Virus record (IMG/VR): IMGVR_UViG_3300008740_000327 | Location: 1 to 48,634 of that record | DNA: 48,634 nt | Strand: one strand, 5' to 3' | Source: a virus | Part shown: in pieces, positions 1 to 48,634 of the stretch | Position numbering within the stretch: position 1 is the stretch's first letter | How the letters are laid out: each line of letters starts with the position of its first letter | Notes under the pieces: model-generated | Seen by the model: only the letters and a program-made list of their open reading frames with translations | Database searches by the model: none | Told to the model about the DNA's origin: nothing | Program-made: the position numbers and the translations under genes

Positions 1-183
1 GATTTTGGACCTACAAAGAAAGACCACGGTTGGTTCTATTATGTTTGGAACTGGAAAACTTATGTGTTCTATGCGTTATTAATTGTTGGTTCAATACTTG
101 CATTTATAGACCAAGGTATAACAGGTGCTCTTTCTGTTATAGGTATATTGTATGGACTTAAATTGCTAGGTAAATTATTTTAA
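1..183 (+). CDS. C-terminal end of a small membrane protein (partial)
   Basis: An open frame runs from base 1 to a TAA at 181-183 and leaves 60 residues with no start in the window. After a charged, aromatic segment (about residues 1-20) there are two hydrophobic stretches (about 21-36 and 40-58), so this is probably a two-pass inner-membrane protein. It lies 12 bases before the aldehyde dehydrogenase gene, whose ribosome site (AAGGAG) overlaps its stop codon, so the two are probably cotranscribed. I do not recognise the family. Confidence 0.6.
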   Translation, partial: DFGPTKKDHGWFYYVWNWKTYVFYALLIVGSILAFIDQGITGALSVIGILYGLKLLGKLF

Positions 184-195
184 GGAGAATATATA

Positions 196-1656
196 ATGGA
201 AGAGATACAAAAAAATGAATACGATTTATTAATTGATAAATCAACTGCGGTCCAAAAAGGTTGGAAAAAAGTTCCAGCACCTAAACGTGGAAATTTAATT
301 AGAATATTTGGTCTTAAATTAAGAGAACATTTAAACGAATTAGGTAAAGGTGTTACTATAGAAAGTAAAAAACCAATAGCTGAAGGAATAGGTGAAGTAC
401 AAGAAGCTATTGATATGTGTGATTTTGCTGTAGGTTTATCAAGACAATTATATGGATTAACAATGTCTTCAGAAAGAGTTAATCATAGACTACAAGAAAT
501 GTGGCATCCGTTAGGTGTAGTTGGTTGTATTACTGCCTTTAATTTTCCAGTGGCTCCGTGGGCCTGGAATTTTTGTTTAGCAATAGTATGTGGCGATAGT
601 GTTGTATGGAAACCATCTCCTAAAACAATAAAAATCTCATATAGATGTAAAGAAATATTTGATGACGCAGTTAATGATTATAAAAGCAAATATGTTGATA
701 GTTTAGGAATAGATCCAAAAGACTTATTGTTAATCTTAGAAGGAGGCAACGAACCTGCAGAATGGTTAGCAGAAGATAAAAAAATTAAATTATTAAGTGC
801 AACTGGTTCTTGTGAAATGGGTAAATCATTAGCACCAAAAGTTGCCGCAAGAATGGGTAAAGGATTGTATGAACTAGGAGGCAACAATGCCGCAATAGTA
901 ACTCAATTCGCAGATTTAAATCTTGCCGCAAAAGCTATTTCTTTTAGTGTTATAGGAACTACAGGACAAAGATGTACGTCATTAAGAAGACTTTATATCC
1001 AAAAAAATATATATTCGGCTATGATAGGTAAAATTAAAGGTCAATGGAGTGGCCTTGCAATGGGAGATCCTTTAGACAAAAATAATGTTTTAGGACCTAT
1101 GATTTCTAAAGAAGCAGTTGATAAAATGCAAAAAGTAATAAAACGAGCTAGAATGAAAGGTTATGATGTATGGGGCGGTGAACTAGCTAAACCTACAAAG
1201 GCTCCTAAACACGAAGAACATAGAGAGAATTATGTTTTACCGTGCTTAATAGAACCTAAAAATAATGTTCATGATGAAGATTTAGCTATGGCAGAAACAT
1301 TTGCTCCTATAGTTTACACATTTCAATATGACAAATTACCCGAAGCAATTGAAATGCAAAATAGTGCGCCACAAGGATTAAGTTCATGTATATTCACAGA
1401 AAAATTAAATGAAGCAGAACAATTTATTTCAGCAGTAGGTTCAGACTGTGGAATAGTTAATGTTAATATTGGTCCATCTGGTGCAGAAATAGGTGGAGCA
1501 TTTGGTGGAGAAAAAGATACAGGTGGAGGAAGAGAATCAGGTTCTGATGCTTGGAAACAATATATGAGAAGAACTACTGTAACAATTAATTATGGTAGAG
1601 AATTAAACTTGGCCCAAGGTATCAAATTTGGACTTACAAATAATCAACCAGAGTAA
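196..1656 (+). CDS. ALDH7-type NAD-dependent aldehyde dehydrogenase
   Basis: This 486-residue protein is a full-length aldehyde dehydrogenase, a cytosolic enzyme that oxidises aldehydes to acids with NAD+. Seen directly: oxyanion Asn116 (A-F-N-F-P), cofactor-binding Lys139 (W-K-P-S), the ELGGN segment with general base Glu226, and catalytic Cys260 in G-Q-R-C-T-S. The C-terminal GSDAWKQYMRR segment is the hallmark of the ALDH7 (antiquitin, alpha-aminoadipic semialdehyde dehydrogenase) subfamily, which acts in lysine breakdown and aldehyde detoxification. The ATG follows AAGGAG by 9 bases. The next gene starts on the last base of its stop codon, so the pair is translationally coupled. This is not a usual phage gene; I infer a host-derived auxiliary metabolic gene. 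The exact substrate cannot be read from sequence. Confidence 0.93.
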   Translation: MEEIQKNEYDLLIDKSTAVQKGWKKVPAPKRGNLIRIFGLKLREHLNELGKGVTIESKKPIAEGIGEVQEAIDMCDFAVGLSRQLYGLTMSSERVNHRLQEMWHPLGVVGCITAFNFPVAPWAWNFCLAIVCGDSVVWKPSPKTIKISYRCKEIFDDAVNDYKSKYVDSLGIDPKDLLLILEGGNEPAEWLAEDKKIKLLSATGSCEMGKSLAPKVAARMGKGLYELGGNNAAIVTQFADLNLAAKAISFSVIGTTGQRCTSLRRLYIQKNIYSAMIGKIKGQWSGLAMGDPLDKNNVLGPMISKEAVDKMQKVIKRARMKGYDVWGGELAKPTKAPKHEEHRENYVLPCLIEPKNNVHDEDLAMAETFAPIVYTFQYDKLPEAIEMQNSAPQGLSSCIFTEKLNEAEQFISAVGSDCGIVNVNIGPSGAEIGGAFGGEKDTGGGRESGSDAWKQYMRRTTVTINYGRELNLAQGIKFGLTNNQPE

Positions 1657-2282
1657 TGCCAAAAGGATTTTATAGAGATCAAGACATTTGTTTTGATATT
1701 AAAAAACTGCAAGATGCAGTTAAAGAAATAGATTCACGAGTAGCAAGACAATCCCCATTAGGAAAAAATGACCTTACTGCAATTTGTTTAACACAAATAC
1801 CCGGAGATCAAAATTCAATTACAGGCGGTAATGTTAGAGGTCTATATTGGACAAAACCAGACAGTACATATAAAGAAGTAGAAAGAGAAGCACCCATTAA
1901 TGAATCACAATATTCAGAATTTGTTAAGCTATTTGAAGATACTTATTTTAAAGAAGTATATGATAAATTAACAACCAAATATAAATTGGGTAGAATTAGA
2001 TTACTTTGGAAAATGCCACGTACAACATTAAGTTGGCATAGGGATCCAGAACCTAGAATACATATTCCTATTATAACAAATTTTGGTGCTCGTATGTGTA
2101 TTGGTGATGTAGTTCATCATATGCCAGCAGATGGATCTGTATGGGTTACTAATAATACACAATATCATAACGCATTTAACGGTGGAGAAGAAGATAGAAT
2201 ACATTTAGTTGCTACTGTTTTAAATTGCGATATGAAAATTTTTGATAGTTATCCAAATTCTTCTCTTAATCAAATTTGGTAG
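1656..2282 (+). CDS. Putative 2-oxoglutarate/Fe(II) oxygenase, aspartyl/asparaginyl hydroxylase-like
   Basis: This 208-residue protein carries an HxD iron-ligand pair (His128, Asp130), followed by E-P-R-I-H-I-P-I, which resembles the HxDxxxRxHxPL core of the aspartyl/asparaginyl beta-hydroxylase fold. A distal His171 (Q-Y-H-N-A-F) and Arg181 would complete iron and 2-oxoglutarate binding. Enzymes of this fold hydroxylate a protein side chain or small molecule using O2 and 2-oxoglutarate. Its ATG overlaps the aldehyde dehydrogenase stop by one base, so both are made together. Whether they share a pathway is unknown. Related oxygenases are common in marine T4-like phages and mostly lack a known substrate. 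Confidence 0.75.
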   Translation: MPKGFYRDQDICFDIKKLQDAVKEIDSRVARQSPLGKNDLTAICLTQIPGDQNSITGGNVRGLYWTKPDSTYKEVEREAPINESQYSEFVKLFEDTYFKEVYDKLTTKYKLGRIRLLWKMPRTTLSWHRDPEPRIHIPIITNFGARMCIGDVVHHMPADGSVWVTNNTQYHNAFNGGEEDRIHLVATVLNCDMKIFDSYPNSSLNQIW

Positions 2283-2292
2283 TCAAGCATAC

Positions 2293-2321
2293 TTGACATT
2301 ACAACCTAATTCATTTATTAT
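2293..2321 (+). promoter_or_regulatory. sigma70-like promoter for the 84-residue gene
   Basis: A perfect -35 box TTGACA (2293-2298), a 17-base spacer and TATTAT (2316-2321) lie in the 82-base gap before the ATG at 2365. Transcription would start near 2328 and leave a leader of about 37 bases carrying the AAGGAG ribosome site at 2351-2356. A second TTGACA at 2332-2337 has no matching -10 box. Confidence 0.75.
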
Positions 2322-2364
2322 AGTAATAACATTGACAATTATTAATTATTAAGGAGATATCTCA

Positions 2365-2619
2365 ATGACAAGTACAATACAAGAAAAAGTAAAATGTGCT
2401 TTAGAAAATGGAAAAGCTCTTACATCTGCAACAATATCAAATAGATATGGTGCAGGAAATCCAGGTGCAGTTATACAAGCACTAAGATTTGCAGGAACTC
2501 CAGTATTTCTAAATAAAGGTCCTAAAGGTTCTAAATCAAAAGTTTATAGAACTGGTAAAGCATCTAAAAGAGTAATAGGTGCAGGTTACAAGGCATTAGC
2601 ACAAGGCTTAATCAAATAG
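2365..2619 (+). CDS. Small basic protein, possible helix-turn-helix DNA-binding protein
   Basis: This 84-residue protein is basic. Residues 14-42 read like a helix-turn-helix (an N-terminal helix, then A-T-I-S-N-R-Y-G, then a second helix N-P-G-A-V-I-Q-A-L-R), followed by a V-x-x-N-K-G-P-K-G segment that could be a winged-helix beta hairpin. It is a single-gene unit bounded by its own sigma70-like promoter and the terminator at 2641-2673, which fits an early regulator. The start has a strong AAGGAG site. The DNA-binding role is inferred from fold-like features only. Confidence 0.7.
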   Translation: MTSTIQEKVKCALENGKALTSATISNRYGAGNPGAVIQALRFAGTPVFLNKGPKGSKSKVYRTGKASKRVIGAGYKALAQGLIK

Positions 2620-2640
2620 AACTCTGTTAGTTCTGATATT

Positions 2641-2673
2641 AAATAGGGCTGAATTCATTTTGGCCCTATTTTT
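2641..2673 (+). terminator. Intrinsic (Rho-independent) terminator
   Basis: A 9-base perfect stem (AAATAGGGC at 2641-2649 pairing with GCCCTATTT at 2663-2671) with a 13-base loop is followed by more T residues to 2673. It ends the single-gene unit at 2365-2619 and isolates it from the ATPase-ligase operon. It is the only clear intrinsic terminator I found in the window. Confidence 0.85.
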
Positions 2674-2712
2674 ATGACGAATGGCCCGCTAATTACTTGA
2701 CTTCTTAGGCTA

Positions 2713-2741
2713 TTGACTTTCTGACTATTTGGTAGTATTAT
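2713..2741 (+). promoter_or_regulatory. sigma70-like promoter for the ATPase-ligase operon
   Basis: TTGACT (2713-2718), a 17-base spacer and TATTAT (2736-2741) lie between the terminator at 2641-2673 and the ATG at 2779. The -10 box and spacing equal those of the promoter at 2293. It should drive the AAA+ ATPase, ligase and the small genes that follow. Confidence 0.75.
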
Positions 2742-2778
2742 TATATAAAAGGCAACAGAGAGGGCAATAATAATAAAA

Positions 2779-3783
2779 ATGAAAAGGCAAATATACGTTT
2801 TAGAAGGAAGTTATAGAAATAGAAAAGTTGAAAATACAACTTTTAAATTAGTTAAACCTTACCAACCATATCCACATAAAGAAGGTGGATTCATCACAGT
2901 AAAAATAGACGATCTCACACAATATCCTGGTGCAACAAAAGATCACATAAGAATTAGTTTGGATAATGAAAACCAATTAAGAGATAAGCCACCAGAAACT
3001 AGTAAAGAAGAAACTGATGAAGAAGTCGTTGAAAGAATGCGTAAACGTTTTGAAATTTTAGATTCAATGACTAAAGCAACTAAAAAAGGAGACATCAGAG
3101 CAATGATAGTATCAGGACCTCCAGGTGTTGGTAAATCATTTGGTGTTGAAAAAGTTTTAGAAAGATATGGAGTTGTATCTACATTAGGAGAAACCAAAAA
3201 GAAATATGAAGTAGTTAAAGGTGCCATGAGTGCAATTGGATTATATGTTAAATTATATAATTTTCAAGATAAAGATAATGTAATTGTATTTGATGACTGT
3301 GATAGTGTTTTATTAGATGATTTGTCATTAAACTTATTAAAAGCGGCTTTGGATTCTAAACGAACTAGAAGAATATGTTGGAATACAGATTCACATACAC
3401 TACGTAGAGAGAATGTACCAGATCATTTTGAATTTAAAGGTTCTGCTATATTCATTACTAATATTAAATTTGATAATGTAAAATCTAAAAAATTAAGAGA
3501 CCATTTAAATGCATTAGAATCTAGATGTCATTATATAGATTTAACAATCGATACTATGAGAGAAAAAATCTTAAGAATTAAACAAATCGTAGGAGACGGT
3601 ATGTTAAATGAATATGCTTTACCAGAAGAGGTTAAGCAAGAAATAATACAATGGATAGAAAACCACAAAAGAAGATTAAGAGAAGTAAGTCTTAGAACTG
3701 TTCTTAAAGTGGCAGACTTGGCTAAAAGTTTTCCAGATAATTGGCAAGCGATGGCTGAAAATACAATTTTAAAACCGAGGTAA
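2779..3783 (+). CDS. AAA+ ATPase next to DNA ligase
   Basis: This 334-residue protein has a single AAA+ module: Walker A GPPGVGKS (113-120), Walker B V-I-V-F-D-D (168-173), a sensor-1-like Asn228 in I-F-I-T-N, and an Arg (S-R-C, about 249) at the usual arginine-finger position. The roughly 100-residue N-terminal region is charged and not recognisable. It is first in an operon with ATP-dependent ligase, one base upstream, so a role in DNA replication, repair or packaging is likely but unproved. It is clearly distinct from the clamp loader at 27797. I cannot name a T4 counterpart. Confidence 0.8.
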   Translation: MKRQIYVLEGSYRNRKVENTTFKLVKPYQPYPHKEGGFITVKIDDLTQYPGATKDHIRISLDNENQLRDKPPETSKEETDEEVVERMRKRFEILDSMTKATKKGDIRAMIVSGPPGVGKSFGVEKVLERYGVVSTLGETKKKYEVVKGAMSAIGLYVKLYNFQDKDNVIVFDDCDSVLLDDLSLNLLKAALDSKRTRRICWNTDSHTLRRENVPDHFEFKGSAIFITNIKFDNVKSKKLRDHLNALESRCHYIDLTIDTMREKILRIKQIVGDGMLNEYALPEEVKQEIIQWIENHKRRLREVSLRTVLKVADLAKSFPDNWQAMAENTILKPR

Positions 3784-3784
3784 T

Positions 3785-5119
3785 ATGAGAACACAACCAC
3801 AAGAAGTAATAGCAAAACTAGAAGCAGATAATTCTAGACTTAAAAAAGAAGCAATAGTTTTAGATGCAATGAAAGAAGGATTGGATGAATTCTTTGAAGG
3901 TCTAAAAATGTGTTTAGACAAACTATACACATTTGGAGTTAAACAAGTACCTACTAAAGACGATGTTGTATCTGCCCAGGGTTGTAAATGGGAAGTTTTT
4001 AAAGAACTAGCTGAAAAACTTTATAATAGAGAACTTACAGGACACGCGGCTCGTGATGCAATTAAACTTGTAATGAGTTCAGCAACCGCAGAACAATGGA
4101 ATGGATTTTATAGAAGAATTCTAATTAAAGATTTAAGATGTGGTGTTACAGAAAAAACTGTAAACAATGTTGCAAAGAAAAACAAATTTAAACAATATAT
4201 GATTCCAGTATTCACTTGTCAACTAGCACAAGACTCTGCAAAACACGACAAGAAACTTACTGGTAAGAAAATGTTAGAAGTTAAATTAGATGGTGCTAGA
4301 GTTGTATCAATTGTATATCCAGATGGTAAAGTTGATATGTTTAGTAGAAATGGAAAAGAACTAAACAACTTTGGACATATTGCAAAAGAAATAAGTGAAG
4401 TAGTTAAAAACTCTCCTCCACCTTATCCATTAATTTTAGATGGTGAAGTTATGAGTGATAACTTTCAAGACTTAATGAAACAAATTCATAGAAAAAGTTC
4501 TGCAACTGCCAAAGATGCTAAACTACATTTATTTGATTTTATACCATTAGCAGATTTCAAAAAAGGTATTTGGAACAAAAGCCAAAAGGATAGAACAGAA
4601 ATGGTTAAGGCTTGGTACGAACAACACAAGGCAAGTCTAACAACTATAGAAGTATTAGATCATGAAATTGTTGACTTGGACACAGAAGAAGGGCAAAAGA
4701 CGTACACAACGATTAATAAGAGGGCAGTAGACGGGGGATATGAAGGTATCATGATAAAAGACCTAGAGGCACCATATGAGTGTAAAAGAACGACGTCTTG
4801 GTTAAAATTAAAACCATTTATTGAAGTATCATTAAAAGTAATTGGTACTGAAGAAGGTACAGGTAAAAATGTAGGTAAACTTGGAGCACTTATTGTTGAA
4901 GGTAAAGACGATGGCAAGTTTATTAAAACTAATGTAGGTTCTGGATTAAATGATGAAAATAGAGAAGAATTTTGGAAAGCAAAAGAAAAATTAATTGGTC
5001 AAATAGTAGAAGTAAGAGCAGATGCAATTACACAAAATCAAGAAACTAAAAATGAATGGAGTTTAAGATTTCCTAGATTTTTAAGATTTAGAGGATTTAA
5101 ACCCGGAGAGAAAATGTAA
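3785..5119 (+). CDS. ATP-dependent DNA ligase (T4 gp30-like)
   Basis: This 444-residue enzyme seals nicks in duplex DNA during phage replication. Seen directly: the adenylation motif E-V-K-L-D-G with nucleophile Lys167, a motif-III-like region (L-I-L-D-G-E-V, 216-222; H-L-F-D-F, 248-252), motif IV E-G-I-M-I-K (320-325) and motif V W-L-K-L-K-P (339-344). The C-terminal part (about 350-440) fits an OB-fold domain. The length is close to T4 ligase (487 residues). The alpha-helical N-terminal 140 residues are typical of ligases with a DNA-binding domain. It starts one base after the ATPase stop and overlaps the next gene by one base, so it sits in a tightly coupled operon. Confidence 0.93.
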   Translation: MRTQPQEVIAKLEADNSRLKKEAIVLDAMKEGLDEFFEGLKMCLDKLYTFGVKQVPTKDDVVSAQGCKWEVFKELAEKLYNRELTGHAARDAIKLVMSSATAEQWNGFYRRILIKDLRCGVTEKTVNNVAKKNKFKQYMIPVFTCQLAQDSAKHDKKLTGKKMLEVKLDGARVVSIVYPDGKVDMFSRNGKELNNFGHIAKEISEVVKNSPPPYPLILDGEVMSDNFQDLMKQIHRKSSATAKDAKLHLFDFIPLADFKKGIWNKSQKDRTEMVKAWYEQHKASLTTIEVLDHEIVDLDTEEGQKTYTTINKRAVDGGYEGIMIKDLEAPYECKRTTSWLKLKPFIEVSLKVIGTEEGTGKNVGKLGALIVEGKDDGKFIKTNVGSGLNDENREEFWKAKEKLIGQIVEVRADAITQNQETKNEWSLRFPRFLRFRGFKPGEKM

Positions 5120-5421
5120 TGAGTGACGACATTAAATTAAAATACGAAAAATTAGAACATCCTGCTATGGGACGTAAAGAACCTAAAGTAAAAACTTTAG
5201 AAGAAGAAAAAGAAGAATGGGAATTTTGTATGGATGAAGCAGATCATCAAACAATGGTAAGAAGAGAAATGGCAAACATTAGAAGAGAATGGAAAGCAAA
5301 AGGTTGGAAAGAAAAAGGTGTTACAGATATTCATAAAATAGTTCATGAAGCAGAAAGACGAGTTAAATTAATGCCCAAGAAAGATATTAATAAACATAAA
5401 CCAGGGGCACATGAAATTTAA
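5119..5421 (+). CDS. Conserved-looking small charged protein, function unknown
   Basis: This 100-residue protein is rich in Glu, Lys and Arg, predicted helical and cytosolic, with no membrane segment or catalytic motif that I recognise. It overlaps the ligase stop by one base and abuts the next ATG, so it belongs to the ligase operon. The family is not recognised. Confidence 0.7.
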   Translation: MSDDIKLKYEKLEHPAMGRKEPKVKTLEEEKEEWEFCMDEADHQTMVRREMANIRREWKAKGWKEKGVTDIHKIVHEAERRVKLMPKKDINKHKPGAHEI

Positions 5422-5658
5422 ATGGATCCACTTTTAATAGGAATAATATTAATATTTGGATTAGGTATGATTGCTGGTTGGTATCTATCTAATATGATAA
5501 ACGGATCTAGATACGAAAGTTTATTAAAAAATAGTGCAGTTATGATGACAGCAACTAGAGAAGTGTGGGAGAGAATAATTAAAGCTAAAAGGATAGAACA
5601 ACATGGCATTCAAAAAAAGGATGTTCAACAAGACTCCAAGAAGGATACATCGAAATAA
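5422..5658 (+). CDS. Small single-pass membrane protein
   Basis: This 78-residue protein starts directly after the upstream stop. Residues 4-25 form one hydrophobic segment rich in I, L, G and W, followed by a basic, helical cytoplasmic tail that ends in a Lys-rich stretch. It is probably an inner-membrane protein with an N-out topology. Its last 56 bases overlap another reading frame (5603-5737). Function unknown. Confidence 0.65.
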   Translation: MDPLLIGIILIFGLGMIAGWYLSNMINGSRYESLLKNSAVMMTATREVWERIIKAKRIEQHGIQKKDVQQDSKKDTSK

Positions 5659-5737
5659 AGGCGGACGTAAAAAAGGCACAATTCCTATCAAACCTATCAA
5701 AGTAAAAAAACCAAAAACACCAGTCTGGTTTCCTTAA
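5603..5737 (+). CDS. Very basic 44-residue protein overlapping the previous gene
   Basis: An ATG at 5603 opens a frame of 44 residues ending with TAA at 5735-5737. An AAAAGG sequence lies 8 bases upstream. About 40 percent of the residues are Lys or Arg, with a C-terminal K-P-K-T-P-V-W-F-P. The first 56 bases overlap the end of the preceding gene in another frame, but the rest occupies an otherwise empty gap, which supports it being real. Such a basic peptide could bind nucleic acid; that is only inference. Confidence 0.45.
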   Translation: MAFKKRMFNKTPRRIHRNKGGRKKGTIPIKPIKVKKPKTPVWFP

Positions 5738-5741
5738 ATCG

Positions 5742-5770
5742 TTGATTTTTATAACTAATGACTATATAAC
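5742..5770 (+). promoter_or_regulatory. sigma70-like promoter before the 273-residue gene
   Basis: TTGATT (5742-5747), a 17-base spacer and TATAAC (5765-5770) end only 9 bases before the ATG at 5780, so the leader would be about three bases. This is one of several promoters in the window with almost no room for a ribosome site. Confidence 0.6.
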
Positions 5771-5779
5771 AAATATAGC

Positions 5780-6601
5780 ATGACAACTAAAACAGACGAT
5801 AATAAGGTATCAATTCAAGAAAGAGTCGCACAGAGAGTAGGACAAATTTCACAGCCAATAGAACAATGGCTGGACAGATTAGTTGCGAAACCAGAAAAGT
5901 TTAATCCTGAAAACTACAAATTAATAGAGTATCTTAAAAAGGAAAAAACAAAAGGTCAACACGCAAGAAAACTTAAAGAATTATATCAAGGACAATACGA
6001 TGAAATCTTTTTTTATCTTAAAGCAAAAAAGAAACCATTCGAAGAACTCAATGATGATGACCAACAATTGGTAGAATCATATAACGAATTTAGTAAAGAA
6101 GAATTACAATTACACATTAAAACATACGAACATATATTCAAGGCTTGTGATTATATGATAGATATAGCTAATGCTAATAGAAAATCAAGGAAAAGAAAGC
6201 CCGTTAATAAAACAAAAGCAATTTCAAAATTAAAATATAAACGTGAAGATGACCGACTTAAATTGATTAGTATTAATCCAGAAGAAATTATAGGTTGTGA
6301 AGAACTATGGGTTTATAATACTAAAACTAGAAAACTAGGATACTACGTAACATCTGTATTTGACCCACAAGGGCAAGAAAGAGAAGGTACCGGATTAGGT
6401 GTAAAAGGTACATCGGTAATTAGGTTTAATCAAGAAGCTAGTGTACAAAAAACACTCAGAAAACCCCCAGAACAGCTACCACACTTTATAAAAGGGCCTA
6501 AAACTAAATTAAAAGAAGACCTTGATGATATTAAAGCTATGGGCCTAAAATTAAATGGACGTATTAATCCAGACGTTATATTACTTCGAGCTATTAGATA
6601 A
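5780..6601 (+). CDS. Conserved phage protein of unknown function
   Basis: This 273-residue protein has a charged, helical N-terminal half (about 1-150, with several Lys/Glu-rich helices suggestive of coiled coil) and a C-terminal half that looks like a compact beta domain (E-E-L-W-V-Y-N-T-K-T-R-K-L-G-Y-Y). No enzyme motif is seen. It lies between the early ligase operon and the first fibre gene, and its stop codon is part of the late promoter GATAAATA. A DNA-associated or structural role is possible; I cannot decide. Confidence 0.75.
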   Translation: MTTKTDDNKVSIQERVAQRVGQISQPIEQWLDRLVAKPEKFNPENYKLIEYLKKEKTKGQHARKLKELYQGQYDEIFFYLKAKKKPFEELNDDDQQLVESYNEFSKEELQLHIKTYEHIFKACDYMIDIANANRKSRKRKPVNKTKAISKLKYKREDDRLKLISINPEEIIGCEELWVYNTKTRKLGYYVTSVFDPQGQEREGTGLGVKGTSVIRFNQEASVQKTLRKPPEQLPHFIKGPKTKLKEDLDDIKAMGLKLNGRINPDVILLRAIR

Positions 6602-6604
6602 ATA
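6597..6604 (+). promoter_or_regulatory. T4-type late promoter for the first fibre gene
   Basis: GATAAATA matches the T4 late consensus TATAAATA at seven of eight bases. It overlaps the stop of the previous gene and lies 7 bases before the ATG at 6612, leaving almost no leader. Confidence 0.6.
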
Positions 6605-6611
6605 ATTGCAT

Positions 6612-7490
6612 ATGAGTATACGAGAAGACATAATTTCCGTTAAAGCTGGACTAGTTACATTGGGTAATGCTATAGAGAATATAACTGCCTCTGTAGATGA
6701 AGCTCCTACAGTAACAAATGTAGATAAATCAATCAATTTTAAAGGTACTGAATCCAATGCCATATACGGTAAAGGGCTACAATGGAGTGGATATGGGAAT
6801 ACTAAAACATTTAGTTTCCAAGGAAACCCTGACAGAATTTGGAGTAGCAATAGTATTGACCTACATAAAGACGCTAGTTATTCTATAGATAATACAGAAG
6901 TAATAAATGCAACTAGTTTAGGACCAACAATTAAAAGTTCTAATCTTAAAACAGTAGGCGTTCTTGAAGGATTAGCAGTTAATGGTAATGTTAACTTAGA
7001 TTCATTTGTTTTCTACGATGCAGGCTTTATGAGACTTGGTGTAGGAACTGATCTTCCTAATGGTCAATTATCAGTTTCTTCTAATGATGTAGAATTTAGA
7101 GTACAACCAAACGAAGACAATGCAGAAATAGGAACTTATACAACAGCTTCTTTAAAAATTCAAACAGATAAAACAGACAGAATAACAATTGGTGCACACG
7201 GTGATGTTCAAATTGGAACACTAGGTGGCCAAATGAAAATGAACGTTTACGGTAAAGTTGGTATAGGCGTTAATCAACTTGCAGATAACATATCATTAGA
7301 TGTAGACGGTCCAATAAGATTTCAAGGCAAACGATTCCACACAGGTACTGAAGCACCAACAGAAGGCGCACATTCTCAAGGAGATATTACTTGGAATAGC
7401 AATCCTACTCCAGGTAACGTTATCGGTTGGGTATGCACAAAAACAGGAACACCTGGTTTATGGAAATCTTTCGGCACTATCGGAGACTAG
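6612..7490 (+). CDS. Tail-fibre-like virion protein
   Basis: This 292-residue protein is rich in Gly, Asn, Thr and Ser with short beta-strand-like repeats (for example V-G-V-L-E-G, V-N-G-N-V-N, I-G-V-N-Q), as in trimeric fibre shafts. The C-terminus G-L-W-K-S-F-G-T-I-G-D resembles the tips of phage fibre proteins. I chose ATG 6612; an in-frame TTG at 6606 lies upstream but offers only two more codons and no better ribosome site. A late promoter lies directly upstream. Being first in the fibre block, it probably encodes a virion or baseplate-fibre component. Confidence 0.75.
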   Translation: MSIREDIISVKAGLVTLGNAIENITASVDEAPTVTNVDKSINFKGTESNAIYGKGLQWSGYGNTKTFSFQGNPDRIWSSNSIDLHKDASYSIDNTEVINATSLGPTIKSSNLKTVGVLEGLAVNGNVNLDSFVFYDAGFMRLGVGTDLPNGQLSVSSNDVEFRVQPNEDNAEIGTYTTASLKIQTDKTDRITIGAHGDVQIGTLGGQMKMNVYGKVGIGVNQLADNISLDVDGPIRFQGKRFHTGTEAPTEGAHSQGDITWNSNPTPGNVIGWVCTKTGTPGLWKSFGTIGD

Positions 7491-7516
7491 AAAATCAAAT
7501 TAACCTTTGGAGTTGG

Positions 7517-7804
7517 ATGGCTAAAATAGGGCCACTAATTGCACTTGTTATTGTTTTACTAGTAGTCGCATTTGACTTTCAAACATTATTAGATTATACA
7601 CTAGGGCTAATATGTATTTTATTTGCCTTAATTGCCGGAATATGGTGGTGGTGGGTAGTTGGTACTGTACGCAACTTTGTAAAATTAAAAAAATATGCTA
7701 TTGTTAAATTTTCGGAAATTACAAAAGAATTAAAAAGTATTAAAGTTGATTTAATTAGAGCTAAAAAAGAAAGAAGAAAAGAGCATAAAAAACTTAAAAA
7801 ATAA
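7517..7804 (+). CDS. Small two-pass membrane protein
   Basis: From the ATG at 7517 the protein has 95 residues: two hydrophobic segments (about 4-22 and 28-48, the second ending in W-W-W-W) and a Lys-rich helical tail. I chose this start because GGAG lies 4 bases upstream; the same frame extends back to ATG codons at 7460 and 7427, which would overlap the fibre gene. It ends two bases before the end of a convergent reverse-strand gene. Its position after a fibre gene and its topology would fit a holin-like or superinfection-exclusion protein, but this is a guess. Confidence 0.65.
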   Translation: MAKIGPLIALVIVLLVVAFDFQTLLDYTLGLICILFALIAGIWWWWVVGTVRNFVKLKKYAIVKFSEITKELKSIKVDLIRAKKERRKEHKKLKK

Positions 7805-7805
7805 G

Positions 7806-8258
7806 TTATGCATTTAAAATTTCTTTAAGGTATTTTTTATTCCAAAATGAGTAATAATTGGTTTCTTTTAATTTAGTTCTTGCTTTTTCTAATTCTTTTC
7901 TTCTTTGTGCTAATACAACATTATACTTTCCATTATTTGATATTGCTTCCCCTACATAAGTTTTTCTTTTACGATGATCAGGATAAAACACATATTTTGA
8001 AAATTCTGAATTAAGCAATTCGCACAAATACTTTAATTGAAATTTAGAAAGGTCATCATCAAATATAAAAACTGTAACCTCTTTTTTTAAGTGTTTATTA
8101 CTAACAAAAGTAAAACAATTTGCTAAAACATCTTCCTTACAAATAACTAAATCCCATTCTGCCTTTTTAGCATATGGGCAAACAGAATGACCGTCTAATT
8201 TTTTAGTAGGTGTGCCAATTGATTGTATCCAATTCTGGATATGGTTGTAAATACACAT
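7806..8258 (-). CDS. Reverse-strand protein of unknown function with a C-P-Y-A-K motif
   Basis: This is one of two reverse-strand genes in the window. From the ATG at 8258 the protein has 150 residues; the frame continues 18 codons upstream, but that part would overlap the start of the divergent gene at 8276. The N-terminal G-H-S-V-C-P-Y-A-K-K-A segment resembles the conserved L-C-P-F-A motif of DUF1415-type proteins. Residues about 55-65 (V-F-I-F-D-D-D) look like a beta strand with an acidic end. The C-terminus is basic and helical. A late-promoter-like CTTAAATA on this strand lies 8 bases before the ATG. Function unknown. Confidence 0.65.
   Translation of the reverse strand: MCIYNHIQNWIQSIGTPTKKLDGHSVCPYAKKAEWDLVICKEDVLANCFTFVSNKHLKKEVTVFIFDDDLSKFQLKYLCELLNSEFSKYVFYPDHRKRKTYVGEAISNNGKYNVVLAQRRKELEKARTKLKETNYYSFWNKKYLKEILNA
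8246..8253 (+). promoter_or_regulatory. Late-promoter-like box, forward strand
   Basis: TGTAAATA (seven of eight to the T4 late consensus) lies 22 bases before the ATG at 8276. It overlaps the start codon of the divergent gene, so together with the reverse box at 8267-8274 it forms a very compact two-way late promoter. Confidence 0.45.
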
Positions 8259-8266
8259 AACAACGA

Positions 8267-8274
8267 TATTTAAG
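8267..8274 (-). promoter_or_regulatory. Late-promoter-like box, reverse strand
   Basis: On the reverse strand this reads CTTAAATA (six of eight to the T4 late consensus), 8 bases before the ATG at 8258. It is weaker than the other boxes but is the only candidate in the 17-base divergent gap. Confidence 0.35.
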
Positions 8275-8275
8275 C

Positions 8276-8854
8276 ATGGTAATAATAGGTAACGGCGAAA
8301 GCAGAAAATCAATCAAATTAAATAGCATCCAATCTGAAATAGTTGGCTGTAATGCTGTCTTTAGAGATTGTATAGTGGACCATTTAGTATGTGTCGACAG
8401 AAGAATGCTCAGAGAATCAATAGGTCACGAAAACACCAAACACGCCATGATATACACTAGGCCCGATTGGCTTGATATGTATACAGGTGTTTTTGAAGTA
8501 CCAAAACTATTTTATGAAGGAAAAGATAGACCTGACCAGCCTATGCATTGGGGAGCAGGGCAATATGCACTTTTAGTAGGTATAGAAAATTGTAATGAAG
8601 GAAAATTAGATATTATAGGATATGACCTCTATGGCAAGGATGGAAAAGTAAATAATGTTTATAAAGGCACTCTAAGTTATAATGATCCCGATACTGATCC
8701 TGTAGATCCACGTTATTGGATATATCAAAATAAAAAAATATTTGAACACTTTTCAAATATAAAATTTAATTACTGGGTAGATGAACATTTTGAATTACCC
8801 CCAAGTTGGAAAGGTATTAAAAACCTTAAAATTAAAAATATTAAAAAATGGTAA
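8276..8854 (+). CDS. Putative sugar-transfer related protein (MptE/DUF115-like start)
   Basis: This 192-residue protein begins with V-I-I-G-N-G-E-S, a nucleotide-binding-like loop seen at the start of DUF115/MptE-like and some sialyl- or glycosyl-transferase-like proteins. Further conserved-looking features are V-G-C-N-A-V-F-R (23-30), H-W-G-A-G-Q-Y-A (about 91-98) and D-I-I-G-Y-D-L-Y-G (about 111-119). This layout (GNG loop, recognised Asn, then a GYD strand) is common in phage and bacterial proteins of glycan clusters. It is followed 6 bases later by a glycosyltransferase, which supports a role in modifying sugars on host or virion. The exact reaction is unknown. Confidence 0.6.
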   Translation: MVIIGNGESRKSIKLNSIQSEIVGCNAVFRDCIVDHLVCVDRRMLRESIGHENTKHAMIYTRPDWLDMYTGVFEVPKLFYEGKDRPDQPMHWGAGQYALLVGIENCNEGKLDIIGYDLYGKDGKVNNVYKGTLSYNDPDTDPVDPRYWIYQNKKIFEHFSNIKFNYWVDEHFELPPSWKGIKNLKIKNIKKW

Positions 8855-8860
8855 AATTTA

Positions 8861-9571
8861 ATGAATAAAATTATTTGTCTTAAACATGGAACCAAATACG
8901 GACCAGACTATGTGAATATTTTACATAGTATGATTAAAAGATTTTGTACAGTTGAACATGAATTTATTTGTTTTACTGAAGATAAAGCAGGATTAGTAAA
9001 TGATATAAAAGTTGTAGAGTTGCCTACTGCATATCCTAAAATATCAGGTTGGTGGTATAAACCTTTGTTAATGAATCCTTTATTACCTCAACTACAACAT
9101 AGTACAGTTCTTTATATTGATTTAGATGTAATAATATTTAAAAATATAGATAAACTTTTTCATTATAAGCCTGGTTCTTTTTGTGTTGTAAGAGATTTTA
9201 ATAGGTCTACTAATAAAGATTGGAACAGATTTAATTCAAGTGTTGTTAGATGGCAAACAGGACAACATCCACAAGTTTATAATGAATTTATAAAAGACGC
9301 AGGACATACTGCAAGAAGATTTCATGGTGATCAAGATTGGTTATTTGCCAATGTAAAAAATAATTTTGAATTCTGGCCCGACGAATGGATAATGAGTTAT
9401 AAATGGGAAATGAGAGGTAGACCTCCATTAATTAGACGTCCAGACGGAATTAGAGATTTTAAAGCCGCTGGTCACCCTACAATACACGGAGAAACAAGCA
9501 TAGCAGTATTCCATGGAGATCCTAATCCTAAAGTGTGTAGTGATCCATGGTGTAAAGAGAATTGGAAATAA
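8861..9571 (+). CDS. Glycosyltransferase, GT8-like with DxD motif
   Basis: This 236-residue protein has a Rossmann-like N-terminal sheet, a metal/nucleotide-sugar DxD motif (Y-I-D-L-D-V, Asp87 and Asp89), an H-G-D-Q-D-W-L segment (about 154-160) and a C-terminal F-H-G-D-P-N-P-K, which corresponds to the HGxxKP-like closing motif of GT8-type retaining transferases. It would transfer a sugar from a nucleotide-sugar donor in the cytosol. Acceptor candidates are host surface glycans, virion proteins or DNA. It is coupled to the preceding gene and lies within the fibre block, so surface or fibre glycosylation is a reasonable inference. Confidence 0.8.
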   Translation: MNKIICLKHGTKYGPDYVNILHSMIKRFCTVEHEFICFTEDKAGLVNDIKVVELPTAYPKISGWWYKPLLMNPLLPQLQHSTVLYIDLDVIIFKNIDKLFHYKPGSFCVVRDFNRSTNKDWNRFNSSVVRWQTGQHPQVYNEFIKDAGHTARRFHGDQDWLFANVKNNFEFWPDEWIMSYKWEMRGRPPLIRRPDGIRDFKAAGHPTIHGETSIAVFHGDPNPKVCSDPWCKENWK

Positions 9572-9574
9572 ATA
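9567..9574 (+). promoter_or_regulatory. T4-type late promoter
   Basis: AATAAATA (seven of eight) overlaps the stop of the glycosyltransferase and precedes the 38-residue gene at 9593, which has an AAGGAG ribosome site in between. Confidence 0.5.
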
Positions 9575-9592
9575 TAGTACAAGGAGACAAAT

Positions 9593-9709
9593 ATGTTTTT
9601 AACAATAGCATTTATAGTTGGATTTGTTGTAGGATGGTGGGTAAACGAAAAAGTTGAAGATTTAGCTGGTTTACTTAATCCTTTTAACTGGTTTAAAAAG
9701 AAAAAATAA
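9593..9709 (+). CDS. 38-residue single-pass membrane peptide
   Basis: An ATG at 9593, 7 bases after AAGGAG and 19 bases after a late promoter, opens a 38-residue frame ending TAA 9707-9709. Residues 2-16 are hydrophobic (F-L-T-I-A-F-I-V-G-F-V-V-G-W-W) and the tail ends in K-K-K-K. The strong ribosome site and otherwise empty position support a real gene. Such peptides are common in phages; function unknown. Confidence 0.7.
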   Translation: MFLTIAFIVGFVVGWWVNEKVEDLAGLLNPFNWFKKKK

Positions 9710-9712
9710 TAA

Positions 9713-10000
9713 TTAAAAATCGCTTATACGTTTTTTACTAGATACAGGCATATCTAGTATTTTTCTTTGCTTGACGCCTTGCTGTTGAGCAAATTTCTTA
9801 GGATTACATTCATTACATACGTGTTTATAAAAATTAGACAATCGTTTCACCTCTATACTACCTTTAAGTCTAGAGAACATTTTTGAACAAGAATCACACT
9901 TAAAAGAATACACTGTTTTTGTTCTTTTACATTTGTGTTTTTTACCTAATTTACTTGTTCTTTCAGCCCAAGTCACTATTTTTTCTTCACTAATAAACAT
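9713..10000 (-). CDS. Reverse-strand zinc-ribbon-like small protein
   Basis: This 95-residue basic protein has two CxxC pairs, C-D-S-C (35-38) and C-N-E-C (62-65), spaced as in a zinc ribbon. The surrounding Lys/Arg content suggests nucleic-acid contact. The ATG at 10000 has a late-promoter-like TGTAAATA 7 bases upstream on the same strand. It is convergent with the 38-residue gene and divergent from the IscA-like gene. It may be a small regulator; that is inferred. Confidence 0.65.
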   Translation of the reverse strand: MFISEEKIVTWAERTSKLGKKHKCKRTKTVYSFKCDSCSKMFSRLKGSIEVKRLSNFYKHVCNECNPKKFAQQQGVKQRKILDMPVSSKKRISDF

Positions 10001-10007
10001 ATGTTAT

Positions 10008-10015
10008 TATTTACA
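10008..10015 (-). promoter_or_regulatory. Late-promoter-like box, reverse strand
   Basis: On the reverse strand this reads TGTAAATA (seven of eight), 7 bases before the ATG at 10000, so the leader would be nearly absent. Confidence 0.45.
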
Positions 10016-10034
10016 TTAGGATTAATGAATTTGC

Positions 10035-10042
10035 CATAAATA
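10035..10042 (+). promoter_or_regulatory. T4-type late promoter for the IscA-like gene
   Basis: CATAAATA (seven of eight) lies 22 bases before the ATG at 10065, with an AGGAAA sequence in the leader. It would also drive the 2186-residue fibre gene that overlaps the IscA-like gene. Confidence 0.5.
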
Positions 10043-10064
10043 ACGTTAACAGGAAACATAAAAG

Positions 10065-10415
10065 ATGGCGATATTAACACTTACTGAATCTGCAGAACAG
10101 AAAATTAAAGAACTTTGTTCAAAGAATAACAAGTATGCAGTAAAATTAGGAATTAAAGGCGGCGGATGTGCTGGTTTTTCCTATGACTGGGGTTTTGCAG
10201 AAAAGAACGAAATTGACAAGCGTGACGAATTAATTGAATTTACTGGTGGAAAATTATTAGTAGATTCAACAAGTATAATGTTTTTACTTGGATCAGAATT
10301 AAATTTTGTATCAGAAGTATGGGGTTCACATTTTGATATTACAAGTCCAAAAGTTAAATCGTCATGTGGTTGTGGAGAATCTATAACTTTTGATATGGAT
10401 AAGGTAAATGGCTAA
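10065..10415 (+). CDS. IscA/HesB-type iron-sulfur carrier
   Basis: This 116-residue protein is a full-length A-type carrier. The three conserved cysteines are present: Cys35 in G-G-G-C-A-G-F, and Cys101 and Cys103 in the C-terminal S-C-G-C-G-E. A-type carriers hold iron or a [2Fe-2S]/[4Fe-4S] cluster and hand it to apo-proteins in the cytosol. HesB-like genes are known auxiliary genes in marine T4-like phages. The gene overlaps the giant fibre gene by 8 bases in another frame and shares its late promoter, which is odd for a metabolic gene and suggests coexpression with virion proteins. Confidence 0.92.
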   Translation: MAILTLTESAEQKIKELCSKNNKYAVKLGIKGGGCAGFSYDWGFAEKNEIDKRDELIEFTGGKLLVDSTSIMFLLGSELNFVSEVWGSHFDITSPKVKSSCGCGESITFDMDKVNG

Positions 10416-13400
10416 ACAGATTATTAATATAGGTATAGAAGGTAACGATGGTACGGGTGATGCGATAAGAGACGCATTTCGTAAATCGAATGAAAACTTT
10501 ACAGAACTATATGCAGTATTCGGACAAGGTGGTCAAGTAACATTTACATCATTAAGTGATACTCCTGATACACTTGGAGGTTCCAAACACATTCCAATAA
10601 CAAATGATGCCGGCAATGCTATCGAAATGAGACAGCTTACTGGTGGTACAGGAATGGCTATCGATACAGCCAGTGATGCAACTAAAATTATTTTAAACAG
10701 TACAGGTGCAACAGTTGCCTCAGACACTCAACCATCTTTAGGTGGACCACTAAATGGAAATGATTTCGCAATAGGTAATGTAAAAGTAACAGATGCGGCA
10801 GTAACAGATTATAATACAACACATGGTTCAAATATTACTATAGATGATCTTGTAATTACAAAACAATATGCCGACCAAAGATATTTAAAAGTTTCAGGAG
10901 GCCCTAGTGGAGCATCGGGCCAATTAAGAGTTAGATCAGAACCCGCAGATACTACAGAATATACATTAACAATTACTGCTTATAATAGTGGTGACCTTAC
11001 AATAGCTAGTCATGGTTTTGACGCAGGATCTAATGGATTAGCTTTCATTTATAATTCAACAGGAAATGATGCAGTAAATTTAACATCAGGAACAATTTAT
11101 TATATTAGATATGTAGATGGAAGTACTCTTTCATTACACGCCAGCCAAGCAGAAGCAACAAATGATAATGATGGTACAAGAGTTAAAATTGTAGCTAGTG
11201 GAGGTACAGGTACTCAAACTATAACTGATGCTGAATTAGATACTGCTTTATATGGAAATTGGTTAAGTTCAGAAGCACTTCCTAGAAAATCTGTTGTCCG
11301 TAGACAAGGTGACAGTATGGCAGGTGCTCTTAATTTACACGACCACCCAGGAGCAATGGCAGGTCTAGGAGCATTATATCCAGACGCGGCAACTTTAATA
11401 GAAGCAAATAAAGAATTTTTAGCAGATGAAGTAATGTCTTGGTTTGATGCTAACAATCCAGGAATTCATAATGCAACACGTCACGAAAAATGCGAAAGAG
11501 ATACAAAATTTAATATTGATGCGTTAGCACATGATATAAGATATGGTGGTAATTCAGAAAGTATAAGAACTTCAAAATATTATTGGGAAGGTGCTTCATC
11601 TCAATTAGGTAGTGGAGAAATTGCATACGCAACAGCAGTTAATAATAAATTAAGAGATTTTATTAATACAAATATCTTACCACAAGTTGCACTTTCAACA
11701 AATCAAAGTCCAGTAGTTACAACTCAGGTTTATAAAACTAAAACTGCAGAAGCAGGTGCTACTACAAAAATAACTTCGCTAGTTGCAACTATTGTTGATA
11801 TTACTACAAATGGTTTAAGTGTAGTACCTAAAATTCAAGACGCTGTTAGAGATGGTGATTTACAAGCGGCAACAAAATTTTATGTAGATGAAGCGGCAGA
11901 ACATTCTAAAAGTAACATATATGTAAACACTAGCGGTGATGATTCAATGACTGGAATACCTCAAGACAGATGGGGAAGATCTTCTAGTTATGCTTATGCT
12001 ACTGTAGGTGCGGCTTGTAAGAGAGCAGAAGAAATAATGAAAACTGCTCCGTTTGAACCAGGTCCTTGGGTACAAACTCTTACATATAATAGTGGAGCAA
12101 ATAATTCTACAGTATTAACTCAAGGTGTAACAAACAGTAGTGGTTATACAGCAGTAAAAATATTAGTTGAAGCTAATAGACAATTTATAATTCAAGAAGC
12201 AATTGCTTATACAGAAAATCAATATCCAACTCACACAAACTTTAGAAATTTATGTATTAGAGATTTAGGTTATATGCTTGATGGTTTAGTTATAGATATA
12301 CTAAACGGTTTAAATGCAAATTATCAATCTGTACAATGTGGTGAAAGATTTTATAATAGTAATAGTGGATTATATGCAATCACTACACAAAAAGCTCATA
12401 CATTGGCGGCAATTGGTTATGCTAAAACAATAACAAACAATGTTTTAACAAATACAGCACCAGGAACTTTATATCAAACAAATTACGGACAAACAATTGA
12501 TAATGGACAAACAGTAGATGCAAATGGATTAGCATCTGCTCAAGCAAAATTTACAATTATAGAAGGTATTATTACTAATGGATTAAGCACGGCTCCAGCT
12601 CTTGTTGATGGTAGTACAATTAGTCTTACACTTAATAATGGTAGCACAGGAAGATTAGATGCCAATCAGTTAAGTCAACCAGATTTAATTGCTGGAAAAA
12701 TTGTTAGAGGTAAAACTTCTAAAGCAATAGGTAGAGTGGTTTCTGTAACTGCAGGTGCATCAGCAGATACAATTGAAGTTGATTTATTAGAACCTAAAAT
12801 GTTCTCCATTAGTGAAGAAATGGAATTTGCTCAACCAATTAGAGATAAGCACATAGCAATTAAAGTTGAATCAGGTGTATATTACGAAGATTATCCAATC
12901 AAATTACCTGAAAACGTTTCCTTACAAGGAGATGAATTTAGAAGAGTTATTATTAGACCAAAAGACAGAGTATCAGAATCTCCTTGGGTACGAATGTATT
13001 TTTATAGAGATACAACATTTGATGGTTTAACAATTGCAACACAAAATTATGGTTATCATTATTTGTCAGATTCGACAAATTCTGCTAGTACTCCTAAAAA
13101 CAATAAAGACCTAGATGTTCTTTTAGTAAACAATTCTAGTATTATAAAAAATATAACATTTCAAAATCATGGAGGCTTCTCTCAAGTATTAGATCCTGAA
13201 GGAGCAGTTTATACTAAATCACCTTATACATTTGACGCGGCTTGTTATTCTGCATCTAAAAATGCTAAAACATTTAGCGGTGGAATGTATATTGATGCAT
13301 TCGCAGGTAATTTACCTACAAAAGTAACTAACGTGGTTAATGCATTTACATTAGACGTAACAAGTGATGCAGGAACAGGTTTAAGAATTAGAAAACCTCA

Positions 13401-16400
13401 AACACCTTGTCCTTTTTATATTGCAGGTAATAGATATCAAATTAATGCAATAAAAAATTATGATGGACCAAATGGAACAGCTCAATTACTTCTTGATAGT
13501 TCTTCTAATGATGGTAATGGATTTTCTGAAGCAACACCTTTTAGTATTGAAATACAAACAGCAGGTAATAGATCAGCTTTAGCACACGCATTTACTCAAG
13601 TAAATGATTTAGGTTATGGCTTTGTTGTTAATAATAGTGCATTAACAGAATTAGTATCCTGTTTCACTTATTTTTGCGAAACGGCATACTTTGCCAACAG
13701 CGGTGGAAAAATTAGATCATTAAACGGTTCTTGTTGTCACGGAACATACGGAATTGTTTCAGCAGGTAGTGATCCAAACGAAGCAATTGATCCTATAACA
13801 TTAACAAAAGATATGGTTCAAGCGGCATTAGTTCGCGATGACGGAGTAAATTTAACTCATCCTAGTGGTGGATTATCAATTTATGTTTATGATTTAGATA
13901 CTGTTGTTACTAATAATTCAGAAGTTGAAATAGATCACGGTGGTGCAATAGGTGTTACAAGATATGAAGTTACAACTGTAGAAGCATCTGCCGAAGTTGC
14001 TCCAGCAAGTACTAGAGATTCAACAATTTACAAAATTAATTTAGGAACAAGTGGTAAAAACGAAACATCTACAACAGGATTAAAAGCCGCTCTTGCAGAT
14101 GATCAAACATTAACAATTAGAGCAAATTCTCAATTCGTCTTTAGTGATGTTAATAATACAGCACCTTCTAAACCAACAACTGCTATAGTATTTGATGAAA
14201 CAAGTACTATAACTTACAGAAGTATTTCTTATTCAACATCAAATCCAGTTGGTGCGGCTTTACCGGCTAATACTGCCTTAATTGCTTTTGATGACGTTTA
14301 CGATTATGTTAAGATGACTCTTAATGAAACTGAAGCACAAAATAATACTCATGCTGGTTCAGGAACAACAATGGGTCATACAGTCGGTGACGTTGTAATT
14401 GCAATTAACAAAATTCCAGAAGCAGGAGATATTACAAGATTAAACAATGGCGATATGACATTTGGTTGGGATGGTAAAACTCACAAAGTTGCAAATTACG
14501 TAGATAGAACAACATATGCTACAGTAGAAATTACAGATGTATCAAATATTAATCCTACTCCAATAGGCGCAGGAATTCATAGTCCAATGACAGGATACAC
14601 TGGAAGTTCTGGGTCTCCAACATTTAGAGTTGGTTTAACATCTACTGAACCAGCTTCAATTACTGTATTTGTTTCAACAGCAAGAGCATCAAATCATGAT
14701 TTCTTAGATATTGGAACAGGTGGTTTTAATACTACAAACTTCCCTAATGTAATTTATGGTGATGCAACAACGGCGTCATCTCAAACTAATGAAACTGTTG
14801 AAAAATTAAAAGGTAGAGTTTACTATGTTAGTACTGACCAAGATGGTTTCTTTAGAGTAGGAAAATATTTCACAGTTGATCAAGCAACAGGAACAGTTTC
14901 ATTTGCGGCGGCAATTGCAATTAGTAATTTAGATGGTATAGGATTTAAAAGAGGTGTTGTTGTAGCAGAATTTAGTACAGATGGTTCAATGGTAGACAAT
15001 TCTACTGATAGTGTACCAACAGAATCAGCTGTTAGAGAATATGTTAATAGAAGATTAGGTTTTGACCATGCAAATACTTTAGTAGGTAATCCAATTGGAG
15101 CAGGTGCTATTGCTAGAGACGGTTCTATTCCATTTACAAATCACATGGCAGTTGGTGGATTTAAATTAACAGGTTTAGCAGATCCGACTGCGGCTCAAGA
15201 TGCAACTACAAAAAGTTATGTAGATAATATTATATACGAAACAGATCAAATAGAAAATATTAGAAACGTTAATATTGGAAATTTAGCTGAAGCACAACTT
15301 TTAATATTCAATGGCAAATACAGAATGTATACTGCACCAGCAGTTGGTGGAAATTTTGCAGTTAGTGATACTTTTACAGGATCAGTAACTGGTGCAACAG
15401 GAACAATTGTAGATTTAGAAAATCTTGTATTGCCTGGAGCGGTTAATGCCACAAGAATTACTTACACATGGACATCTAGTCCTACACAATTTACTACAGC
15501 AGATACAATTGATACTGGCGGTGGAGTTACTGCTCAAGTTATAGATACTGCAATAAATGAAATGGGTAATGCAGTTGTTACAGCTTCAGATGTAGAAATG
15601 ACTGCAAATAGAACTGCAACACAAACTGAACTTACATTTAATATTGCATCAAATGTAATTATTAATGCAGATATTAAATCAGATGCCGCAATAGCTCAAA
15701 GTAAGTTGAATATGAATGCCGCAACTTCAAGAGCAGATGCTACAGGAATTAGTCAAGCAGATTTAGGACTTGCAAGTTTTGATTCAGGTGACTTTACAGT
15801 TACTAATGGTTGGGTTGAATTATCTTCTTCAGGTATAGACTTTGCTGACTTACCACAATTAGATCAATATGAAGCATATGGACGAACTGATTCTGGTACT
15901 GGTGACGTAAGTGCAGTTACATTTTCAGATATAGCCGCTCAAGGTGGTTCAATTGTTGATGCAGACTTTACTACAGAATTAGATGCCGCAAGTGATCCTG
16001 GTGAAGCACTTATAAAAGCAAGTGCTGGTGTTTACAAAGTTACTAACGTTACAAAAACAGGAGAAACTAATAGTATAATTAAAACAGATACAAGTGGTGT
16101 AACAGATTTACAAGGATTAAAAATAGATGGTAATCTTGCATTAGATAGTTCCGCTTCTACACTTAATATAACAACTCCTGGTGGAATAGATTTTGCTACT
16201 GGTATAGGAAGTACACAGGGTAATACAGTTACTTCACTTCCTGGAAGAAGATTAGATATAGGTGGTGCAGATGCATCAGCAAGTAATACTCAAGGTGCTA
16301 CTGATGGCGCTCTTGCAGTGGATCATATGTACGTTAAATTTATTGAATCCGCAGGAAAAGGTGCTAATCCAACAGGAATAGCTATAGGTCAAAGTAGTGC

Positions 16401-16968
16401 ATACGTGTCAGACACTGATGATAGTGCTGAAGGAAGAGTGGCAATTGTAGCTGATGGGTCAGTTCCAGTATTAGTTACAACACAAGGTATTGTTCCTGGT
16501 GATGCCAATATGACATTTAATATTGGTGACTCACAAAGAAAATATAATACGGTATATGCAAATGTATTTGATGGAACAGCAACAAAGGCCCAATACGCTG
16601 ACTTGGCAGAAAATTATATAGCAGATGAAAATTATGACATGGGTACAGTAGTAATATTTGGTGGAGATAAAGAAGTTACAACTACGCAATTATCTGAAGA
16701 TACAAGAGTAGCTGGAGTTGTTTCAGACAAACCAGCATACTTAATGAATTCAGCACAAGAAGGTGGAACACCAATTGCTTTACAAGGTAGAGTTAAAGTT
16801 AAAATTGCTGGAATGTGTAGAAAAGGTGATATGTTAGTAACAAGTAGTATTAGAGGACACGCTTCATCTAGTCCTGATCCTAGAGTTGGAACAGTATTAG
16901 GTAAAGCATTAGAAGACCATATGGATCCAAATAATGGTCTAATAGAAATGGTAGTAGGTAGAGTATAA
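10408..16968 (+). CDS. Giant tail-fibre/virion protein (2186 residues)
   Basis: The N-terminal 35 residues (Q-I-I-N-I-G ... N-D-G-T-G-D ... N-F-T-E-L-Y) are an adaptor-like module shared with the genes at 16968 and 21597 and typical of T4-like marine phage fibres. About residues 500-560 begin a second region (Y-V-N-T-S-G-D-D), leading to a likely right-handed beta helix around 814-900 (G-V-Y-Y-E-D-Y-P-I-K-L, pectate-lyase-like). A long Thr/Ser/Asn-rich shaft follows. The last ~150 residues (from about 2039, with A-D-L-A-E-N-Y and G-T-V-V-I-F-G-G) match a C-terminal domain common in marine phage fibre proteins, possibly a chaperone or trimerisation tip. It should form a long host-recognition fibre. 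No frameshift is visible. Confidence 0.88.
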   Translation: MAKQIINIGIEGNDGTGDAIRDAFRKSNENFTELYAVFGQGGQVTFTSLSDTPDTLGGSKHIPITNDAGNAIEMRQLTGGTGMAIDTASDATKIILNSTGATVASDTQPSLGGPLNGNDFAIGNVKVTDAAVTDYNTTHGSNITIDDLVITKQYADQRYLKVSGGPSGASGQLRVRSEPADTTEYTLTITAYNSGDLTIASHGFDAGSNGLAFIYNSTGNDAVNLTSGTIYYIRYVDGSTLSLHASQAEATNDNDGTRVKIVASGGTGTQTITDAELDTALYGNWLSSEALPRKSVVRRQGDSMAGALNLHDHPGAMAGLGALYPDAATLIEANKEFLADEVMSWFDANNPGIHNATRHEKCERDTKFNIDALAHDIRYGGNSESIRTSKYYWEGASSQLGSGEIAYATAVNNKLRDFINTNILPQVALSTNQSPVVTTQVYKTKTAEAGATTKITSLVATIVDITTNGLSVVPKIQDAVRDGDLQAATKFYVDEAAEHSKSNIYVNTSGDDSMTGIPQDRWGRSSSYAYATVGAACKRAEEIMKTAPFEPGPWVQTLTYNSGANNSTVLTQGVTNSSGYTAVKILVEANRQFIIQEAIAYTENQYPTHTNFRNLCIRDLGYMLDGLVIDILNGLNANYQSVQCGERFYNSNSGLYAITTQKAHTLAAIGYAKTITNNVLTNTAPGTLYQTNYGQTIDNGQTVDANGLASAQAKFTIIEGIITNGLSTAPALVDGSTISLTLNNGSTGRLDANQLSQPDLIAGKIVRGKTSKAIGRVVSVTAGASADTIEVDLLEPKMFSISEEMEFAQPIRDKHIAIKVESGVYYEDYPIKLPENVSLQGDEFRRVIIRPKDRVSESPWVRMYFYRDTTFDGLTIATQNYGYHYLSDSTNSASTPKNNKDLDVLLVNNSSIIKNITFQNHGGFSQVLDPEGAVYTKSPYTFDAACYSASKNAKTFSGGMYIDAFAGNLPTKVTNVVNAFTLDVTSDAGTGLRIRKPQTPCPFYIAGNRYQINAIKNYDGPNGTAQLLLDSSSNDGNGFSEATPFSIEIQTAGNRSALAHAFTQVNDLGYGFVVNNSALTELVSCFTYFCETAYFANSGGKIRSLNGSCCHGTYGIVSAGSDPNEAIDPITLTKDMVQAALVRDDGVNLTHPSGGLSIYVYDLDTVVTNNSEVEIDHGGAIGVTRYEVTTVEASAEVAPASTRDSTIYKINLGTSGKNETSTTGLKAALADDQTLTIRANSQFVFSDVNNTAPSKPTTAIVFDETSTITYRSISYSTSNPVGAALPANTALIAFDDVYDYVKMTLNETEAQNNTHAGSGTTMGHTVGDVVIAINKIPEAGDITRLNNGDMTFGWDGKTHKVANYVDRTTYATVEITDVSNINPTPIGAGIHSPMTGYTGSSGSPTFRVGLTSTEPASITVFVSTARASNHDFLDIGTGGFNTTNFPNVIYGDATTASSQTNETVEKLKGRVYYVSTDQDGFFRVGKYFTVDQATGTVSFAAAIAISNLDGIGFKRGVVVAEFSTDGSMVDNSTDSVPTESAVREYVNRRLGFDHANTLVGNPIGAGAIARDGSIPFTNHMAVGGFKLTGLADPTAAQDATTKSYVDNIIYETDQIENIRNVNIGNLAEAQLLIFNGKYRMYTAPAVGGNFAVSDTFTGSVTGATGTIVDLENLVLPGAVNATRITYTWTSSPTQFTTADTIDTGGGVTAQVIDTAINEMGNAVVTASDVEMTANRTATQTELTFNIASNVIINADIKSDAAIAQSKLNMNAATSRADATGISQADLGLASFDSGDFTVTNGWVELSSSGIDFADLPQLDQYEAYGRTDSGTGDVSAVTFSDIAAQGGSIVDADFTTELDAASDPGEALIKASAGVYKVTNVTKTGETNSIIKTDTSGVTDLQGLKIDGNLALDSSASTLNITTPGGIDFATGIGSTQGNTVTSLPGRRLDIGGADASASNTQGATDGALAVDHMYVKFIESAGKGANPTGIAIGQSSAYVSDTDDSAEGRVAIVADGSVPVLVTTQGIVPGDANMTFNIGDSQRKYNTVYANVFDGTATKAQYADLAENYIADENYDMGTVVIFGGDKEVTTTQLSEDTRVAGVVSDKPAYLMNSAQEGGTPIALQGRVKVKIAGMCRKGDMLVTSSIRGHASSSPDPRVGTVLGKALEDHMDPNNGLIEMVVGRV

Positions 16969-17309
16969 TGGCACAACAAATTATAAATGTAGGTACAAGT
17001 GCAAACAAAGGTGATGGCGATCCGTTAAGAACGGCGTTTACAAAAGTAAACGACAATTTTACTGACGCATACACTAGAATAATTGCATTAGAAGGTGGCT
17101 CATTAGTTACAGACTTTAAAGGTTCTGTATTTGCTGATGACTCATCAGTTATGATTGATGCAGTTAATGGAAAAGTTGTTGGACCAGTTGAAACCACTAC
17201 ATTAAAAACAACTTCAACAGTTACGTTGTCAAATTTACCTACATCAGATGCAGGATTGGCAGTTGGACAATTATGGAACGATAGCGGAACAGTAAAGGTG
17301 AAACAGTAA
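16968..17309 (+). CDS. Short fibre protein with the shared adaptor
   Basis: This 113-residue protein begins with the same adaptor module as its neighbours (I-I-N-V-G ... G-D-G-D-P-L-R-T-A-F ... N-D-N-F-T), followed by a short beta-rich segment and the end Q-L-W-N-D-S-G-T-V-K. It overlaps the giant fibre stop by one base and ends two bases before the next gene, so it is translated in a chain. It may be a connector between fibre parts. Confidence 0.78.
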   Translation: MAQQIINVGTSANKGDGDPLRTAFTKVNDNFTDAYTRIIALEGGSLVTDFKGSVFADDSSVMIDAVNGKVVGPVETTTLKTTSTVTLSNLPTSDAGLAVGQLWNDSGTVKVKQ

Positions 17310-17310
17310 T

Positions 17311-19896
17311 ATGGCAAATAGGATACCACTAGTAGTAGATACATCGGATGGCAATAAAATAAAAGAATTGCCAATAGGCGATAATTTAGATTTAGCTAAT
17401 TCTTCATTAATTGGTGTTAATAATATAACAGCCACGAGTGTAAGTTTAGGTTCAAATATTTTTACTGGATCTTATGCGGATCTTTCAAACAAACCTACTA
17501 TACCAGCAGATATTAGTGATTTAACAGATACACAAAGTTTACTTGGACAAGGTGGCGGTGGTACAACTTATGTTAGTACTGGAGGTGGCGGTCATTGGAT
17601 GGTAGCAGGTGACGATAGTGCTACGTCTGTTATGTTACCAGACAATACATTAAAAATTGCTGGAGCAGGTAATATTACTACTGCAACTGCTGATGTAACA
17701 GGTACTACTACAGTTACTATAACAGGAACAGAATCAATTAGATTTAATAATAACCAATTTGAATTAAATGATGGTACTAACTGGGTACCACTTACAGATA
17801 CTACATATACATTTTCAGCAGGTGACGGAACTGATGCAACTGAAAAATTACTTCGATTAACAGGTTCAGGACAAGCTATTCAAGATATTACACTTAAAGA
17901 AGGAAGTAATATTGCTATAACTAGAACTTCAAATGAATTAACATTTACAGGAACTGATACAAATACAACTTATTCTGTTGGAGCGGCAACAGATGGTAGT
18001 AGTAATGTTGTTTTAAGATTAACAAATTCTAGTGCTTACACAGAAGACGTTAAATTTTCAGCAGGATCGGGTATTGGTATAACTCAACCTGACTCAGAAA
18101 CAATAACTATTTCAAATACTGCAACAATACCTAATGTGTTTAAAACTATTGCAGTATCAGGACAAACAGATGTTGAAGCAGATGCTAATTCAGATACTTT
18201 AACTTTTGTAGCAGGATCAAATGTTACTTTAACAACTGATGCAGTAGGAGATAGTATTACAATTAATTCTACTCAACCTACTCCTCAAAATTTATTTGAA
18301 CAAGTTACAGGAGATACAGGTTCTTATACAGCCACTCTTGCTACTGATGTTTTAGCTATAGAAGGTGGTACATCTATTACTACTTCAATGAGTGGTAATA
18401 CTTTAACAGTTGAATACACAGGTGGACAAGCAGGTGCACAAAATGACTTTGGTGCAGTTGCAGTTGCAGGACAAACTACTGTCGTTGCAGAATCTTTAAG
18501 CGATACATTAACTTTAGTTGCAGGTACAGGAATAACATTAACAACTGATGCTCCTACTGATACAATAACAATTACAAATAGTGGTACGTCTCCAAACTTA
18601 TGGGAAACGGTATCTGGTGACACAGGATCAACTACTGCAGACTCTACAACTGATACTTTAGGAATTGTTGGTGGAACAGATATTAGTACATCTATTGTAA
18701 ATGATCTTTTAACTATTAATTACACAGGATCAGGTTCACAAAATGTATTTCAATCAATTGTAGTAAATGGACAAAATACAATAACAGCAGATTCTACAGC
18801 TGATACTTTAACTGTAGTAGCAGGCACAGGAATAACACTAGCAACTGATTCAGCTACTGACACTTTAACTGTTACAAACTCTGCACCAAACATAGTTCAA
18901 GACGCATTTACAACAATAGTAGTTTCAGGACAAACTAGTGTAGTTGCTGATTCTAATGCTGACTCTGTAGGTTTTGGAGCTGGAGCTGGTATAGAAATAA
19001 CTACCGATGCCGGTATTGATGCAATAACTTTTACTAATACTGCTCCTAATGTTGATCAAAATATATGGGCAACTATAACAGGTGATACAGGAACTACAAC
19101 TGCAAACACTACAACAGATAGTATATCAATTGCTGGAGGTACTGGTATATCAACGGCTGTAGCAGGAGATGTTTTAACTATTACAAATGATTCACCTAAT
19201 GTAACTCAAAATTTATGGGAAAATTTTTCAGCTGATACTGGAACGACAGCGGCAAACACTACAACAGACACTTTAACAATATCAGGTGGTACTGGTGTAG
19301 GTACAACAATAGCAGGAGACACTTTAACTATTACAAACACATCTCCTAATGTAGTTCAAAATGCTTTTACAACTATTGCAGTATCAGGACAATCAAATGT
19401 AGTATCTGATTCATCAACAGACACATTAACTTTTGTTGCAGGTTCAAATATATCTATTACAACTGATTCAGGTTCAGATGAAATTACAATTACTTCAACA
19501 GCTAGTGGTGGAGGTACTCCAGGTGGTAATACAACAGAACTTCAATATAATAATGCTGGTGCTTTTGCTGGAGATAGTGATTTAACATGGGATTCAGGAA
19601 CTAATACATTATCCGCTACAAATATTATTGCTGATAGTGTAGAAACAGCTACTATTTCAGCACCTTCTTCATTAGCAGGAACATATACAATTTCATCTCC
19701 AACAACTATCACATTAGATCCAGTTAGTGAAGTTATACTAGATGCTCCAATAAAATTACTTGGAAAAACTGCGGCTCAATTAGCGACTTTCACTGCAAGT
19801 GCTGGAACAATGGTTGCTGTATCAGATAATAGTTACAAACCAGCATACTACGATGGATCAAATTGGAGATATGTAAGCGATAACGGAGCTGTCTAA
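17311..19896 (+). CDS. Repeat-rich fibre shaft protein (861 residues)
   Basis: About residues 275-730 consist of nine tandem repeats of roughly 50 residues in two alternating flavours (see the repeat entry), each of the form loop, D-T-L strand, G-T-x-I strand, D-T-I-T-I strand, as in beta-structured fibre shafts. The C-terminal part (E-L-Q-Y-N-N-A-G-A-F, then V-S-D-N-S-Y-K-P-A-Y-Y-D-G-S-N-W) is a fold seen at the tips of many phage fibre proteins. It overlaps the subtilase start by one base. It is likely a virion fibre whose length depends on repeat number. Confidence 0.82.
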   Translation: MANRIPLVVDTSDGNKIKELPIGDNLDLANSSLIGVNNITATSVSLGSNIFTGSYADLSNKPTIPADISDLTDTQSLLGQGGGGTTYVSTGGGGHWMVAGDDSATSVMLPDNTLKIAGAGNITTATADVTGTTTVTITGTESIRFNNNQFELNDGTNWVPLTDTTYTFSAGDGTDATEKLLRLTGSGQAIQDITLKEGSNIAITRTSNELTFTGTDTNTTYSVGAATDGSSNVVLRLTNSSAYTEDVKFSAGSGIGITQPDSETITISNTATIPNVFKTIAVSGQTDVEADANSDTLTFVAGSNVTLTTDAVGDSITINSTQPTPQNLFEQVTGDTGSYTATLATDVLAIEGGTSITTSMSGNTLTVEYTGGQAGAQNDFGAVAVAGQTTVVAESLSDTLTLVAGTGITLTTDAPTDTITITNSGTSPNLWETVSGDTGSTTADSTTDTLGIVGGTDISTSIVNDLLTINYTGSGSQNVFQSIVVNGQNTITADSTADTLTVVAGTGITLATDSATDTLTVTNSAPNIVQDAFTTIVVSGQTSVVADSNADSVGFGAGAGIEITTDAGIDAITFTNTAPNVDQNIWATITGDTGTTTANTTTDSISIAGGTGISTAVAGDVLTITNDSPNVTQNLWENFSADTGTTAANTTTDTLTISGGTGVGTTIAGDTLTITNTSPNVVQNAFTTIAVSGQSNVVSDSSTDTLTFVAGSNISITTDSGSDEITITSTASGGGTPGGNTTELQYNNAGAFAGDSDLTWDSGTNTLSATNIIADSVETATISAPSSLAGTYTISSPTTITLDPVSEVILDAPIKLLGKTAAQLATFTASAGTMVAVSDNSYKPAYYDGSNWRYVSDNGAV
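18133..19500 (+). repeat. Nine tandem ~50-residue coding repeats, two alternating types
   Basis: Type A units carry V-x-G-Q-x-x-V and D-T-L; type B units start N-L-W-E or N-I-W-A and carry D-T-G-x-x-x-A. The order read from the translation is A B A B A A B B A. Units are about 150 bases each and diverged in DNA, but neighbouring late units (for example A at about 18130 and A at about 19360) still share long stretches, so the array could change length by recombination. Confidence 0.8.
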
Positions 19897-21569
19897 TGCA
19901 ACCAATAGAACATAAAAGTAACAATGTTCCTTCACCGTTAACTAACGATTCTACAAAAAAAGAATATATCGTCATAAACAAAAGAAATGCCAACTGGGAA
20001 GATATTCATAATGATCTTACTAGAGATACTTCTGCAGACAGTTCAATAGATTCAAATATAGTTCCAGATAGAATTGTAACTACAGTTAAAATAAGAGCAA
20101 AAAATCCTAGACTTACACATTATAATTTAACAGATGATGAAGCTGAAAAATTATCAAAAGATCCAAGAATAAAAGACGTTGAACTAAAAGTAGATATTCC
20201 TTATAAATTTGACAAATATAGAGGTGGAAATTTTAGTAAAGATAATTCAAACACTGGTGATCAACAAAATTGGGGATTATTAAGACATTGTTCTAAAACT
20301 AATAATTTTGGAGTAAGTCAATCAGATCCAGGTGGAGATTATGATTATGTTTTAGATGGTACTGGTGTTGATGTAGTTATTATGGATTCAGGAATAGAAA
20401 AAAATCATCCTGAATTTCAAGATGAAAACGGAGTTTCTCGTGTAAAAGAAATTAACTGGTTTACTGCCGCAGGAGTAGGTGGTACGTGGCCAGGAACTCA
20501 ATATCAAGACACAGACGGACATGGTACACATACTTCAGGTACAGTTGCAGGAAAAACCTTTGGGTGGGCCAAAAATGCAGACATCTATCATTTAAAAGTT
20601 AATATAGGTGTAGGTGGTGGAGTATCTTTAAGTGATGCTAATGGAAATGGTGATAGTGCATACGATTTAGTTAGACTATGGCATAATAAGAAAAATGATC
20701 CTAATGATTCCGCATATACAGGAAGACCTACTGTTGTTAATATGAGTTTTGGAGTAACATATTACGTTGTTGTTTCTAGTAATCCTAACTATGTTTATGG
20801 TTATGGTAATGTTTATGGTTGTAAATATAGAGGAACTAGTTATGTGCAATCAACTCTTTTAGCAATGGAAAGTTATGGAATGAATCCATCCAGTGGATCT
20901 ACTATTAAAGGTTTTTCTAGTATGGCTAGTTCTACAAGAGCTGAAATGGAAGCAATGGCTGATGCAGGAATTGTTATTACCAAATCAGCAGGAAACGCCA
21001 GTAGTTATTGTGATCTACCATCAGGTCCTGATTATGATAATGAACTTCACTTTTACTATCCAGGACCAGGAACAAATGGAGTAGTAATACCCGTTTATCC
21101 TCATCGAGGACCAGTTACTGATCATAACGATTCAGCTCCTATATTTTATGTTGGATCTCTAGATGCCTCATCAGAAAATTCAACATATGATAAAACATCA
21201 TCTTATAGTTGTCGAGGCCCAGGAGTTAATGTATGGACTGCAGGTACTAATATTATGAGTGCTATGTCAAATACAAATGATGGTGGTGGTAATAGTTCAT
21301 ACAATCCAAATAATAGTTACAGACAAAGAAGATTTAATGGAACATCTATGGCGGCGCCTCAAATGGCTGGTATTGCCGCTTGTATATTACAAGCACATCC
21401 AGATTGGACACCAAAGCAAGTTTTTGATTATGTAAGAGATAATGCTACAGATACTATATATTCATCAAATAGTAGCACTGATTGGTCCAATAGTAAATCA
21501 ATTTTAGGTGCATCACAAAAAGTTGCTTATTTTCCAATGGCTGGTCGTACACCTTTCAGTTATGGTTAA
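19896..21569 (+). CDS. Subtilisin-like serine protease (S8) in the fibre cassette
   Basis: This 557-residue protein has a complete S8 catalytic set: Asp164 (I-M-D-S-G-I), His209 (D-G-H-G-T-H), oxyanion Asn367 (S-A-G-N) and Ser484 (N-G-T-S-M-A-A-P). The N-terminal ~110 residues (Y-I-V-I-N-K-R ... W-E-D-I ... I-K-D-V-E) look like an inhibitor-I9-type prodomain. No signal peptide is visible, so it acts in the host cell or on the virion. It overlaps the repeat fibre by one base and is followed by another fibre, so it is probably made late and may be virion-bound. Possible roles are processing of fibres or cutting host-surface proteins; both are inference. Internal insertions (about 290-345, 370-410) make it longer than subtilisin. 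Confidence 0.92.
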   Translation: MQPIEHKSNNVPSPLTNDSTKKEYIVINKRNANWEDIHNDLTRDTSADSSIDSNIVPDRIVTTVKIRAKNPRLTHYNLTDDEAEKLSKDPRIKDVELKVDIPYKFDKYRGGNFSKDNSNTGDQQNWGLLRHCSKTNNFGVSQSDPGGDYDYVLDGTGVDVVIMDSGIEKNHPEFQDENGVSRVKEINWFTAAGVGGTWPGTQYQDTDGHGTHTSGTVAGKTFGWAKNADIYHLKVNIGVGGGVSLSDANGNGDSAYDLVRLWHNKKNDPNDSAYTGRPTVVNMSFGVTYYVVVSSNPNYVYGYGNVYGCKYRGTSYVQSTLLAMESYGMNPSSGSTIKGFSSMASSTRAEMEAMADAGIVITKSAGNASSYCDLPSGPDYDNELHFYYPGPGTNGVVIPVYPHRGPVTDHNDSAPIFYVGSLDASSENSTYDKTSSYSCRGPGVNVWTAGTNIMSAMSNTNDGGGNSSYNPNNSYRQRRFNGTSMAAPQMAGIAACILQAHPDWTPKQVFDYVRDNATDTIYSSNSSTDWSNSKSILGASQKVAYFPMAGRTPFSYG

Positions 21570-21572
21570 CGT

Positions 21573-21580
21573 GATAAATA
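21573..21580 (+). promoter_or_regulatory. T4-type late promoter
   Basis: GATAAATA (seven of eight) is followed by TCAGTAGGAG, giving a short leader with a good ribosome site before the ATG at 21597. Confidence 0.65.
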
Positions 21581-21596
21581 TCAGTAGGAGATAAAA

Positions 21597-22280
21597 ATGG
21601 CAGTTACATCAATAAACGTAGGTACTTTAGCAAATGACGGTACAGGTGACGATTTAAGAGAAGCATTTATTAAAGTTAATAATAATTTTACTGATTTAGA
21701 TGCTAGAAACCCTGAAAAAACTACCGCATCTAATTTATTAGCCGATGATGCCACTACTAAAGGTTTATTTTCTACAGTAACAGACTTTGATTTAAAATTT
21801 AAAAGTCTTAAAGCAGGACCAAACGTTAGTTTTAGTTCTGATGCCAATCAAATTACTATAACTTCATCAGGAATTGTTAGTATTCAAGTTGTAACCGATT
21901 CAGGAAGTCTTAACCCAATAGGAAGTACTGGATTAGCTAGATTTTTAGGTACAGGATCAACACAAACATCAGGAGTTGGTACTGATGTAACAATAAATTC
22001 ACAATTAATTAGAGAAATAGCACCATCCTTAGGTGGAAACTTAGACGCGGCAGGAAATAATATTACTAATCTAGGTACTTTAACAGTTCAAAACGTAGAT
22101 GGACTTGTAAAAGGTATAGATGTTGGTAACATTGACTCTGTTGTAGGTTTTGATCTAGGTGGAATTCTTCCTACTGCTGTTAGTAACTTAATGCAATGGT
22201 TTGAAAGTTTAAAACCACTTGATATGGGTTCTACAGCTACACCACACGCAACAAACGTAGATTTAGGCAGTATAGCATAA
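21597..22280 (+). CDS. Fibre protein with the shared adaptor
   Basis: This 227-residue protein starts with the adaptor module (S-I-N-V-G ... N-D-G-T-G-D-D-L-R-E-A-F-I-K-V-N-N-N-F-T), the third copy in the window. The middle has A-P-S-L-G-G-N-L-D-A-A-G-N-N-I-T-N-L, the fibre motif also present in the giant fibre. It has its own late promoter and the ribosome site TAGGAG. A structural role in the tail is likely. Confidence 0.8.
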   Translation: MAVTSINVGTLANDGTGDDLREAFIKVNNNFTDLDARNPEKTTASNLLADDATTKGLFSTVTDFDLKFKSLKAGPNVSFSSDANQITITSSGIVSIQVVTDSGSLNPIGSTGLARFLGTGSTQTSGVGTDVTINSQLIREIAPSLGGNLDAAGNNITNLGTLTVQNVDGLVKGIDVGNIDSVVGFDLGGILPTAVSNLMQWFESLKPLDMGSTATPHATNVDLGSIA

Positions 22281-22290
22281 TTGTTCTTAC

Positions 22291-22298
22291 GATAAATA
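22291..22298 (+). promoter_or_regulatory. T4-type late promoter
   Basis: GATAAATA (seven of eight) lies 21 bases before the ATG at 22320, with an A-rich AAAAAAGGA ribosome site in the leader. Confidence 0.6.
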
Positions 22299-22319
22299 TT
22301 AAAAAAGGATAATAATCGT

Positions 22320-25300
22320 ATGTCATTATGGAGCGTCACAACCGGTCATAATTTAGGAACTTATCAAGAAAAGGTTCCAACAACTATAAACCTACCAGTA
22401 GTAGGTTCTCCTTTCACTATGCTAATTGCAGGAACTTTACCAGCAGGAACAAGATTAACTAATAATACAATTACAGGTACATTTTTTGAAGTACCAAGAA
22501 ATACAGAATATAAATTTGTTTTAAGAGCTACAACATCTTTACCTGATCCAATCATAGAAGATAGAACTTTTACAGTTAACGTACAAGGTCCAGATGCACC
22601 TGTTTGGATTACACCTGAAGGAACTTTAAAAATTGGAGCAAATGATCAACTTTTTATATTAGATAGTTCTTATATAAGTTATCAATTATCAGTTACTGAC
22701 TCTGATTTAAGTGCAGGCGACACATTAAAATATTATATTCCTAGTGATGGAGGAAATTTACCACCAGGAGTTACATTAAGTGACAGTGGAAAATTAACTG
22801 GAATAATTGATCCTATACTAGCTTTAGATATTCAGTCAGGAACAGGTTTTTATGATTCAAACAATTATGCATCTTACCCATTTGACTTTGGTAGCGTAGG
22901 AGCATATCCGTCAAGCAGTTATTATTTTGATATTCAACAAAACTACGCATTCTTTAATGAAAATAATAAAATAAGATCAGCAAGAAAACTTAATAGATAT
23001 TATGAATTTAAAGTAAATGCGACTGACGGTGATACTATTCAAAGTAGAACATTTCAAATTTTTGTAGTAGGTGATGACTTCCTTAGAGCAGATAATACTA
23101 TTATGCAAGTTGGTTCTGGAGTTTTTACTTCAGATGGAACATATCTTAGAGAGCCACAATGGTTAACACCATCAGATCTCGGTTTTAAAAGAGCAAATAA
23201 TTACGTAACTATTTTCTTAGAATTATATGACCCAAATACAGTACCAGGTACAGTATCTTATATATTAGAATCTAAAAATGATGATGGTAGTCTTAGTACA
23301 TTACCAACAGGAATGTCTATAGATGCTTTAACAGGAGAAATAACAGGTCGAGTACCTTATCAACCTGCAATTACTAAAGAATACAAATTTACAGTATCAG
23401 CAACTAGATATGATTTACAATCTTCATTAGTAGCAGTTTCAATAAATCCTTATGAAGATCAAATGCAAGGAACTGCAAATTTAAAAGTAGCAAAATTACC
23501 ATTAGGAACAGCAGATGGTATATCAGATTTAGAAGAATTAAAAAATCAAGAAATAGTTGTTAATGATAATAATTATAAAATATTAGGATATGATGATGAT
23601 AATGACAAATATGATGTATTACAACTTGATAAAAGTTTAATTGGAACAGATTTAAAAGTTTTTACAGGTGCAGTTTATCAAGCATCAACATTTAAAACAA
23701 ATCCTACATTAATTAATAGAGCGGCTAATGAAATTTTCATTTATAATAGAGCAGATAAAAATAGATACATTGGAAAAATTTTAAAATTTAGTGCAACTGA
23801 AGAATATAAAATTGAAAATGTTCAAACAGTATTAAATGAAGGAGAACCTGCAGATCAAGGAATTACAAATGCTACTGCAATAGATAAATTAGTTCTTAAT
23901 GTAAATCTTACTAGAAGTTTTGTAGATAGTGAAAATATTAGTGTTGGTGCATTTAAAGGAGCTACTACATTTAAACAATTTATTGTAACTCCTTCTCAAA
24001 GTGTTGTTACATTACCTAAAGCAACTAAAACATTTACAGTTAAAATTTTAGGAGAAGTTGATAGTACAATATCTTGGAAAACTGATACTGATTTAGGATC
24101 TATTAACGCAAGTTACACTAGTACATTTAAAATAGAAGCCACAAGTACTGTTCCTGATGCTAAAATGAAATATTTTTTAACAGATGGCACATTGCCACCA
24201 GGACTTACATTAACAATTAATGGTGAAATCATAGGTAAAGTTAATCAATATGGTGATGGAACTATTGCCGGTTTAACTTTCTTTGAAAATGGTTTAACTT
24301 TTGATGGTGAATTAACTTCAATAGATAGAAAATTTACATTTACGGTAACTGCTAGAGACAGATATGGATTTAGTGCAGTGCCTAAAACATTTTCAATATC
24401 AGTTAAAGTTCAAGGAACTACATTATACAGTAATTTGTATGTTCAACCATTACTTAATTTAACATCAAGAGATTCATTTAGAACATTTATATCAGATCCT
24501 AATATATTTGATCCGCAATACATTTATAGAGAAACTGACCCTACATTTGGTGTACAAAAGAAACTAAAAATGTTAATGTATGCAGGAATAGAACAAAAAT
24601 CAATTGCTCATTACGTTTCTGCAACTGCATCAAATCATAAAAGAAAAAAATACAAATTAGGTGATGTAAAAATTGCTGAAGCAAAATATGAAGGAACAAA
24701 TACTGTAGCATATGAAGTTGTATATGTAGATGTTGTAGATCCTCAAGATAATAAAGGAACTAAAGTAGCAAAAAGTTTCAAAATGGCAAATACTCAAAAA
24801 TTTAAAGTGAATCAAACACAAATTGAAGTTACAGATGACACTACAAAATTAAATGTAGGGGGTTCTACATATACAATATTTCTACAAAATAATTCGCAGG
24901 TCTCTACTCAAGCTATTGGAGAAGATTTACAAATTTATGCAAGAGAAGGACGACTTTTCTTAGATTTAACTGCTGGTACTCTTACAGTTACGTTAGTAGA
25001 CGGTAGTACTGTAGCAAATGTTGGATCAGTAGTTTACAATAAAGCAGATCCTTTTAGATTTAGACCTAAAGGTGGTGTTATAAAAGTAGATACCAGCATT
25101 CTAAAAACAGACTCTTCTGATGAGAATAGATTTATTGCTAATACAACAAATATGCGAGATAATATAGCAGGAATTGGAACATCAGCACCTGGATTTTTAC
25201 CTCTTTGGATGAGAACTGCTCAAACAGGTACAGTTCAGCATTTAGGCTTTGTAACTGCTATACCTTTATGTTATTGTACACCCGGATCTGGTACCACAAT

Positions 25301-25436
25301 AGCTTTGGCTATTAAAAATAGTGGTTTTGATTTCAAAACCATTGACTTTGAAATAGATAGGTATATAATAGATAGTACAACAGGAGTAGCACAAGAACAA
25401 TATGTACTCTTTCCTGATTATCAGTACAACATATAA
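22320..25436 (+). CDS. Large virion protein with Ig-like (He_PIG-type) domains
   Basis: This 1038-residue protein contains four segments of the L-P-P/A/T-G-x-x-L/I ... G-x-I-x-G type that mark He_PIG/cadherin-like Ig domains (about 40-95, 145-165, 325-375 and 625-700), each ending in an F-T-V-x-A strand. The N-terminus (M-S-L-W-S-V-T-T-G-H-N-L-G) is unique. The C-terminal third is beta-rich and ends with I-D-R-Y-I-I-D. Such domains are common in phage tail, neck and fibre proteins, where they bind surface carbohydrates. It has its own late promoter. The exact place in the virion is unknown. Confidence 0.8.
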   Translation: MSLWSVTTGHNLGTYQEKVPTTINLPVVGSPFTMLIAGTLPAGTRLTNNTITGTFFEVPRNTEYKFVLRATTSLPDPIIEDRTFTVNVQGPDAPVWITPEGTLKIGANDQLFILDSSYISYQLSVTDSDLSAGDTLKYYIPSDGGNLPPGVTLSDSGKLTGIIDPILALDIQSGTGFYDSNNYASYPFDFGSVGAYPSSSYYFDIQQNYAFFNENNKIRSARKLNRYYEFKVNATDGDTIQSRTFQIFVVGDDFLRADNTIMQVGSGVFTSDGTYLREPQWLTPSDLGFKRANNYVTIFLELYDPNTVPGTVSYILESKNDDGSLSTLPTGMSIDALTGEITGRVPYQPAITKEYKFTVSATRYDLQSSLVAVSINPYEDQMQGTANLKVAKLPLGTADGISDLEELKNQEIVVNDNNYKILGYDDDNDKYDVLQLDKSLIGTDLKVFTGAVYQASTFKTNPTLINRAANEIFIYNRADKNRYIGKILKFSATEEYKIENVQTVLNEGEPADQGITNATAIDKLVLNVNLTRSFVDSENISVGAFKGATTFKQFIVTPSQSVVTLPKATKTFTVKILGEVDSTISWKTDTDLGSINASYTSTFKIEATSTVPDAKMKYFLTDGTLPPGLTLTINGEIIGKVNQYGDGTIAGLTFFENGLTFDGELTSIDRKFTFTVTARDRYGFSAVPKTFSISVKVQGTTLYSNLYVQPLLNLTSRDSFRTFISDPNIFDPQYIYRETDPTFGVQKKLKMLMYAGIEQKSIAHYVSATASNHKRKKYKLGDVKIAEAKYEGTNTVAYEVVYVDVVDPQDNKGTKVAKSFKMANTQKFKVNQTQIEVTDDTTKLNVGGSTYTIFLQNNSQVSTQAIGEDLQIYAREGRLFLDLTAGTLTVTLVDGSTVANVGSVVYNKADPFRFRPKGGVIKVDTSILKTDSSDENRFIANTTNMRDNIAGIGTSAPGFLPLWMRTAQTGTVQHLGFVTAIPLCYCTPGSGTTIALAIKNSGFDFKTIDFEIDRYIIDSTTGVAQEQYVLFPDYQYNI

Positions 25437-25444
25437 GATAAATA
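25437..25444 (+). promoter_or_regulatory. T4-type late promoter
   Basis: GATAAATA (seven of eight) begins just after the previous stop and lies 17 bases before the ATG at 25462. Confidence 0.6.
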
Positions 25445-25461
25445 ATTGTAGGATATAAGAT

Positions 25462-26019
25462 ATGGCAAGTAATATAGACACAACTAGCATAGATGCAACG
25501 TTTCCAGTAGCTGGACAAGACAATAACAGCCAAGGATTTAGAGACAATTTCAATGTAAGTAAGAATAATTTTACTGCGGCTAAATCAGAAATTGAAACTT
25601 TGCAAACAAATACTGCAAAATTAAATGTAGAAAATAACTTTTCAGGTAACGTAATTACTGGTGCAACATTTAAAGGTAATTATACAAAACATTTTGACGG
25701 TGGAGCTATAACAAGCGGACAAAATGTTAGTTTAACTAACGGTAATTTTCAAACATTTAATATAGGTGCTGATCTTACATTAACTTTAGCAGATTGGGCC
25801 ACTCAAACAAATGTATTACAAAGTCTTGTAATATCAGTAGTAAGTGATGGTTCAACTCGTGCGTTAACTTGGGCGGCAAGTGGTGGATCTATTAAAGCGG
25901 ATGGTAATATGCCTTCGCCTTTTAATGTTACAAGTAATTCCAATATGATGGTTGTTGAATTTTGGACGTATGACCAAGGTGTCACAGTATTTGCTAGATA
26001 TCTTGGAACATTTACGTAA
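25462..26019 (+). CDS. Small fibre/virion protein
   Basis: This 185-residue protein begins with N-I-D-T-T-S-I-D ... F-P-V-A-G-Q-D-N-N-S-Q-G-F-R-D-N-F, an N-terminal module widespread in marine T4-like phage structural proteins and similar in layout to the adaptor of the other fibres (a G-x-R-D-x-F followed by N-N-F-T). The rest is beta-rich and ends F-A-R-Y-L-G-T-F. It overlaps the next gene by one base. It is probably the last member of the fibre block. Confidence 0.78.
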   Translation: MASNIDTTSIDATFPVAGQDNNSQGFRDNFNVSKNNFTAAKSEIETLQTNTAKLNVENNFSGNVITGATFKGNYTKHFDGGAITSGQNVSLTNGNFQTFNIGADLTLTLADWATQTNVLQSLVISVVSDGSTRALTWAASGGSIKADGNMPSPFNVTSNSNMMVVEFWTYDQGVTVFARYLGTFT

Positions 26020-26267
26020 TGCCACAAATAAACAATTTACATCCGTTAAACGACGACCTTTCACAATTTTCTACAGCACAATTAGAACAAAAATTAATGG
26101 AACTTAGAAGTAAGTTTTTCAAAGCAAGAAATCCCCACCTAAGAAATCAACTTAATTTCTTTATAACAGATTATCAAGAAGAATTAAGAGCAAGATTAGC
26201 CAAAGAAGCTAATAAATTGGCTAAAGACCAAGGAAAAGATCTTGACAATCTTATCAATGTAGATTAA
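26019..26267 (+). CDS. Small helical protein, function unknown
   Basis: This 82-residue protein is almost entirely helical and charged (F-S-T-A-Q-L-E-Q-K-L-M-E-L-R-S-K-F-F, then a Glu/Arg/Lys-rich helix), likely coiled coil. It starts on the last base of the previous stop, so it is coexpressed with a virion protein. Similar short helical proteins occur in marine T4-like phages without known function. Confidence 0.7.
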   Translation: MPQINNLHPLNDDLSQFSTAQLEQKLMELRSKFFKARNPHLRNQLNFFITDYQEELRARLAKEANKLAKDQGKDLDNLINVD

Positions 26268-26278
26268 AATAATAATAA

Positions 26279-26800
26279 ATGCAAATTGATAAATTAGGGT
26301 TACCAAAATATGGTACCGATGACTTAATGGACCTTATCTATAAAGGTAAGGAAGATTTATTGTTTAATGTATTAGCAGATGACAATGATGAAACAAAAAA
26401 ATTTAATAAATCCGTTGAATTAACAGGTACAGGTCAACAACTTAAATTTTATAAATCATTAGACATTGATTTAAAATCTTTTGATAAACTTTTACAAAAT
26501 GAATGGTTCATGCCAAACAGTTATAAGAGTTTTGACATTGAAACATACGTTCGTAGCATATGTCCAGATAACCAAAATAGCATTAATAGAGTAAAAGAAG
26601 AATTAGAAGCATTTAAAGAAATGGGTTATATAAATCTATTAAGATTTTTACATTATCTTGTTAATTTTATGAAAGAAAACAATATTATATGGGGTGTAGG
26701 ACGTGGAAGTTCGGTTGCTAGTTACGTATTGTTCTTATTAGGTGTCCATAAAATAGACTCATTACAATATAATCTAAACTGGCGAGAGTTCCTTCGCTAA
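26279..26800 (+). CDS. DNA polymerase III alpha (DnaE)-like fragment
   Basis: This 173-residue protein resembles a short piece of the bacterial C-family polymerase DnaE. Residues 102-173 match the palm-approach region: R-V-K-E-E-L-E, K-E-M-G-Y-I-N, G-V-G-R-G-S-S-V-A-S-Y-V (DnaE consensus G-P-G-R-G-S-A-A-G-S) and L-N-W-R-E-F-L-R (consensus F-E-R-F-L). The catalytic aspartates that follow in DnaE are absent because the protein ends there. It cannot be a polymerase by itself. It may bind DNA, the 3-prime end, or interfere with the host replisome. It lies between small virion-linked genes. The first 100 residues are not recognisable. Confidence 0.7.
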   Translation: MQIDKLGLPKYGTDDLMDLIYKGKEDLLFNVLADDNDETKKFNKSVELTGTGQQLKFYKSLDIDLKSFDKLLQNEWFMPNSYKSFDIETYVRSICPDNQNSINRVKEELEAFKEMGYINLLRFLHYLVNFMKENNIIWGVGRGSSVASYVLFLLGVHKIDSLQYNLNWREFLR

Positions 26801-26803
26801 ATA
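26796..26803 (+). promoter_or_regulatory. Late-promoter-like box
   Basis: GCTAAATA (six of eight to the T4 late consensus) overlaps the stop of the DnaE-like gene and is followed by a TAGGAG ribosome site before the ATG at 26830. It is a weaker match than the others. Confidence 0.4.
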
Positions 26804-26829
26804 CATATATAATATACTAGGAGAATAAA

Positions 26830-27168
26830 ATGGCAGTAAGACAAACAGGACAAAAAGTTTACAAAACAATGCAAGGTAAACAGGTTGATATGGATCTTTT
26901 GAGAAAAAGAAACGAACTTACTCCTGCGGTAGGCAATGCTCGTGTAAATGCACGTGGTGATGAATTAGGCCCAGGTGGAAAAATTGTTAAGAAAAGAGAA
27001 GAAGTATTAGAAGATTACTACAGAGACCATCCTCAAAAGGTTTCTAATATTAAAGTAAAAGCACCTGCAGAAGAGCCAAAAAAAGAAGTTAAAAAAGCAG
27101 AAGAACCAGTCGTACAAAAAGAAGACGAGTGGGTAGAAGACGCAGACGGCAATTTTGTAAAAAAATAA
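26830..27168 (+). CDS. Conserved marine T4-like phage protein, function unknown
   Basis: This 112-residue protein has a highly conserved-looking core, with N-E-L-T-P-A-V-G-N-A-R-V-N-A-R-G and D-E-L-G-P-G-G-K-I (about 28-53), then a Lys/Glu/Pro-rich tail ending in D-A-D-G-N-F-V-K-K. I recognise this pattern as a small protein recurrent in T4-like cyanophages and related phages but know no function. The ribosome site AGGAG is strong. Confidence 0.72.
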   Translation: MAVRQTGQKVYKTMQGKQVDMDLLRKRNELTPAVGNARVNARGDELGPGGKIVKKREEVLEDYYRDHPQKVSNIKVKAPAEEPKKEVKKAEEPVVQKEDEWVEDADGNFVKK

Positions 27169-27183
27169 CATTAACTAATACTA

Positions 27184-27579
27184 ATGTTCGAGCCTCCAAA
27201 ATTAAAATATTTCATTAAAGGCAATATAACACCTATCCATGACAGAGTTTTAGTCTCTGACATGGAATTTGGCGAGTCAAAAACCAAAGGTGGACTTATT
27301 ATCGGAAGTGACGATGGACACACTAGAGGTATTAAACCTAGATGGTGTAAAGTAGTTTCTAAAGGTCACAAAAATAAAGACACATACAAAAAAGGAGATT
27401 GGATCTTAGTCGAACACGGACGATGGTCAAGAGGTTTCAGTTTTGCAGATGAAAACGGAAAAGAAACGGTACTCCGAATTGTAGAAGCCAAAGCAGTAAT
27501 GATGACTGGAAATTACAAACCAAAAGATTGGTATCAAGCCAGATTAAAATATAGCCCCGGCGGCGACCTATTAGAATAA
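27184..27579 (+). CDS. GroES-like co-chaperonin (T4 gp31-type)
   Basis: This 131-residue protein begins its fold with I-T-P-I-H-D-R-V-L-V (about 15-24), the GroES signature, followed by the mobile loop region (S-K-T-K-G-G-L-I-I-G, about 32-41), Y-K-K-G-D-W-I-L-V (about 68-76) and a C-terminal strand. T4 gp31 replaces GroES on host GroEL to fold the major capsid protein; a similar role is likely here. At 131 residues it is longer than GroES (97) and gp31 (111), with an insertion after the mobile loop (D-D-G-H-T-R-G) and an extended C-terminus. It ends before the clamp-loader operon promoter. Confidence 0.85.
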   Translation: MFEPPKLKYFIKGNITPIHDRVLVSDMEFGESKTKGGLIIGSDDGHTRGIKPRWCKVVSKGHKNKDTYKKGDWILVEHGRWSRGFSFADENGKETVLRIVEAKAVMMTGNYKPKDWYQARLKYSPGGDLLE

Positions 27580-27587
27580 CAAATCAC

Positions 27588-27616
27588 TTGACTAAAATCG
27601 TTCTTTATCATATACT
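27588..27616 (+). promoter_or_regulatory. sigma70-like promoter of the clamp-loader operon
   Basis: TTGACT (27588-27593), a 17-base spacer and TATACT (27611-27616) end 6 bases before the ATG at 27623. A normal start site, about 7 bases past the -10 box, would fall on the A of that ATG, so the mRNA is predicted to be leaderless. Confidence 0.75.
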
Positions 27617-27622
27617 ACGTAT

Positions 27623-27796
27623 ATGAGATTACCAGAAGCCAAAAAATCCGGAATTAACACAACAGGTCTAACAGGAATAACATTAATGGTACTCCATTTA
27701 ACTGGTATAATTACTGGTTGGTATTGGGTGGTGTTATATGTTATACTAATTTTATCAGGTATAGGCCAAGAATATAGAAATTTAAATATTGATTAA
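27623..27796 (+). CDS. 57-residue two-pass membrane protein
   Basis: An ATG at 27623 opens a 57-residue frame that ends TAA 27794-27796, directly before the clamp-loader ATG. Two hydrophobic segments (about 15-31 and 33-48) flank a W-Y-W turn. There is no ribosome site, and the promoter predicts transcription from the start codon itself. Function unknown. Confidence 0.7.
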   Translation: MRLPEAKKSGINTTGLTGITLMVLHLTGIITGWYWVVLYVILILSGIGQEYRNLNID

Positions 27797-28711
27797 ATGC
27801 AAGAACTATGGGTAGAAAAATATAGACCTAAAAAAGTTGATGAATATGTATTTAGAGATGATCATCAAAGAAAACAGGTCCTTCAATGGTTAAAAGAAAA
27901 GACTATTCCACATCTTTTGTTTTCAGGTACTGCTGGTATCGGTAAAACAACACTTGCAAAAGTTCTTTTAAACGAATTACAAGTTAATGACCTTGACGTA
28001 TTAGAAATAAATGCAAGTAGAACAAATTCCGTAGACGAAGTAAGAACAAACATCATTAATTTTGTACAAATGATTCCGTTTGGTGAGTTTAAAGTAGTAT
28101 TACTAGACGAAGCAGACTATTTAAGTCCAAATGCACAGGCGGCGTTACGTGGTGTAATGGAAGAATACCATACAACATCAAGATTTATATTAACTTGTAA
28201 CTATCCTAATAGAGTTATACCAGCACTTCATTCAAGATGTCAAGGTTTTCATATAGAAAGAATTGATCAAACAGAATTCACAGCAAGAGTGGCAGAAATA
28301 TTAATGCAAGAAGGTGTTACACCCGATCTTAACACATTAGACACTTATGTAAAAGCAACTTATCCTGATTTAAGAAAATGTATTAATACTGTACAAATGA
28401 ATACACAAGAAGGAAAGTTAATTGAGCCACAAAAAGCAGATACAGGTGATTTAGATTACAAATTACAAATGGTTGAACTGTTTAAAGCAGGAAAAATAAC
28501 AGAAGCAAGAAAATTAGTATGTAGTCAAGCAAGGCCAGACGAAATAGAAGACATTTATAAGTGGTTATATGACAATATTAGTTTATTTGGTGACGAACAA
28601 AAACAAGAGAAAGCAATATTAATTATTAAACAAGGTTTAGTAGATCATTCATTTGTTGCAGATCCCGAAATTAACTTATCTGCAACAATGATTAAATTAC
28701 AAAATCTCTAA
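27797..28711 (+). CDS. Clamp-loader large subunit (T4 gp44-like)
   Basis: This 304-residue AAA+ protein has the RFC/gp44 pattern: the N-terminal W-V-E-K-Y-R-P-K, Walker A G-T-A-G-I-G-K-T (44-51), a DEAD Walker B (104-107), sensor-1 T-C-N-Y (133-136) and the S-R-C arginine finger (146-148). The complex opens the sliding clamp (gp45) and loads it on primed DNA using ATP; in T4 the clamp also activates late promoters. The small subunit gp62 is not adjacent here. It overlaps ThyX by one base. Confidence 0.93.
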   Translation: MQELWVEKYRPKKVDEYVFRDDHQRKQVLQWLKEKTIPHLLFSGTAGIGKTTLAKVLLNELQVNDLDVLEINASRTNSVDEVRTNIINFVQMIPFGEFKVVLLDEADYLSPNAQAALRGVMEEYHTTSRFILTCNYPNRVIPALHSRCQGFHIERIDQTEFTARVAEILMQEGVTPDLNTLDTYVKATYPDLRKCINTVQMNTQEGKLIEPQKADTGDLDYKLQMVELFKAGKITEARKLVCSQARPDEIEDIYKWLYDNISLFGDEQKQEKAILIIKQGLVDHSFVADPEINLSATMIKLQNL

Positions 28712-29346
28712 TGAACGTAGAATTAATAGATAGAATGGGCACTGATTTATCAGTGGTGAATGCCGCCAGAGTTTCTTACGCAAAAACTAAAGAACAATTT
28801 GAAGATAAAGACGAAAAACTAATTGCATTCTTGGCTAAACATAATCATTGGTCCCCGTTTGGACACGCATCATTACAATTTAGAATTAAAGCACCTGTAT
28901 TTGTTGCAAGACAACTTGTTAAACATCAAGTTGGACTAATATGGAACGAAGTTAGTAGACGTTATGTAGATTATCCACCCGAATTATTCAAACCGGACAC
29001 TTGGAGAGGACGACCTATAAATTCTAAACAAGGTTCTGCTGGTACAGTTGATTTAGGAGCAACTGTTGACCATAATTTAGAGACAACAATGCAAAGTTGT
29101 TTAATACTTTACAATACATTAATTGATAAGGGTGTTGCACCCGAACAAGCACGAATGGTTTTACCTCAAAGTATGATGACTGAATGGTATTGGTCTGGTA
29201 GCTTGTATGCGTTTGCTAGAGTATGCAACCTTAGGTGTAAACCTGATGTGCAAAAAGAAACAAGAGACATTTGCAATCAAATCTCTAACGAGTGTAGTAA
29301 ATACTTTCCTATAAGTTGGAAATACTTAAAAGAAAATGATGAATAA
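28711..29346 (+). CDS. thyX: Flavin-dependent thymidylate synthase
   Basis: This 211-residue enzyme makes dTMP from dUMP with methylene-tetrahydrofolate, FAD and NADPH. Recognisable elements are H-W-S-P-F-G-H-A-S (46-54), F-V-A-R-Q-L (64-69) and W-N-E-V-S-R-R-Y (78-85). The canonical R-H-R before N-E-x-S-x-R-Y is replaced by K-H-Q (71-73), a variant I associate with marine T4-like phage ThyX proteins. The C-terminal Y-W-S-G-S-L-Y-A-F-A-R-V is typical. It is coupled to the clamp loader and follows it in the early operon, where it would supply dTMP for phage DNA. Confidence 0.93.
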   Translation: MNVELIDRMGTDLSVVNAARVSYAKTKEQFEDKDEKLIAFLAKHNHWSPFGHASLQFRIKAPVFVARQLVKHQVGLIWNEVSRRYVDYPPELFKPDTWRGRPINSKQGSAGTVDLGATVDHNLETTMQSCLILYNTLIDKGVAPEQARMVLPQSMMTEWYWSGSLYAFARVCNLRCKPDVQKETRDICNQISNECSKYFPISWKYLKENDE

Positions 29347-29425
29347 AATTTATACGGTTGCCGGATGGCTCGCAGTTGCAATAGCACTTGGAATTGTGGT
29401 ATACGGTATACTAATGATATTTTAA
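29336..29425 (+). CDS. 29-residue membrane peptide
   Basis: An ATG at 29336 (a second ATG follows at 29339) opens a frame that overlaps the end of thyX and ends TAA 29423-29425. After M-M-N-K it is nearly all hydrophobic (about 8-29). Translational coupling to thyX would explain the missing ribosome site. It is short, so it is only a likely gene. Confidence 0.5.
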   Translation: MMNKIYTVAGWLAVAIALGIVVYGILMIF

Positions 29426-29441
29426 TTAAGGATTAATATAA

Positions 29442-29762
29442 ATGTACAAGCCATTGCCAGACGGCCTTACCGTTAAACCATCTAATGTTCAAGGATTAGG
29501 ACTATATGCTACAAAAGACTTTGAAGCAGACACAGTCTTAGGAATAGTTCATATAGAAAATAAAAATTTCCCCCATGGTTACATTAGAACAGCTCTTGGT
29601 GCCTTTTATAATCATTCAGATACTCCTAATTGTAAAAATACTAAAGGTTACTGGCATCAATTACCTGTAAAATACCTTGTAACAATTAGAGACATTAAAT
29701 CTGGTGAAGAATTAACAGCAAAATATACATTATACCATGATTTTGATGAAAAAGGAAACTAA
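29442..29762 (+). CDS. SET-domain protein (putative lysine methyltransferase)
   Basis: This 106-residue protein is a minimal SET domain. Seen: G-L-G-L-Y-A (18-23) with a following D-F strand, the AdoMet-binding N-H-S-D-T-P-N-C (57-64), and the closing G-E-E-L-T-A-K-Y-T-L-Y (88-98) with the catalytic-type Tyr. Pre- and post-SET zinc segments are missing, as in small bacterial and viral SET proteins. The enzyme would methylate lysine on a protein; host ribosomal or nucleoid proteins, or phage proteins, are candidates. It shares an operon with clamp loader and ThyX and overlaps the isomerase gene by one base. Confidence 0.85.
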   Translation: MYKPLPDGLTVKPSNVQGLGLYATKDFEADTVLGIVHIENKNFPHGYIRTALGAFYNHSDTPNCKNTKGYWHQLPVKYLVTIRDIKSGEELTAKYTLYHDFDEKGN

Positions 29763-30094
29763 TGGAAGTACCAGGTAGAATATATAGAGCAAGTCATATA
29801 CTAGTAAGCCATATAGAAGCAGAACGTTCTACTAGAACAATGTGTAGAGAAGAAGCATTGTTTTTAGCTGGTGCAATTAGTGAGGAAATAAGAACAGGCA
29901 AATATACCTTTGATCAAGCCGCAAAAATCTATAGTGATTGCCCTAGTGGTAAAGCAAATAACGGAAATTTAGGAACATTTCCAGCAAATAAAATGGATCC
30001 TGATTTTATTGCTTATGTAGACAACTTAAAACCAGGCGAAATCAGTGGTCCTTGCCCTACTGTTTACGGTTTTCACCTTATTAGGAGAAACTAG
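29762..30094 (+). CDS. Parvulin-type peptidyl-prolyl isomerase
   Basis: This 110-residue protein fits the single-domain parvulin (PpiC) family: A-S-H-I-L-V (10-15), A-x-x-Y-S-D-C-P-S-G-K (54-64), G-N-L-G-T-F (68-73) and the closing Y-G-F-H-L-I (102-107). Parvulins speed cis-trans isomerisation of X-Pro bonds during folding. There is no signal peptide, so it works in the cytosol, unlike many bacterial parvulins. It is coupled to the SET protein and ends the operon from 27588, just before a late promoter. Confidence 0.88.
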   Translation: MEVPGRIYRASHILVSHIEAERSTRTMCREEALFLAGAISEEIRTGKYTFDQAAKIYSDCPSGKANNGNLGTFPANKMDPDFIAYVDNLKPGEISGPCPTVYGFHLIRRN

Positions 30095-30100
30095 TCATTA

Positions 30101-30108
30101 GATAAATA
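30101..30108 (+). promoter_or_regulatory. T4-type late promoter
   Basis: GATAAATA (seven of eight) lies 17 bases before the ATG at 30126, with AAAAAAGGG as ribosome site in between. It opens the late block that includes the lysis genes. Confidence 0.6.
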
Positions 30109-30125
30109 TAAAAAAGGGACCTAAT

Positions 30126-30671
30126 ATGCAAGATACAATAGATGTAGTTAAAGCAGTACAAAATGTATTTGATAATGACACCGCTTTCACGGTGCTCAAG
30201 GACTTTGAACGAGTACTTGATGAATTAGACTTATATGTTTATGATAATTGGCAGGACGGTGAATTAGCCGCGGGTCCAATAATTAAAAGACACTTTGTAT
30301 CATGTACTTTTATGTGGCCTAGAAAACAAATGCCCGATCCAATGGGTGGTAAAAGACTTACAGATTACGAGTGCAAAGTATATTTCAAAAAAGATGAACT
30401 TATTGTTCCAAGACAAATTTTAGAACCAGGGGATATGAGAGCAGGAACTAAAAAAGGTAAGCTAGACAAAGCACCTATTTGGTTAGTAGAAATTTTAATG
30501 CCAAAAGAATTAATTCGAAGCATACATAGTGGTTACGAACAAGAAGAAATATATGCACAAGAACCTGCAACTTCAGAAGAAATACCTGCAGAACAACAAG
30601 TAGAACCTGCTGATGCAACAGAACCAGTACCAGCACCAGAACCTACTGCAGAACCTGGTGGAGAGTTTTAA
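30126..30671 (+). CDS. Conserved phage protein with Pro/Glu-rich tail
   Basis: This 181-residue protein has a folded N-terminal ~140 residues (F-T-V-L-K-D-F, D-N-W-Q-D-G-E-L, G-D-M-R-A-G-T-K-K-G-K) and an acidic P/E/A-rich, probably disordered tail. I recognise the D-M-R-x-G-T-K-K-G-K pattern as recurring in T4-like marine phages but know no function. The late promoter suggests a virion role. It overlaps the next gene by one base. Confidence 0.7.
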   Translation: MQDTIDVVKAVQNVFDNDTAFTVLKDFERVLDELDLYVYDNWQDGELAAGPIIKRHFVSCTFMWPRKQMPDPMGGKRLTDYECKVYFKKDELIVPRQILEPGDMRAGTKKGKLDKAPIWLVEILMPKELIRSIHSGYEQEEIYAQEPATSEEIPAEQQVEPADATEPVPAPEPTAEPGGEF

Positions 30672-31399
30672 TGGGACTTCAAAAAAACGATTTAGAATTT
30701 ACTACTGATAGTATATTTGAAATTGACTCTTTTAAATCAAAAATGGGAGACGATAAAGATATAGTAGTTCTTAGTTTCTCTGTTCTTGGAGAACAACCAG
30801 CATTAGATTTAGTAAATTTTGTAGAAAAAGGATATCCTTTTGTATTAGATGCTGACAAAAGCAGTGGAGAACAAGCTGATGGCAAATATAGAGTATTTGT
30901 AGAGTTAGAAAGAAACAATGAAGTTGCAAAACAAGTGTCAGAACTATTAGACGGTATTGGAAAATTAACAAACTTAAACGAATTTAAATTTAGATATTAT
31001 AAAAACTTCAAAAGTCTTTCTGCAGACGCAAAAACTTTAGATGAAGTTATTCCATTTGATCCTACTGCATATGAAACAGCAATAGGTGAAGCCCCAATGG
31101 AAAATTATAAGAATTTCTTTAAAGATAGCTATGTTGATGATATAATTTTAGAAGACACAACAGTAATCTTTAAAAAAAGACGCCATGATCCATTATTTTT
31201 TGAATTTATAGATTATGGTAACACTAAAGAAGTACTAAAATCAATTAAAGAATCCTATGAATTCAATAAATTTCCTGAAATAATTTTCTTGAGTAAGTAT
31301 ATAGGGGACTATAATATATCTATATATGGAAACAAATATGTTCTTGAAAACAAGAACTTCTGTATAGTACTTAAGAAAAAATATGAGACTATCAACTAA
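30671..31399 (+). CDS. Conserved phage protein, function unknown
   Basis: This 242-residue protein has a conserved-looking block (F-V-L-D-A-D-K-S-S-G-E-Q-A-D-G, then R-V-F-V-E-L-E-R-N) typical of a protein shared by T4-like marine phages, followed by F-R-Y-Y-K-N-F. No enzyme motif is evident. It is coupled to its upstream neighbour and overlaps the lysis peptidase by 17 bases. Late expression suggests a structural or assembly role. Confidence 0.72.
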   Translation: MGLQKNDLEFTTDSIFEIDSFKSKMGDDKDIVVLSFSVLGEQPALDLVNFVEKGYPFVLDADKSSGEQADGKYRVFVELERNNEVAKQVSELLDGIGKLTNLNEFKFRYYKNFKSLSADAKTLDEVIPFDPTAYETAIGEAPMENYKNFFKDSYVDDIILEDTTVIFKKRRHDPLFFEFIDYGNTKEVLKSIKESYEFNKFPEIIFLSKYIGDYNISIYGNKYVLENKNFCIVLKKKYETIN

Positions 31400-31844
31400 T
31401 TTTACACTAGAAGAATTCACAAGAAGTCAAACAGCAATACGTCAAAATATTGATAATACACCTACAGAAGAGCATTCTGAAAATCTTAAACTATTATGTG
31501 AGATGATTCTTCAGCCAGTTAGAGATCATTTTGGTCCAATAGCAATCAATTCTGGATATAGAGGAGTAGTATTAAACAAAACTATTGGTGGATCTTTTAA
31601 ATCACAACATTGTCAAGGCCAAGCGGCAGATATTGAATGTCCTGGTACAGGTAATCGCCATGTAGCTGATTGGATTTCAGATAATTGCACTTTCGACCAA
31701 TTAATTCTTGAATTTCACACCCCAGGAATACCTGATTCAGGTTGGGTTCATGTTAGTTTTAATCGTGGATCAAACCGTATGCAACGTTTAAGAGCCGTAA
31801 AAGAAGATGGCAAAACTGTTTATAAAAACGGGCTCACAGAATAA
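31383..31844 (+). CDS. M15-type zinc peptidase, probable endolysin
   Basis: This 153-residue protein fits peptidase family M15 (VanY/endolysin type). Zinc ligands are His76 (S-Q-H), Asp83 (A-A-D) and His123 (W-V-H), with S-G-Y-R-G (57-61) as the usual entry strand and Glu110 near the base position. These enzymes cut peptide bonds in peptidoglycan crosslinks. There is no signal peptide, so it would need a holin, and a candidate lies at 33445. The following spanin-like genes support a lysis role. It overlaps the previous gene by 17 bases. Confidence 0.85.
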   Translation: MRLSTNFTLEEFTRSQTAIRQNIDNTPTEEHSENLKLLCEMILQPVRDHFGPIAINSGYRGVVLNKTIGGSFKSQHCQGQAADIECPGTGNRHVADWISDNCTFDQLILEFHTPGIPDSGWVHVSFNRGSNRMQRLRAVKEDGKTVYKNGLTE

Positions 31845-31846
31845 TC

Positions 31847-31854
31847 AATAAATA
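31847..31854 (+). promoter_or_regulatory. T4-type late promoter
   Basis: AATAAATA (seven of eight) lies 8 bases before the ATG at 31863 and could drive the small zinc protein and the spanin-like pair with a nearly leaderless mRNA. Confidence 0.5.
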
Positions 31855-31862
31855 CATACATA

Positions 31863-31994
31863 ATGGAAGAAGAGCAATATTGTAATAATTGTGGTCGAAA
31901 AGCACATTGTGATGAGGTCTTAAAAGAAACTATGACCGATTATGATGGCAGAACTTACGAAGTAATAGTATGTGCTCATTGTAGATGCGAATAA
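31863..31994 (+). CDS. 43-residue zinc-ribbon peptide
   Basis: An ATG at 31863 opens a 43-residue frame ending TAA 31992-31994. It holds C-N-N-C (7-10), Cys16 and C-A-H-C-R-C (37-42), a pattern fit to bind one zinc ion. It sits between the M15 peptidase and the inner spanin with no spare bases, which supports it being real. Role unknown. Confidence 0.65.
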   Translation: MEEEQYCNNCGRKAHCDEVLKETMTDYDGRTYEVIVCAHCRCE

Positions 31995-31995
31995 T

Positions 31996-32469
31996 ATGTT
32001 TGGAAGTATAAGATTAATTTTTACAGTTCTAATAATCAGTAGTATTGCGGGTGCAGGAATGTACGTAATGAAACTACGATCAGATAACGCTATCCTTAAG
32101 GCAAATCAAATACAATTAGAAACTGCTATTACAGAACAGAACAAAGTTTTAGAACAACAAAAAGCAGACTTTGAAGCAATCATGGAAAGTAATAAAAAAT
32201 TAAATGTATTAATACAAACTTTCAAAAAAGATTTAGACGATTTAGATAAAAGATTTAATAAGAAAAAAAGAGATGTTGGCAAACTAGCAATAGCAAAAAC
32301 AAAAGCTATAGAAAGAATAATAAACAAAGGTGCCAACAATGCCCAAAGGTGTGTTGAATTAGCATCAGGTGCCGAACACACAGAAGAAGAATTAAAAGCA
32401 ACAAAAAGATCGGAGATTAATCCGGAATGCCCAAGTTTAGCAAACCCGAGTTACGTACATTATGAGTAA
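31996..32469 (+). CDS. Candidate inner-membrane spanin (Rz-like)
   Basis: I chose the ATG at 31996 because the earlier in-frame start (31972) lies inside the zinc peptide gene. The 157-residue protein has an N-terminal membrane segment (about 5-25), a long coiled coil (about 28-95) and a C-terminal domain with Cys119 and Cys145. This is the layout and size of Rz-type inner spanins, which link to an outer-membrane lipoprotein and fuse the two membranes at lysis. The next gene, overlapping by 8 bases, is a lipoprotein, as expected for the partner. Confidence 0.72.
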   Translation: MFGSIRLIFTVLIISSIAGAGMYVMKLRSDNAILKANQIQLETAITEQNKVLEQQKADFEAIMESNKKLNVLIQTFKKDLDDLDKRFNKKKRDVGKLAIAKTKAIERIINKGANNAQRCVELASGAEHTEEELKATKRSEINPECPSLANPSYVHYE

Positions 32470-32827
32470 AATTATTGCATTAGTATTAATAGTGTTTTTA
32501 ACTGGTTGTTCAATTGGTGGAGAAAAGAAAATAAAAATATTCTCAGTTGAAAAACCAAGAGAAAAATTAGATTATCCAATGCCTACTGCATTACAACTTG
32601 AACAACTTAAATGGATAGTCATTACAAGTGCAAACGCAGAAGAAGTATTCAAGAAAATGGAAGAACAAGGCTTAGATCCTGTGTTATTTGGTCTATCAGA
32701 CAAAGACTTTGAATTATTAGCAAAAAACTTTGCACAAATTAGACAAAAATTGCAAGAAACAAACAATCTTTTAGAAGAATACAAGAAATATTACGAGCCT
32801 GAAGACAAGAAGAAGTCAGATAAATAA
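32462..32827 (+). CDS. Candidate outer-membrane spanin lipoprotein (Rz1-like)
   Basis: This 121-residue protein has a lipoprotein signal peptide with lipobox L-T-G-C, cleaved before Cys16. The mature part is helical and charged, with K-L-D-Y-P-M-P-T (35-42) and a coiled-coil-like C-terminal half. It overlaps the inner-spanin candidate by 8 bases in another frame, as Rz/Rz1 pairs often do. It is longer and less proline-rich than lambda Rz1, so the assignment rests on context. Confidence 0.7.
   Translation: MSKIIALVLIVFLTGCSIGGEKKIKIFSVEKPREKLDYPMPTALQLEQLKWIVITSANAEEVFKKMEEQGLDPVLFGLSDKDFELLAKNFAQIRQKLQETNNLLEEYKKYYEPEDKKKSDK
32819..32826 (+). promoter_or_regulatory. T4-type late promoter
   Basis: GATAAATA (seven of eight) overlaps the end of the lipoprotein gene and lies 28 bases before the ATG at 32855, which has an AGAGGA ribosome site. 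Confidence 0.55.
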
Positions 32828-32854
32828 CTACATAGTTAATTAATAGAGGAACAC

Positions 32855-33445
32855 ATGGAATTTATAATAGCACTTGCAATGAAATTTTGGCAATGGACTT
32901 TAGTTATTGCTTTTATCATTATCGGCTTTCTTATAAACATATTAGATAAAAGAAAACCAAATAAACTTAAATTTTCATACACTGAATTACCACATTTACA
33001 AGCACTTAAAATATCTACAAAAGGAATAGGGTTTTTTAAAGGTATATTAATGTGGATACTATCAACAAGAAATTGGGTTACTACAAAAGACTGGCACTAT
33101 CACATAGATGGTGAAGATTATGTGATCCCTAAAGGTTTCCAATTTGATGGTGCAAGTATTCCGAAGTTCTTAAGAACTTTTTTCTCTCCAGTAGGAGTAT
33201 TATTAGTAGGTGGACTTGTACACGACTACGGTTACAAGTATGCAACACTATTAAAGAAAAATAAAAAAGAAACTATTGGTATTAAAGATCAAAAATGGAT
33301 GGATAAATTATTCAGAAACATTAATATTGAAGTTAATGGCTTCTATACTATGAACTATTTGTCATATTGGTCATTAAGACTAGGCGGTTGGTTTGCATGG
33401 AACGGACATAGAAAAAGAAATTCTAAGATTGAGGGCATAAAATAA
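32855..33445 (+). CDS. DUF1353 membrane-associated protein
   Basis: This 196-residue protein has an N-terminal membrane segment (about 11-29) and a DUF1353 core: I-P-K-G-F-Q-F-D-G-A-S-I-P (91-103) followed by G-L-V-H-D-Y-G-Y-K-Y (about 119-128). DUF1353 proteins occur in many phages near lysis genes, and the conserved D-G-A-S-I-P and H-D residues suggest an enzyme, possibly a peptidase; no function is established to my knowledge. It overlaps the holin-like gene by one base. Confidence 0.78.
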   Translation: MEFIIALAMKFWQWTLVIAFIIIGFLINILDKRKPNKLKFSYTELPHLQALKISTKGIGFFKGILMWILSTRNWVTTKDWHYHIDGEDYVIPKGFQFDGASIPKFLRTFFSPVGVLLVGGLVHDYGYKYATLLKKNKKETIGIKDQKWMDKLFRNINIEVNGFYTMNYLSYWSLRLGGWFAWNGHRKRNSKIEGIK

Positions 33446-33795
33446 TGGCTGAATTAAAAGAAGATATGTTAGTTTCTAAAGACAAAATTAAAGTTAAAAG
33501 AACAACTGAAGAATATGAACTTGCTAAAAGTGATCTTGTTCCAGATACTGGAGAAGAAGCACCTACTTGGTATAATAAAACAGCAGGTTTATTAGATAAG
33601 TTTAGAGTTATTCCTCGATTAGTGATGTTAGCATATATTTTTGCTTTTTACAAATCTGTAACTTGGTTTATGCAATTACCTGATCCTACAAATTCACAAG
33701 CAATGTACATATCAACTATTGTTGGTGCTGGCGCGGCATTTTTTGGTTTATATGTTGGCAAGCCGGGTGCAAAACTTCCAAACGGTAAAAAATAA
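33445..33795 (+). CDS. Holin-like membrane protein
   Basis: This 116-residue protein has a charged cytoplasmic N-terminus (1-52) and two hydrophobic segments (about 55-75 and 86-104) separated by a short polar turn, then a basic tail. This topology and the place after an M15 peptidase, spanin pair and DUF1353 protein make a holin the best guess. Homology cannot be claimed from sequence alone. Confidence 0.6.
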   Translation: MAELKEDMLVSKDKIKVKRTTEEYELAKSDLVPDTGEEAPTWYNKTAGLLDKFRVIPRLVMLAYIFAFYKSVTWFMQLPDPTNSQAMYISTIVGAGAAFFGLYVGKPGAKLPNGKK

Positions 33796-33832
33796 TCAAA
33801 AAAACAATATCAAAATCCACTTAAATACAATT

Positions 33833-33860
33833 ACAACTTGACTTTTTGGTAAAAAGTTGT
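33833..33860 (+). repeat. Nested inverted repeats in the dnaJ promoter spacer
   Basis: ACTTTTT (33841-33847) and AAAAAGT (33851-33857) form a 7-base inverted repeat around GGT. A second inverted repeat, ACAACTT (33833-33839) and AAGTTGT (33854-33860), spans the -35 box and spacer. The placement fits an operator. Confidence 0.5.
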
Positions 33861-33866
33861 TATATT
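33838..33866 (+). promoter_or_regulatory. sigma70-like promoter of the dnaJ-def-clpA operon
   Basis: TTGACT (33838-33843), a 17-base spacer and TATATT (33861-33866) end 6 bases before the ATG at 33873. As at 27588, the expected start site falls on the A of the start codon, so the mRNA is predicted to be leaderless. Confidence 0.75.
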
Positions 33867-33872
33867 ACTATT

Positions 33873-34727
33873 ATGGCAGATTACTATGATATATTAGGTG
33901 TCAAACGAGGGGCTTCGACAGACGACTTAAAAAAAGCATATAAAAAGAAAGCTATGAAACACCACCCAGACAGAGGTGGAGATGAACAACAGTTTCAGAA
34001 AATTAACGAAGCATACGACACCCTTAAGGATCCTCAAAAAAGAACTATGTATGACCAGTTCGGCGAAACTGGAGGACAACAAGGTTATACGAGAACCTAT
34101 ACTAGTGGCGACTTTGGTGGATTCCCTCATGATATTAGTGATGTAATAAATGATTTCTTCGGTGGCGGACATCATAATCCCTTTGCACGAAGACAAAGAA
34201 TGCGAAATAAAGATATTTCAATTCAAACTACAATTGATTTAGAAGATGTAATGACTGGTAAATCTTTAATTGCAACTTATAGATTATCTAATGGAAAACA
34301 ACAAAGTGTAAATCTTGAATTACCTGCTGGAATAGAATCTAATACTACAATAAAATTTGCCGCTCTTGGTGATAATTCTATAGCAGGAGTACATAGAGGA
34401 GATTTAATGGTTAGAATTAGAGTAACTCCTCATAGAAAATGGCATAGAGACGGAGCAAATTTACATTGTGTAGAAAAAGTAAGTGTATTTGATTTATTAT
34501 TAGGAACTAAAAAAGAAATAAAAACAATAGATAAGAAAAATTTATCTATTTCAATTCCTAAAGGGTGTCAACCAGGTACAGTATTGAGTATTAATGAGCA
34601 AGGATTACCTAAATTACACGGAAGAGGTAGAGGTAATATCTATATGACTGTACAAGCTGAAATACCTAACATAAACGACCCGGAAATATTGAAACTTTTA
34701 CAGAGAATAAAATATGGAACTAATTAA
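33873..34727 (+). CDS. DnaJ/CbpA-like J-domain co-chaperone
   Basis: From the ATG at 33873 the protein has 284 residues; a longer frame back to 33846 would run into the promoter, so I rejected it. The J domain (1-65) has the H-P-D signature (31-33), followed by a G/F-rich linker (about 66-110) and a C-terminal substrate-binding domain. The cysteine-rich zinc finger of DnaJ is missing, as in CbpA-type proteins. It would recruit and stimulate host DnaK. It is first in an operon with deformylase and ClpA and overlaps the deformylase by 14 bases. Confidence 0.93.
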   Translation: MADYYDILGVKRGASTDDLKKAYKKKAMKHHPDRGGDEQQFQKINEAYDTLKDPQKRTMYDQFGETGGQQGYTRTYTSGDFGGFPHDISDVINDFFGGGHHNPFARRQRMRNKDISIQTTIDLEDVMTGKSLIATYRLSNGKQQSVNLELPAGIESNTTIKFAALGDNSIAGVHRGDLMVRIRVTPHRKWHRDGANLHCVEKVSVFDLLLGTKKEIKTIDKKNLSISIPKGCQPGTVLSINEQGLPKLHGRGRGNIYMTVQAEIPNINDPEILKLLQRIKYGTN

Positions 34728-35235
34728 ATATCCAAATGAATTTTTAGACAAAAAAGTTAAACCTTTTGACTGGGAAAATTTGGATTCTGAAAAAATTGAA
34801 CAAGAAATGATATCTATTATGATGAATAGTGATGGTATCGGCTTGGCGGCAAATCAAGTTAGTTTAGATGCAAGAGTTTTTACAATATTTCCAAAAAGAA
34901 CTAAAGGAATTACTAAACCTTTTGCTGTAATTGACCCTACAATTGAGCAAATAAGTCTTAATAAAATTGAAGATGTAGAAGGTTGTCTTAGTTTTCCAAA
35001 ATTATGGATTAAAGTCAGAAGACCAGAAAAGGTTACCGTTAAATTCCTTGACAGCAAACAAAAAGAGTGTATAATGGAGTTTAGTGGTTATGATGCAAGA
35101 TGTTTTTTGCATGAATACGACCATTTGGAGGGTATAACGTTCGTTAATCCTGCAAGAGTCAGTAAATTAAGGTTAGATATGGCTTTAAAAAAGCAAAAAA
35201 AAGCATTAAAGGAATTAGAACATGGTAGAGCCTAG
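34714..35235 (+). CDS. def: Peptide deformylase
   Basis: This 173-residue metalloenzyme removes the formyl group from nascent proteins. All three motifs are present: G-I-G-L-A-A-N-Q (41-48), E-G-C-L-S (89-93, metal ligand Cys91) and H-E-Y-D-H (133-137, ligands His133 and His137, base Glu134). It has close to bacterial length and keeps a C-terminal helix that many phage deformylases lack. Phage deformylases are known in marine phages. It overlaps dnaJ and clpA by 14 bases each, so the three are strongly coupled. Formate, its product, is the substrate of the dehydrogenase at 48183. Confidence 0.94.
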   Translation: MELIKYPNEFLDKKVKPFDWENLDSEKIEQEMISIMMNSDGIGLAANQVSLDARVFTIFPKRTKGITKPFAVIDPTIEQISLNKIEDVEGCLSFPKLWIKVRRPEKVTVKFLDSKQKECIMEFSGYDARCFLHEYDHLEGITFVNPARVSKLRLDMALKKQKKALKELEHGRA

Positions 35236-37468
35236 TCAAGAGTTACAATTAGTTTTTGATAAAGCAGTTGTTGATGCTAAAAAGTTAAAGCATGAATACG
35301 TAACTGTAGAACATTTACTATATGCAATGCTATGCACTGACAAATTTGCAAATATGATTAAAGGGTTTGGTGCAGATATTGACGATTTAAAAACAGAAGT
35401 AGAACAATACCTTAAAAATAAATTAAAAACTATAACACTTGAAAATATTTCAAAATATAAACCTAAAAAAACAACAAGTGTAGAAAGAATACTAAACAGA
35501 GCATTTACACAGGTGTTGTTTAGTGGTAGAAGTCATATAGATATTACAGATGTATTTCTAAGTATGATGAGTGAAAAGAAAAGTTGGGCTTATTACTTCA
35601 TTATGAAGACTGAAATAAGCAAAGACAAGTTTCAAGAGTATGTTTCTGCAGAAATGGAATCTTTATATGAAGATGAAGTTGATCAATCCGCGGCAAAAAG
35701 AGCATTAGGTCTTTATACTACAAATTTAAACAGCGAAGTTAAAAAGAAAAGAATAGATCCTGTAATAGGTAGAGTAGAAGAGTTAAATTCTATAGCATTA
35801 GCATTAGGAAGAAGAACTAAAAACAATGTAATCCTAGTAGGAGATCCTGGAGTAGGTAAAACTGCTATTGCAGAAGGACTAGCATTTAATATTGAAAAAG
35901 AAACTTGCCCAGATTTTTTAAAAGAATACAAAGTATACAATTTAGACATTGGTGGTATGTTAGCTGGTTCTAAATATAGAGGAGATTTTGAAGAAAGATT
36001 TAAACTTGTATTATCTGCATTAAAAAAGAAAGGTAAAACTATTTGTTTTATAGATGAAGCACACAATATTAGTGGAGCAGGTGCTGGTGGGACTACAAAT
36101 AGTAATGATTTAGCTAATTTATTAAAACCAGTATTAACTAAAGGTGACCTTAAAGTTGTTGCATCAACTACTTGGGAAGAATATAGAAAGTATTTTGAAA
36201 AAGATAGAGCATTAATGAGAAGATTTCAAAGAATATCTGTAGATGAACCTGATAAACCAACTACAGTTAAAATATTACACGGACTTAGAAAGTATTATGA
36301 AGACTTTCACAATATTGCAATAACGGATCAAGCAATTAATGAAGCAGTTAAGACCAGTGTTAAGTATCAAAGCGATAAAAAATTACCTGATAAGGCAATT
36401 GATCTAATAGATTTAGCTTGTAGTAGATTTAATCTTAAAGATCCTAATACTGAAAAAGTAATAGGAGCAGAAGAAATTCAATTTGAAATAGCAAAAGCTA
36501 TTAAAATGCCAGTTGAAAACGTTCAACAAAAAGAATCTTCAGCACTTGCTAACTTAGATAGAAATATGAAGAGTGGTGTGTTTGGACAAGATAAAGCCAT
36601 AGAAGCAATTATTGATAAAATTATGGTAGCACACGCAGGATTAAAAAGAGATAATAAACCAATTGGGTCATTTGTGTTTATGGGTCCAACTGGTTGTGGT
36701 AAAACAGAAACAGCAAAACAACTTTCAAACCATTTAGGTGTAAAATTAGTTAGATTTGATATGTCAGAGTATCAAGAAAAACACGCAGTTGCAAAATTAA
36801 TTGGATCTCCTCCGGGATATGTTGGATTTGAAGAAAATACAGGATTGCTTATTACAAAATTACAAGAAAGTCCTAATTGTGTATTACTATTAGATGAAAT
36901 AGAAAAAGCACACCCAGACGTAAGTCAAATATTACTTCAAATAATGGATGAAGGAACAATTATGGGTAACAATGGTAAAGAAGCAGACTGTAAAAATATT
37001 ACATTAATTTTAACTACTAATTTAGGTGCAGATCAACTAGATAAAAATGTTATGGGATTCACTGATTCCCAATCTACTAGCGAATATGATGATAAAGAGA
37101 TGAAAAAATTCTTTCCACCAGAATTTAGAAACAGATTAGATGGTACTATTGTATTCAAAAAACTATCTAAAGAAATACTGATAAAAATTGTTGGTAAATT
37201 TATGCTAGAACTTAAAATGTTACTAAAAGACAAAAATACAGTACTAGAATTAAGCGATGAAGCTATAGACTGGTTAGTAGAAAAAGGACATGACGATAAA
37301 ATGGGTGCTAGACCTATGCAAAGGCTCATAGATGAGAGAATTAAGAAGCCTCTGTCCAAAGAATTGCTATTCGGTAAGTTAAAAAATGGTGGTAAAGCTA
37401 AAATAGACGCCAAAGACAAAGAAATTACAATAATCTACGAAGAAGCTGTCAAACTCATCAAGAGTTAG
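35222..37468 (+). CDS. ClpA-like double AAA+ unfoldase
   Basis: This 748-residue protein has a Clp N domain (about 1-145), a first AAA+ module (Walker A G-D-P-G-V-G-K-T, 207-214; Walker B C-F-I-D-E-A, 275-280) and a second (Walker A G-P-T-G-C-G-K-T, 488-495; L-L-L-D-E-I-E-K-A-H-P, 555-565). It lacks the long middle coiled coil of ClpB, and its size fits ClpA (758 residues). At 611-613 it carries M-G-F, which matches the ClpP-docking tripeptide (I/L/M-G-F/L) at the ClpA position (IGL near 617). I infer it unfolds proteins for host ClpP; no clpP gene is in the window. Confidence 0.92.
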   Translation: MVEPSQELQLVFDKAVVDAKKLKHEYVTVEHLLYAMLCTDKFANMIKGFGADIDDLKTEVEQYLKNKLKTITLENISKYKPKKTTSVERILNRAFTQVLFSGRSHIDITDVFLSMMSEKKSWAYYFIMKTEISKDKFQEYVSAEMESLYEDEVDQSAAKRALGLYTTNLNSEVKKKRIDPVIGRVEELNSIALALGRRTKNNVILVGDPGVGKTAIAEGLAFNIEKETCPDFLKEYKVYNLDIGGMLAGSKYRGDFEERFKLVLSALKKKGKTICFIDEAHNISGAGAGGTTNSNDLANLLKPVLTKGDLKVVASTTWEEYRKYFEKDRALMRRFQRISVDEPDKPTTVKILHGLRKYYEDFHNIAITDQAINEAVKTSVKYQSDKKLPDKAIDLIDLACSRFNLKDPNTEKVIGAEEIQFEIAKAIKMPVENVQQKESSALANLDRNMKSGVFGQDKAIEAIIDKIMVAHAGLKRDNKPIGSFVFMGPTGCGKTETAKQLSNHLGVKLVRFDMSEYQEKHAVAKLIGSPPGYVGFEENTGLLITKLQESPNCVLLLDEIEKAHPDVSQILLQIMDEGTIMGNNGKEADCKNITLILTTNLGADQLDKNVMGFTDSQSTSEYDDKEMKKFFPPEFRNRLDGTIVFKKLSKEILIKIVGKFMLELKMLLKDKNTVLELSDEAIDWLVEKGHDDKMGARPMQRLIDERIKKPLSKELLFGKLKNGGKAKIDAKDKEITIIYEEAVKLIKS

Positions 37469-37494
37469 CCTTGCACCTTAGGATAGGCATATAG

Positions 37495-37502
37495 GATAAA
37501 TA
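37495..37502 (+). promoter_or_regulatory. T4-type late promoter, 5 bases from the start codon
   Basis: GATAAATA (seven of eight) is followed by TCAGT and then the ATG at 37508. The expected start site is the A of the ATG, so the message should be leaderless. Confidence 0.65.
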
Positions 37503-37507
37503 TCAGT

Positions 37508-37870
37508 ATGTCAGCTATTAGCGAAACAATAATGTCAGCAACTTCCCACCCGGGAGATAGTACAGTCGAGACTGTAGAAGGTACTGCCTATAAAGGTGAT
37601 GGGTATTACAGCAGAGCAGATGGGTTTCATACTGTTCAAATAACAGTTGCAGGCTTTATAGGTACTATTAAATTACAAGCCACGTTAGCAACTACGCCTA
37701 CAGCTACTGATTGGTTTGATATTAGTGGTGTAACCCATACTAGTACTGCAACAACTGACGCAGAAGCAGATGGTTCAAAAGTTTTTAATTTTACAGGAAA
37801 TTTTGTTTGGGTAAGAGCACATTTGGTATATACTGACGGATCAATTAATTCCGTGAAGTTAAACCATTAA
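37508..37870 (+). CDS. Small beta-rich virion-like protein
   Basis: This 120-residue protein is rich in Thr, Gly and Val and reads as a beta sandwich (for example F-H-T-V-Q-I-T-V-A-G-F, I-K-L-Q-A-T-L-A, V-W-V-R-A-H-L-V-Y). That look is typical of small virion decoration or tail proteins. It is under a late promoter. Homology could not be checked. Confidence 0.65.
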   Translation: MSAISETIMSATSHPGDSTVETVEGTAYKGDGYYSRADGFHTVQITVAGFIGTIKLQATLATTPTATDWFDISGVTHTSTATTDAEADGSKVFNFTGNFVWVRAHLVYTDGSINSVKLNH

Positions 37871-37878
37871 GGAGAATT

Positions 37879-38205
37879 ATGAAAATTAACGAATTTACAG
37901 ATTATCAAATGCCAACAGAGTTGGACTATAATATAATGGATGATATTCATTATTTTATGATTAATGATCCTAACTTTTATAGAAAACATTATTTTCCAAC
38001 TATAGATAAAGCTAAAAAAGATGGCAATAACTCAACTATAAGACCTTTAATAGATACAGCAATTAATTTATACTTTAAACAATTTGATGTAAAGGCTAGA
38101 CCTGATAGAGTTATTAAAGATGAAGACAAAGAATCTTTACAACAAAGAATTATTGATACTGAAGCAGAACAAGACGAGATCGATAAAGAGAATGAGAATG
38201 CATAA
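37879..38205 (+). CDS. Late protein with the M-K-x-x-E-F N-terminal signature
   Basis: This 108-residue protein begins M-K-I-N-E-F and has a block I-H-Y-F-M-I-N-D-P-N-F-Y-R-K-H-Y-F-P (24-41), which recurs in T4-like marine phage proteins, then an acidic helical tail. It is the first of several genes here with the same N-terminal signature. It overlaps the nucleotidyltransferase-like gene by one base. A virion or head-associated role is inferred. Confidence 0.7.
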   Translation: MKINEFTDYQMPTELDYNIMDDIHYFMINDPNFYRKHYFPTIDKAKKDGNNSTIRPLIDTAINLYFKQFDVKARPDRVIKDEDKESLQQRIIDTEAEQDEIDKENENA

Positions 38206-38771
38206 TGAGATCAAAGGAGTTTACCGAAGCTATAACTAAACCTGCATCTTTCGCCTTCGGTCGATTTAATCCTCCTACTATTGGTCATCAAAAATTAATA
38301 AGCACAATCCAAACACAACCTGGCGATCATTTTTTATTTTTAACACATACTCAAAAAGCAAACACAGATCCTTTAGGATTTGCTGAAAAACTGTTTTTTG
38401 CTCAACAAATGTTTAAAGGTATTAAAGTAGGTGACCCCAATGTTAGAACAATTATTCAAGCTATGCAAAAATTAGAGTCAATGGGTTATACAGATATTAC
38501 CTATGTTGCAGGAAGTGACAGAGTTAAACAGTTTAGTGAACTATTAAACAAATACAATGGATCAGAATATCAATTTGATAACATTAATACGGTAAATGCA
38601 GGCACAAGAGACCCCGATTCGGAAGGTGTAGAAGGTGTAAGCGGTAGTAGAGTACGTGATATGGCTTCTAGAGGGGATGAAATTAACTTTTTAAGGGCAA
38701 TTCCAGGCGATAGAAAGCTGGCTAAAATGCTGTATAACAAACTGAGATCTAAATTAAATGTACCAGCATAA
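38205..38771 (+). CDS. Cytidylyltransferase/adenylyltransferase-like nucleotidyltransferase
   Basis: This 188-residue protein has the nucleotidyltransferase core: F-G-R-F-N-P-P-T-I-G-H (18-28, T-x-G-H catalytic motif), G-S-D-R (about 104-107) and the closing S-G-S-R-V-R (about 146-151, like ISGTxxR). The family includes NMN adenylyltransferases and cytidylyltransferases, which join a nucleotide to a phosphorylated compound with release of pyrophosphate. The N-terminus M-R-S-K-E-F-T-E is a tag-like extension before the enzyme fold. Substrate unknown; NAD or phosphocompound metabolism are the usual choices. Confidence 0.85.
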   Translation: MRSKEFTEAITKPASFAFGRFNPPTIGHQKLISTIQTQPGDHFLFLTHTQKANTDPLGFAEKLFFAQQMFKGIKVGDPNVRTIIQAMQKLESMGYTDITYVAGSDRVKQFSELLNKYNGSEYQFDNINTVNAGTRDPDSEGVEGVSGSRVRDMASRGDEINFLRAIPGDRKLAKMLYNKLRSKLNVPA

Positions 38772-38772
38772 T

Positions 38773-38780
38773 AATAAATA
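38773..38780 (+). promoter_or_regulatory. T4-type late promoter
   Basis: AATAAATA (seven of eight) lies 8 bases before the ATG at 38789. The upstream in-frame ATG at 38780 overlaps the promoter itself, so it would not be in this transcript. Confidence 0.5.
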
Positions 38781-38788
38781 TGTTATAT

Positions 38789-38995
38789 ATGGAAATTGCA
38801 ACATTAAAAAAATTAGCAGGCATAACTGATTCTGAACCAAGCGAGTCAGAATATAATATGACTCATACGGCGCAGGCAATTAAAGACAGGGAGAAAGCAT
38901 TAGGATTAAGACCTGGAGATCCAGGATGGTTTAAATTATGGTTTAGAAGACCACTTATGCAAAAAACTTCAGGAATTAGAGGTAGAAAAAGATAA
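38789..38995 (+). CDS. Small basic late protein
   Basis: From the ATG at 38789 the protein has 68 residues; the alternative start at 38780 lies within the late promoter. It begins M-E-I-A-T-L-K-K-L-A-G-I, has an acidic stretch and ends basic (S-G-I-R-G-R-K-R). It overlaps the 786-residue gene by one base. Function unknown. Confidence 0.55.
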   Translation: MEIATLKKLAGITDSEPSESEYNMTHTAQAIKDREKALGLRPGDPGWFKLWFRRPLMQKTSGIRGRKR

Positions 38996-41355
38996 TGAAT
39001 TTACGTGATCTTAACAAATCGATTAGATTTAGTAAACTTGCTGAATTTAGACAAGTTGTAACTCCACGAAATGAAAAACATTACAGAGAGTTAATGAAGC
39101 ATCTTCACGCCATGGAATTAGATCCTGTGAACAGAACCGACCCTGAATTAATGGGAGAAATCCAAAGAAGAAGATTAGAATTAAGAAACTGGGCAGAAAA
39201 AAATATAAAAAGAGAAGATGATGGCGGTAGAGCTCAACAGGCATACAAATTAGCAAGAGATCAAAAAGTTGATTATGCCAATATAATGTTTCGTGGTAAA
39301 GAAATAGATCACAATAGCATAGAATATGAAATGCAAGATTTTAGTGATATGATATTTGAACTACATGGAGCAAAATATATAGATGGTACACCTTTAACTG
39401 ATAAAGAATTAGAAGAATTTGAAAAAACAGGTGAACTTATTGACTGGGTTGCTGAGGATTATGCAACACAAGGAGAATCAACTAAAGAAGATGGCAAAGA
39501 AAACTTTTCTTTTGGTCAAATAGCAAAAGCAAAAGCATATGCTAAATTATATAGAGATAATTATACAACCGCTGTAAAAAATATTGAAAAAATTGCAAAA
39601 GGATTATCAAGCCATCCAGATGTTGCTGATGCATTAAGAAAAGCAAACGAAGATGATGAACCTAGTTTATCAGATTTTACAGATCCAGGTACACCAGAAG
39701 AATTAGCTAAAGAAATTTATTTTAGAGGGTTTAGTGCAAAACAATATCAAGCACAATATAAAACTTGGCAAGAGTTTATGAATTCAGAAGACTTTGAAAT
39801 GGAAGTTGATAGATTAAGAAGTAAGTTTGAAGATAGTAAAGATGATAAAAAGAAAGCCAGCGACGAATTAATGAAACAATTTCTTGCTAAAGGTGGTAAA
39901 GTACAAAAAGTACCTACAGGACAAACTGCATATAAAGGAAAACAATTAAAACCAGCATTTAAAAAAGACCCAGCTCTAAAAAGTACACCTATAACAAGTC
40001 CAATGAGTGATGAATCAGTAAAAGAAGACTATCCTGAAGCACGTCTATTAGGTGCCGCACAGGCTTCATTAGGTCATGGATTAGAATTAGCTGATGCTGT
40101 ACTTAAAGGCGATGAAAATATGGCAAAAACTAAAGCCGAAATAATCAAACAAAATTGGCCTGAACTACTTGATAAAATTAAAAATATATATAAACCTTCT
40201 GCAAAAGAAGAATTAGATAAAATACTAAATTTTGATAAAAAAGATTATGGATTAAAAGAAAGAATGCCAGCATCAATTATAAAGCATAAGCAAAAACTTT
40301 CTTTTATGTCTGATAAAGAATTAGCAGACAGATTTAAAGACAAAGATGAAACAACACTACGTCAAATGGCTTGGAGACATGGTTACGGTAAAATGAGTTC
40401 ACATTATTGGGATAGAGTACAAGCTGGTAAACAAGAAACAACTGAAAGTGTAGATCATTTAGGATTACCACTAAAAAAAGAAGATAGTGCAGTAAAAGAA
40501 GATGCACCATTTGGAACTGGAATGGATTTAGTTAGAATGGCTGTAATGAGAAAATTTATATCAGCAGAAGAATATGTAAATTTTGCTAAAGAATTAAAAG
40601 CGGCAGGTGAAGAAGTTGCTAATGGTCCACATTATGCAGATTGGCCAGATGGAGAAGGCTTTGGATCATCTGATGGAAACTTTGCAATTAGAGATTTAAT
40701 GAGTACAGCAGGGTACGAATTTGATGACAATGATACAAGTGGTAGATTTGTTGTAACTAAAATGCCAGAGAAGTTAGCAAAAATGGGTATAACAAACGTA
40801 AGAATGAAACAACCAGAGTTACCAATTAAATCAAAAGAATCTTTAAAAGAATTTTCTATATCTCCAGATAAAGTTCCAGCTCTTAAAGATTGGTATAAAA
40901 AATATTCAAAATTTCAAACATATGATCAACAAGATCCATTACCAGATGGTATGTCGGCTGAATATGACAGTGGTGTTATAACAGATAGAATGGAAGAAAA
41001 TGAAGTTGAAAAAGCAATAAAATTAATTGGAAAAGATGTAGAAGACTTTACTGATGCCGATTGGAGAAAAGTTAGAACAGTTATGCCGATATCTAATGGA
41101 ATGGTAAATGATTTAAGTAGAATTTTAGATGGAGCATTAATAGGTGAAGAAGAAGTAGAAGCAGTAATGACTGCTATTCATGGTAAAAATGAACAAGATA
41201 GCGATGGTATGCAACCAGCTGACTTAAAAAGATTAGGTCAATCAGTACCTAAAATATATGTTCATAAAAATGGTAAAACAATTTTAATTCCTAAAAGTAA
41301 ACATAATGAGTTTCTTGCTAAAGGGTGGAAAAAATCGGCATTGAGGGCAGAATAA
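38995..41355 (+). CDS. Large multi-module late protein, possible prohead core or internal protein
   Basis: This 786-residue protein is charged and helical and looks like a string of small modules separated by acidic linkers. Linkers with S-x-K-E or S-A-V-K-E occur at 162-165, 341-344, 498-502 and 616-619. Modules include F-L-A-K-G-G-K-V-Q-K-V-P (296-307), A-R-L-L-G-A-A-Q-A-S-L (349-359) and L-R-Q-M-A-W-R-H-G-Y-G-K (455-466); pieces like these recur in proteins of other marine T4-like phages. There is no enzyme motif. A scaffold, prohead core or DNA-packed internal protein is my best inference. It overlaps its neighbours by one base on each side. Confidence 0.7.
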   Translation: MNLRDLNKSIRFSKLAEFRQVVTPRNEKHYRELMKHLHAMELDPVNRTDPELMGEIQRRRLELRNWAEKNIKREDDGGRAQQAYKLARDQKVDYANIMFRGKEIDHNSIEYEMQDFSDMIFELHGAKYIDGTPLTDKELEEFEKTGELIDWVAEDYATQGESTKEDGKENFSFGQIAKAKAYAKLYRDNYTTAVKNIEKIAKGLSSHPDVADALRKANEDDEPSLSDFTDPGTPEELAKEIYFRGFSAKQYQAQYKTWQEFMNSEDFEMEVDRLRSKFEDSKDDKKKASDELMKQFLAKGGKVQKVPTGQTAYKGKQLKPAFKKDPALKSTPITSPMSDESVKEDYPEARLLGAAQASLGHGLELADAVLKGDENMAKTKAEIIKQNWPELLDKIKNIYKPSAKEELDKILNFDKKDYGLKERMPASIIKHKQKLSFMSDKELADRFKDKDETTLRQMAWRHGYGKMSSHYWDRVQAGKQETTESVDHLGLPLKKEDSAVKEDAPFGTGMDLVRMAVMRKFISAEEYVNFAKELKAAGEEVANGPHYADWPDGEGFGSSDGNFAIRDLMSTAGYEFDDNDTSGRFVVTKMPEKLAKMGITNVRMKQPELPIKSKESLKEFSISPDKVPALKDWYKKYSKFQTYDQQDPLPDGMSAEYDSGVITDRMEENEVEKAIKLIGKDVEDFTDADWRKVRTVMPISNGMVNDLSRILDGALIGEEEVEAVMTAIHGKNEQDSDGMQPADLKRLGQSVPKIYVHKNGKTILIPKSKHNEFLAKGWKKSALRAE

Positions 41356-42584
41356 TGCGATCTAAAGAATTTTTCACTTCCGAAAAAAAATTATCTAAAA
41401 AACAAAAATCTAAAAAAGAAAAATATGTTAAAGGCATGAAGAAAAGTGCCAAAGATTTTAAAAAAAGATATGGCGATGATTACAAATCTGTAATGTATGC
41501 TACTGCTACAAAAATGGCTAAAGAAAACACAAATGAAAGTCCTATAGAACAAGATAGAGATAATCCTATTGCAAAACCTTATGTAGATACACCAGAATGG
41601 AAAGCTCTACACGATATGGATGATAAAATTATTGACGCATACATCAAACATAAAGATTTTAAAGAAGAATCAATTACTGAACATAGAGGATTAATTGGAA
41701 CTTATGCTAGAGAAATAGCAACAGGCAAACTTGTAAGAATAGTTGACTATACAGATGATGACGAAGGCATTTACACAATATCTTACGGTGACGGTAAAGG
41801 TGAAACAGATGTAGTAGCGAAAGATTTAAAATTTATGGACCCTACTGCTTATTGGTCAGATGAAGATGAAAATTTAGATGAAGGCGTAAAAGATTATCTA
41901 AGAAAATTAGCGGCGGCTGGAATAATTATAGGATCTTTAGCAGGTATTGGTTCAATTAATGACGCATTAAACAATAGTGTCGATGTTGTAAAAGCAATGA
42001 ACTCTGCATTAGAAATAGCACAAGAACAAGGTGACGATGAAAAAGCTAACGAAATTATACAAGATATTAAAGGCGTAAAATTAAGACTTGATATAGGTAA
42101 AGATTTAAATCAAGTAAAATATATGCAAAAGAAATATGCAAAATATATGCCTGATAATGAAAGTTCAATGAAAGAAGGAGCAAGTTTAAATCCTTACTTT
42201 TTAACTAAAAGAGAATTTGATGGTAAAATGCAATCCGTTTGGGAATTTCCAGATGGCATGGGAGATGAAGATGAAAGTCCTTATCTTTCTAACTTTTCAA
42301 TGAGAGATATATTAAATTCATTAGGCATGGATCCTAATTTTGAAGATGCAGGACCAATGCCAATAGATAAATTTATTAATCTTACAACTCAATGGTTAAA
42401 GAAACACATTAATAAACCATCTGGAGAAGTTCCTACAAAAGTTACTAAAAATCCAGGCGGTCCTACAATGATAGGTGGTGGAAAACCAGAAGGTTGGGAT
42501 AATAAATTAATAATGCAATTCAATCAATATGCACGTCATATTAAACAAAAGTTTCCTAAGGTAACACACATAGGAATCGCATAA
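41355..42584 (+). CDS. Multi-module late protein with M-R-S-K-E-F start
   Basis: From the ATG at 41355, on the last base of the preceding stop, the protein has 409 residues; an earlier start at 41325 would overlap the previous gene. It begins M-R-S-K-E-F-F and has a Lys-rich module with Y-V-K-G-M-K-K (24-30) and V-M-Y-A-T-A-T-K-M-A-K-E (46-57), a motif frequent in marine phage head-associated proteins. A hydrophobic stretch (about 185-203) may be a membrane or buried helix. Linkers S-I-T-E (106-109), N-L-D-E (173-176) and S-M-K-E (271-274) resemble prohead-protease sites. The C-terminal module is globular. Function inferred as an internal head protein. Confidence 0.68.
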   Translation: MRSKEFFTSEKKLSKKQKSKKEKYVKGMKKSAKDFKKRYGDDYKSVMYATATKMAKENTNESPIEQDRDNPIAKPYVDTPEWKALHDMDDKIIDAYIKHKDFKEESITEHRGLIGTYAREIATGKLVRIVDYTDDDEGIYTISYGDGKGETDVVAKDLKFMDPTAYWSDEDENLDEGVKDYLRKLAAAGIIIGSLAGIGSINDALNNSVDVVKAMNSALEIAQEQGDDEKANEIIQDIKGVKLRLDIGKDLNQVKYMQKKYAKYMPDNESSMKEGASLNPYFLTKREFDGKMQSVWEFPDGMGDEDESPYLSNFSMRDILNSLGMDPNFEDAGPMPIDKFINLTTQWLKKHINKPSGEVPTKVTKNPGGPTMIGGGKPEGWDNKLIMQFNQYARHIKQKFPKVTHIGIA

Positions 42585-42589
42585 TTCCA

Positions 42590-43156
42590 ATGAAATTTTT
42601 TGAAGTAGATGGTCAAGAGCCAGTAAACAAACCAATAGTCTATGTAGATATGGACGGAGTTTTAGCAGACTTTTTTGGTGGTGTAGAAAAATTATATGGT
42701 GTTGAACACTGGAAACAATTAGTATCCGATAAAACTAAAGACCTTAAACAAGAAGTAATTTCTAGAATACAAGGAACAGATTTCTTTAAAACATTGCCTA
42801 AATTTCCTACTGCTGATGAATTAATTGCAACTGTTAAACAATTTACAGGTGGCACATTTTCTATATTATCATCACCATTAAGAGGTGACCATGAAAATTC
42901 AGCAAATGGTAAAAAATATTGGTTGCAACAAAATATAGAAGCACCAAATCAAGTTATTATAACTGGAAGAAAAGAATCATATGCAATAGATAAAAGAACA
43001 AGAGTGCCTAATATATTAATTGATGATAGACCAAAAAATTTAGACCGTTGGAAAGCGGCAGGTGGTTACGGAATTTTATATCAAGCAAATAGGAATCCGA
43101 TAAGTAAAGTAAAAATGGAGTTAGAACAATATGCCAAAATTCACAGGGATCAATAG
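42590..43156 (+). CDS. HAD-family 5-prime(3-prime)-deoxyribonucleotidase-like protein
   Basis: This 188-residue protein has HAD motif I D-M-D-G-V-L-A-D (20-27, nucleophile Asp20 and Asp22), motif II around S-I-L-S-S-P (about 94-99), a Lys region and motif IV L-I-D-D-R-P (about 144-149). The motif and size fit 5-prime(3-prime)-deoxyribonucleotidases that dephosphorylate (deoxy)nucleoside monophosphates. The N-terminus M-K-F-F-E-V precedes the fold as a tag-like extension. It overlaps the next small gene by 26 bases. It may balance nucleotide pools or act inside the infected cell. Confidence 0.82.
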   Translation: MKFFEVDGQEPVNKPIVYVDMDGVLADFFGGVEKLYGVEHWKQLVSDKTKDLKQEVISRIQGTDFFKTLPKFPTADELIATVKQFTGGTFSILSSPLRGDHENSANGKKYWLQQNIEAPNQVIITGRKESYAIDKRTRVPNILIDDRPKNLDRWKAAGGYGILYQANRNPISKVKMELEQYAKIHRDQ

Positions 43157-43307
43157 AGCATACTCGGCAGATAAAGGCGAGCGAAGCCCTGCAGAAAAAC
43201 AAAGAGAGCTTGATGACATGATGAAGAAGTTTTTAGAAAAAGGCGGCAAGGTACAAAAAGTACCATCTAGAATAACTAAAGATATGTTAAAAAAGGGTAG
43301 ATTATAA
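43131..43307 (+). CDS. 58-residue basic protein sharing a module with the 786-residue protein
   Basis: An ATG at 43131, inside the end of the nucleotidase gene, opens a 58-residue frame ending TAA 43305-43307. It carries M-K-K-F-L-E-K-G-G-K-V-Q-K-V-P (31-45), nearly identical to residues 293-307 of the 786-residue protein. The next gene starts on the last base of its stop. The shared module and tight packing support a real gene. Confidence 0.7.
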   Translation: MPKFTGINRAYSADKGERSPAEKQRELDDMMKKFLEKGGKVQKVPSRITKDMLKKGRL

Positions 43308-43507
43308 TGAAAATACTTGAAATTGTAGCAGTACCTTTAGAAACTTCTAGAACTAAAATTGTTCAACTTATTAAGAATAAAAATGAAGAAGCTTCAGGTG
43401 TGGGTATTATTACTAAACAAAACACTACAAGCGACGTTAAGCCCGGAGATGAGTATAAAAACGTTAAAAAACTAGGGTTAGGACGTACAATTAAAAAGCT
43501 GAGATAA
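43307..43507 (+). CDS. 66-residue late protein with M-K-x-x-E-I start
   Basis: It begins M-K-I-L-E-I and has a short basic C-terminus (R-T-I-K-K-L-R). It overlaps the previous stop by one base and ends just before a perfect late promoter. The N-terminal signature links it to its neighbours. Function unknown. Confidence 0.62.
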   Translation: MKILEIVAVPLETSRTKIVQLIKNKNEEASGVGIITKQNTTSDVKPGDEYKNVKKLGLGRTIKKLR

Positions 43508-43515
43508 TATAAATA
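43508..43515 (+). promoter_or_regulatory. T4-type late promoter, perfect match
   Basis: TATAAATA matches the T4 late consensus at all eight bases and lies 27 bases before the ATG at 43543, with AAGGAGA in the leader. Confidence 0.75.
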
Positions 43516-43542
43516 CAAGTATAACACTAAAGGAGATACACT

Positions 43543-43788
43543 ATGGCGGCGGCAGACGAAACAGCATTAGCAGAAGTAGTAGCAGAAAATAACTGGGCTA
43601 AAACTATAGCCGAGAGTGCAGTAACAATAAACACAAATTTCAAGAACGGTAGTATTACTAAACTTGAAATGATTGATCAAATAAATGCTCTTATCGATGG
43701 AGATAAAGAGTATGCACATAGACAATTGGGTGTTAGAACTGCAGAAAAACTACATCAAGCTATTAAAAATATAATCAAAGTAGACTAG
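43543..43788 (+). CDS. Small acidic helical late protein
   Basis: This 81-residue protein is Ala/Glu-rich and helical (M-A-A-A-D-E-T-A-L-A-E-V-V-A-E-N, then A-E-S-A-V-T). It has a perfect late promoter and a strong ribosome site, so it may be abundant. Its N-terminus lacks the M-K-x-x-E signature of its neighbours. Function unknown. Confidence 0.68.
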   Translation: MAAADETALAEVVAENNWAKTIAESAVTINTNFKNGSITKLEMIDQINALIDGDKEYAHRQLGVRTAEKLHQAIKNIIKVD

Positions 43789-43821
43789 TAGTTTCCCCTA
43801 GGTTTGTCTTTTCATTTCACA

Positions 43822-44019
43822 ATGAAAATCAACGAAATCAAAAGAAGACACGATCATCATTATGGCATTGACCCTAATGCCAAGACCGTAACCTACCCAC
43901 ACGTAATTGGTAACGTTTACGGTAAAAAGAATTTAAAAGTCCCCCACGCCAAGTATAGCATAAGTAAAAGAGCCAAACAAATCTATAAAGGCAAAAATGA
44001 AAATAAAAATAATAAATGA
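43822..44019 (+). CDS. 65-residue basic late protein with M-K-x-x-E-I start
   Basis: I chose the ATG at 43822 (65 residues); the longer frame would need a TTG at 43804. It begins M-K-I-N-E-I-K-R-R-H-D-H-H, is rich in His, Lys and Asn, and ends N-E-N-K-N-N-K. It overlaps the next gene by 23 bases. There is no clear ribosome site. Function unknown. Confidence 0.58.
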   Translation: MKINEIKRRHDHHYGIDPNAKTVTYPHVIGNVYGKKNLKVPHAKYSISKRAKQIYKGKNENKNNK

Positions 44020-44698
44020 ACAAGAAGTTTTTGCTATAAATCCATCACTAACAGTTCAAACAAAAAATATCGGAAAATATAAAATTGCTATTGCAGACAA
44101 TTTTTATAAAAATCCAAAAATGGTCCGTGAATTAATCCTAACAATACCTAGTACTATCAGTGAAACACATAAAGGTGGTATGGTTGGTAGACGTGTAGAA
44201 TCATACTATGATTTAAGTCCTTTAGCAGATCCTTTTTATAAAATATTAACTAACTTATGGGATTATACAAAAAATTGGTCATATGATGCAATTTATGAAA
44301 TGTTTAAACAAGCATCATTTATTGGAAATATAATGAATGAAGAAATGTTAGAACCTAGAACACCCCATCAAGATGGTCCTATGACATTTCCTAAACAATT
44401 TATTTCTTCACGCACTGGTTTTGCTTCTTCTGTTTTCTTAAACACACCTGAAGAATGTTCTGGAGGTACAGCACTATACACATATAAAGGAGAACAGTCT
44501 CCTCTTCAAATGCCTGAACAATCTGTAGATCATTTTATAACAGAATCCGAAGGTGATTGGGAAAAAATAGGATTAATTGAAATGAAATGGAATAGATTGG
44601 TTATATATAATAATTTTATTCTACATACTCCATATATTAAACAAGGAATGGGCTTTACTGGTAATATCTACAGAATTAATCAAATGATATTTCCTTAA
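43997..44698 (+). CDS. Putative 2OG/Fe(II) oxygenase (DUF6445-like)
   Basis: This 233-residue protein has an H-Q-D iron-ligand motif (His124, Asp126, in T-P-H-Q-D-G-P) and a distal His210 (F-I-L-H-T-P), with a possible 2-oxoglutarate-binding Arg226. The S-G-G-T-A-L-Y segment (155-161) between them is typical of the double-stranded beta-helix fold. Proteins of this type are frequent in marine T4-like phages and have no fixed substrate. It overlaps the previous gene and ends at a late promoter. Confidence 0.68.
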   Translation: MKIKIINEQEVFAINPSLTVQTKNIGKYKIAIADNFYKNPKMVRELILTIPSTISETHKGGMVGRRVESYYDLSPLADPFYKILTNLWDYTKNWSYDAIYEMFKQASFIGNIMNEEMLEPRTPHQDGPMTFPKQFISSRTGFASSVFLNTPEECSGGTALYTYKGEQSPLQMPEQSVDHFITESEGDWEKIGLIEMKWNRLVIYNNFILHTPYIKQGMGFTGNIYRINQMIFP

Positions 44699-44704
44699 TA
44701 AATA
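44697..44704 (+). promoter_or_regulatory. T4-type late promoter, 5 bases from the start codon
   Basis: AATAAATA (seven of eight) is followed by GTAGT and the ATG at 44710, so the message should be leaderless. It overlaps the stop of the oxygenase gene. Confidence 0.6.
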
Positions 44705-44709
44705 GTAGT

Positions 44710-44982
44710 ATGAAGATTAGAGAAATTTTAAGTACTAGAGTAGATGAGTATGCAACAGCAGGAGCAACTTCGGCTGGTAATATTGCCACTGTAAATAATC
44801 CACAAGTTGCAATTGGTCCTGATAGATTTAAAAAATCTTATACAGGATATCCAGGAAAATCAGGATGGAAAGCTCCTAAAGTACCTAAAGTAGCTACACC
44901 TAAACACCCAGACGGTAGAGTTAAAGGTGCTCACGAAATGCCTAACGTAAGTTTATTTGGGCAACCTATTAAACGAGTATAA
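44710..44982 (+). CDS. 90-residue late protein with M-K-x-x-E-I start
   Basis: It begins M-K-I-R-E-I-L-S-T-R-V-D-E-Y, then has a Gly/Ala/Pro/Lys-rich, probably extended region. The V-D-E after the signature is a possible cleavage site of the I/L/V-x-E type. It is basic overall, as expected of DNA-associated internal proteins. Function unknown. Confidence 0.62.
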   Translation: MKIREILSTRVDEYATAGATSAGNIATVNNPQVAIGPDRFKKSYTGYPGKSGWKAPKVPKVATPKHPDGRVKGAHEMPNVSLFGQPIKRV

Positions 44983-44985
44983 ATA
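44978..44985 (+). promoter_or_regulatory. T4-type late promoter, perfect, 5 bases from the start codon
   Basis: TATAAATA matches the consensus at all eight bases. CTAAT and then the ATG at 44991 follow, so the predicted start site is the A of the ATG. It overlaps the stop of the previous gene. Confidence 0.72.
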
Positions 44986-44990
44986 CTAAT

Positions 44991-45482
44991 ATGCAGTACA
45001 AAGATATTAAAGAAAATTTAGCGGATGAGGCTCAAAAAGCTGAAAAAGACCACGAAGTGCAAATGGCACGAGGTGACTTATACAAAGCCGCAAAGTATTC
45101 AATTAAACTTCATGACATGATGAAAAGTGTTAGTGAATCAGAAGGACTAGAAGGCTGGATACAAGCAAAAATTACTAAAGCTTCTGATTACTTAACCACT
45201 GTATTCAATCACTTTGATTACAAACAAAAATTTAACAATTCAATAAATTATGTTGGCGAAACTAACCCTATGCCTGATATGAACAAATATGGAATATACA
45301 CTACAAAAAGTAAAGATGGTGACTTCCAAGTATGGCAAGGTGAAAAACATTTAGGAACGTTTAAAACAATAGAAGATGTTGATGCGTTTTTACATGACTA
45401 TTTAGACAATAAAGAGTCAACTGAAAAAGATTCTTACAAAGAAAACCTTTCTACAAAACTTCAAAATAAGTTATCAAAATAA
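44991..45482 (+). CDS. Late helical protein, function unknown
   Basis: This 163-residue protein begins M-Q-Y-K-D-I-K-E-N-L, related in look to the M-K-x-x-E-I starts of its neighbours. The first half is helical and charged; the centre has W-I-Q-A-K-I-T-K-A; the second half (about 100-135) looks like a small globular segment with G-I-Y-T-T-K-S-K-D-G-D-F. No ribosome site precedes it. Function unknown. Confidence 0.65.
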   Translation: MQYKDIKENLADEAQKAEKDHEVQMARGDLYKAAKYSIKLHDMMKSVSESEGLEGWIQAKITKASDYLTTVFNHFDYKQKFNNSINYVGETNPMPDMNKYGIYTTKSKDGDFQVWQGEKHLGTFKTIEDVDAFLHDYLDNKESTEKDSYKENLSTKLQNKLSK

Positions 45483-45501
45483 AGTCAATTCCTTAAAATA
45501 C

Positions 45502-45509
45502 AATAAATA
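45502..45509 (+). promoter_or_regulatory. T4-type late promoter
   Basis: AATAAATA (seven of eight) lies 47 bases before the ATG at 45557. The leader contains GAGGAGG (45540-45546), the strongest ribosome site nearby. Confidence 0.6.
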
Positions 45510-45556
45510 CTCTTATAATTACGTTATGGAAAAATTATTAGAGGAGGTACCGAGGT

Positions 45557-46264
45557 ATGGCTTATTTAATAGCAAACTTACCGCCAGTAGACTGTTATGT
45601 TAGAATGGAATATCTCTATGACCTGCAAAAAGATGATAACGGGAAATTATTAGGTCAAGGCAAATATACTCCTGCTGTCTGGGTTACTGTAAAAAGTATA
45701 TCAGGTAAAGCATTATATATAGAATCCTTACTTCCAGAATATGGTGCATTATACGATAAACTACCTCTGAGTGCATACGTTTGGAAAACAGATGCAGATA
45801 CAAGTAAATTTTTACCTTTAGATCATTTAGAAATTTGGGATTCCTTTTCATATTACATTACAGTTTTAGAAAAAGCAACATTATCAGGACTTCGTTGTTC
45901 ATTTTTAGGTAAAGACAAAAAAATGCATAGTGGTGAATATATGTTTACAATAGATAGTTGCCATAGCAATGACAATGAACTCAATACAACTTTTTCTGAA
46001 GTACCCGATGAACACAAATCATTTAATATAATGAAATTAGATAACGGACAATATGCCGCACAACCAAATAACAGAATGAGATGGTTTGAGCAAAGTTTAG
46101 TATCTCATGAAACTAAAATGGCAGATTTTAAAGTTAGCACAAGAGAATATAGTGTAGAAGATAATCCAAAATGGTCAGCCAATTACGGTGATGGCGACAC
46201 TTGGGCATATGAATTAAAAGAACATAAACCAAAAATAGATAAACCAAATCCTACTAAAGAATAA
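45557..46264 (+). CDS. Conserved marine T4-like phage protein, function unknown
   Basis: This 235-residue protein opens A-N-L-P-P-V-D-C-Y-V-R, with L-P-E-Y-G-A-L-Y-D-K-L-P (59-70), F-T-I-D-S-C-H-S (130-137) and V-P-D-E-H-K-S-F-N-I (148-157). I recognise this set as a protein shared by many T4-like marine phages without known role. It has a strong ribosome site (GAGGAGG) and a late promoter, so a virion role is likely. It ends before the sigma70-like promoter at 46278. Confidence 0.75.
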   Translation: MAYLIANLPPVDCYVRMEYLYDLQKDDNGKLLGQGKYTPAVWVTVKSISGKALYIESLLPEYGALYDKLPLSAYVWKTDADTSKFLPLDHLEIWDSFSYYITVLEKATLSGLRCSFLGKDKKMHSGEYMFTIDSCHSNDNELNTTFSEVPDEHKSFNIMKLDNGQYAAQPNNRMRWFEQSLVSHETKMADFKVSTREYSVEDNPKWSANYGDGDTWAYELKEHKPKIDKPNPTKE

Positions 46265-46277
46265 TCAAAAAGAATTC

Positions 46278-46306
46278 TTGACTTTTCAATCAATATTAAG
46301 TAAAAT
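46278..46306 (+). promoter_or_regulatory. sigma70-like promoter of the dsbA-queD-peroxiredoxin operon
   Basis: TTGACT (46278-46283), a 17-base spacer and TAAAAT (46301-46306) precede the ATG at 46331, leaving an ~18-base leader with GAGGAG. It should drive all genes to the window end, including the formate dehydrogenase. Confidence 0.72.
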
Positions 46307-46330
46307 AAGTTAAATTTATTGAGGAGAATT

Positions 46331-46591
46331 ATGAGTGACAGAACTTATGGTCCAGAAGAACAAGCCAAATTAAAAAGAATAGTAGATGAAGGAGCAAACG
46401 TTCTTTCAGAAGTAGAAGATTTAAATGCAGGATTAAAAGACACCGTAAAAGCAGTAGCCGAAGAATTAGAAATAAAACCTGCACTAATTAACAAGGCAAT
46501 TAAAATCGCACATAAAGGTGATTGGAGCAAGTATTCCGAAGCTTTCGATAGTTTAGAAAACTTGATAGTAGCAGTTGGCAAAGATAAGTGA
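46331..46591 (+). CDS. DsbA-like double-stranded-DNA-binding protein (late transcription type)
   Basis: I chose ATG 46331, 6 bases after GAGGAG; a TTG at 46319 is in frame but overlaps the ribosome site. The 86-residue helical protein has T-V-K-A-V-A-E-E-L-E-I-K-P-A-L-I-N-K (about 38-55), which resembles T4 DsbA, a small dsDNA-binding protein that aids late transcription. Similar proteins occur in many marine T4-like phages. The match is by pattern only. Confidence 0.62.
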   Translation: MSDRTYGPEEQAKLKRIVDEGANVLSEVEDLNAGLKDTVKAVAEELEIKPALINKAIKIAHKGDWSKYSEAFDSLENLIVAVGKDK

Positions 46592-46814
46592 AATAACCTG
46601 GTATCTTAAATGGTTAGCCACTGCGACTTTAATTATTGGAACTGCGATTAATTCATTAGGTTTTTACCCAGAAGGTCCAATCGTTTTAGCTTTAGGAGGA
46701 GTCCTTTGGCTAACAGTAAGTATAATTTGGAAAGAACCTGCATTAATAGTGACTAATATTACTTTGGTAACAGTAGCCGCCGCAGGATTAATTTGGACAA
46801 ACTGGTTAACATAA
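46575..46814 (+). CDS. Three-pass membrane protein with a non-ATG start
   Basis: This 79-residue protein has three hydrophobic segments (about 12-30, 34-51 and 56-76). The frame holds no ATG or GTG codon at all, so the TTG at 46575, inside the end of the previous gene, is the best start. It has no ribosome site of its own and probably depends on coupling. The protein looks real (W-Y-L-K-W, L-G-G-V-L-W-L). Function unknown. Confidence 0.6.
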   Translation: MAKISEITWYLKWLATATLIIGTAINSLGFYPEGPIVLALGGVLWLTVSIIWKEPALIVTNITLVTVAAAGLIWTNWLT

Positions 46815-46815
46815 T

Positions 46816-47112
46816 ATGATATATTACATTGACATAGACGGAACCATTTGTTATACTGAAGGTAGCGACTATGATAATAGTAAACCTGATTTAGAAAAAA
46901 TAAAACAGGTTAATGAATTATATGATAAAGGTCATGAAATTCATTATTGGACTTCCAGAGGAGGAATGTCTGGAAAAGACTGGTATCTATATACAGTAGC
47001 TCAACTTAATGAATGGGGTTGTAAATTTACATCAATTAACGTAGGTAAACCAGTTTATGATAAATGGGTTGACGATAAAGCAATAAACGAAAAGGATTTT
47101 TTTAATGGCTGA
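46816..47112 (+). CDS. Small HAD-like phosphatase
   Basis: This 98-residue protein has HAD motif I D-I-D-G-T-I-C (6-12), motif II T-S-R-G-G (about 46-50) and motif IV V-D-D-K-A (about 85-89), with almost nothing else, so it is a minimal cap-less HAD enzyme. The substrate is unknown; small sugar or nucleotide phosphates are usual. It overlaps the QueD-like gene by 8 bases. Confidence 0.8.
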   Translation: MIYYIDIDGTICYTEGSDYDNSKPDLEKIKQVNELYDKGHEIHYWTSRGGMSGKDWYLYTVAQLNEWGCKFTSINVGKPVYDKWVDDKAINEKDFFNG

Positions 47113-47599
47113 AGATTTTGATAACGTAACAGAAGAACAATTTACTTCCACAAAAAGTTTTTATAACTTTCCTTGTGCTCACAGACAATATAGACACGAT
47201 GGTAACTGTCATGTAATTCACGGATACAGCAGAAGTTTTCATTTTGTATTTGGAATTAAATCATTTACAAAAGAAGGTTTTGCAGTTGACTATGGTGACT
47301 TAAAAGAATTAAAAGCACATCTAGAACATATGTACGACCATACTCTAGTACTTGATGAAGATGATCCATATATGGATAAATTTAGAGAGTTAGAAAAAGC
47401 AGGAGTATGTAGAATTAGAACTCATCCAATGGGACCTGGTATGGAAGGTACTGCACATTATCTTTGTGATTGGACTGATAAATGGTTACGTGAAAAAACA
47501 AGAGGACGTGCCTGGGTTATTAGTGTAGAAGCAAGAGAGAATGATAAAAATAGTTCAATCTATACAAATCCAAATGCTGGATTTAAAGGATGGCTGTAA
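47105..47599 (+). CDS. QueD-like 6-carboxytetrahydropterin synthase homologue
   Basis: This 164-residue protein fits the QueD/PTPS fold: F-P-C-A-H-R (22-27), G-N-C-H-V-I-H-G-Y (33-41, nucleophile Cys35), D-H-T-L-V-L-D-E-D-D-P (about 77-87) and V-E-A-R-E near the end. QueD makes carboxytetrahydropterin for 7-deazaguanine (queuosine, preQ0) synthesis, used for tRNA or DNA modification. The usual zinc triad has His26 and His39, but the third ligand position (second His of H-G-H) is Tyr41; His46 could substitute. I recognise the same variant from marine T4-like phages. No other queuosine gene is in this window. Confidence 0.82.
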   Translation: MAEDFDNVTEEQFTSTKSFYNFPCAHRQYRHDGNCHVIHGYSRSFHFVFGIKSFTKEGFAVDYGDLKELKAHLEHMYDHTLVLDEDDPYMDKFRELEKAGVCRIRTHPMGPGMEGTAHYLCDWTDKWLREKTRGRAWVISVEARENDKNSSIYTNPNAGFKGWL

Positions 47600-48171
47600 T
47601 GAGTGAAAGTGTAATAGTAGCGGCTAGTGAATGGGGAGATAAATGTATGGTTCCTAGTACAACATTTAAAACTAGAATAAATGACGACGAAACATTAGGT
47701 GGAGGTTGTGCTATTGGCGGAGAATGGAAAGATGTAACTACTGATGATTTATTTAAAGATAAAAAAGTAGTAGTGTTTTCATTACCCGGAGCATATACAC
47801 CGACTTGTTCTTCACAACAAGTACCTGGCTATGAAGCAAAATATGACGATCTTAAAACACAAGGCATAGATGAAGTTTATTGTGTATCTGTAAATGACTC
47901 ATTTGTAATGAACGCTTGGTTTAGAGATCAAAAAATAACAAAAGTTAAACCTATCGGAGATGGTGAAGGTAAATTTACTGAAGGAATGGGTATGTTAGTT
48001 AATAAACCTGCACAAGGATTTGGTAAGAGATCGTGGAGATATTCTGCGGTTGTAGACAACGGCGAAGTTACAAAAATGTTTATTGAAGATGGTAAAAACA
48101 ATGAAAGTAATGATGCTGATCCATTTACAGTTTCTGATGTTGAGACCATGCTTAAATATCTTAGAACATAA
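47599..48171 (+). CDS. Peroxiredoxin (Prx5-like)
   Basis: From the ATG at 47599, on the last base of the queD stop, the protein has 190 residues; another ATG at 47590 would add three codons. The peroxidatic cysteine is Cys70 in P-G-A-Y-T-P-T-C, followed by Q-V-P-G-Y. A partner-cysteine candidate is Cys95, and the closing R-S-W-R-Y-S-A (144-150) is typical. It reduces peroxides with a thiol donor in the cytosol. It is unusual in phages and fits protection of infected cells from oxidative stress. Confidence 0.9.
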   Translation: MSESVIVAASEWGDKCMVPSTTFKTRINDDETLGGGCAIGGEWKDVTTDDLFKDKKVVVFSLPGAYTPTCSSQQVPGYEAKYDDLKTQGIDEVYCVSVNDSFVMNAWFRDQKITKVKPIGDGEGKFTEGMGMLVNKPAQGFGKRSWRYSAVVDNGEVTKMFIEDGKNNESNDADPFTVSDVETMLKYLRT

Positions 48172-48182
48172 CGGAGAAATAA

Positions 48183-48634
48183 ATGAAAATACTTTGTATA
48201 TTATATGACGATCCAAAAGACGGTATGCCTTCAAGTTATCCTGTGAAGGATTTACCAAAATTAGAAAAATATCCAGACGGTATGACACTACCTACACCTA
48301 AAGGCAGAGATTTTACGCCAGGTGATTTATTAGGTTGTGTATCTGGAGAGTTAGGATTAAGAAAATTTTTAGAAGATGCAGGACACACATTAGTTGTAAC
48401 TTCTGATAAAGACGGAGAAGGTTGCCAAGCAGATAAAGAATTAGTTGATGCTGATGTTGTTATATCACAACCATTTTGGCCTTACTATTTAACAAGAGCA
48501 AAAATGGAAACTGCTCCAAATTTAAAAATGGCAATTACAGCAGGTATAGGATCTGATCACGTTGATTTACAAGCGGCGATGGATCATAAAATTGATGTAG
48601 TTGAAGTAACGTATTGTAATTCAAGATCAGTTGC
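48183..48634 (+). CDS. NAD-dependent formate dehydrogenase (partial, cut by window end)
   Basis: 150 codons are present. The match to bacterial metal-free formate dehydrogenase is strong: L-Y-D-D-P (8-11), D-F-T-P-G (43-47), V-S-G-E-L-G-L-R-K (53-61), S-Q-P-F-W-P (95-100, active-site Pro97 and Phe98), [11 protein letters not shown] (119-129, Ile122) and T-Y-C-N-S (143-147, Asn146); the numbers equal those of the Pseudomonas enzyme. It oxidises formate to CO2 and makes NADH. The ATG follows GGAG by 6 bases. The NAD-binding half lies outside the window, so intactness cannot be judged. It ends the operon from 46278 as far as seen. Confidence 0.93.

Follow-up and report, generated by a model that had tools for sequence, protein, structure and literature searches.

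A DnaJ–ClpA cassette with an optional peptide deformylase, a conserved ClpP-docking loop and a putative embedded promoter in a large marine bacterial virus

Organization and distribution of the cassette

The window analysed here, a stretch of 48,634 bases whose record is classed as a linear fragment, derives from a large marine bacterial virus and carries three plus-strand genes in tandem, encoding DnaJ (33873–34727), a peptide deformylase (PDF; 34714–35235) and a 748-aa ClpA unfoldase (35222–37468). Consecutive genes overlap by 14 nt (34714–34727 and 35222–35235), as described in the initial annotation of this DNA, which had recognized three coupled genes. The ORF list and the Pfam domains, one set per ORF (DnaJ/DnaJ_C; Pep_deformylase; Clp_N, AAA and ClpB_D2-small), agreed on all three identities, and that of ClpA was also supported by alignment to its E. 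coli counterpart. The cassette is surrounded by structural and late genes. The gene downstream (37508–37870, plus strand) is conserved; it weakly resembles a virion structural protein as well as PHROGs without an assigned function, and marks the late region beyond the cassette. It is preceded on the same strand by a T4-late-type octamer, GATAAATA (37495–37502), placed 5 nt 5' of its ATG, a leaderless spacing.

Relatives of this ClpA were detected in at least 598 IMG/VR stretches, 80 of which were compared. In every viral contig where the position was visible, the window included, DnaJ lay directly 5' of ClpA (79/79). The bacterial clpS-clpA operon, which resembles the phage locus in ClpA architecture and docking loop, differs in the neighbour of ClpA, which is ClpS in 73 of 76 bacterial loci and never a directly upstream DnaJ (0/76). 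Four hits filed under bacterial genome bins (L116–L119) were not counted as bacterial, since they have the look of phage contigs wrongly binned into MAGs; the cassette and flanking phage genes are found in three of them (L116, L118 and L119), and L117 is truncated. The invariant adjacency supports a functional DnaJ–ClpA link, adjacency not being the same as interaction. The earlier proposal had DnaJ feeding substrates; we infer the hand-over of substrates from DnaJ to ClpA.

Three cultured phages share the linkage, namely Phosso (DnaJ-PDF-ClpA), Atu_ph07 and Callisto. In the Sinorhizobium phage Phosso (PV764938), a DnaJ-like protein, a peptide deformylase and a Clp ATPase are annotated in the order found in the window, with an xGF loop and a near-consensus promoter embedded in the PDF gene; however, its genome is 469 kb long, its ClpA is about 40% identical, its genes abut without the 14-nt overlap, and the promoter occupies another PDF codon. 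The Agrobacterium jumbo phage Atu_ph07 encodes, as in the window, DnaJ (gp293) directly 5' of ClpA (gp292), the latter with an IGF loop, but its cassette lacks PDF. The published description of Atu_ph07 names ClpS, ClpX, ClpB and a subunit of ClpP as well, with an interpretation in terms of aggregate clearance or host survival (PMC6102473). Phage-encoded ClpA, ClpP, ClpS and DnaJ are reported as separate observations from the comparative genomics of jumbo phages (PMC7824862) and from moraphages (PMC12619734). Phage Clp and J proteins have hitherto been listed genome by genome, with their role unclear. Within a partial coverage of the literature, no relevant report on phage ClpA together with DnaJ and peptide deformylase was found, nor any description of the DnaJ-(PDF)-ClpA synteny, the docking-loop contrast or the embedded promoter. 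Jumbo phages are already known to carry such genes.

The DnaJ of the window is of the class B type, comprising a J domain with the HPD motif and a DnaJ_C domain (PF00226 and PF01556) and lacking a zinc finger; among its relatives, HPD was present in 75 of 75 and CxxCxGxG in none (0/75). Its start was assigned to the ATG at 33873 rather than to the in-frame TTG at 33846 because related loci contain in-frame stops closer to that ATG. If this protein served to regulate host DnaK or to act as its decoy, in the manner of the RB43 protein Rki, its link to ClpA would reflect only a shared timing of host takeover. Rki is a J-domain protein of a T4-related phage that is expressed early and interferes with DnaK; it is described as no generic co-chaperone, and a link to ClpA goes unreported in the consulted part of that study (PMC3486835). 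This precedent favours a decoy, as does the finding that phage DnaK, present in some relatives (beside a GroEL-like gene in one 148-kb contig), was not found in most records. However, the window DnaJ retains the full C-terminal substrate domain, and its adjacency to ClpA is strict despite deep divergence, which makes a decoy role improbable.

The PDF displays the motifs GIGLAANQ, EGCLS and HEYDH, corresponding to the pattern GxGxAAxQ, EGCLS and HExDH, and in its relatives EGC was conserved in 43 of 43 sequences and HExDH in 42 of 43. The gene is nevertheless an optional member of the cassette, located between DnaJ and ClpA in 42 contigs and missing from 37, and its state changes at least 12 times on a quick ClpA tree. 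The initial annotation had suggested that the deformylase alters N-terminal (N-degron) signals. This step is weakly supported, given the repeated gain and loss, the failure to find ClpS across 90 kb of sequence from this species (it was seen neither in the window record nor in three same-species fragments), and the frequency of PDF in other marine phages, including pelagimyophages (PMC7029224). The evidence speaks against an essential part for PDF in the mechanism. Seven relatives, among them the 148-kb G054, do encode ClpS.

The ClpP-docking loop of ClpA

The window ClpA contains the Pfam domains Clp_N, AAA, AAA_2, AAA_lid_9 and ClpB_D2-small, and its two AAA+ modules carry Walker A motifs that are intact in 81 of 81 viral ClpAs, along with pore loops KYRG and GYVG; both the catalytic and the pore motifs are intact. 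Alignment with E. coli ClpA extends over the full length of the two proteins (748 versus 758 aa) without a long insertion and, on this basis, the window ClpA has no middle domain of the ClpB/ClpC type. The tripeptide M-G-F (residues 611–613; codons at 37052–37060, plus strand) aligns with the IGL of E. coli ClpA within a loop spanning residues 609–622, in agreement with the initial annotation. A structural model built from 28 sequences (mean pLDDT 80) matched ClpAP structures (7uiv_C: Z 34.1, rmsd 4.3 over 577 residues) and left residues 609–622 disordered between two helices, at the site expected for the docking loop. Both the alignment and the model therefore place M-G-F inside this flexible loop, not outside it.

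Among 83 aligned ClpAs, the tripeptide was IGF in 75, MGF in seven and LGF in one; two of the 83 come from bacterial contigs filed as phage, and the remaining 81 viral sequences all conform to [IML]GF. The DnaJ-linked ClpAs of the cultured phages Atu_ph07, Phosso and Callisto carry IGF, and MGF also occurs in 4 of 76 bacterial ClpAs. The two best "phage" matches to this ClpA, both from Acinetobacter phage MD-2021a, were discarded because their contigs have the gene content of a bacterial chromosome, with clpS-clpA. In jumbo-phage ClpAs that lack a DnaJ partner (e.g., 121Q, RaK2 and Munch), the loop is degenerate (IGM, IGV, MGM, MNM, VGM or IGY), with XaC1 (VGF) as the only one of them to keep an xGF loop. 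These solitary ClpAs belong mostly to one clade, so that the loop contrast represents few events and its Fisher value does not amount to independent evidence. By alignment and conservation, docking of the window ClpA on ClpP appears well supported, and we infer that the protein binds ClpP.

The loss of a good docking loop from the solitary jumbo-phage ClpAs indicates that ClpP-free roles may exist. The cassette could accordingly be a chaperone module independent of proteolysis, in which DnaJ, host DnaK and ClpA would dissolve aggregates of virion proteins or help to assemble them, much as ClpB works with DnaK and DnaJ; its position among structural and late genes and the linkage of ClpA to DnaJ instead of ClpS are consistent with such a module. 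A ClpP-free role, however, leaves unexplained why the loop is invariantly [IML]GF in the DnaJ-linked lineage, and we consider this interpretation rather doubtful.

Candidate promoters upstream of dnaJ and clpA

A sigma70-like promoter, P1 (33838–33866, plus strand), consisting of TTGACT (33838–33843), a 17-nt spacer and TATATT (33861–33866), is conserved upstream of DnaJ, and its core is identical in a contig of the same species (G063). Judged by this conservation, P1 is probably a genuine promoter. A palindrome-like sequence in its spacer was dismissed as a feature, as it is not conserved in relatives. The -10 element ends 6 nt before the DnaJ ATG, and the DnaJ mRNA is therefore predicted to be leaderless, starting at or beside the A of the AUG. 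Comparable spacings were found among 59 distinct DnaJ upstream regions: 19 contain a sigma70-like site whose -10 stops 5–7 nt 5' of the ATG, and 28 contain ATAA[AG]TA ending exactly 5 nt 5' of the ATG; in six of the other 12, inspection by eye revealed a looser TAA[AG]TA, likewise at 5 nt. For sites located 5 nt upstream, the T4-late spacing places +1 on the A of the AUG. No such leaderless-type site was seen 5' of dnaJ in Phosso, Callisto or Atu_ph07.

The initial annotation assigned the three genes to one shared promoter. Although P1 is conserved, a further site that matches the consensus perfectly and is conserved more widely, P2 (35048–35075, plus strand; TTGACA, 16 nt, TATAAT), lies within the PDF coding sequence, its -10 ending 146 nt 5' of the ClpA ATG, and one shared promoter is thus not supported. 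In a pattern scan, P2 was the sole 12/12 sigma70 match in the window. A 10–12/12 site was present in 16 of the 16 PDF-bearing loci first sampled, with weaker -10 elements in other loci. Moreover, in a comparison set of 26 diverged PDFs (less than 85% identical), codons underlying P2 were invariant where counted, namely CTT for Leu112 (24/24), GAC for Asp113 (25/25) and TGT for Cys119 (25/25). Other conserved Leu columns of the PDF alignment use four to six codons each, and the background shares within their codon families are 0.185 for CTT and 0.349 for GAC. In the -10 region, the bases are kept though the residues vary (Ile/Thr/Lys as A[TCA]A). On consensus matches and codon statistics across related sequences, P2 is a conserved putative promoter held by synonymous codon choice, from which clpA could be transcribed alone.

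Sites at other positions of PDF, at codon 105 in Phosso and codon 69 in L118 and L119, appear to have arisen independently of P2. Furthermore, among contigs without PDF, a site of at least 10/12 was located within 170 nt 5' of ClpA in 23 of 31 distinct upstream regions, in most cases between DnaJ and ClpA. When at least 11/12 was required over the same 170 nt, ClpA had a site in 42 of 69 cases, DnaJ in 18 of 60 and ten other genes together in only 2 of 323. P2 would exemplify the insertion of a gene into a phage operon with separate control of the downstream gene preserved. Together, the sequence comparisons support a DnaJ–ClpA unit that is probably under selection, capable of docking on ClpP and endowed with separate control of ClpA.

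Candidate ClpP partners and proposed role of the cassette

No ClpP was found within the 48,634-base window, as the initial annotation had stated, because the record is truncated: contigs of the same species encode a ClpP-like protease past its right end. Three of them (G063, G064 and G061), with ClpAs 96–98% identical to that of the window, carry the ClpP-like gene on the same strand as clpA. One (G063) aligns to the window between 22.3 and 47.6 kb in blocks of 93–98% nucleotide identity (one block, 89%), and its ClpP-like gene (G063 37094–37609, strand of clpA; PF00574, E 7e-30) starts about 21.7 kb after ClpA, whereas the window extends only 11.2 kb past ClpA. Its product keeps the three triad positions (Ser, His and Asp) of the Clp_protease family. 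The protein has diverged from cellular ClpP, with pocket-equivalent positions unlike those of E. coli ClpP when compared by eye, and head maturation protease is the top PHROG for a close homologue; on both grounds, it may not be the partner of ClpA. A single-sequence fold of this protein (pLDDT 50) was set aside as too poor. Its assignment as a T4-type head protease is allowed by sequence, but position argues against it, as the neighbour of the portal in G029 and G034 is an S77 protease. No portal was found in five contigs with the ClpP-like gene (G054, G063, G064, G014 and G004), whose head clusters thus appear to be missing.

The redirection of host ClpP, proposed initially, is consequently one option among several, since the same species carries a ClpP-like gene and relatives encode ClpS, DnaK and bona fide ClpP. 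In such a scheme the phage would supply only the unfoldase, host ClpP would degrade, DnaJ would feed substrates and PDF would remodel N-terminal signals. The conserved docking loop fits this scheme, the seemingly diverged pockets of the ClpP-like protein keep host ClpP in play, and no ClpP was seen in three long relatives (G020, 156 kb; G034, 165 kb; G029, 156 kb), all fragments in which absence is no proof. Against it stand the phage-encoded proteases themselves, the optional nature of PDF and the failure to find ClpS in 90 kb of same-species sequence, and we treat host-ClpP capture as a tentative possibility.

We favour, with a probability of about 0.6, a phage proteostasis cassette with two expression units. 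It would comprise a J-domain co-chaperone, a ClpA able to dock on a ClpP ring and, optionally, a deformylase. ClpA would most likely unfold chosen proteins and thread them into the chamber of either host ClpP or the ClpP-like protein of the phage. DnaJ would recruit DnaK and either hand clients to ClpA or keep virion proteins soluble. In one unit, clpA alone would be expressed from a host-type sigma70 promoter in PDF or, in cassettes that lack PDF, between DnaJ and ClpA; in the other, dnaJ(-pdf-clpA) would be expressed from a leaderless-type promoter. Such an arrangement would suit an early supply of ClpA, made separately and directed at host proteins, with a chaperone role that follows or runs in parallel. 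A ClpAP-DnaJ(K) machine supplied entirely by the phage, with DnaJ replacing ClpS as the partner gene of ClpA, early ClpA arising from a promoter in synonymous codons of an inserted PDF and DnaJ made from a leaderless mRNA, seems to us rather unlikely. The linkage, the docking loop (degenerate in the DnaJ-less clade) and the synonymous-site promoter make the cassette a testable case for a selected targeted-proteolysis unit.

Beyond the cassette, in 1.48 Mb of related contigs, TAAATA showed a sharp peak 5 nt before ATG-ORFs (78 sites, with 22 and 3 at the neighbouring distances) and a broad hump at about 16–30 nt. The leaderless spacing is therefore lineage-wide and not specific to DnaJ, and its occurrence at many genes suggests leaderless translation as a possible mode in large aquatic phages.

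Late-type sites

Many genes of the window and of related contigs are preceded by a T4-late-type TAAATA placed exactly 5 nt before the ATG, with instances in the window at 37495-37508, 44710 and 44991 and a total of 78 such sites in the 1.48 Mb of related contigs. Late mRNAs without a leader appear to be common in this phage lineage.

Accessory genes of related contigs

In the 148-kb relative G054, a full-length DnaK is directly adjoined by a GroEL-like gene near the contig end (G054:139546-143197, L292-L293), an unusual order, and ClpS is adjoined by a phage heme oxygenase (PF01126; L290:14251-14787). The related contig G004 encodes a MoxR-like AAA ATPase followed by a DUF2201 metallopeptidase/VWA protein (G004:34649-37097, L103); pairs of this type are known from jumbo phages (PMC7824862). 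Genes of the GTP cyclohydrolase I, QueE-like radical SAM and IMPDH/GMP reductase types in stretches L103 (G004:30011-31577) and L102 (14238-15290) suggest DNA modification by 7-deazaguanine.

Other ClpA records

The solitary ClpA of Klebsiella phage fENko-Kae01 (L199), annotated as identified by LC-MS/MS, carries MNM as its docking tripeptide. Two stretches filed as Acinetobacter phage MD-2021a (L001 and L002) were rejected as such; they resemble bacterial chromosome contigs, and their phage filing looks like a database mislabel.
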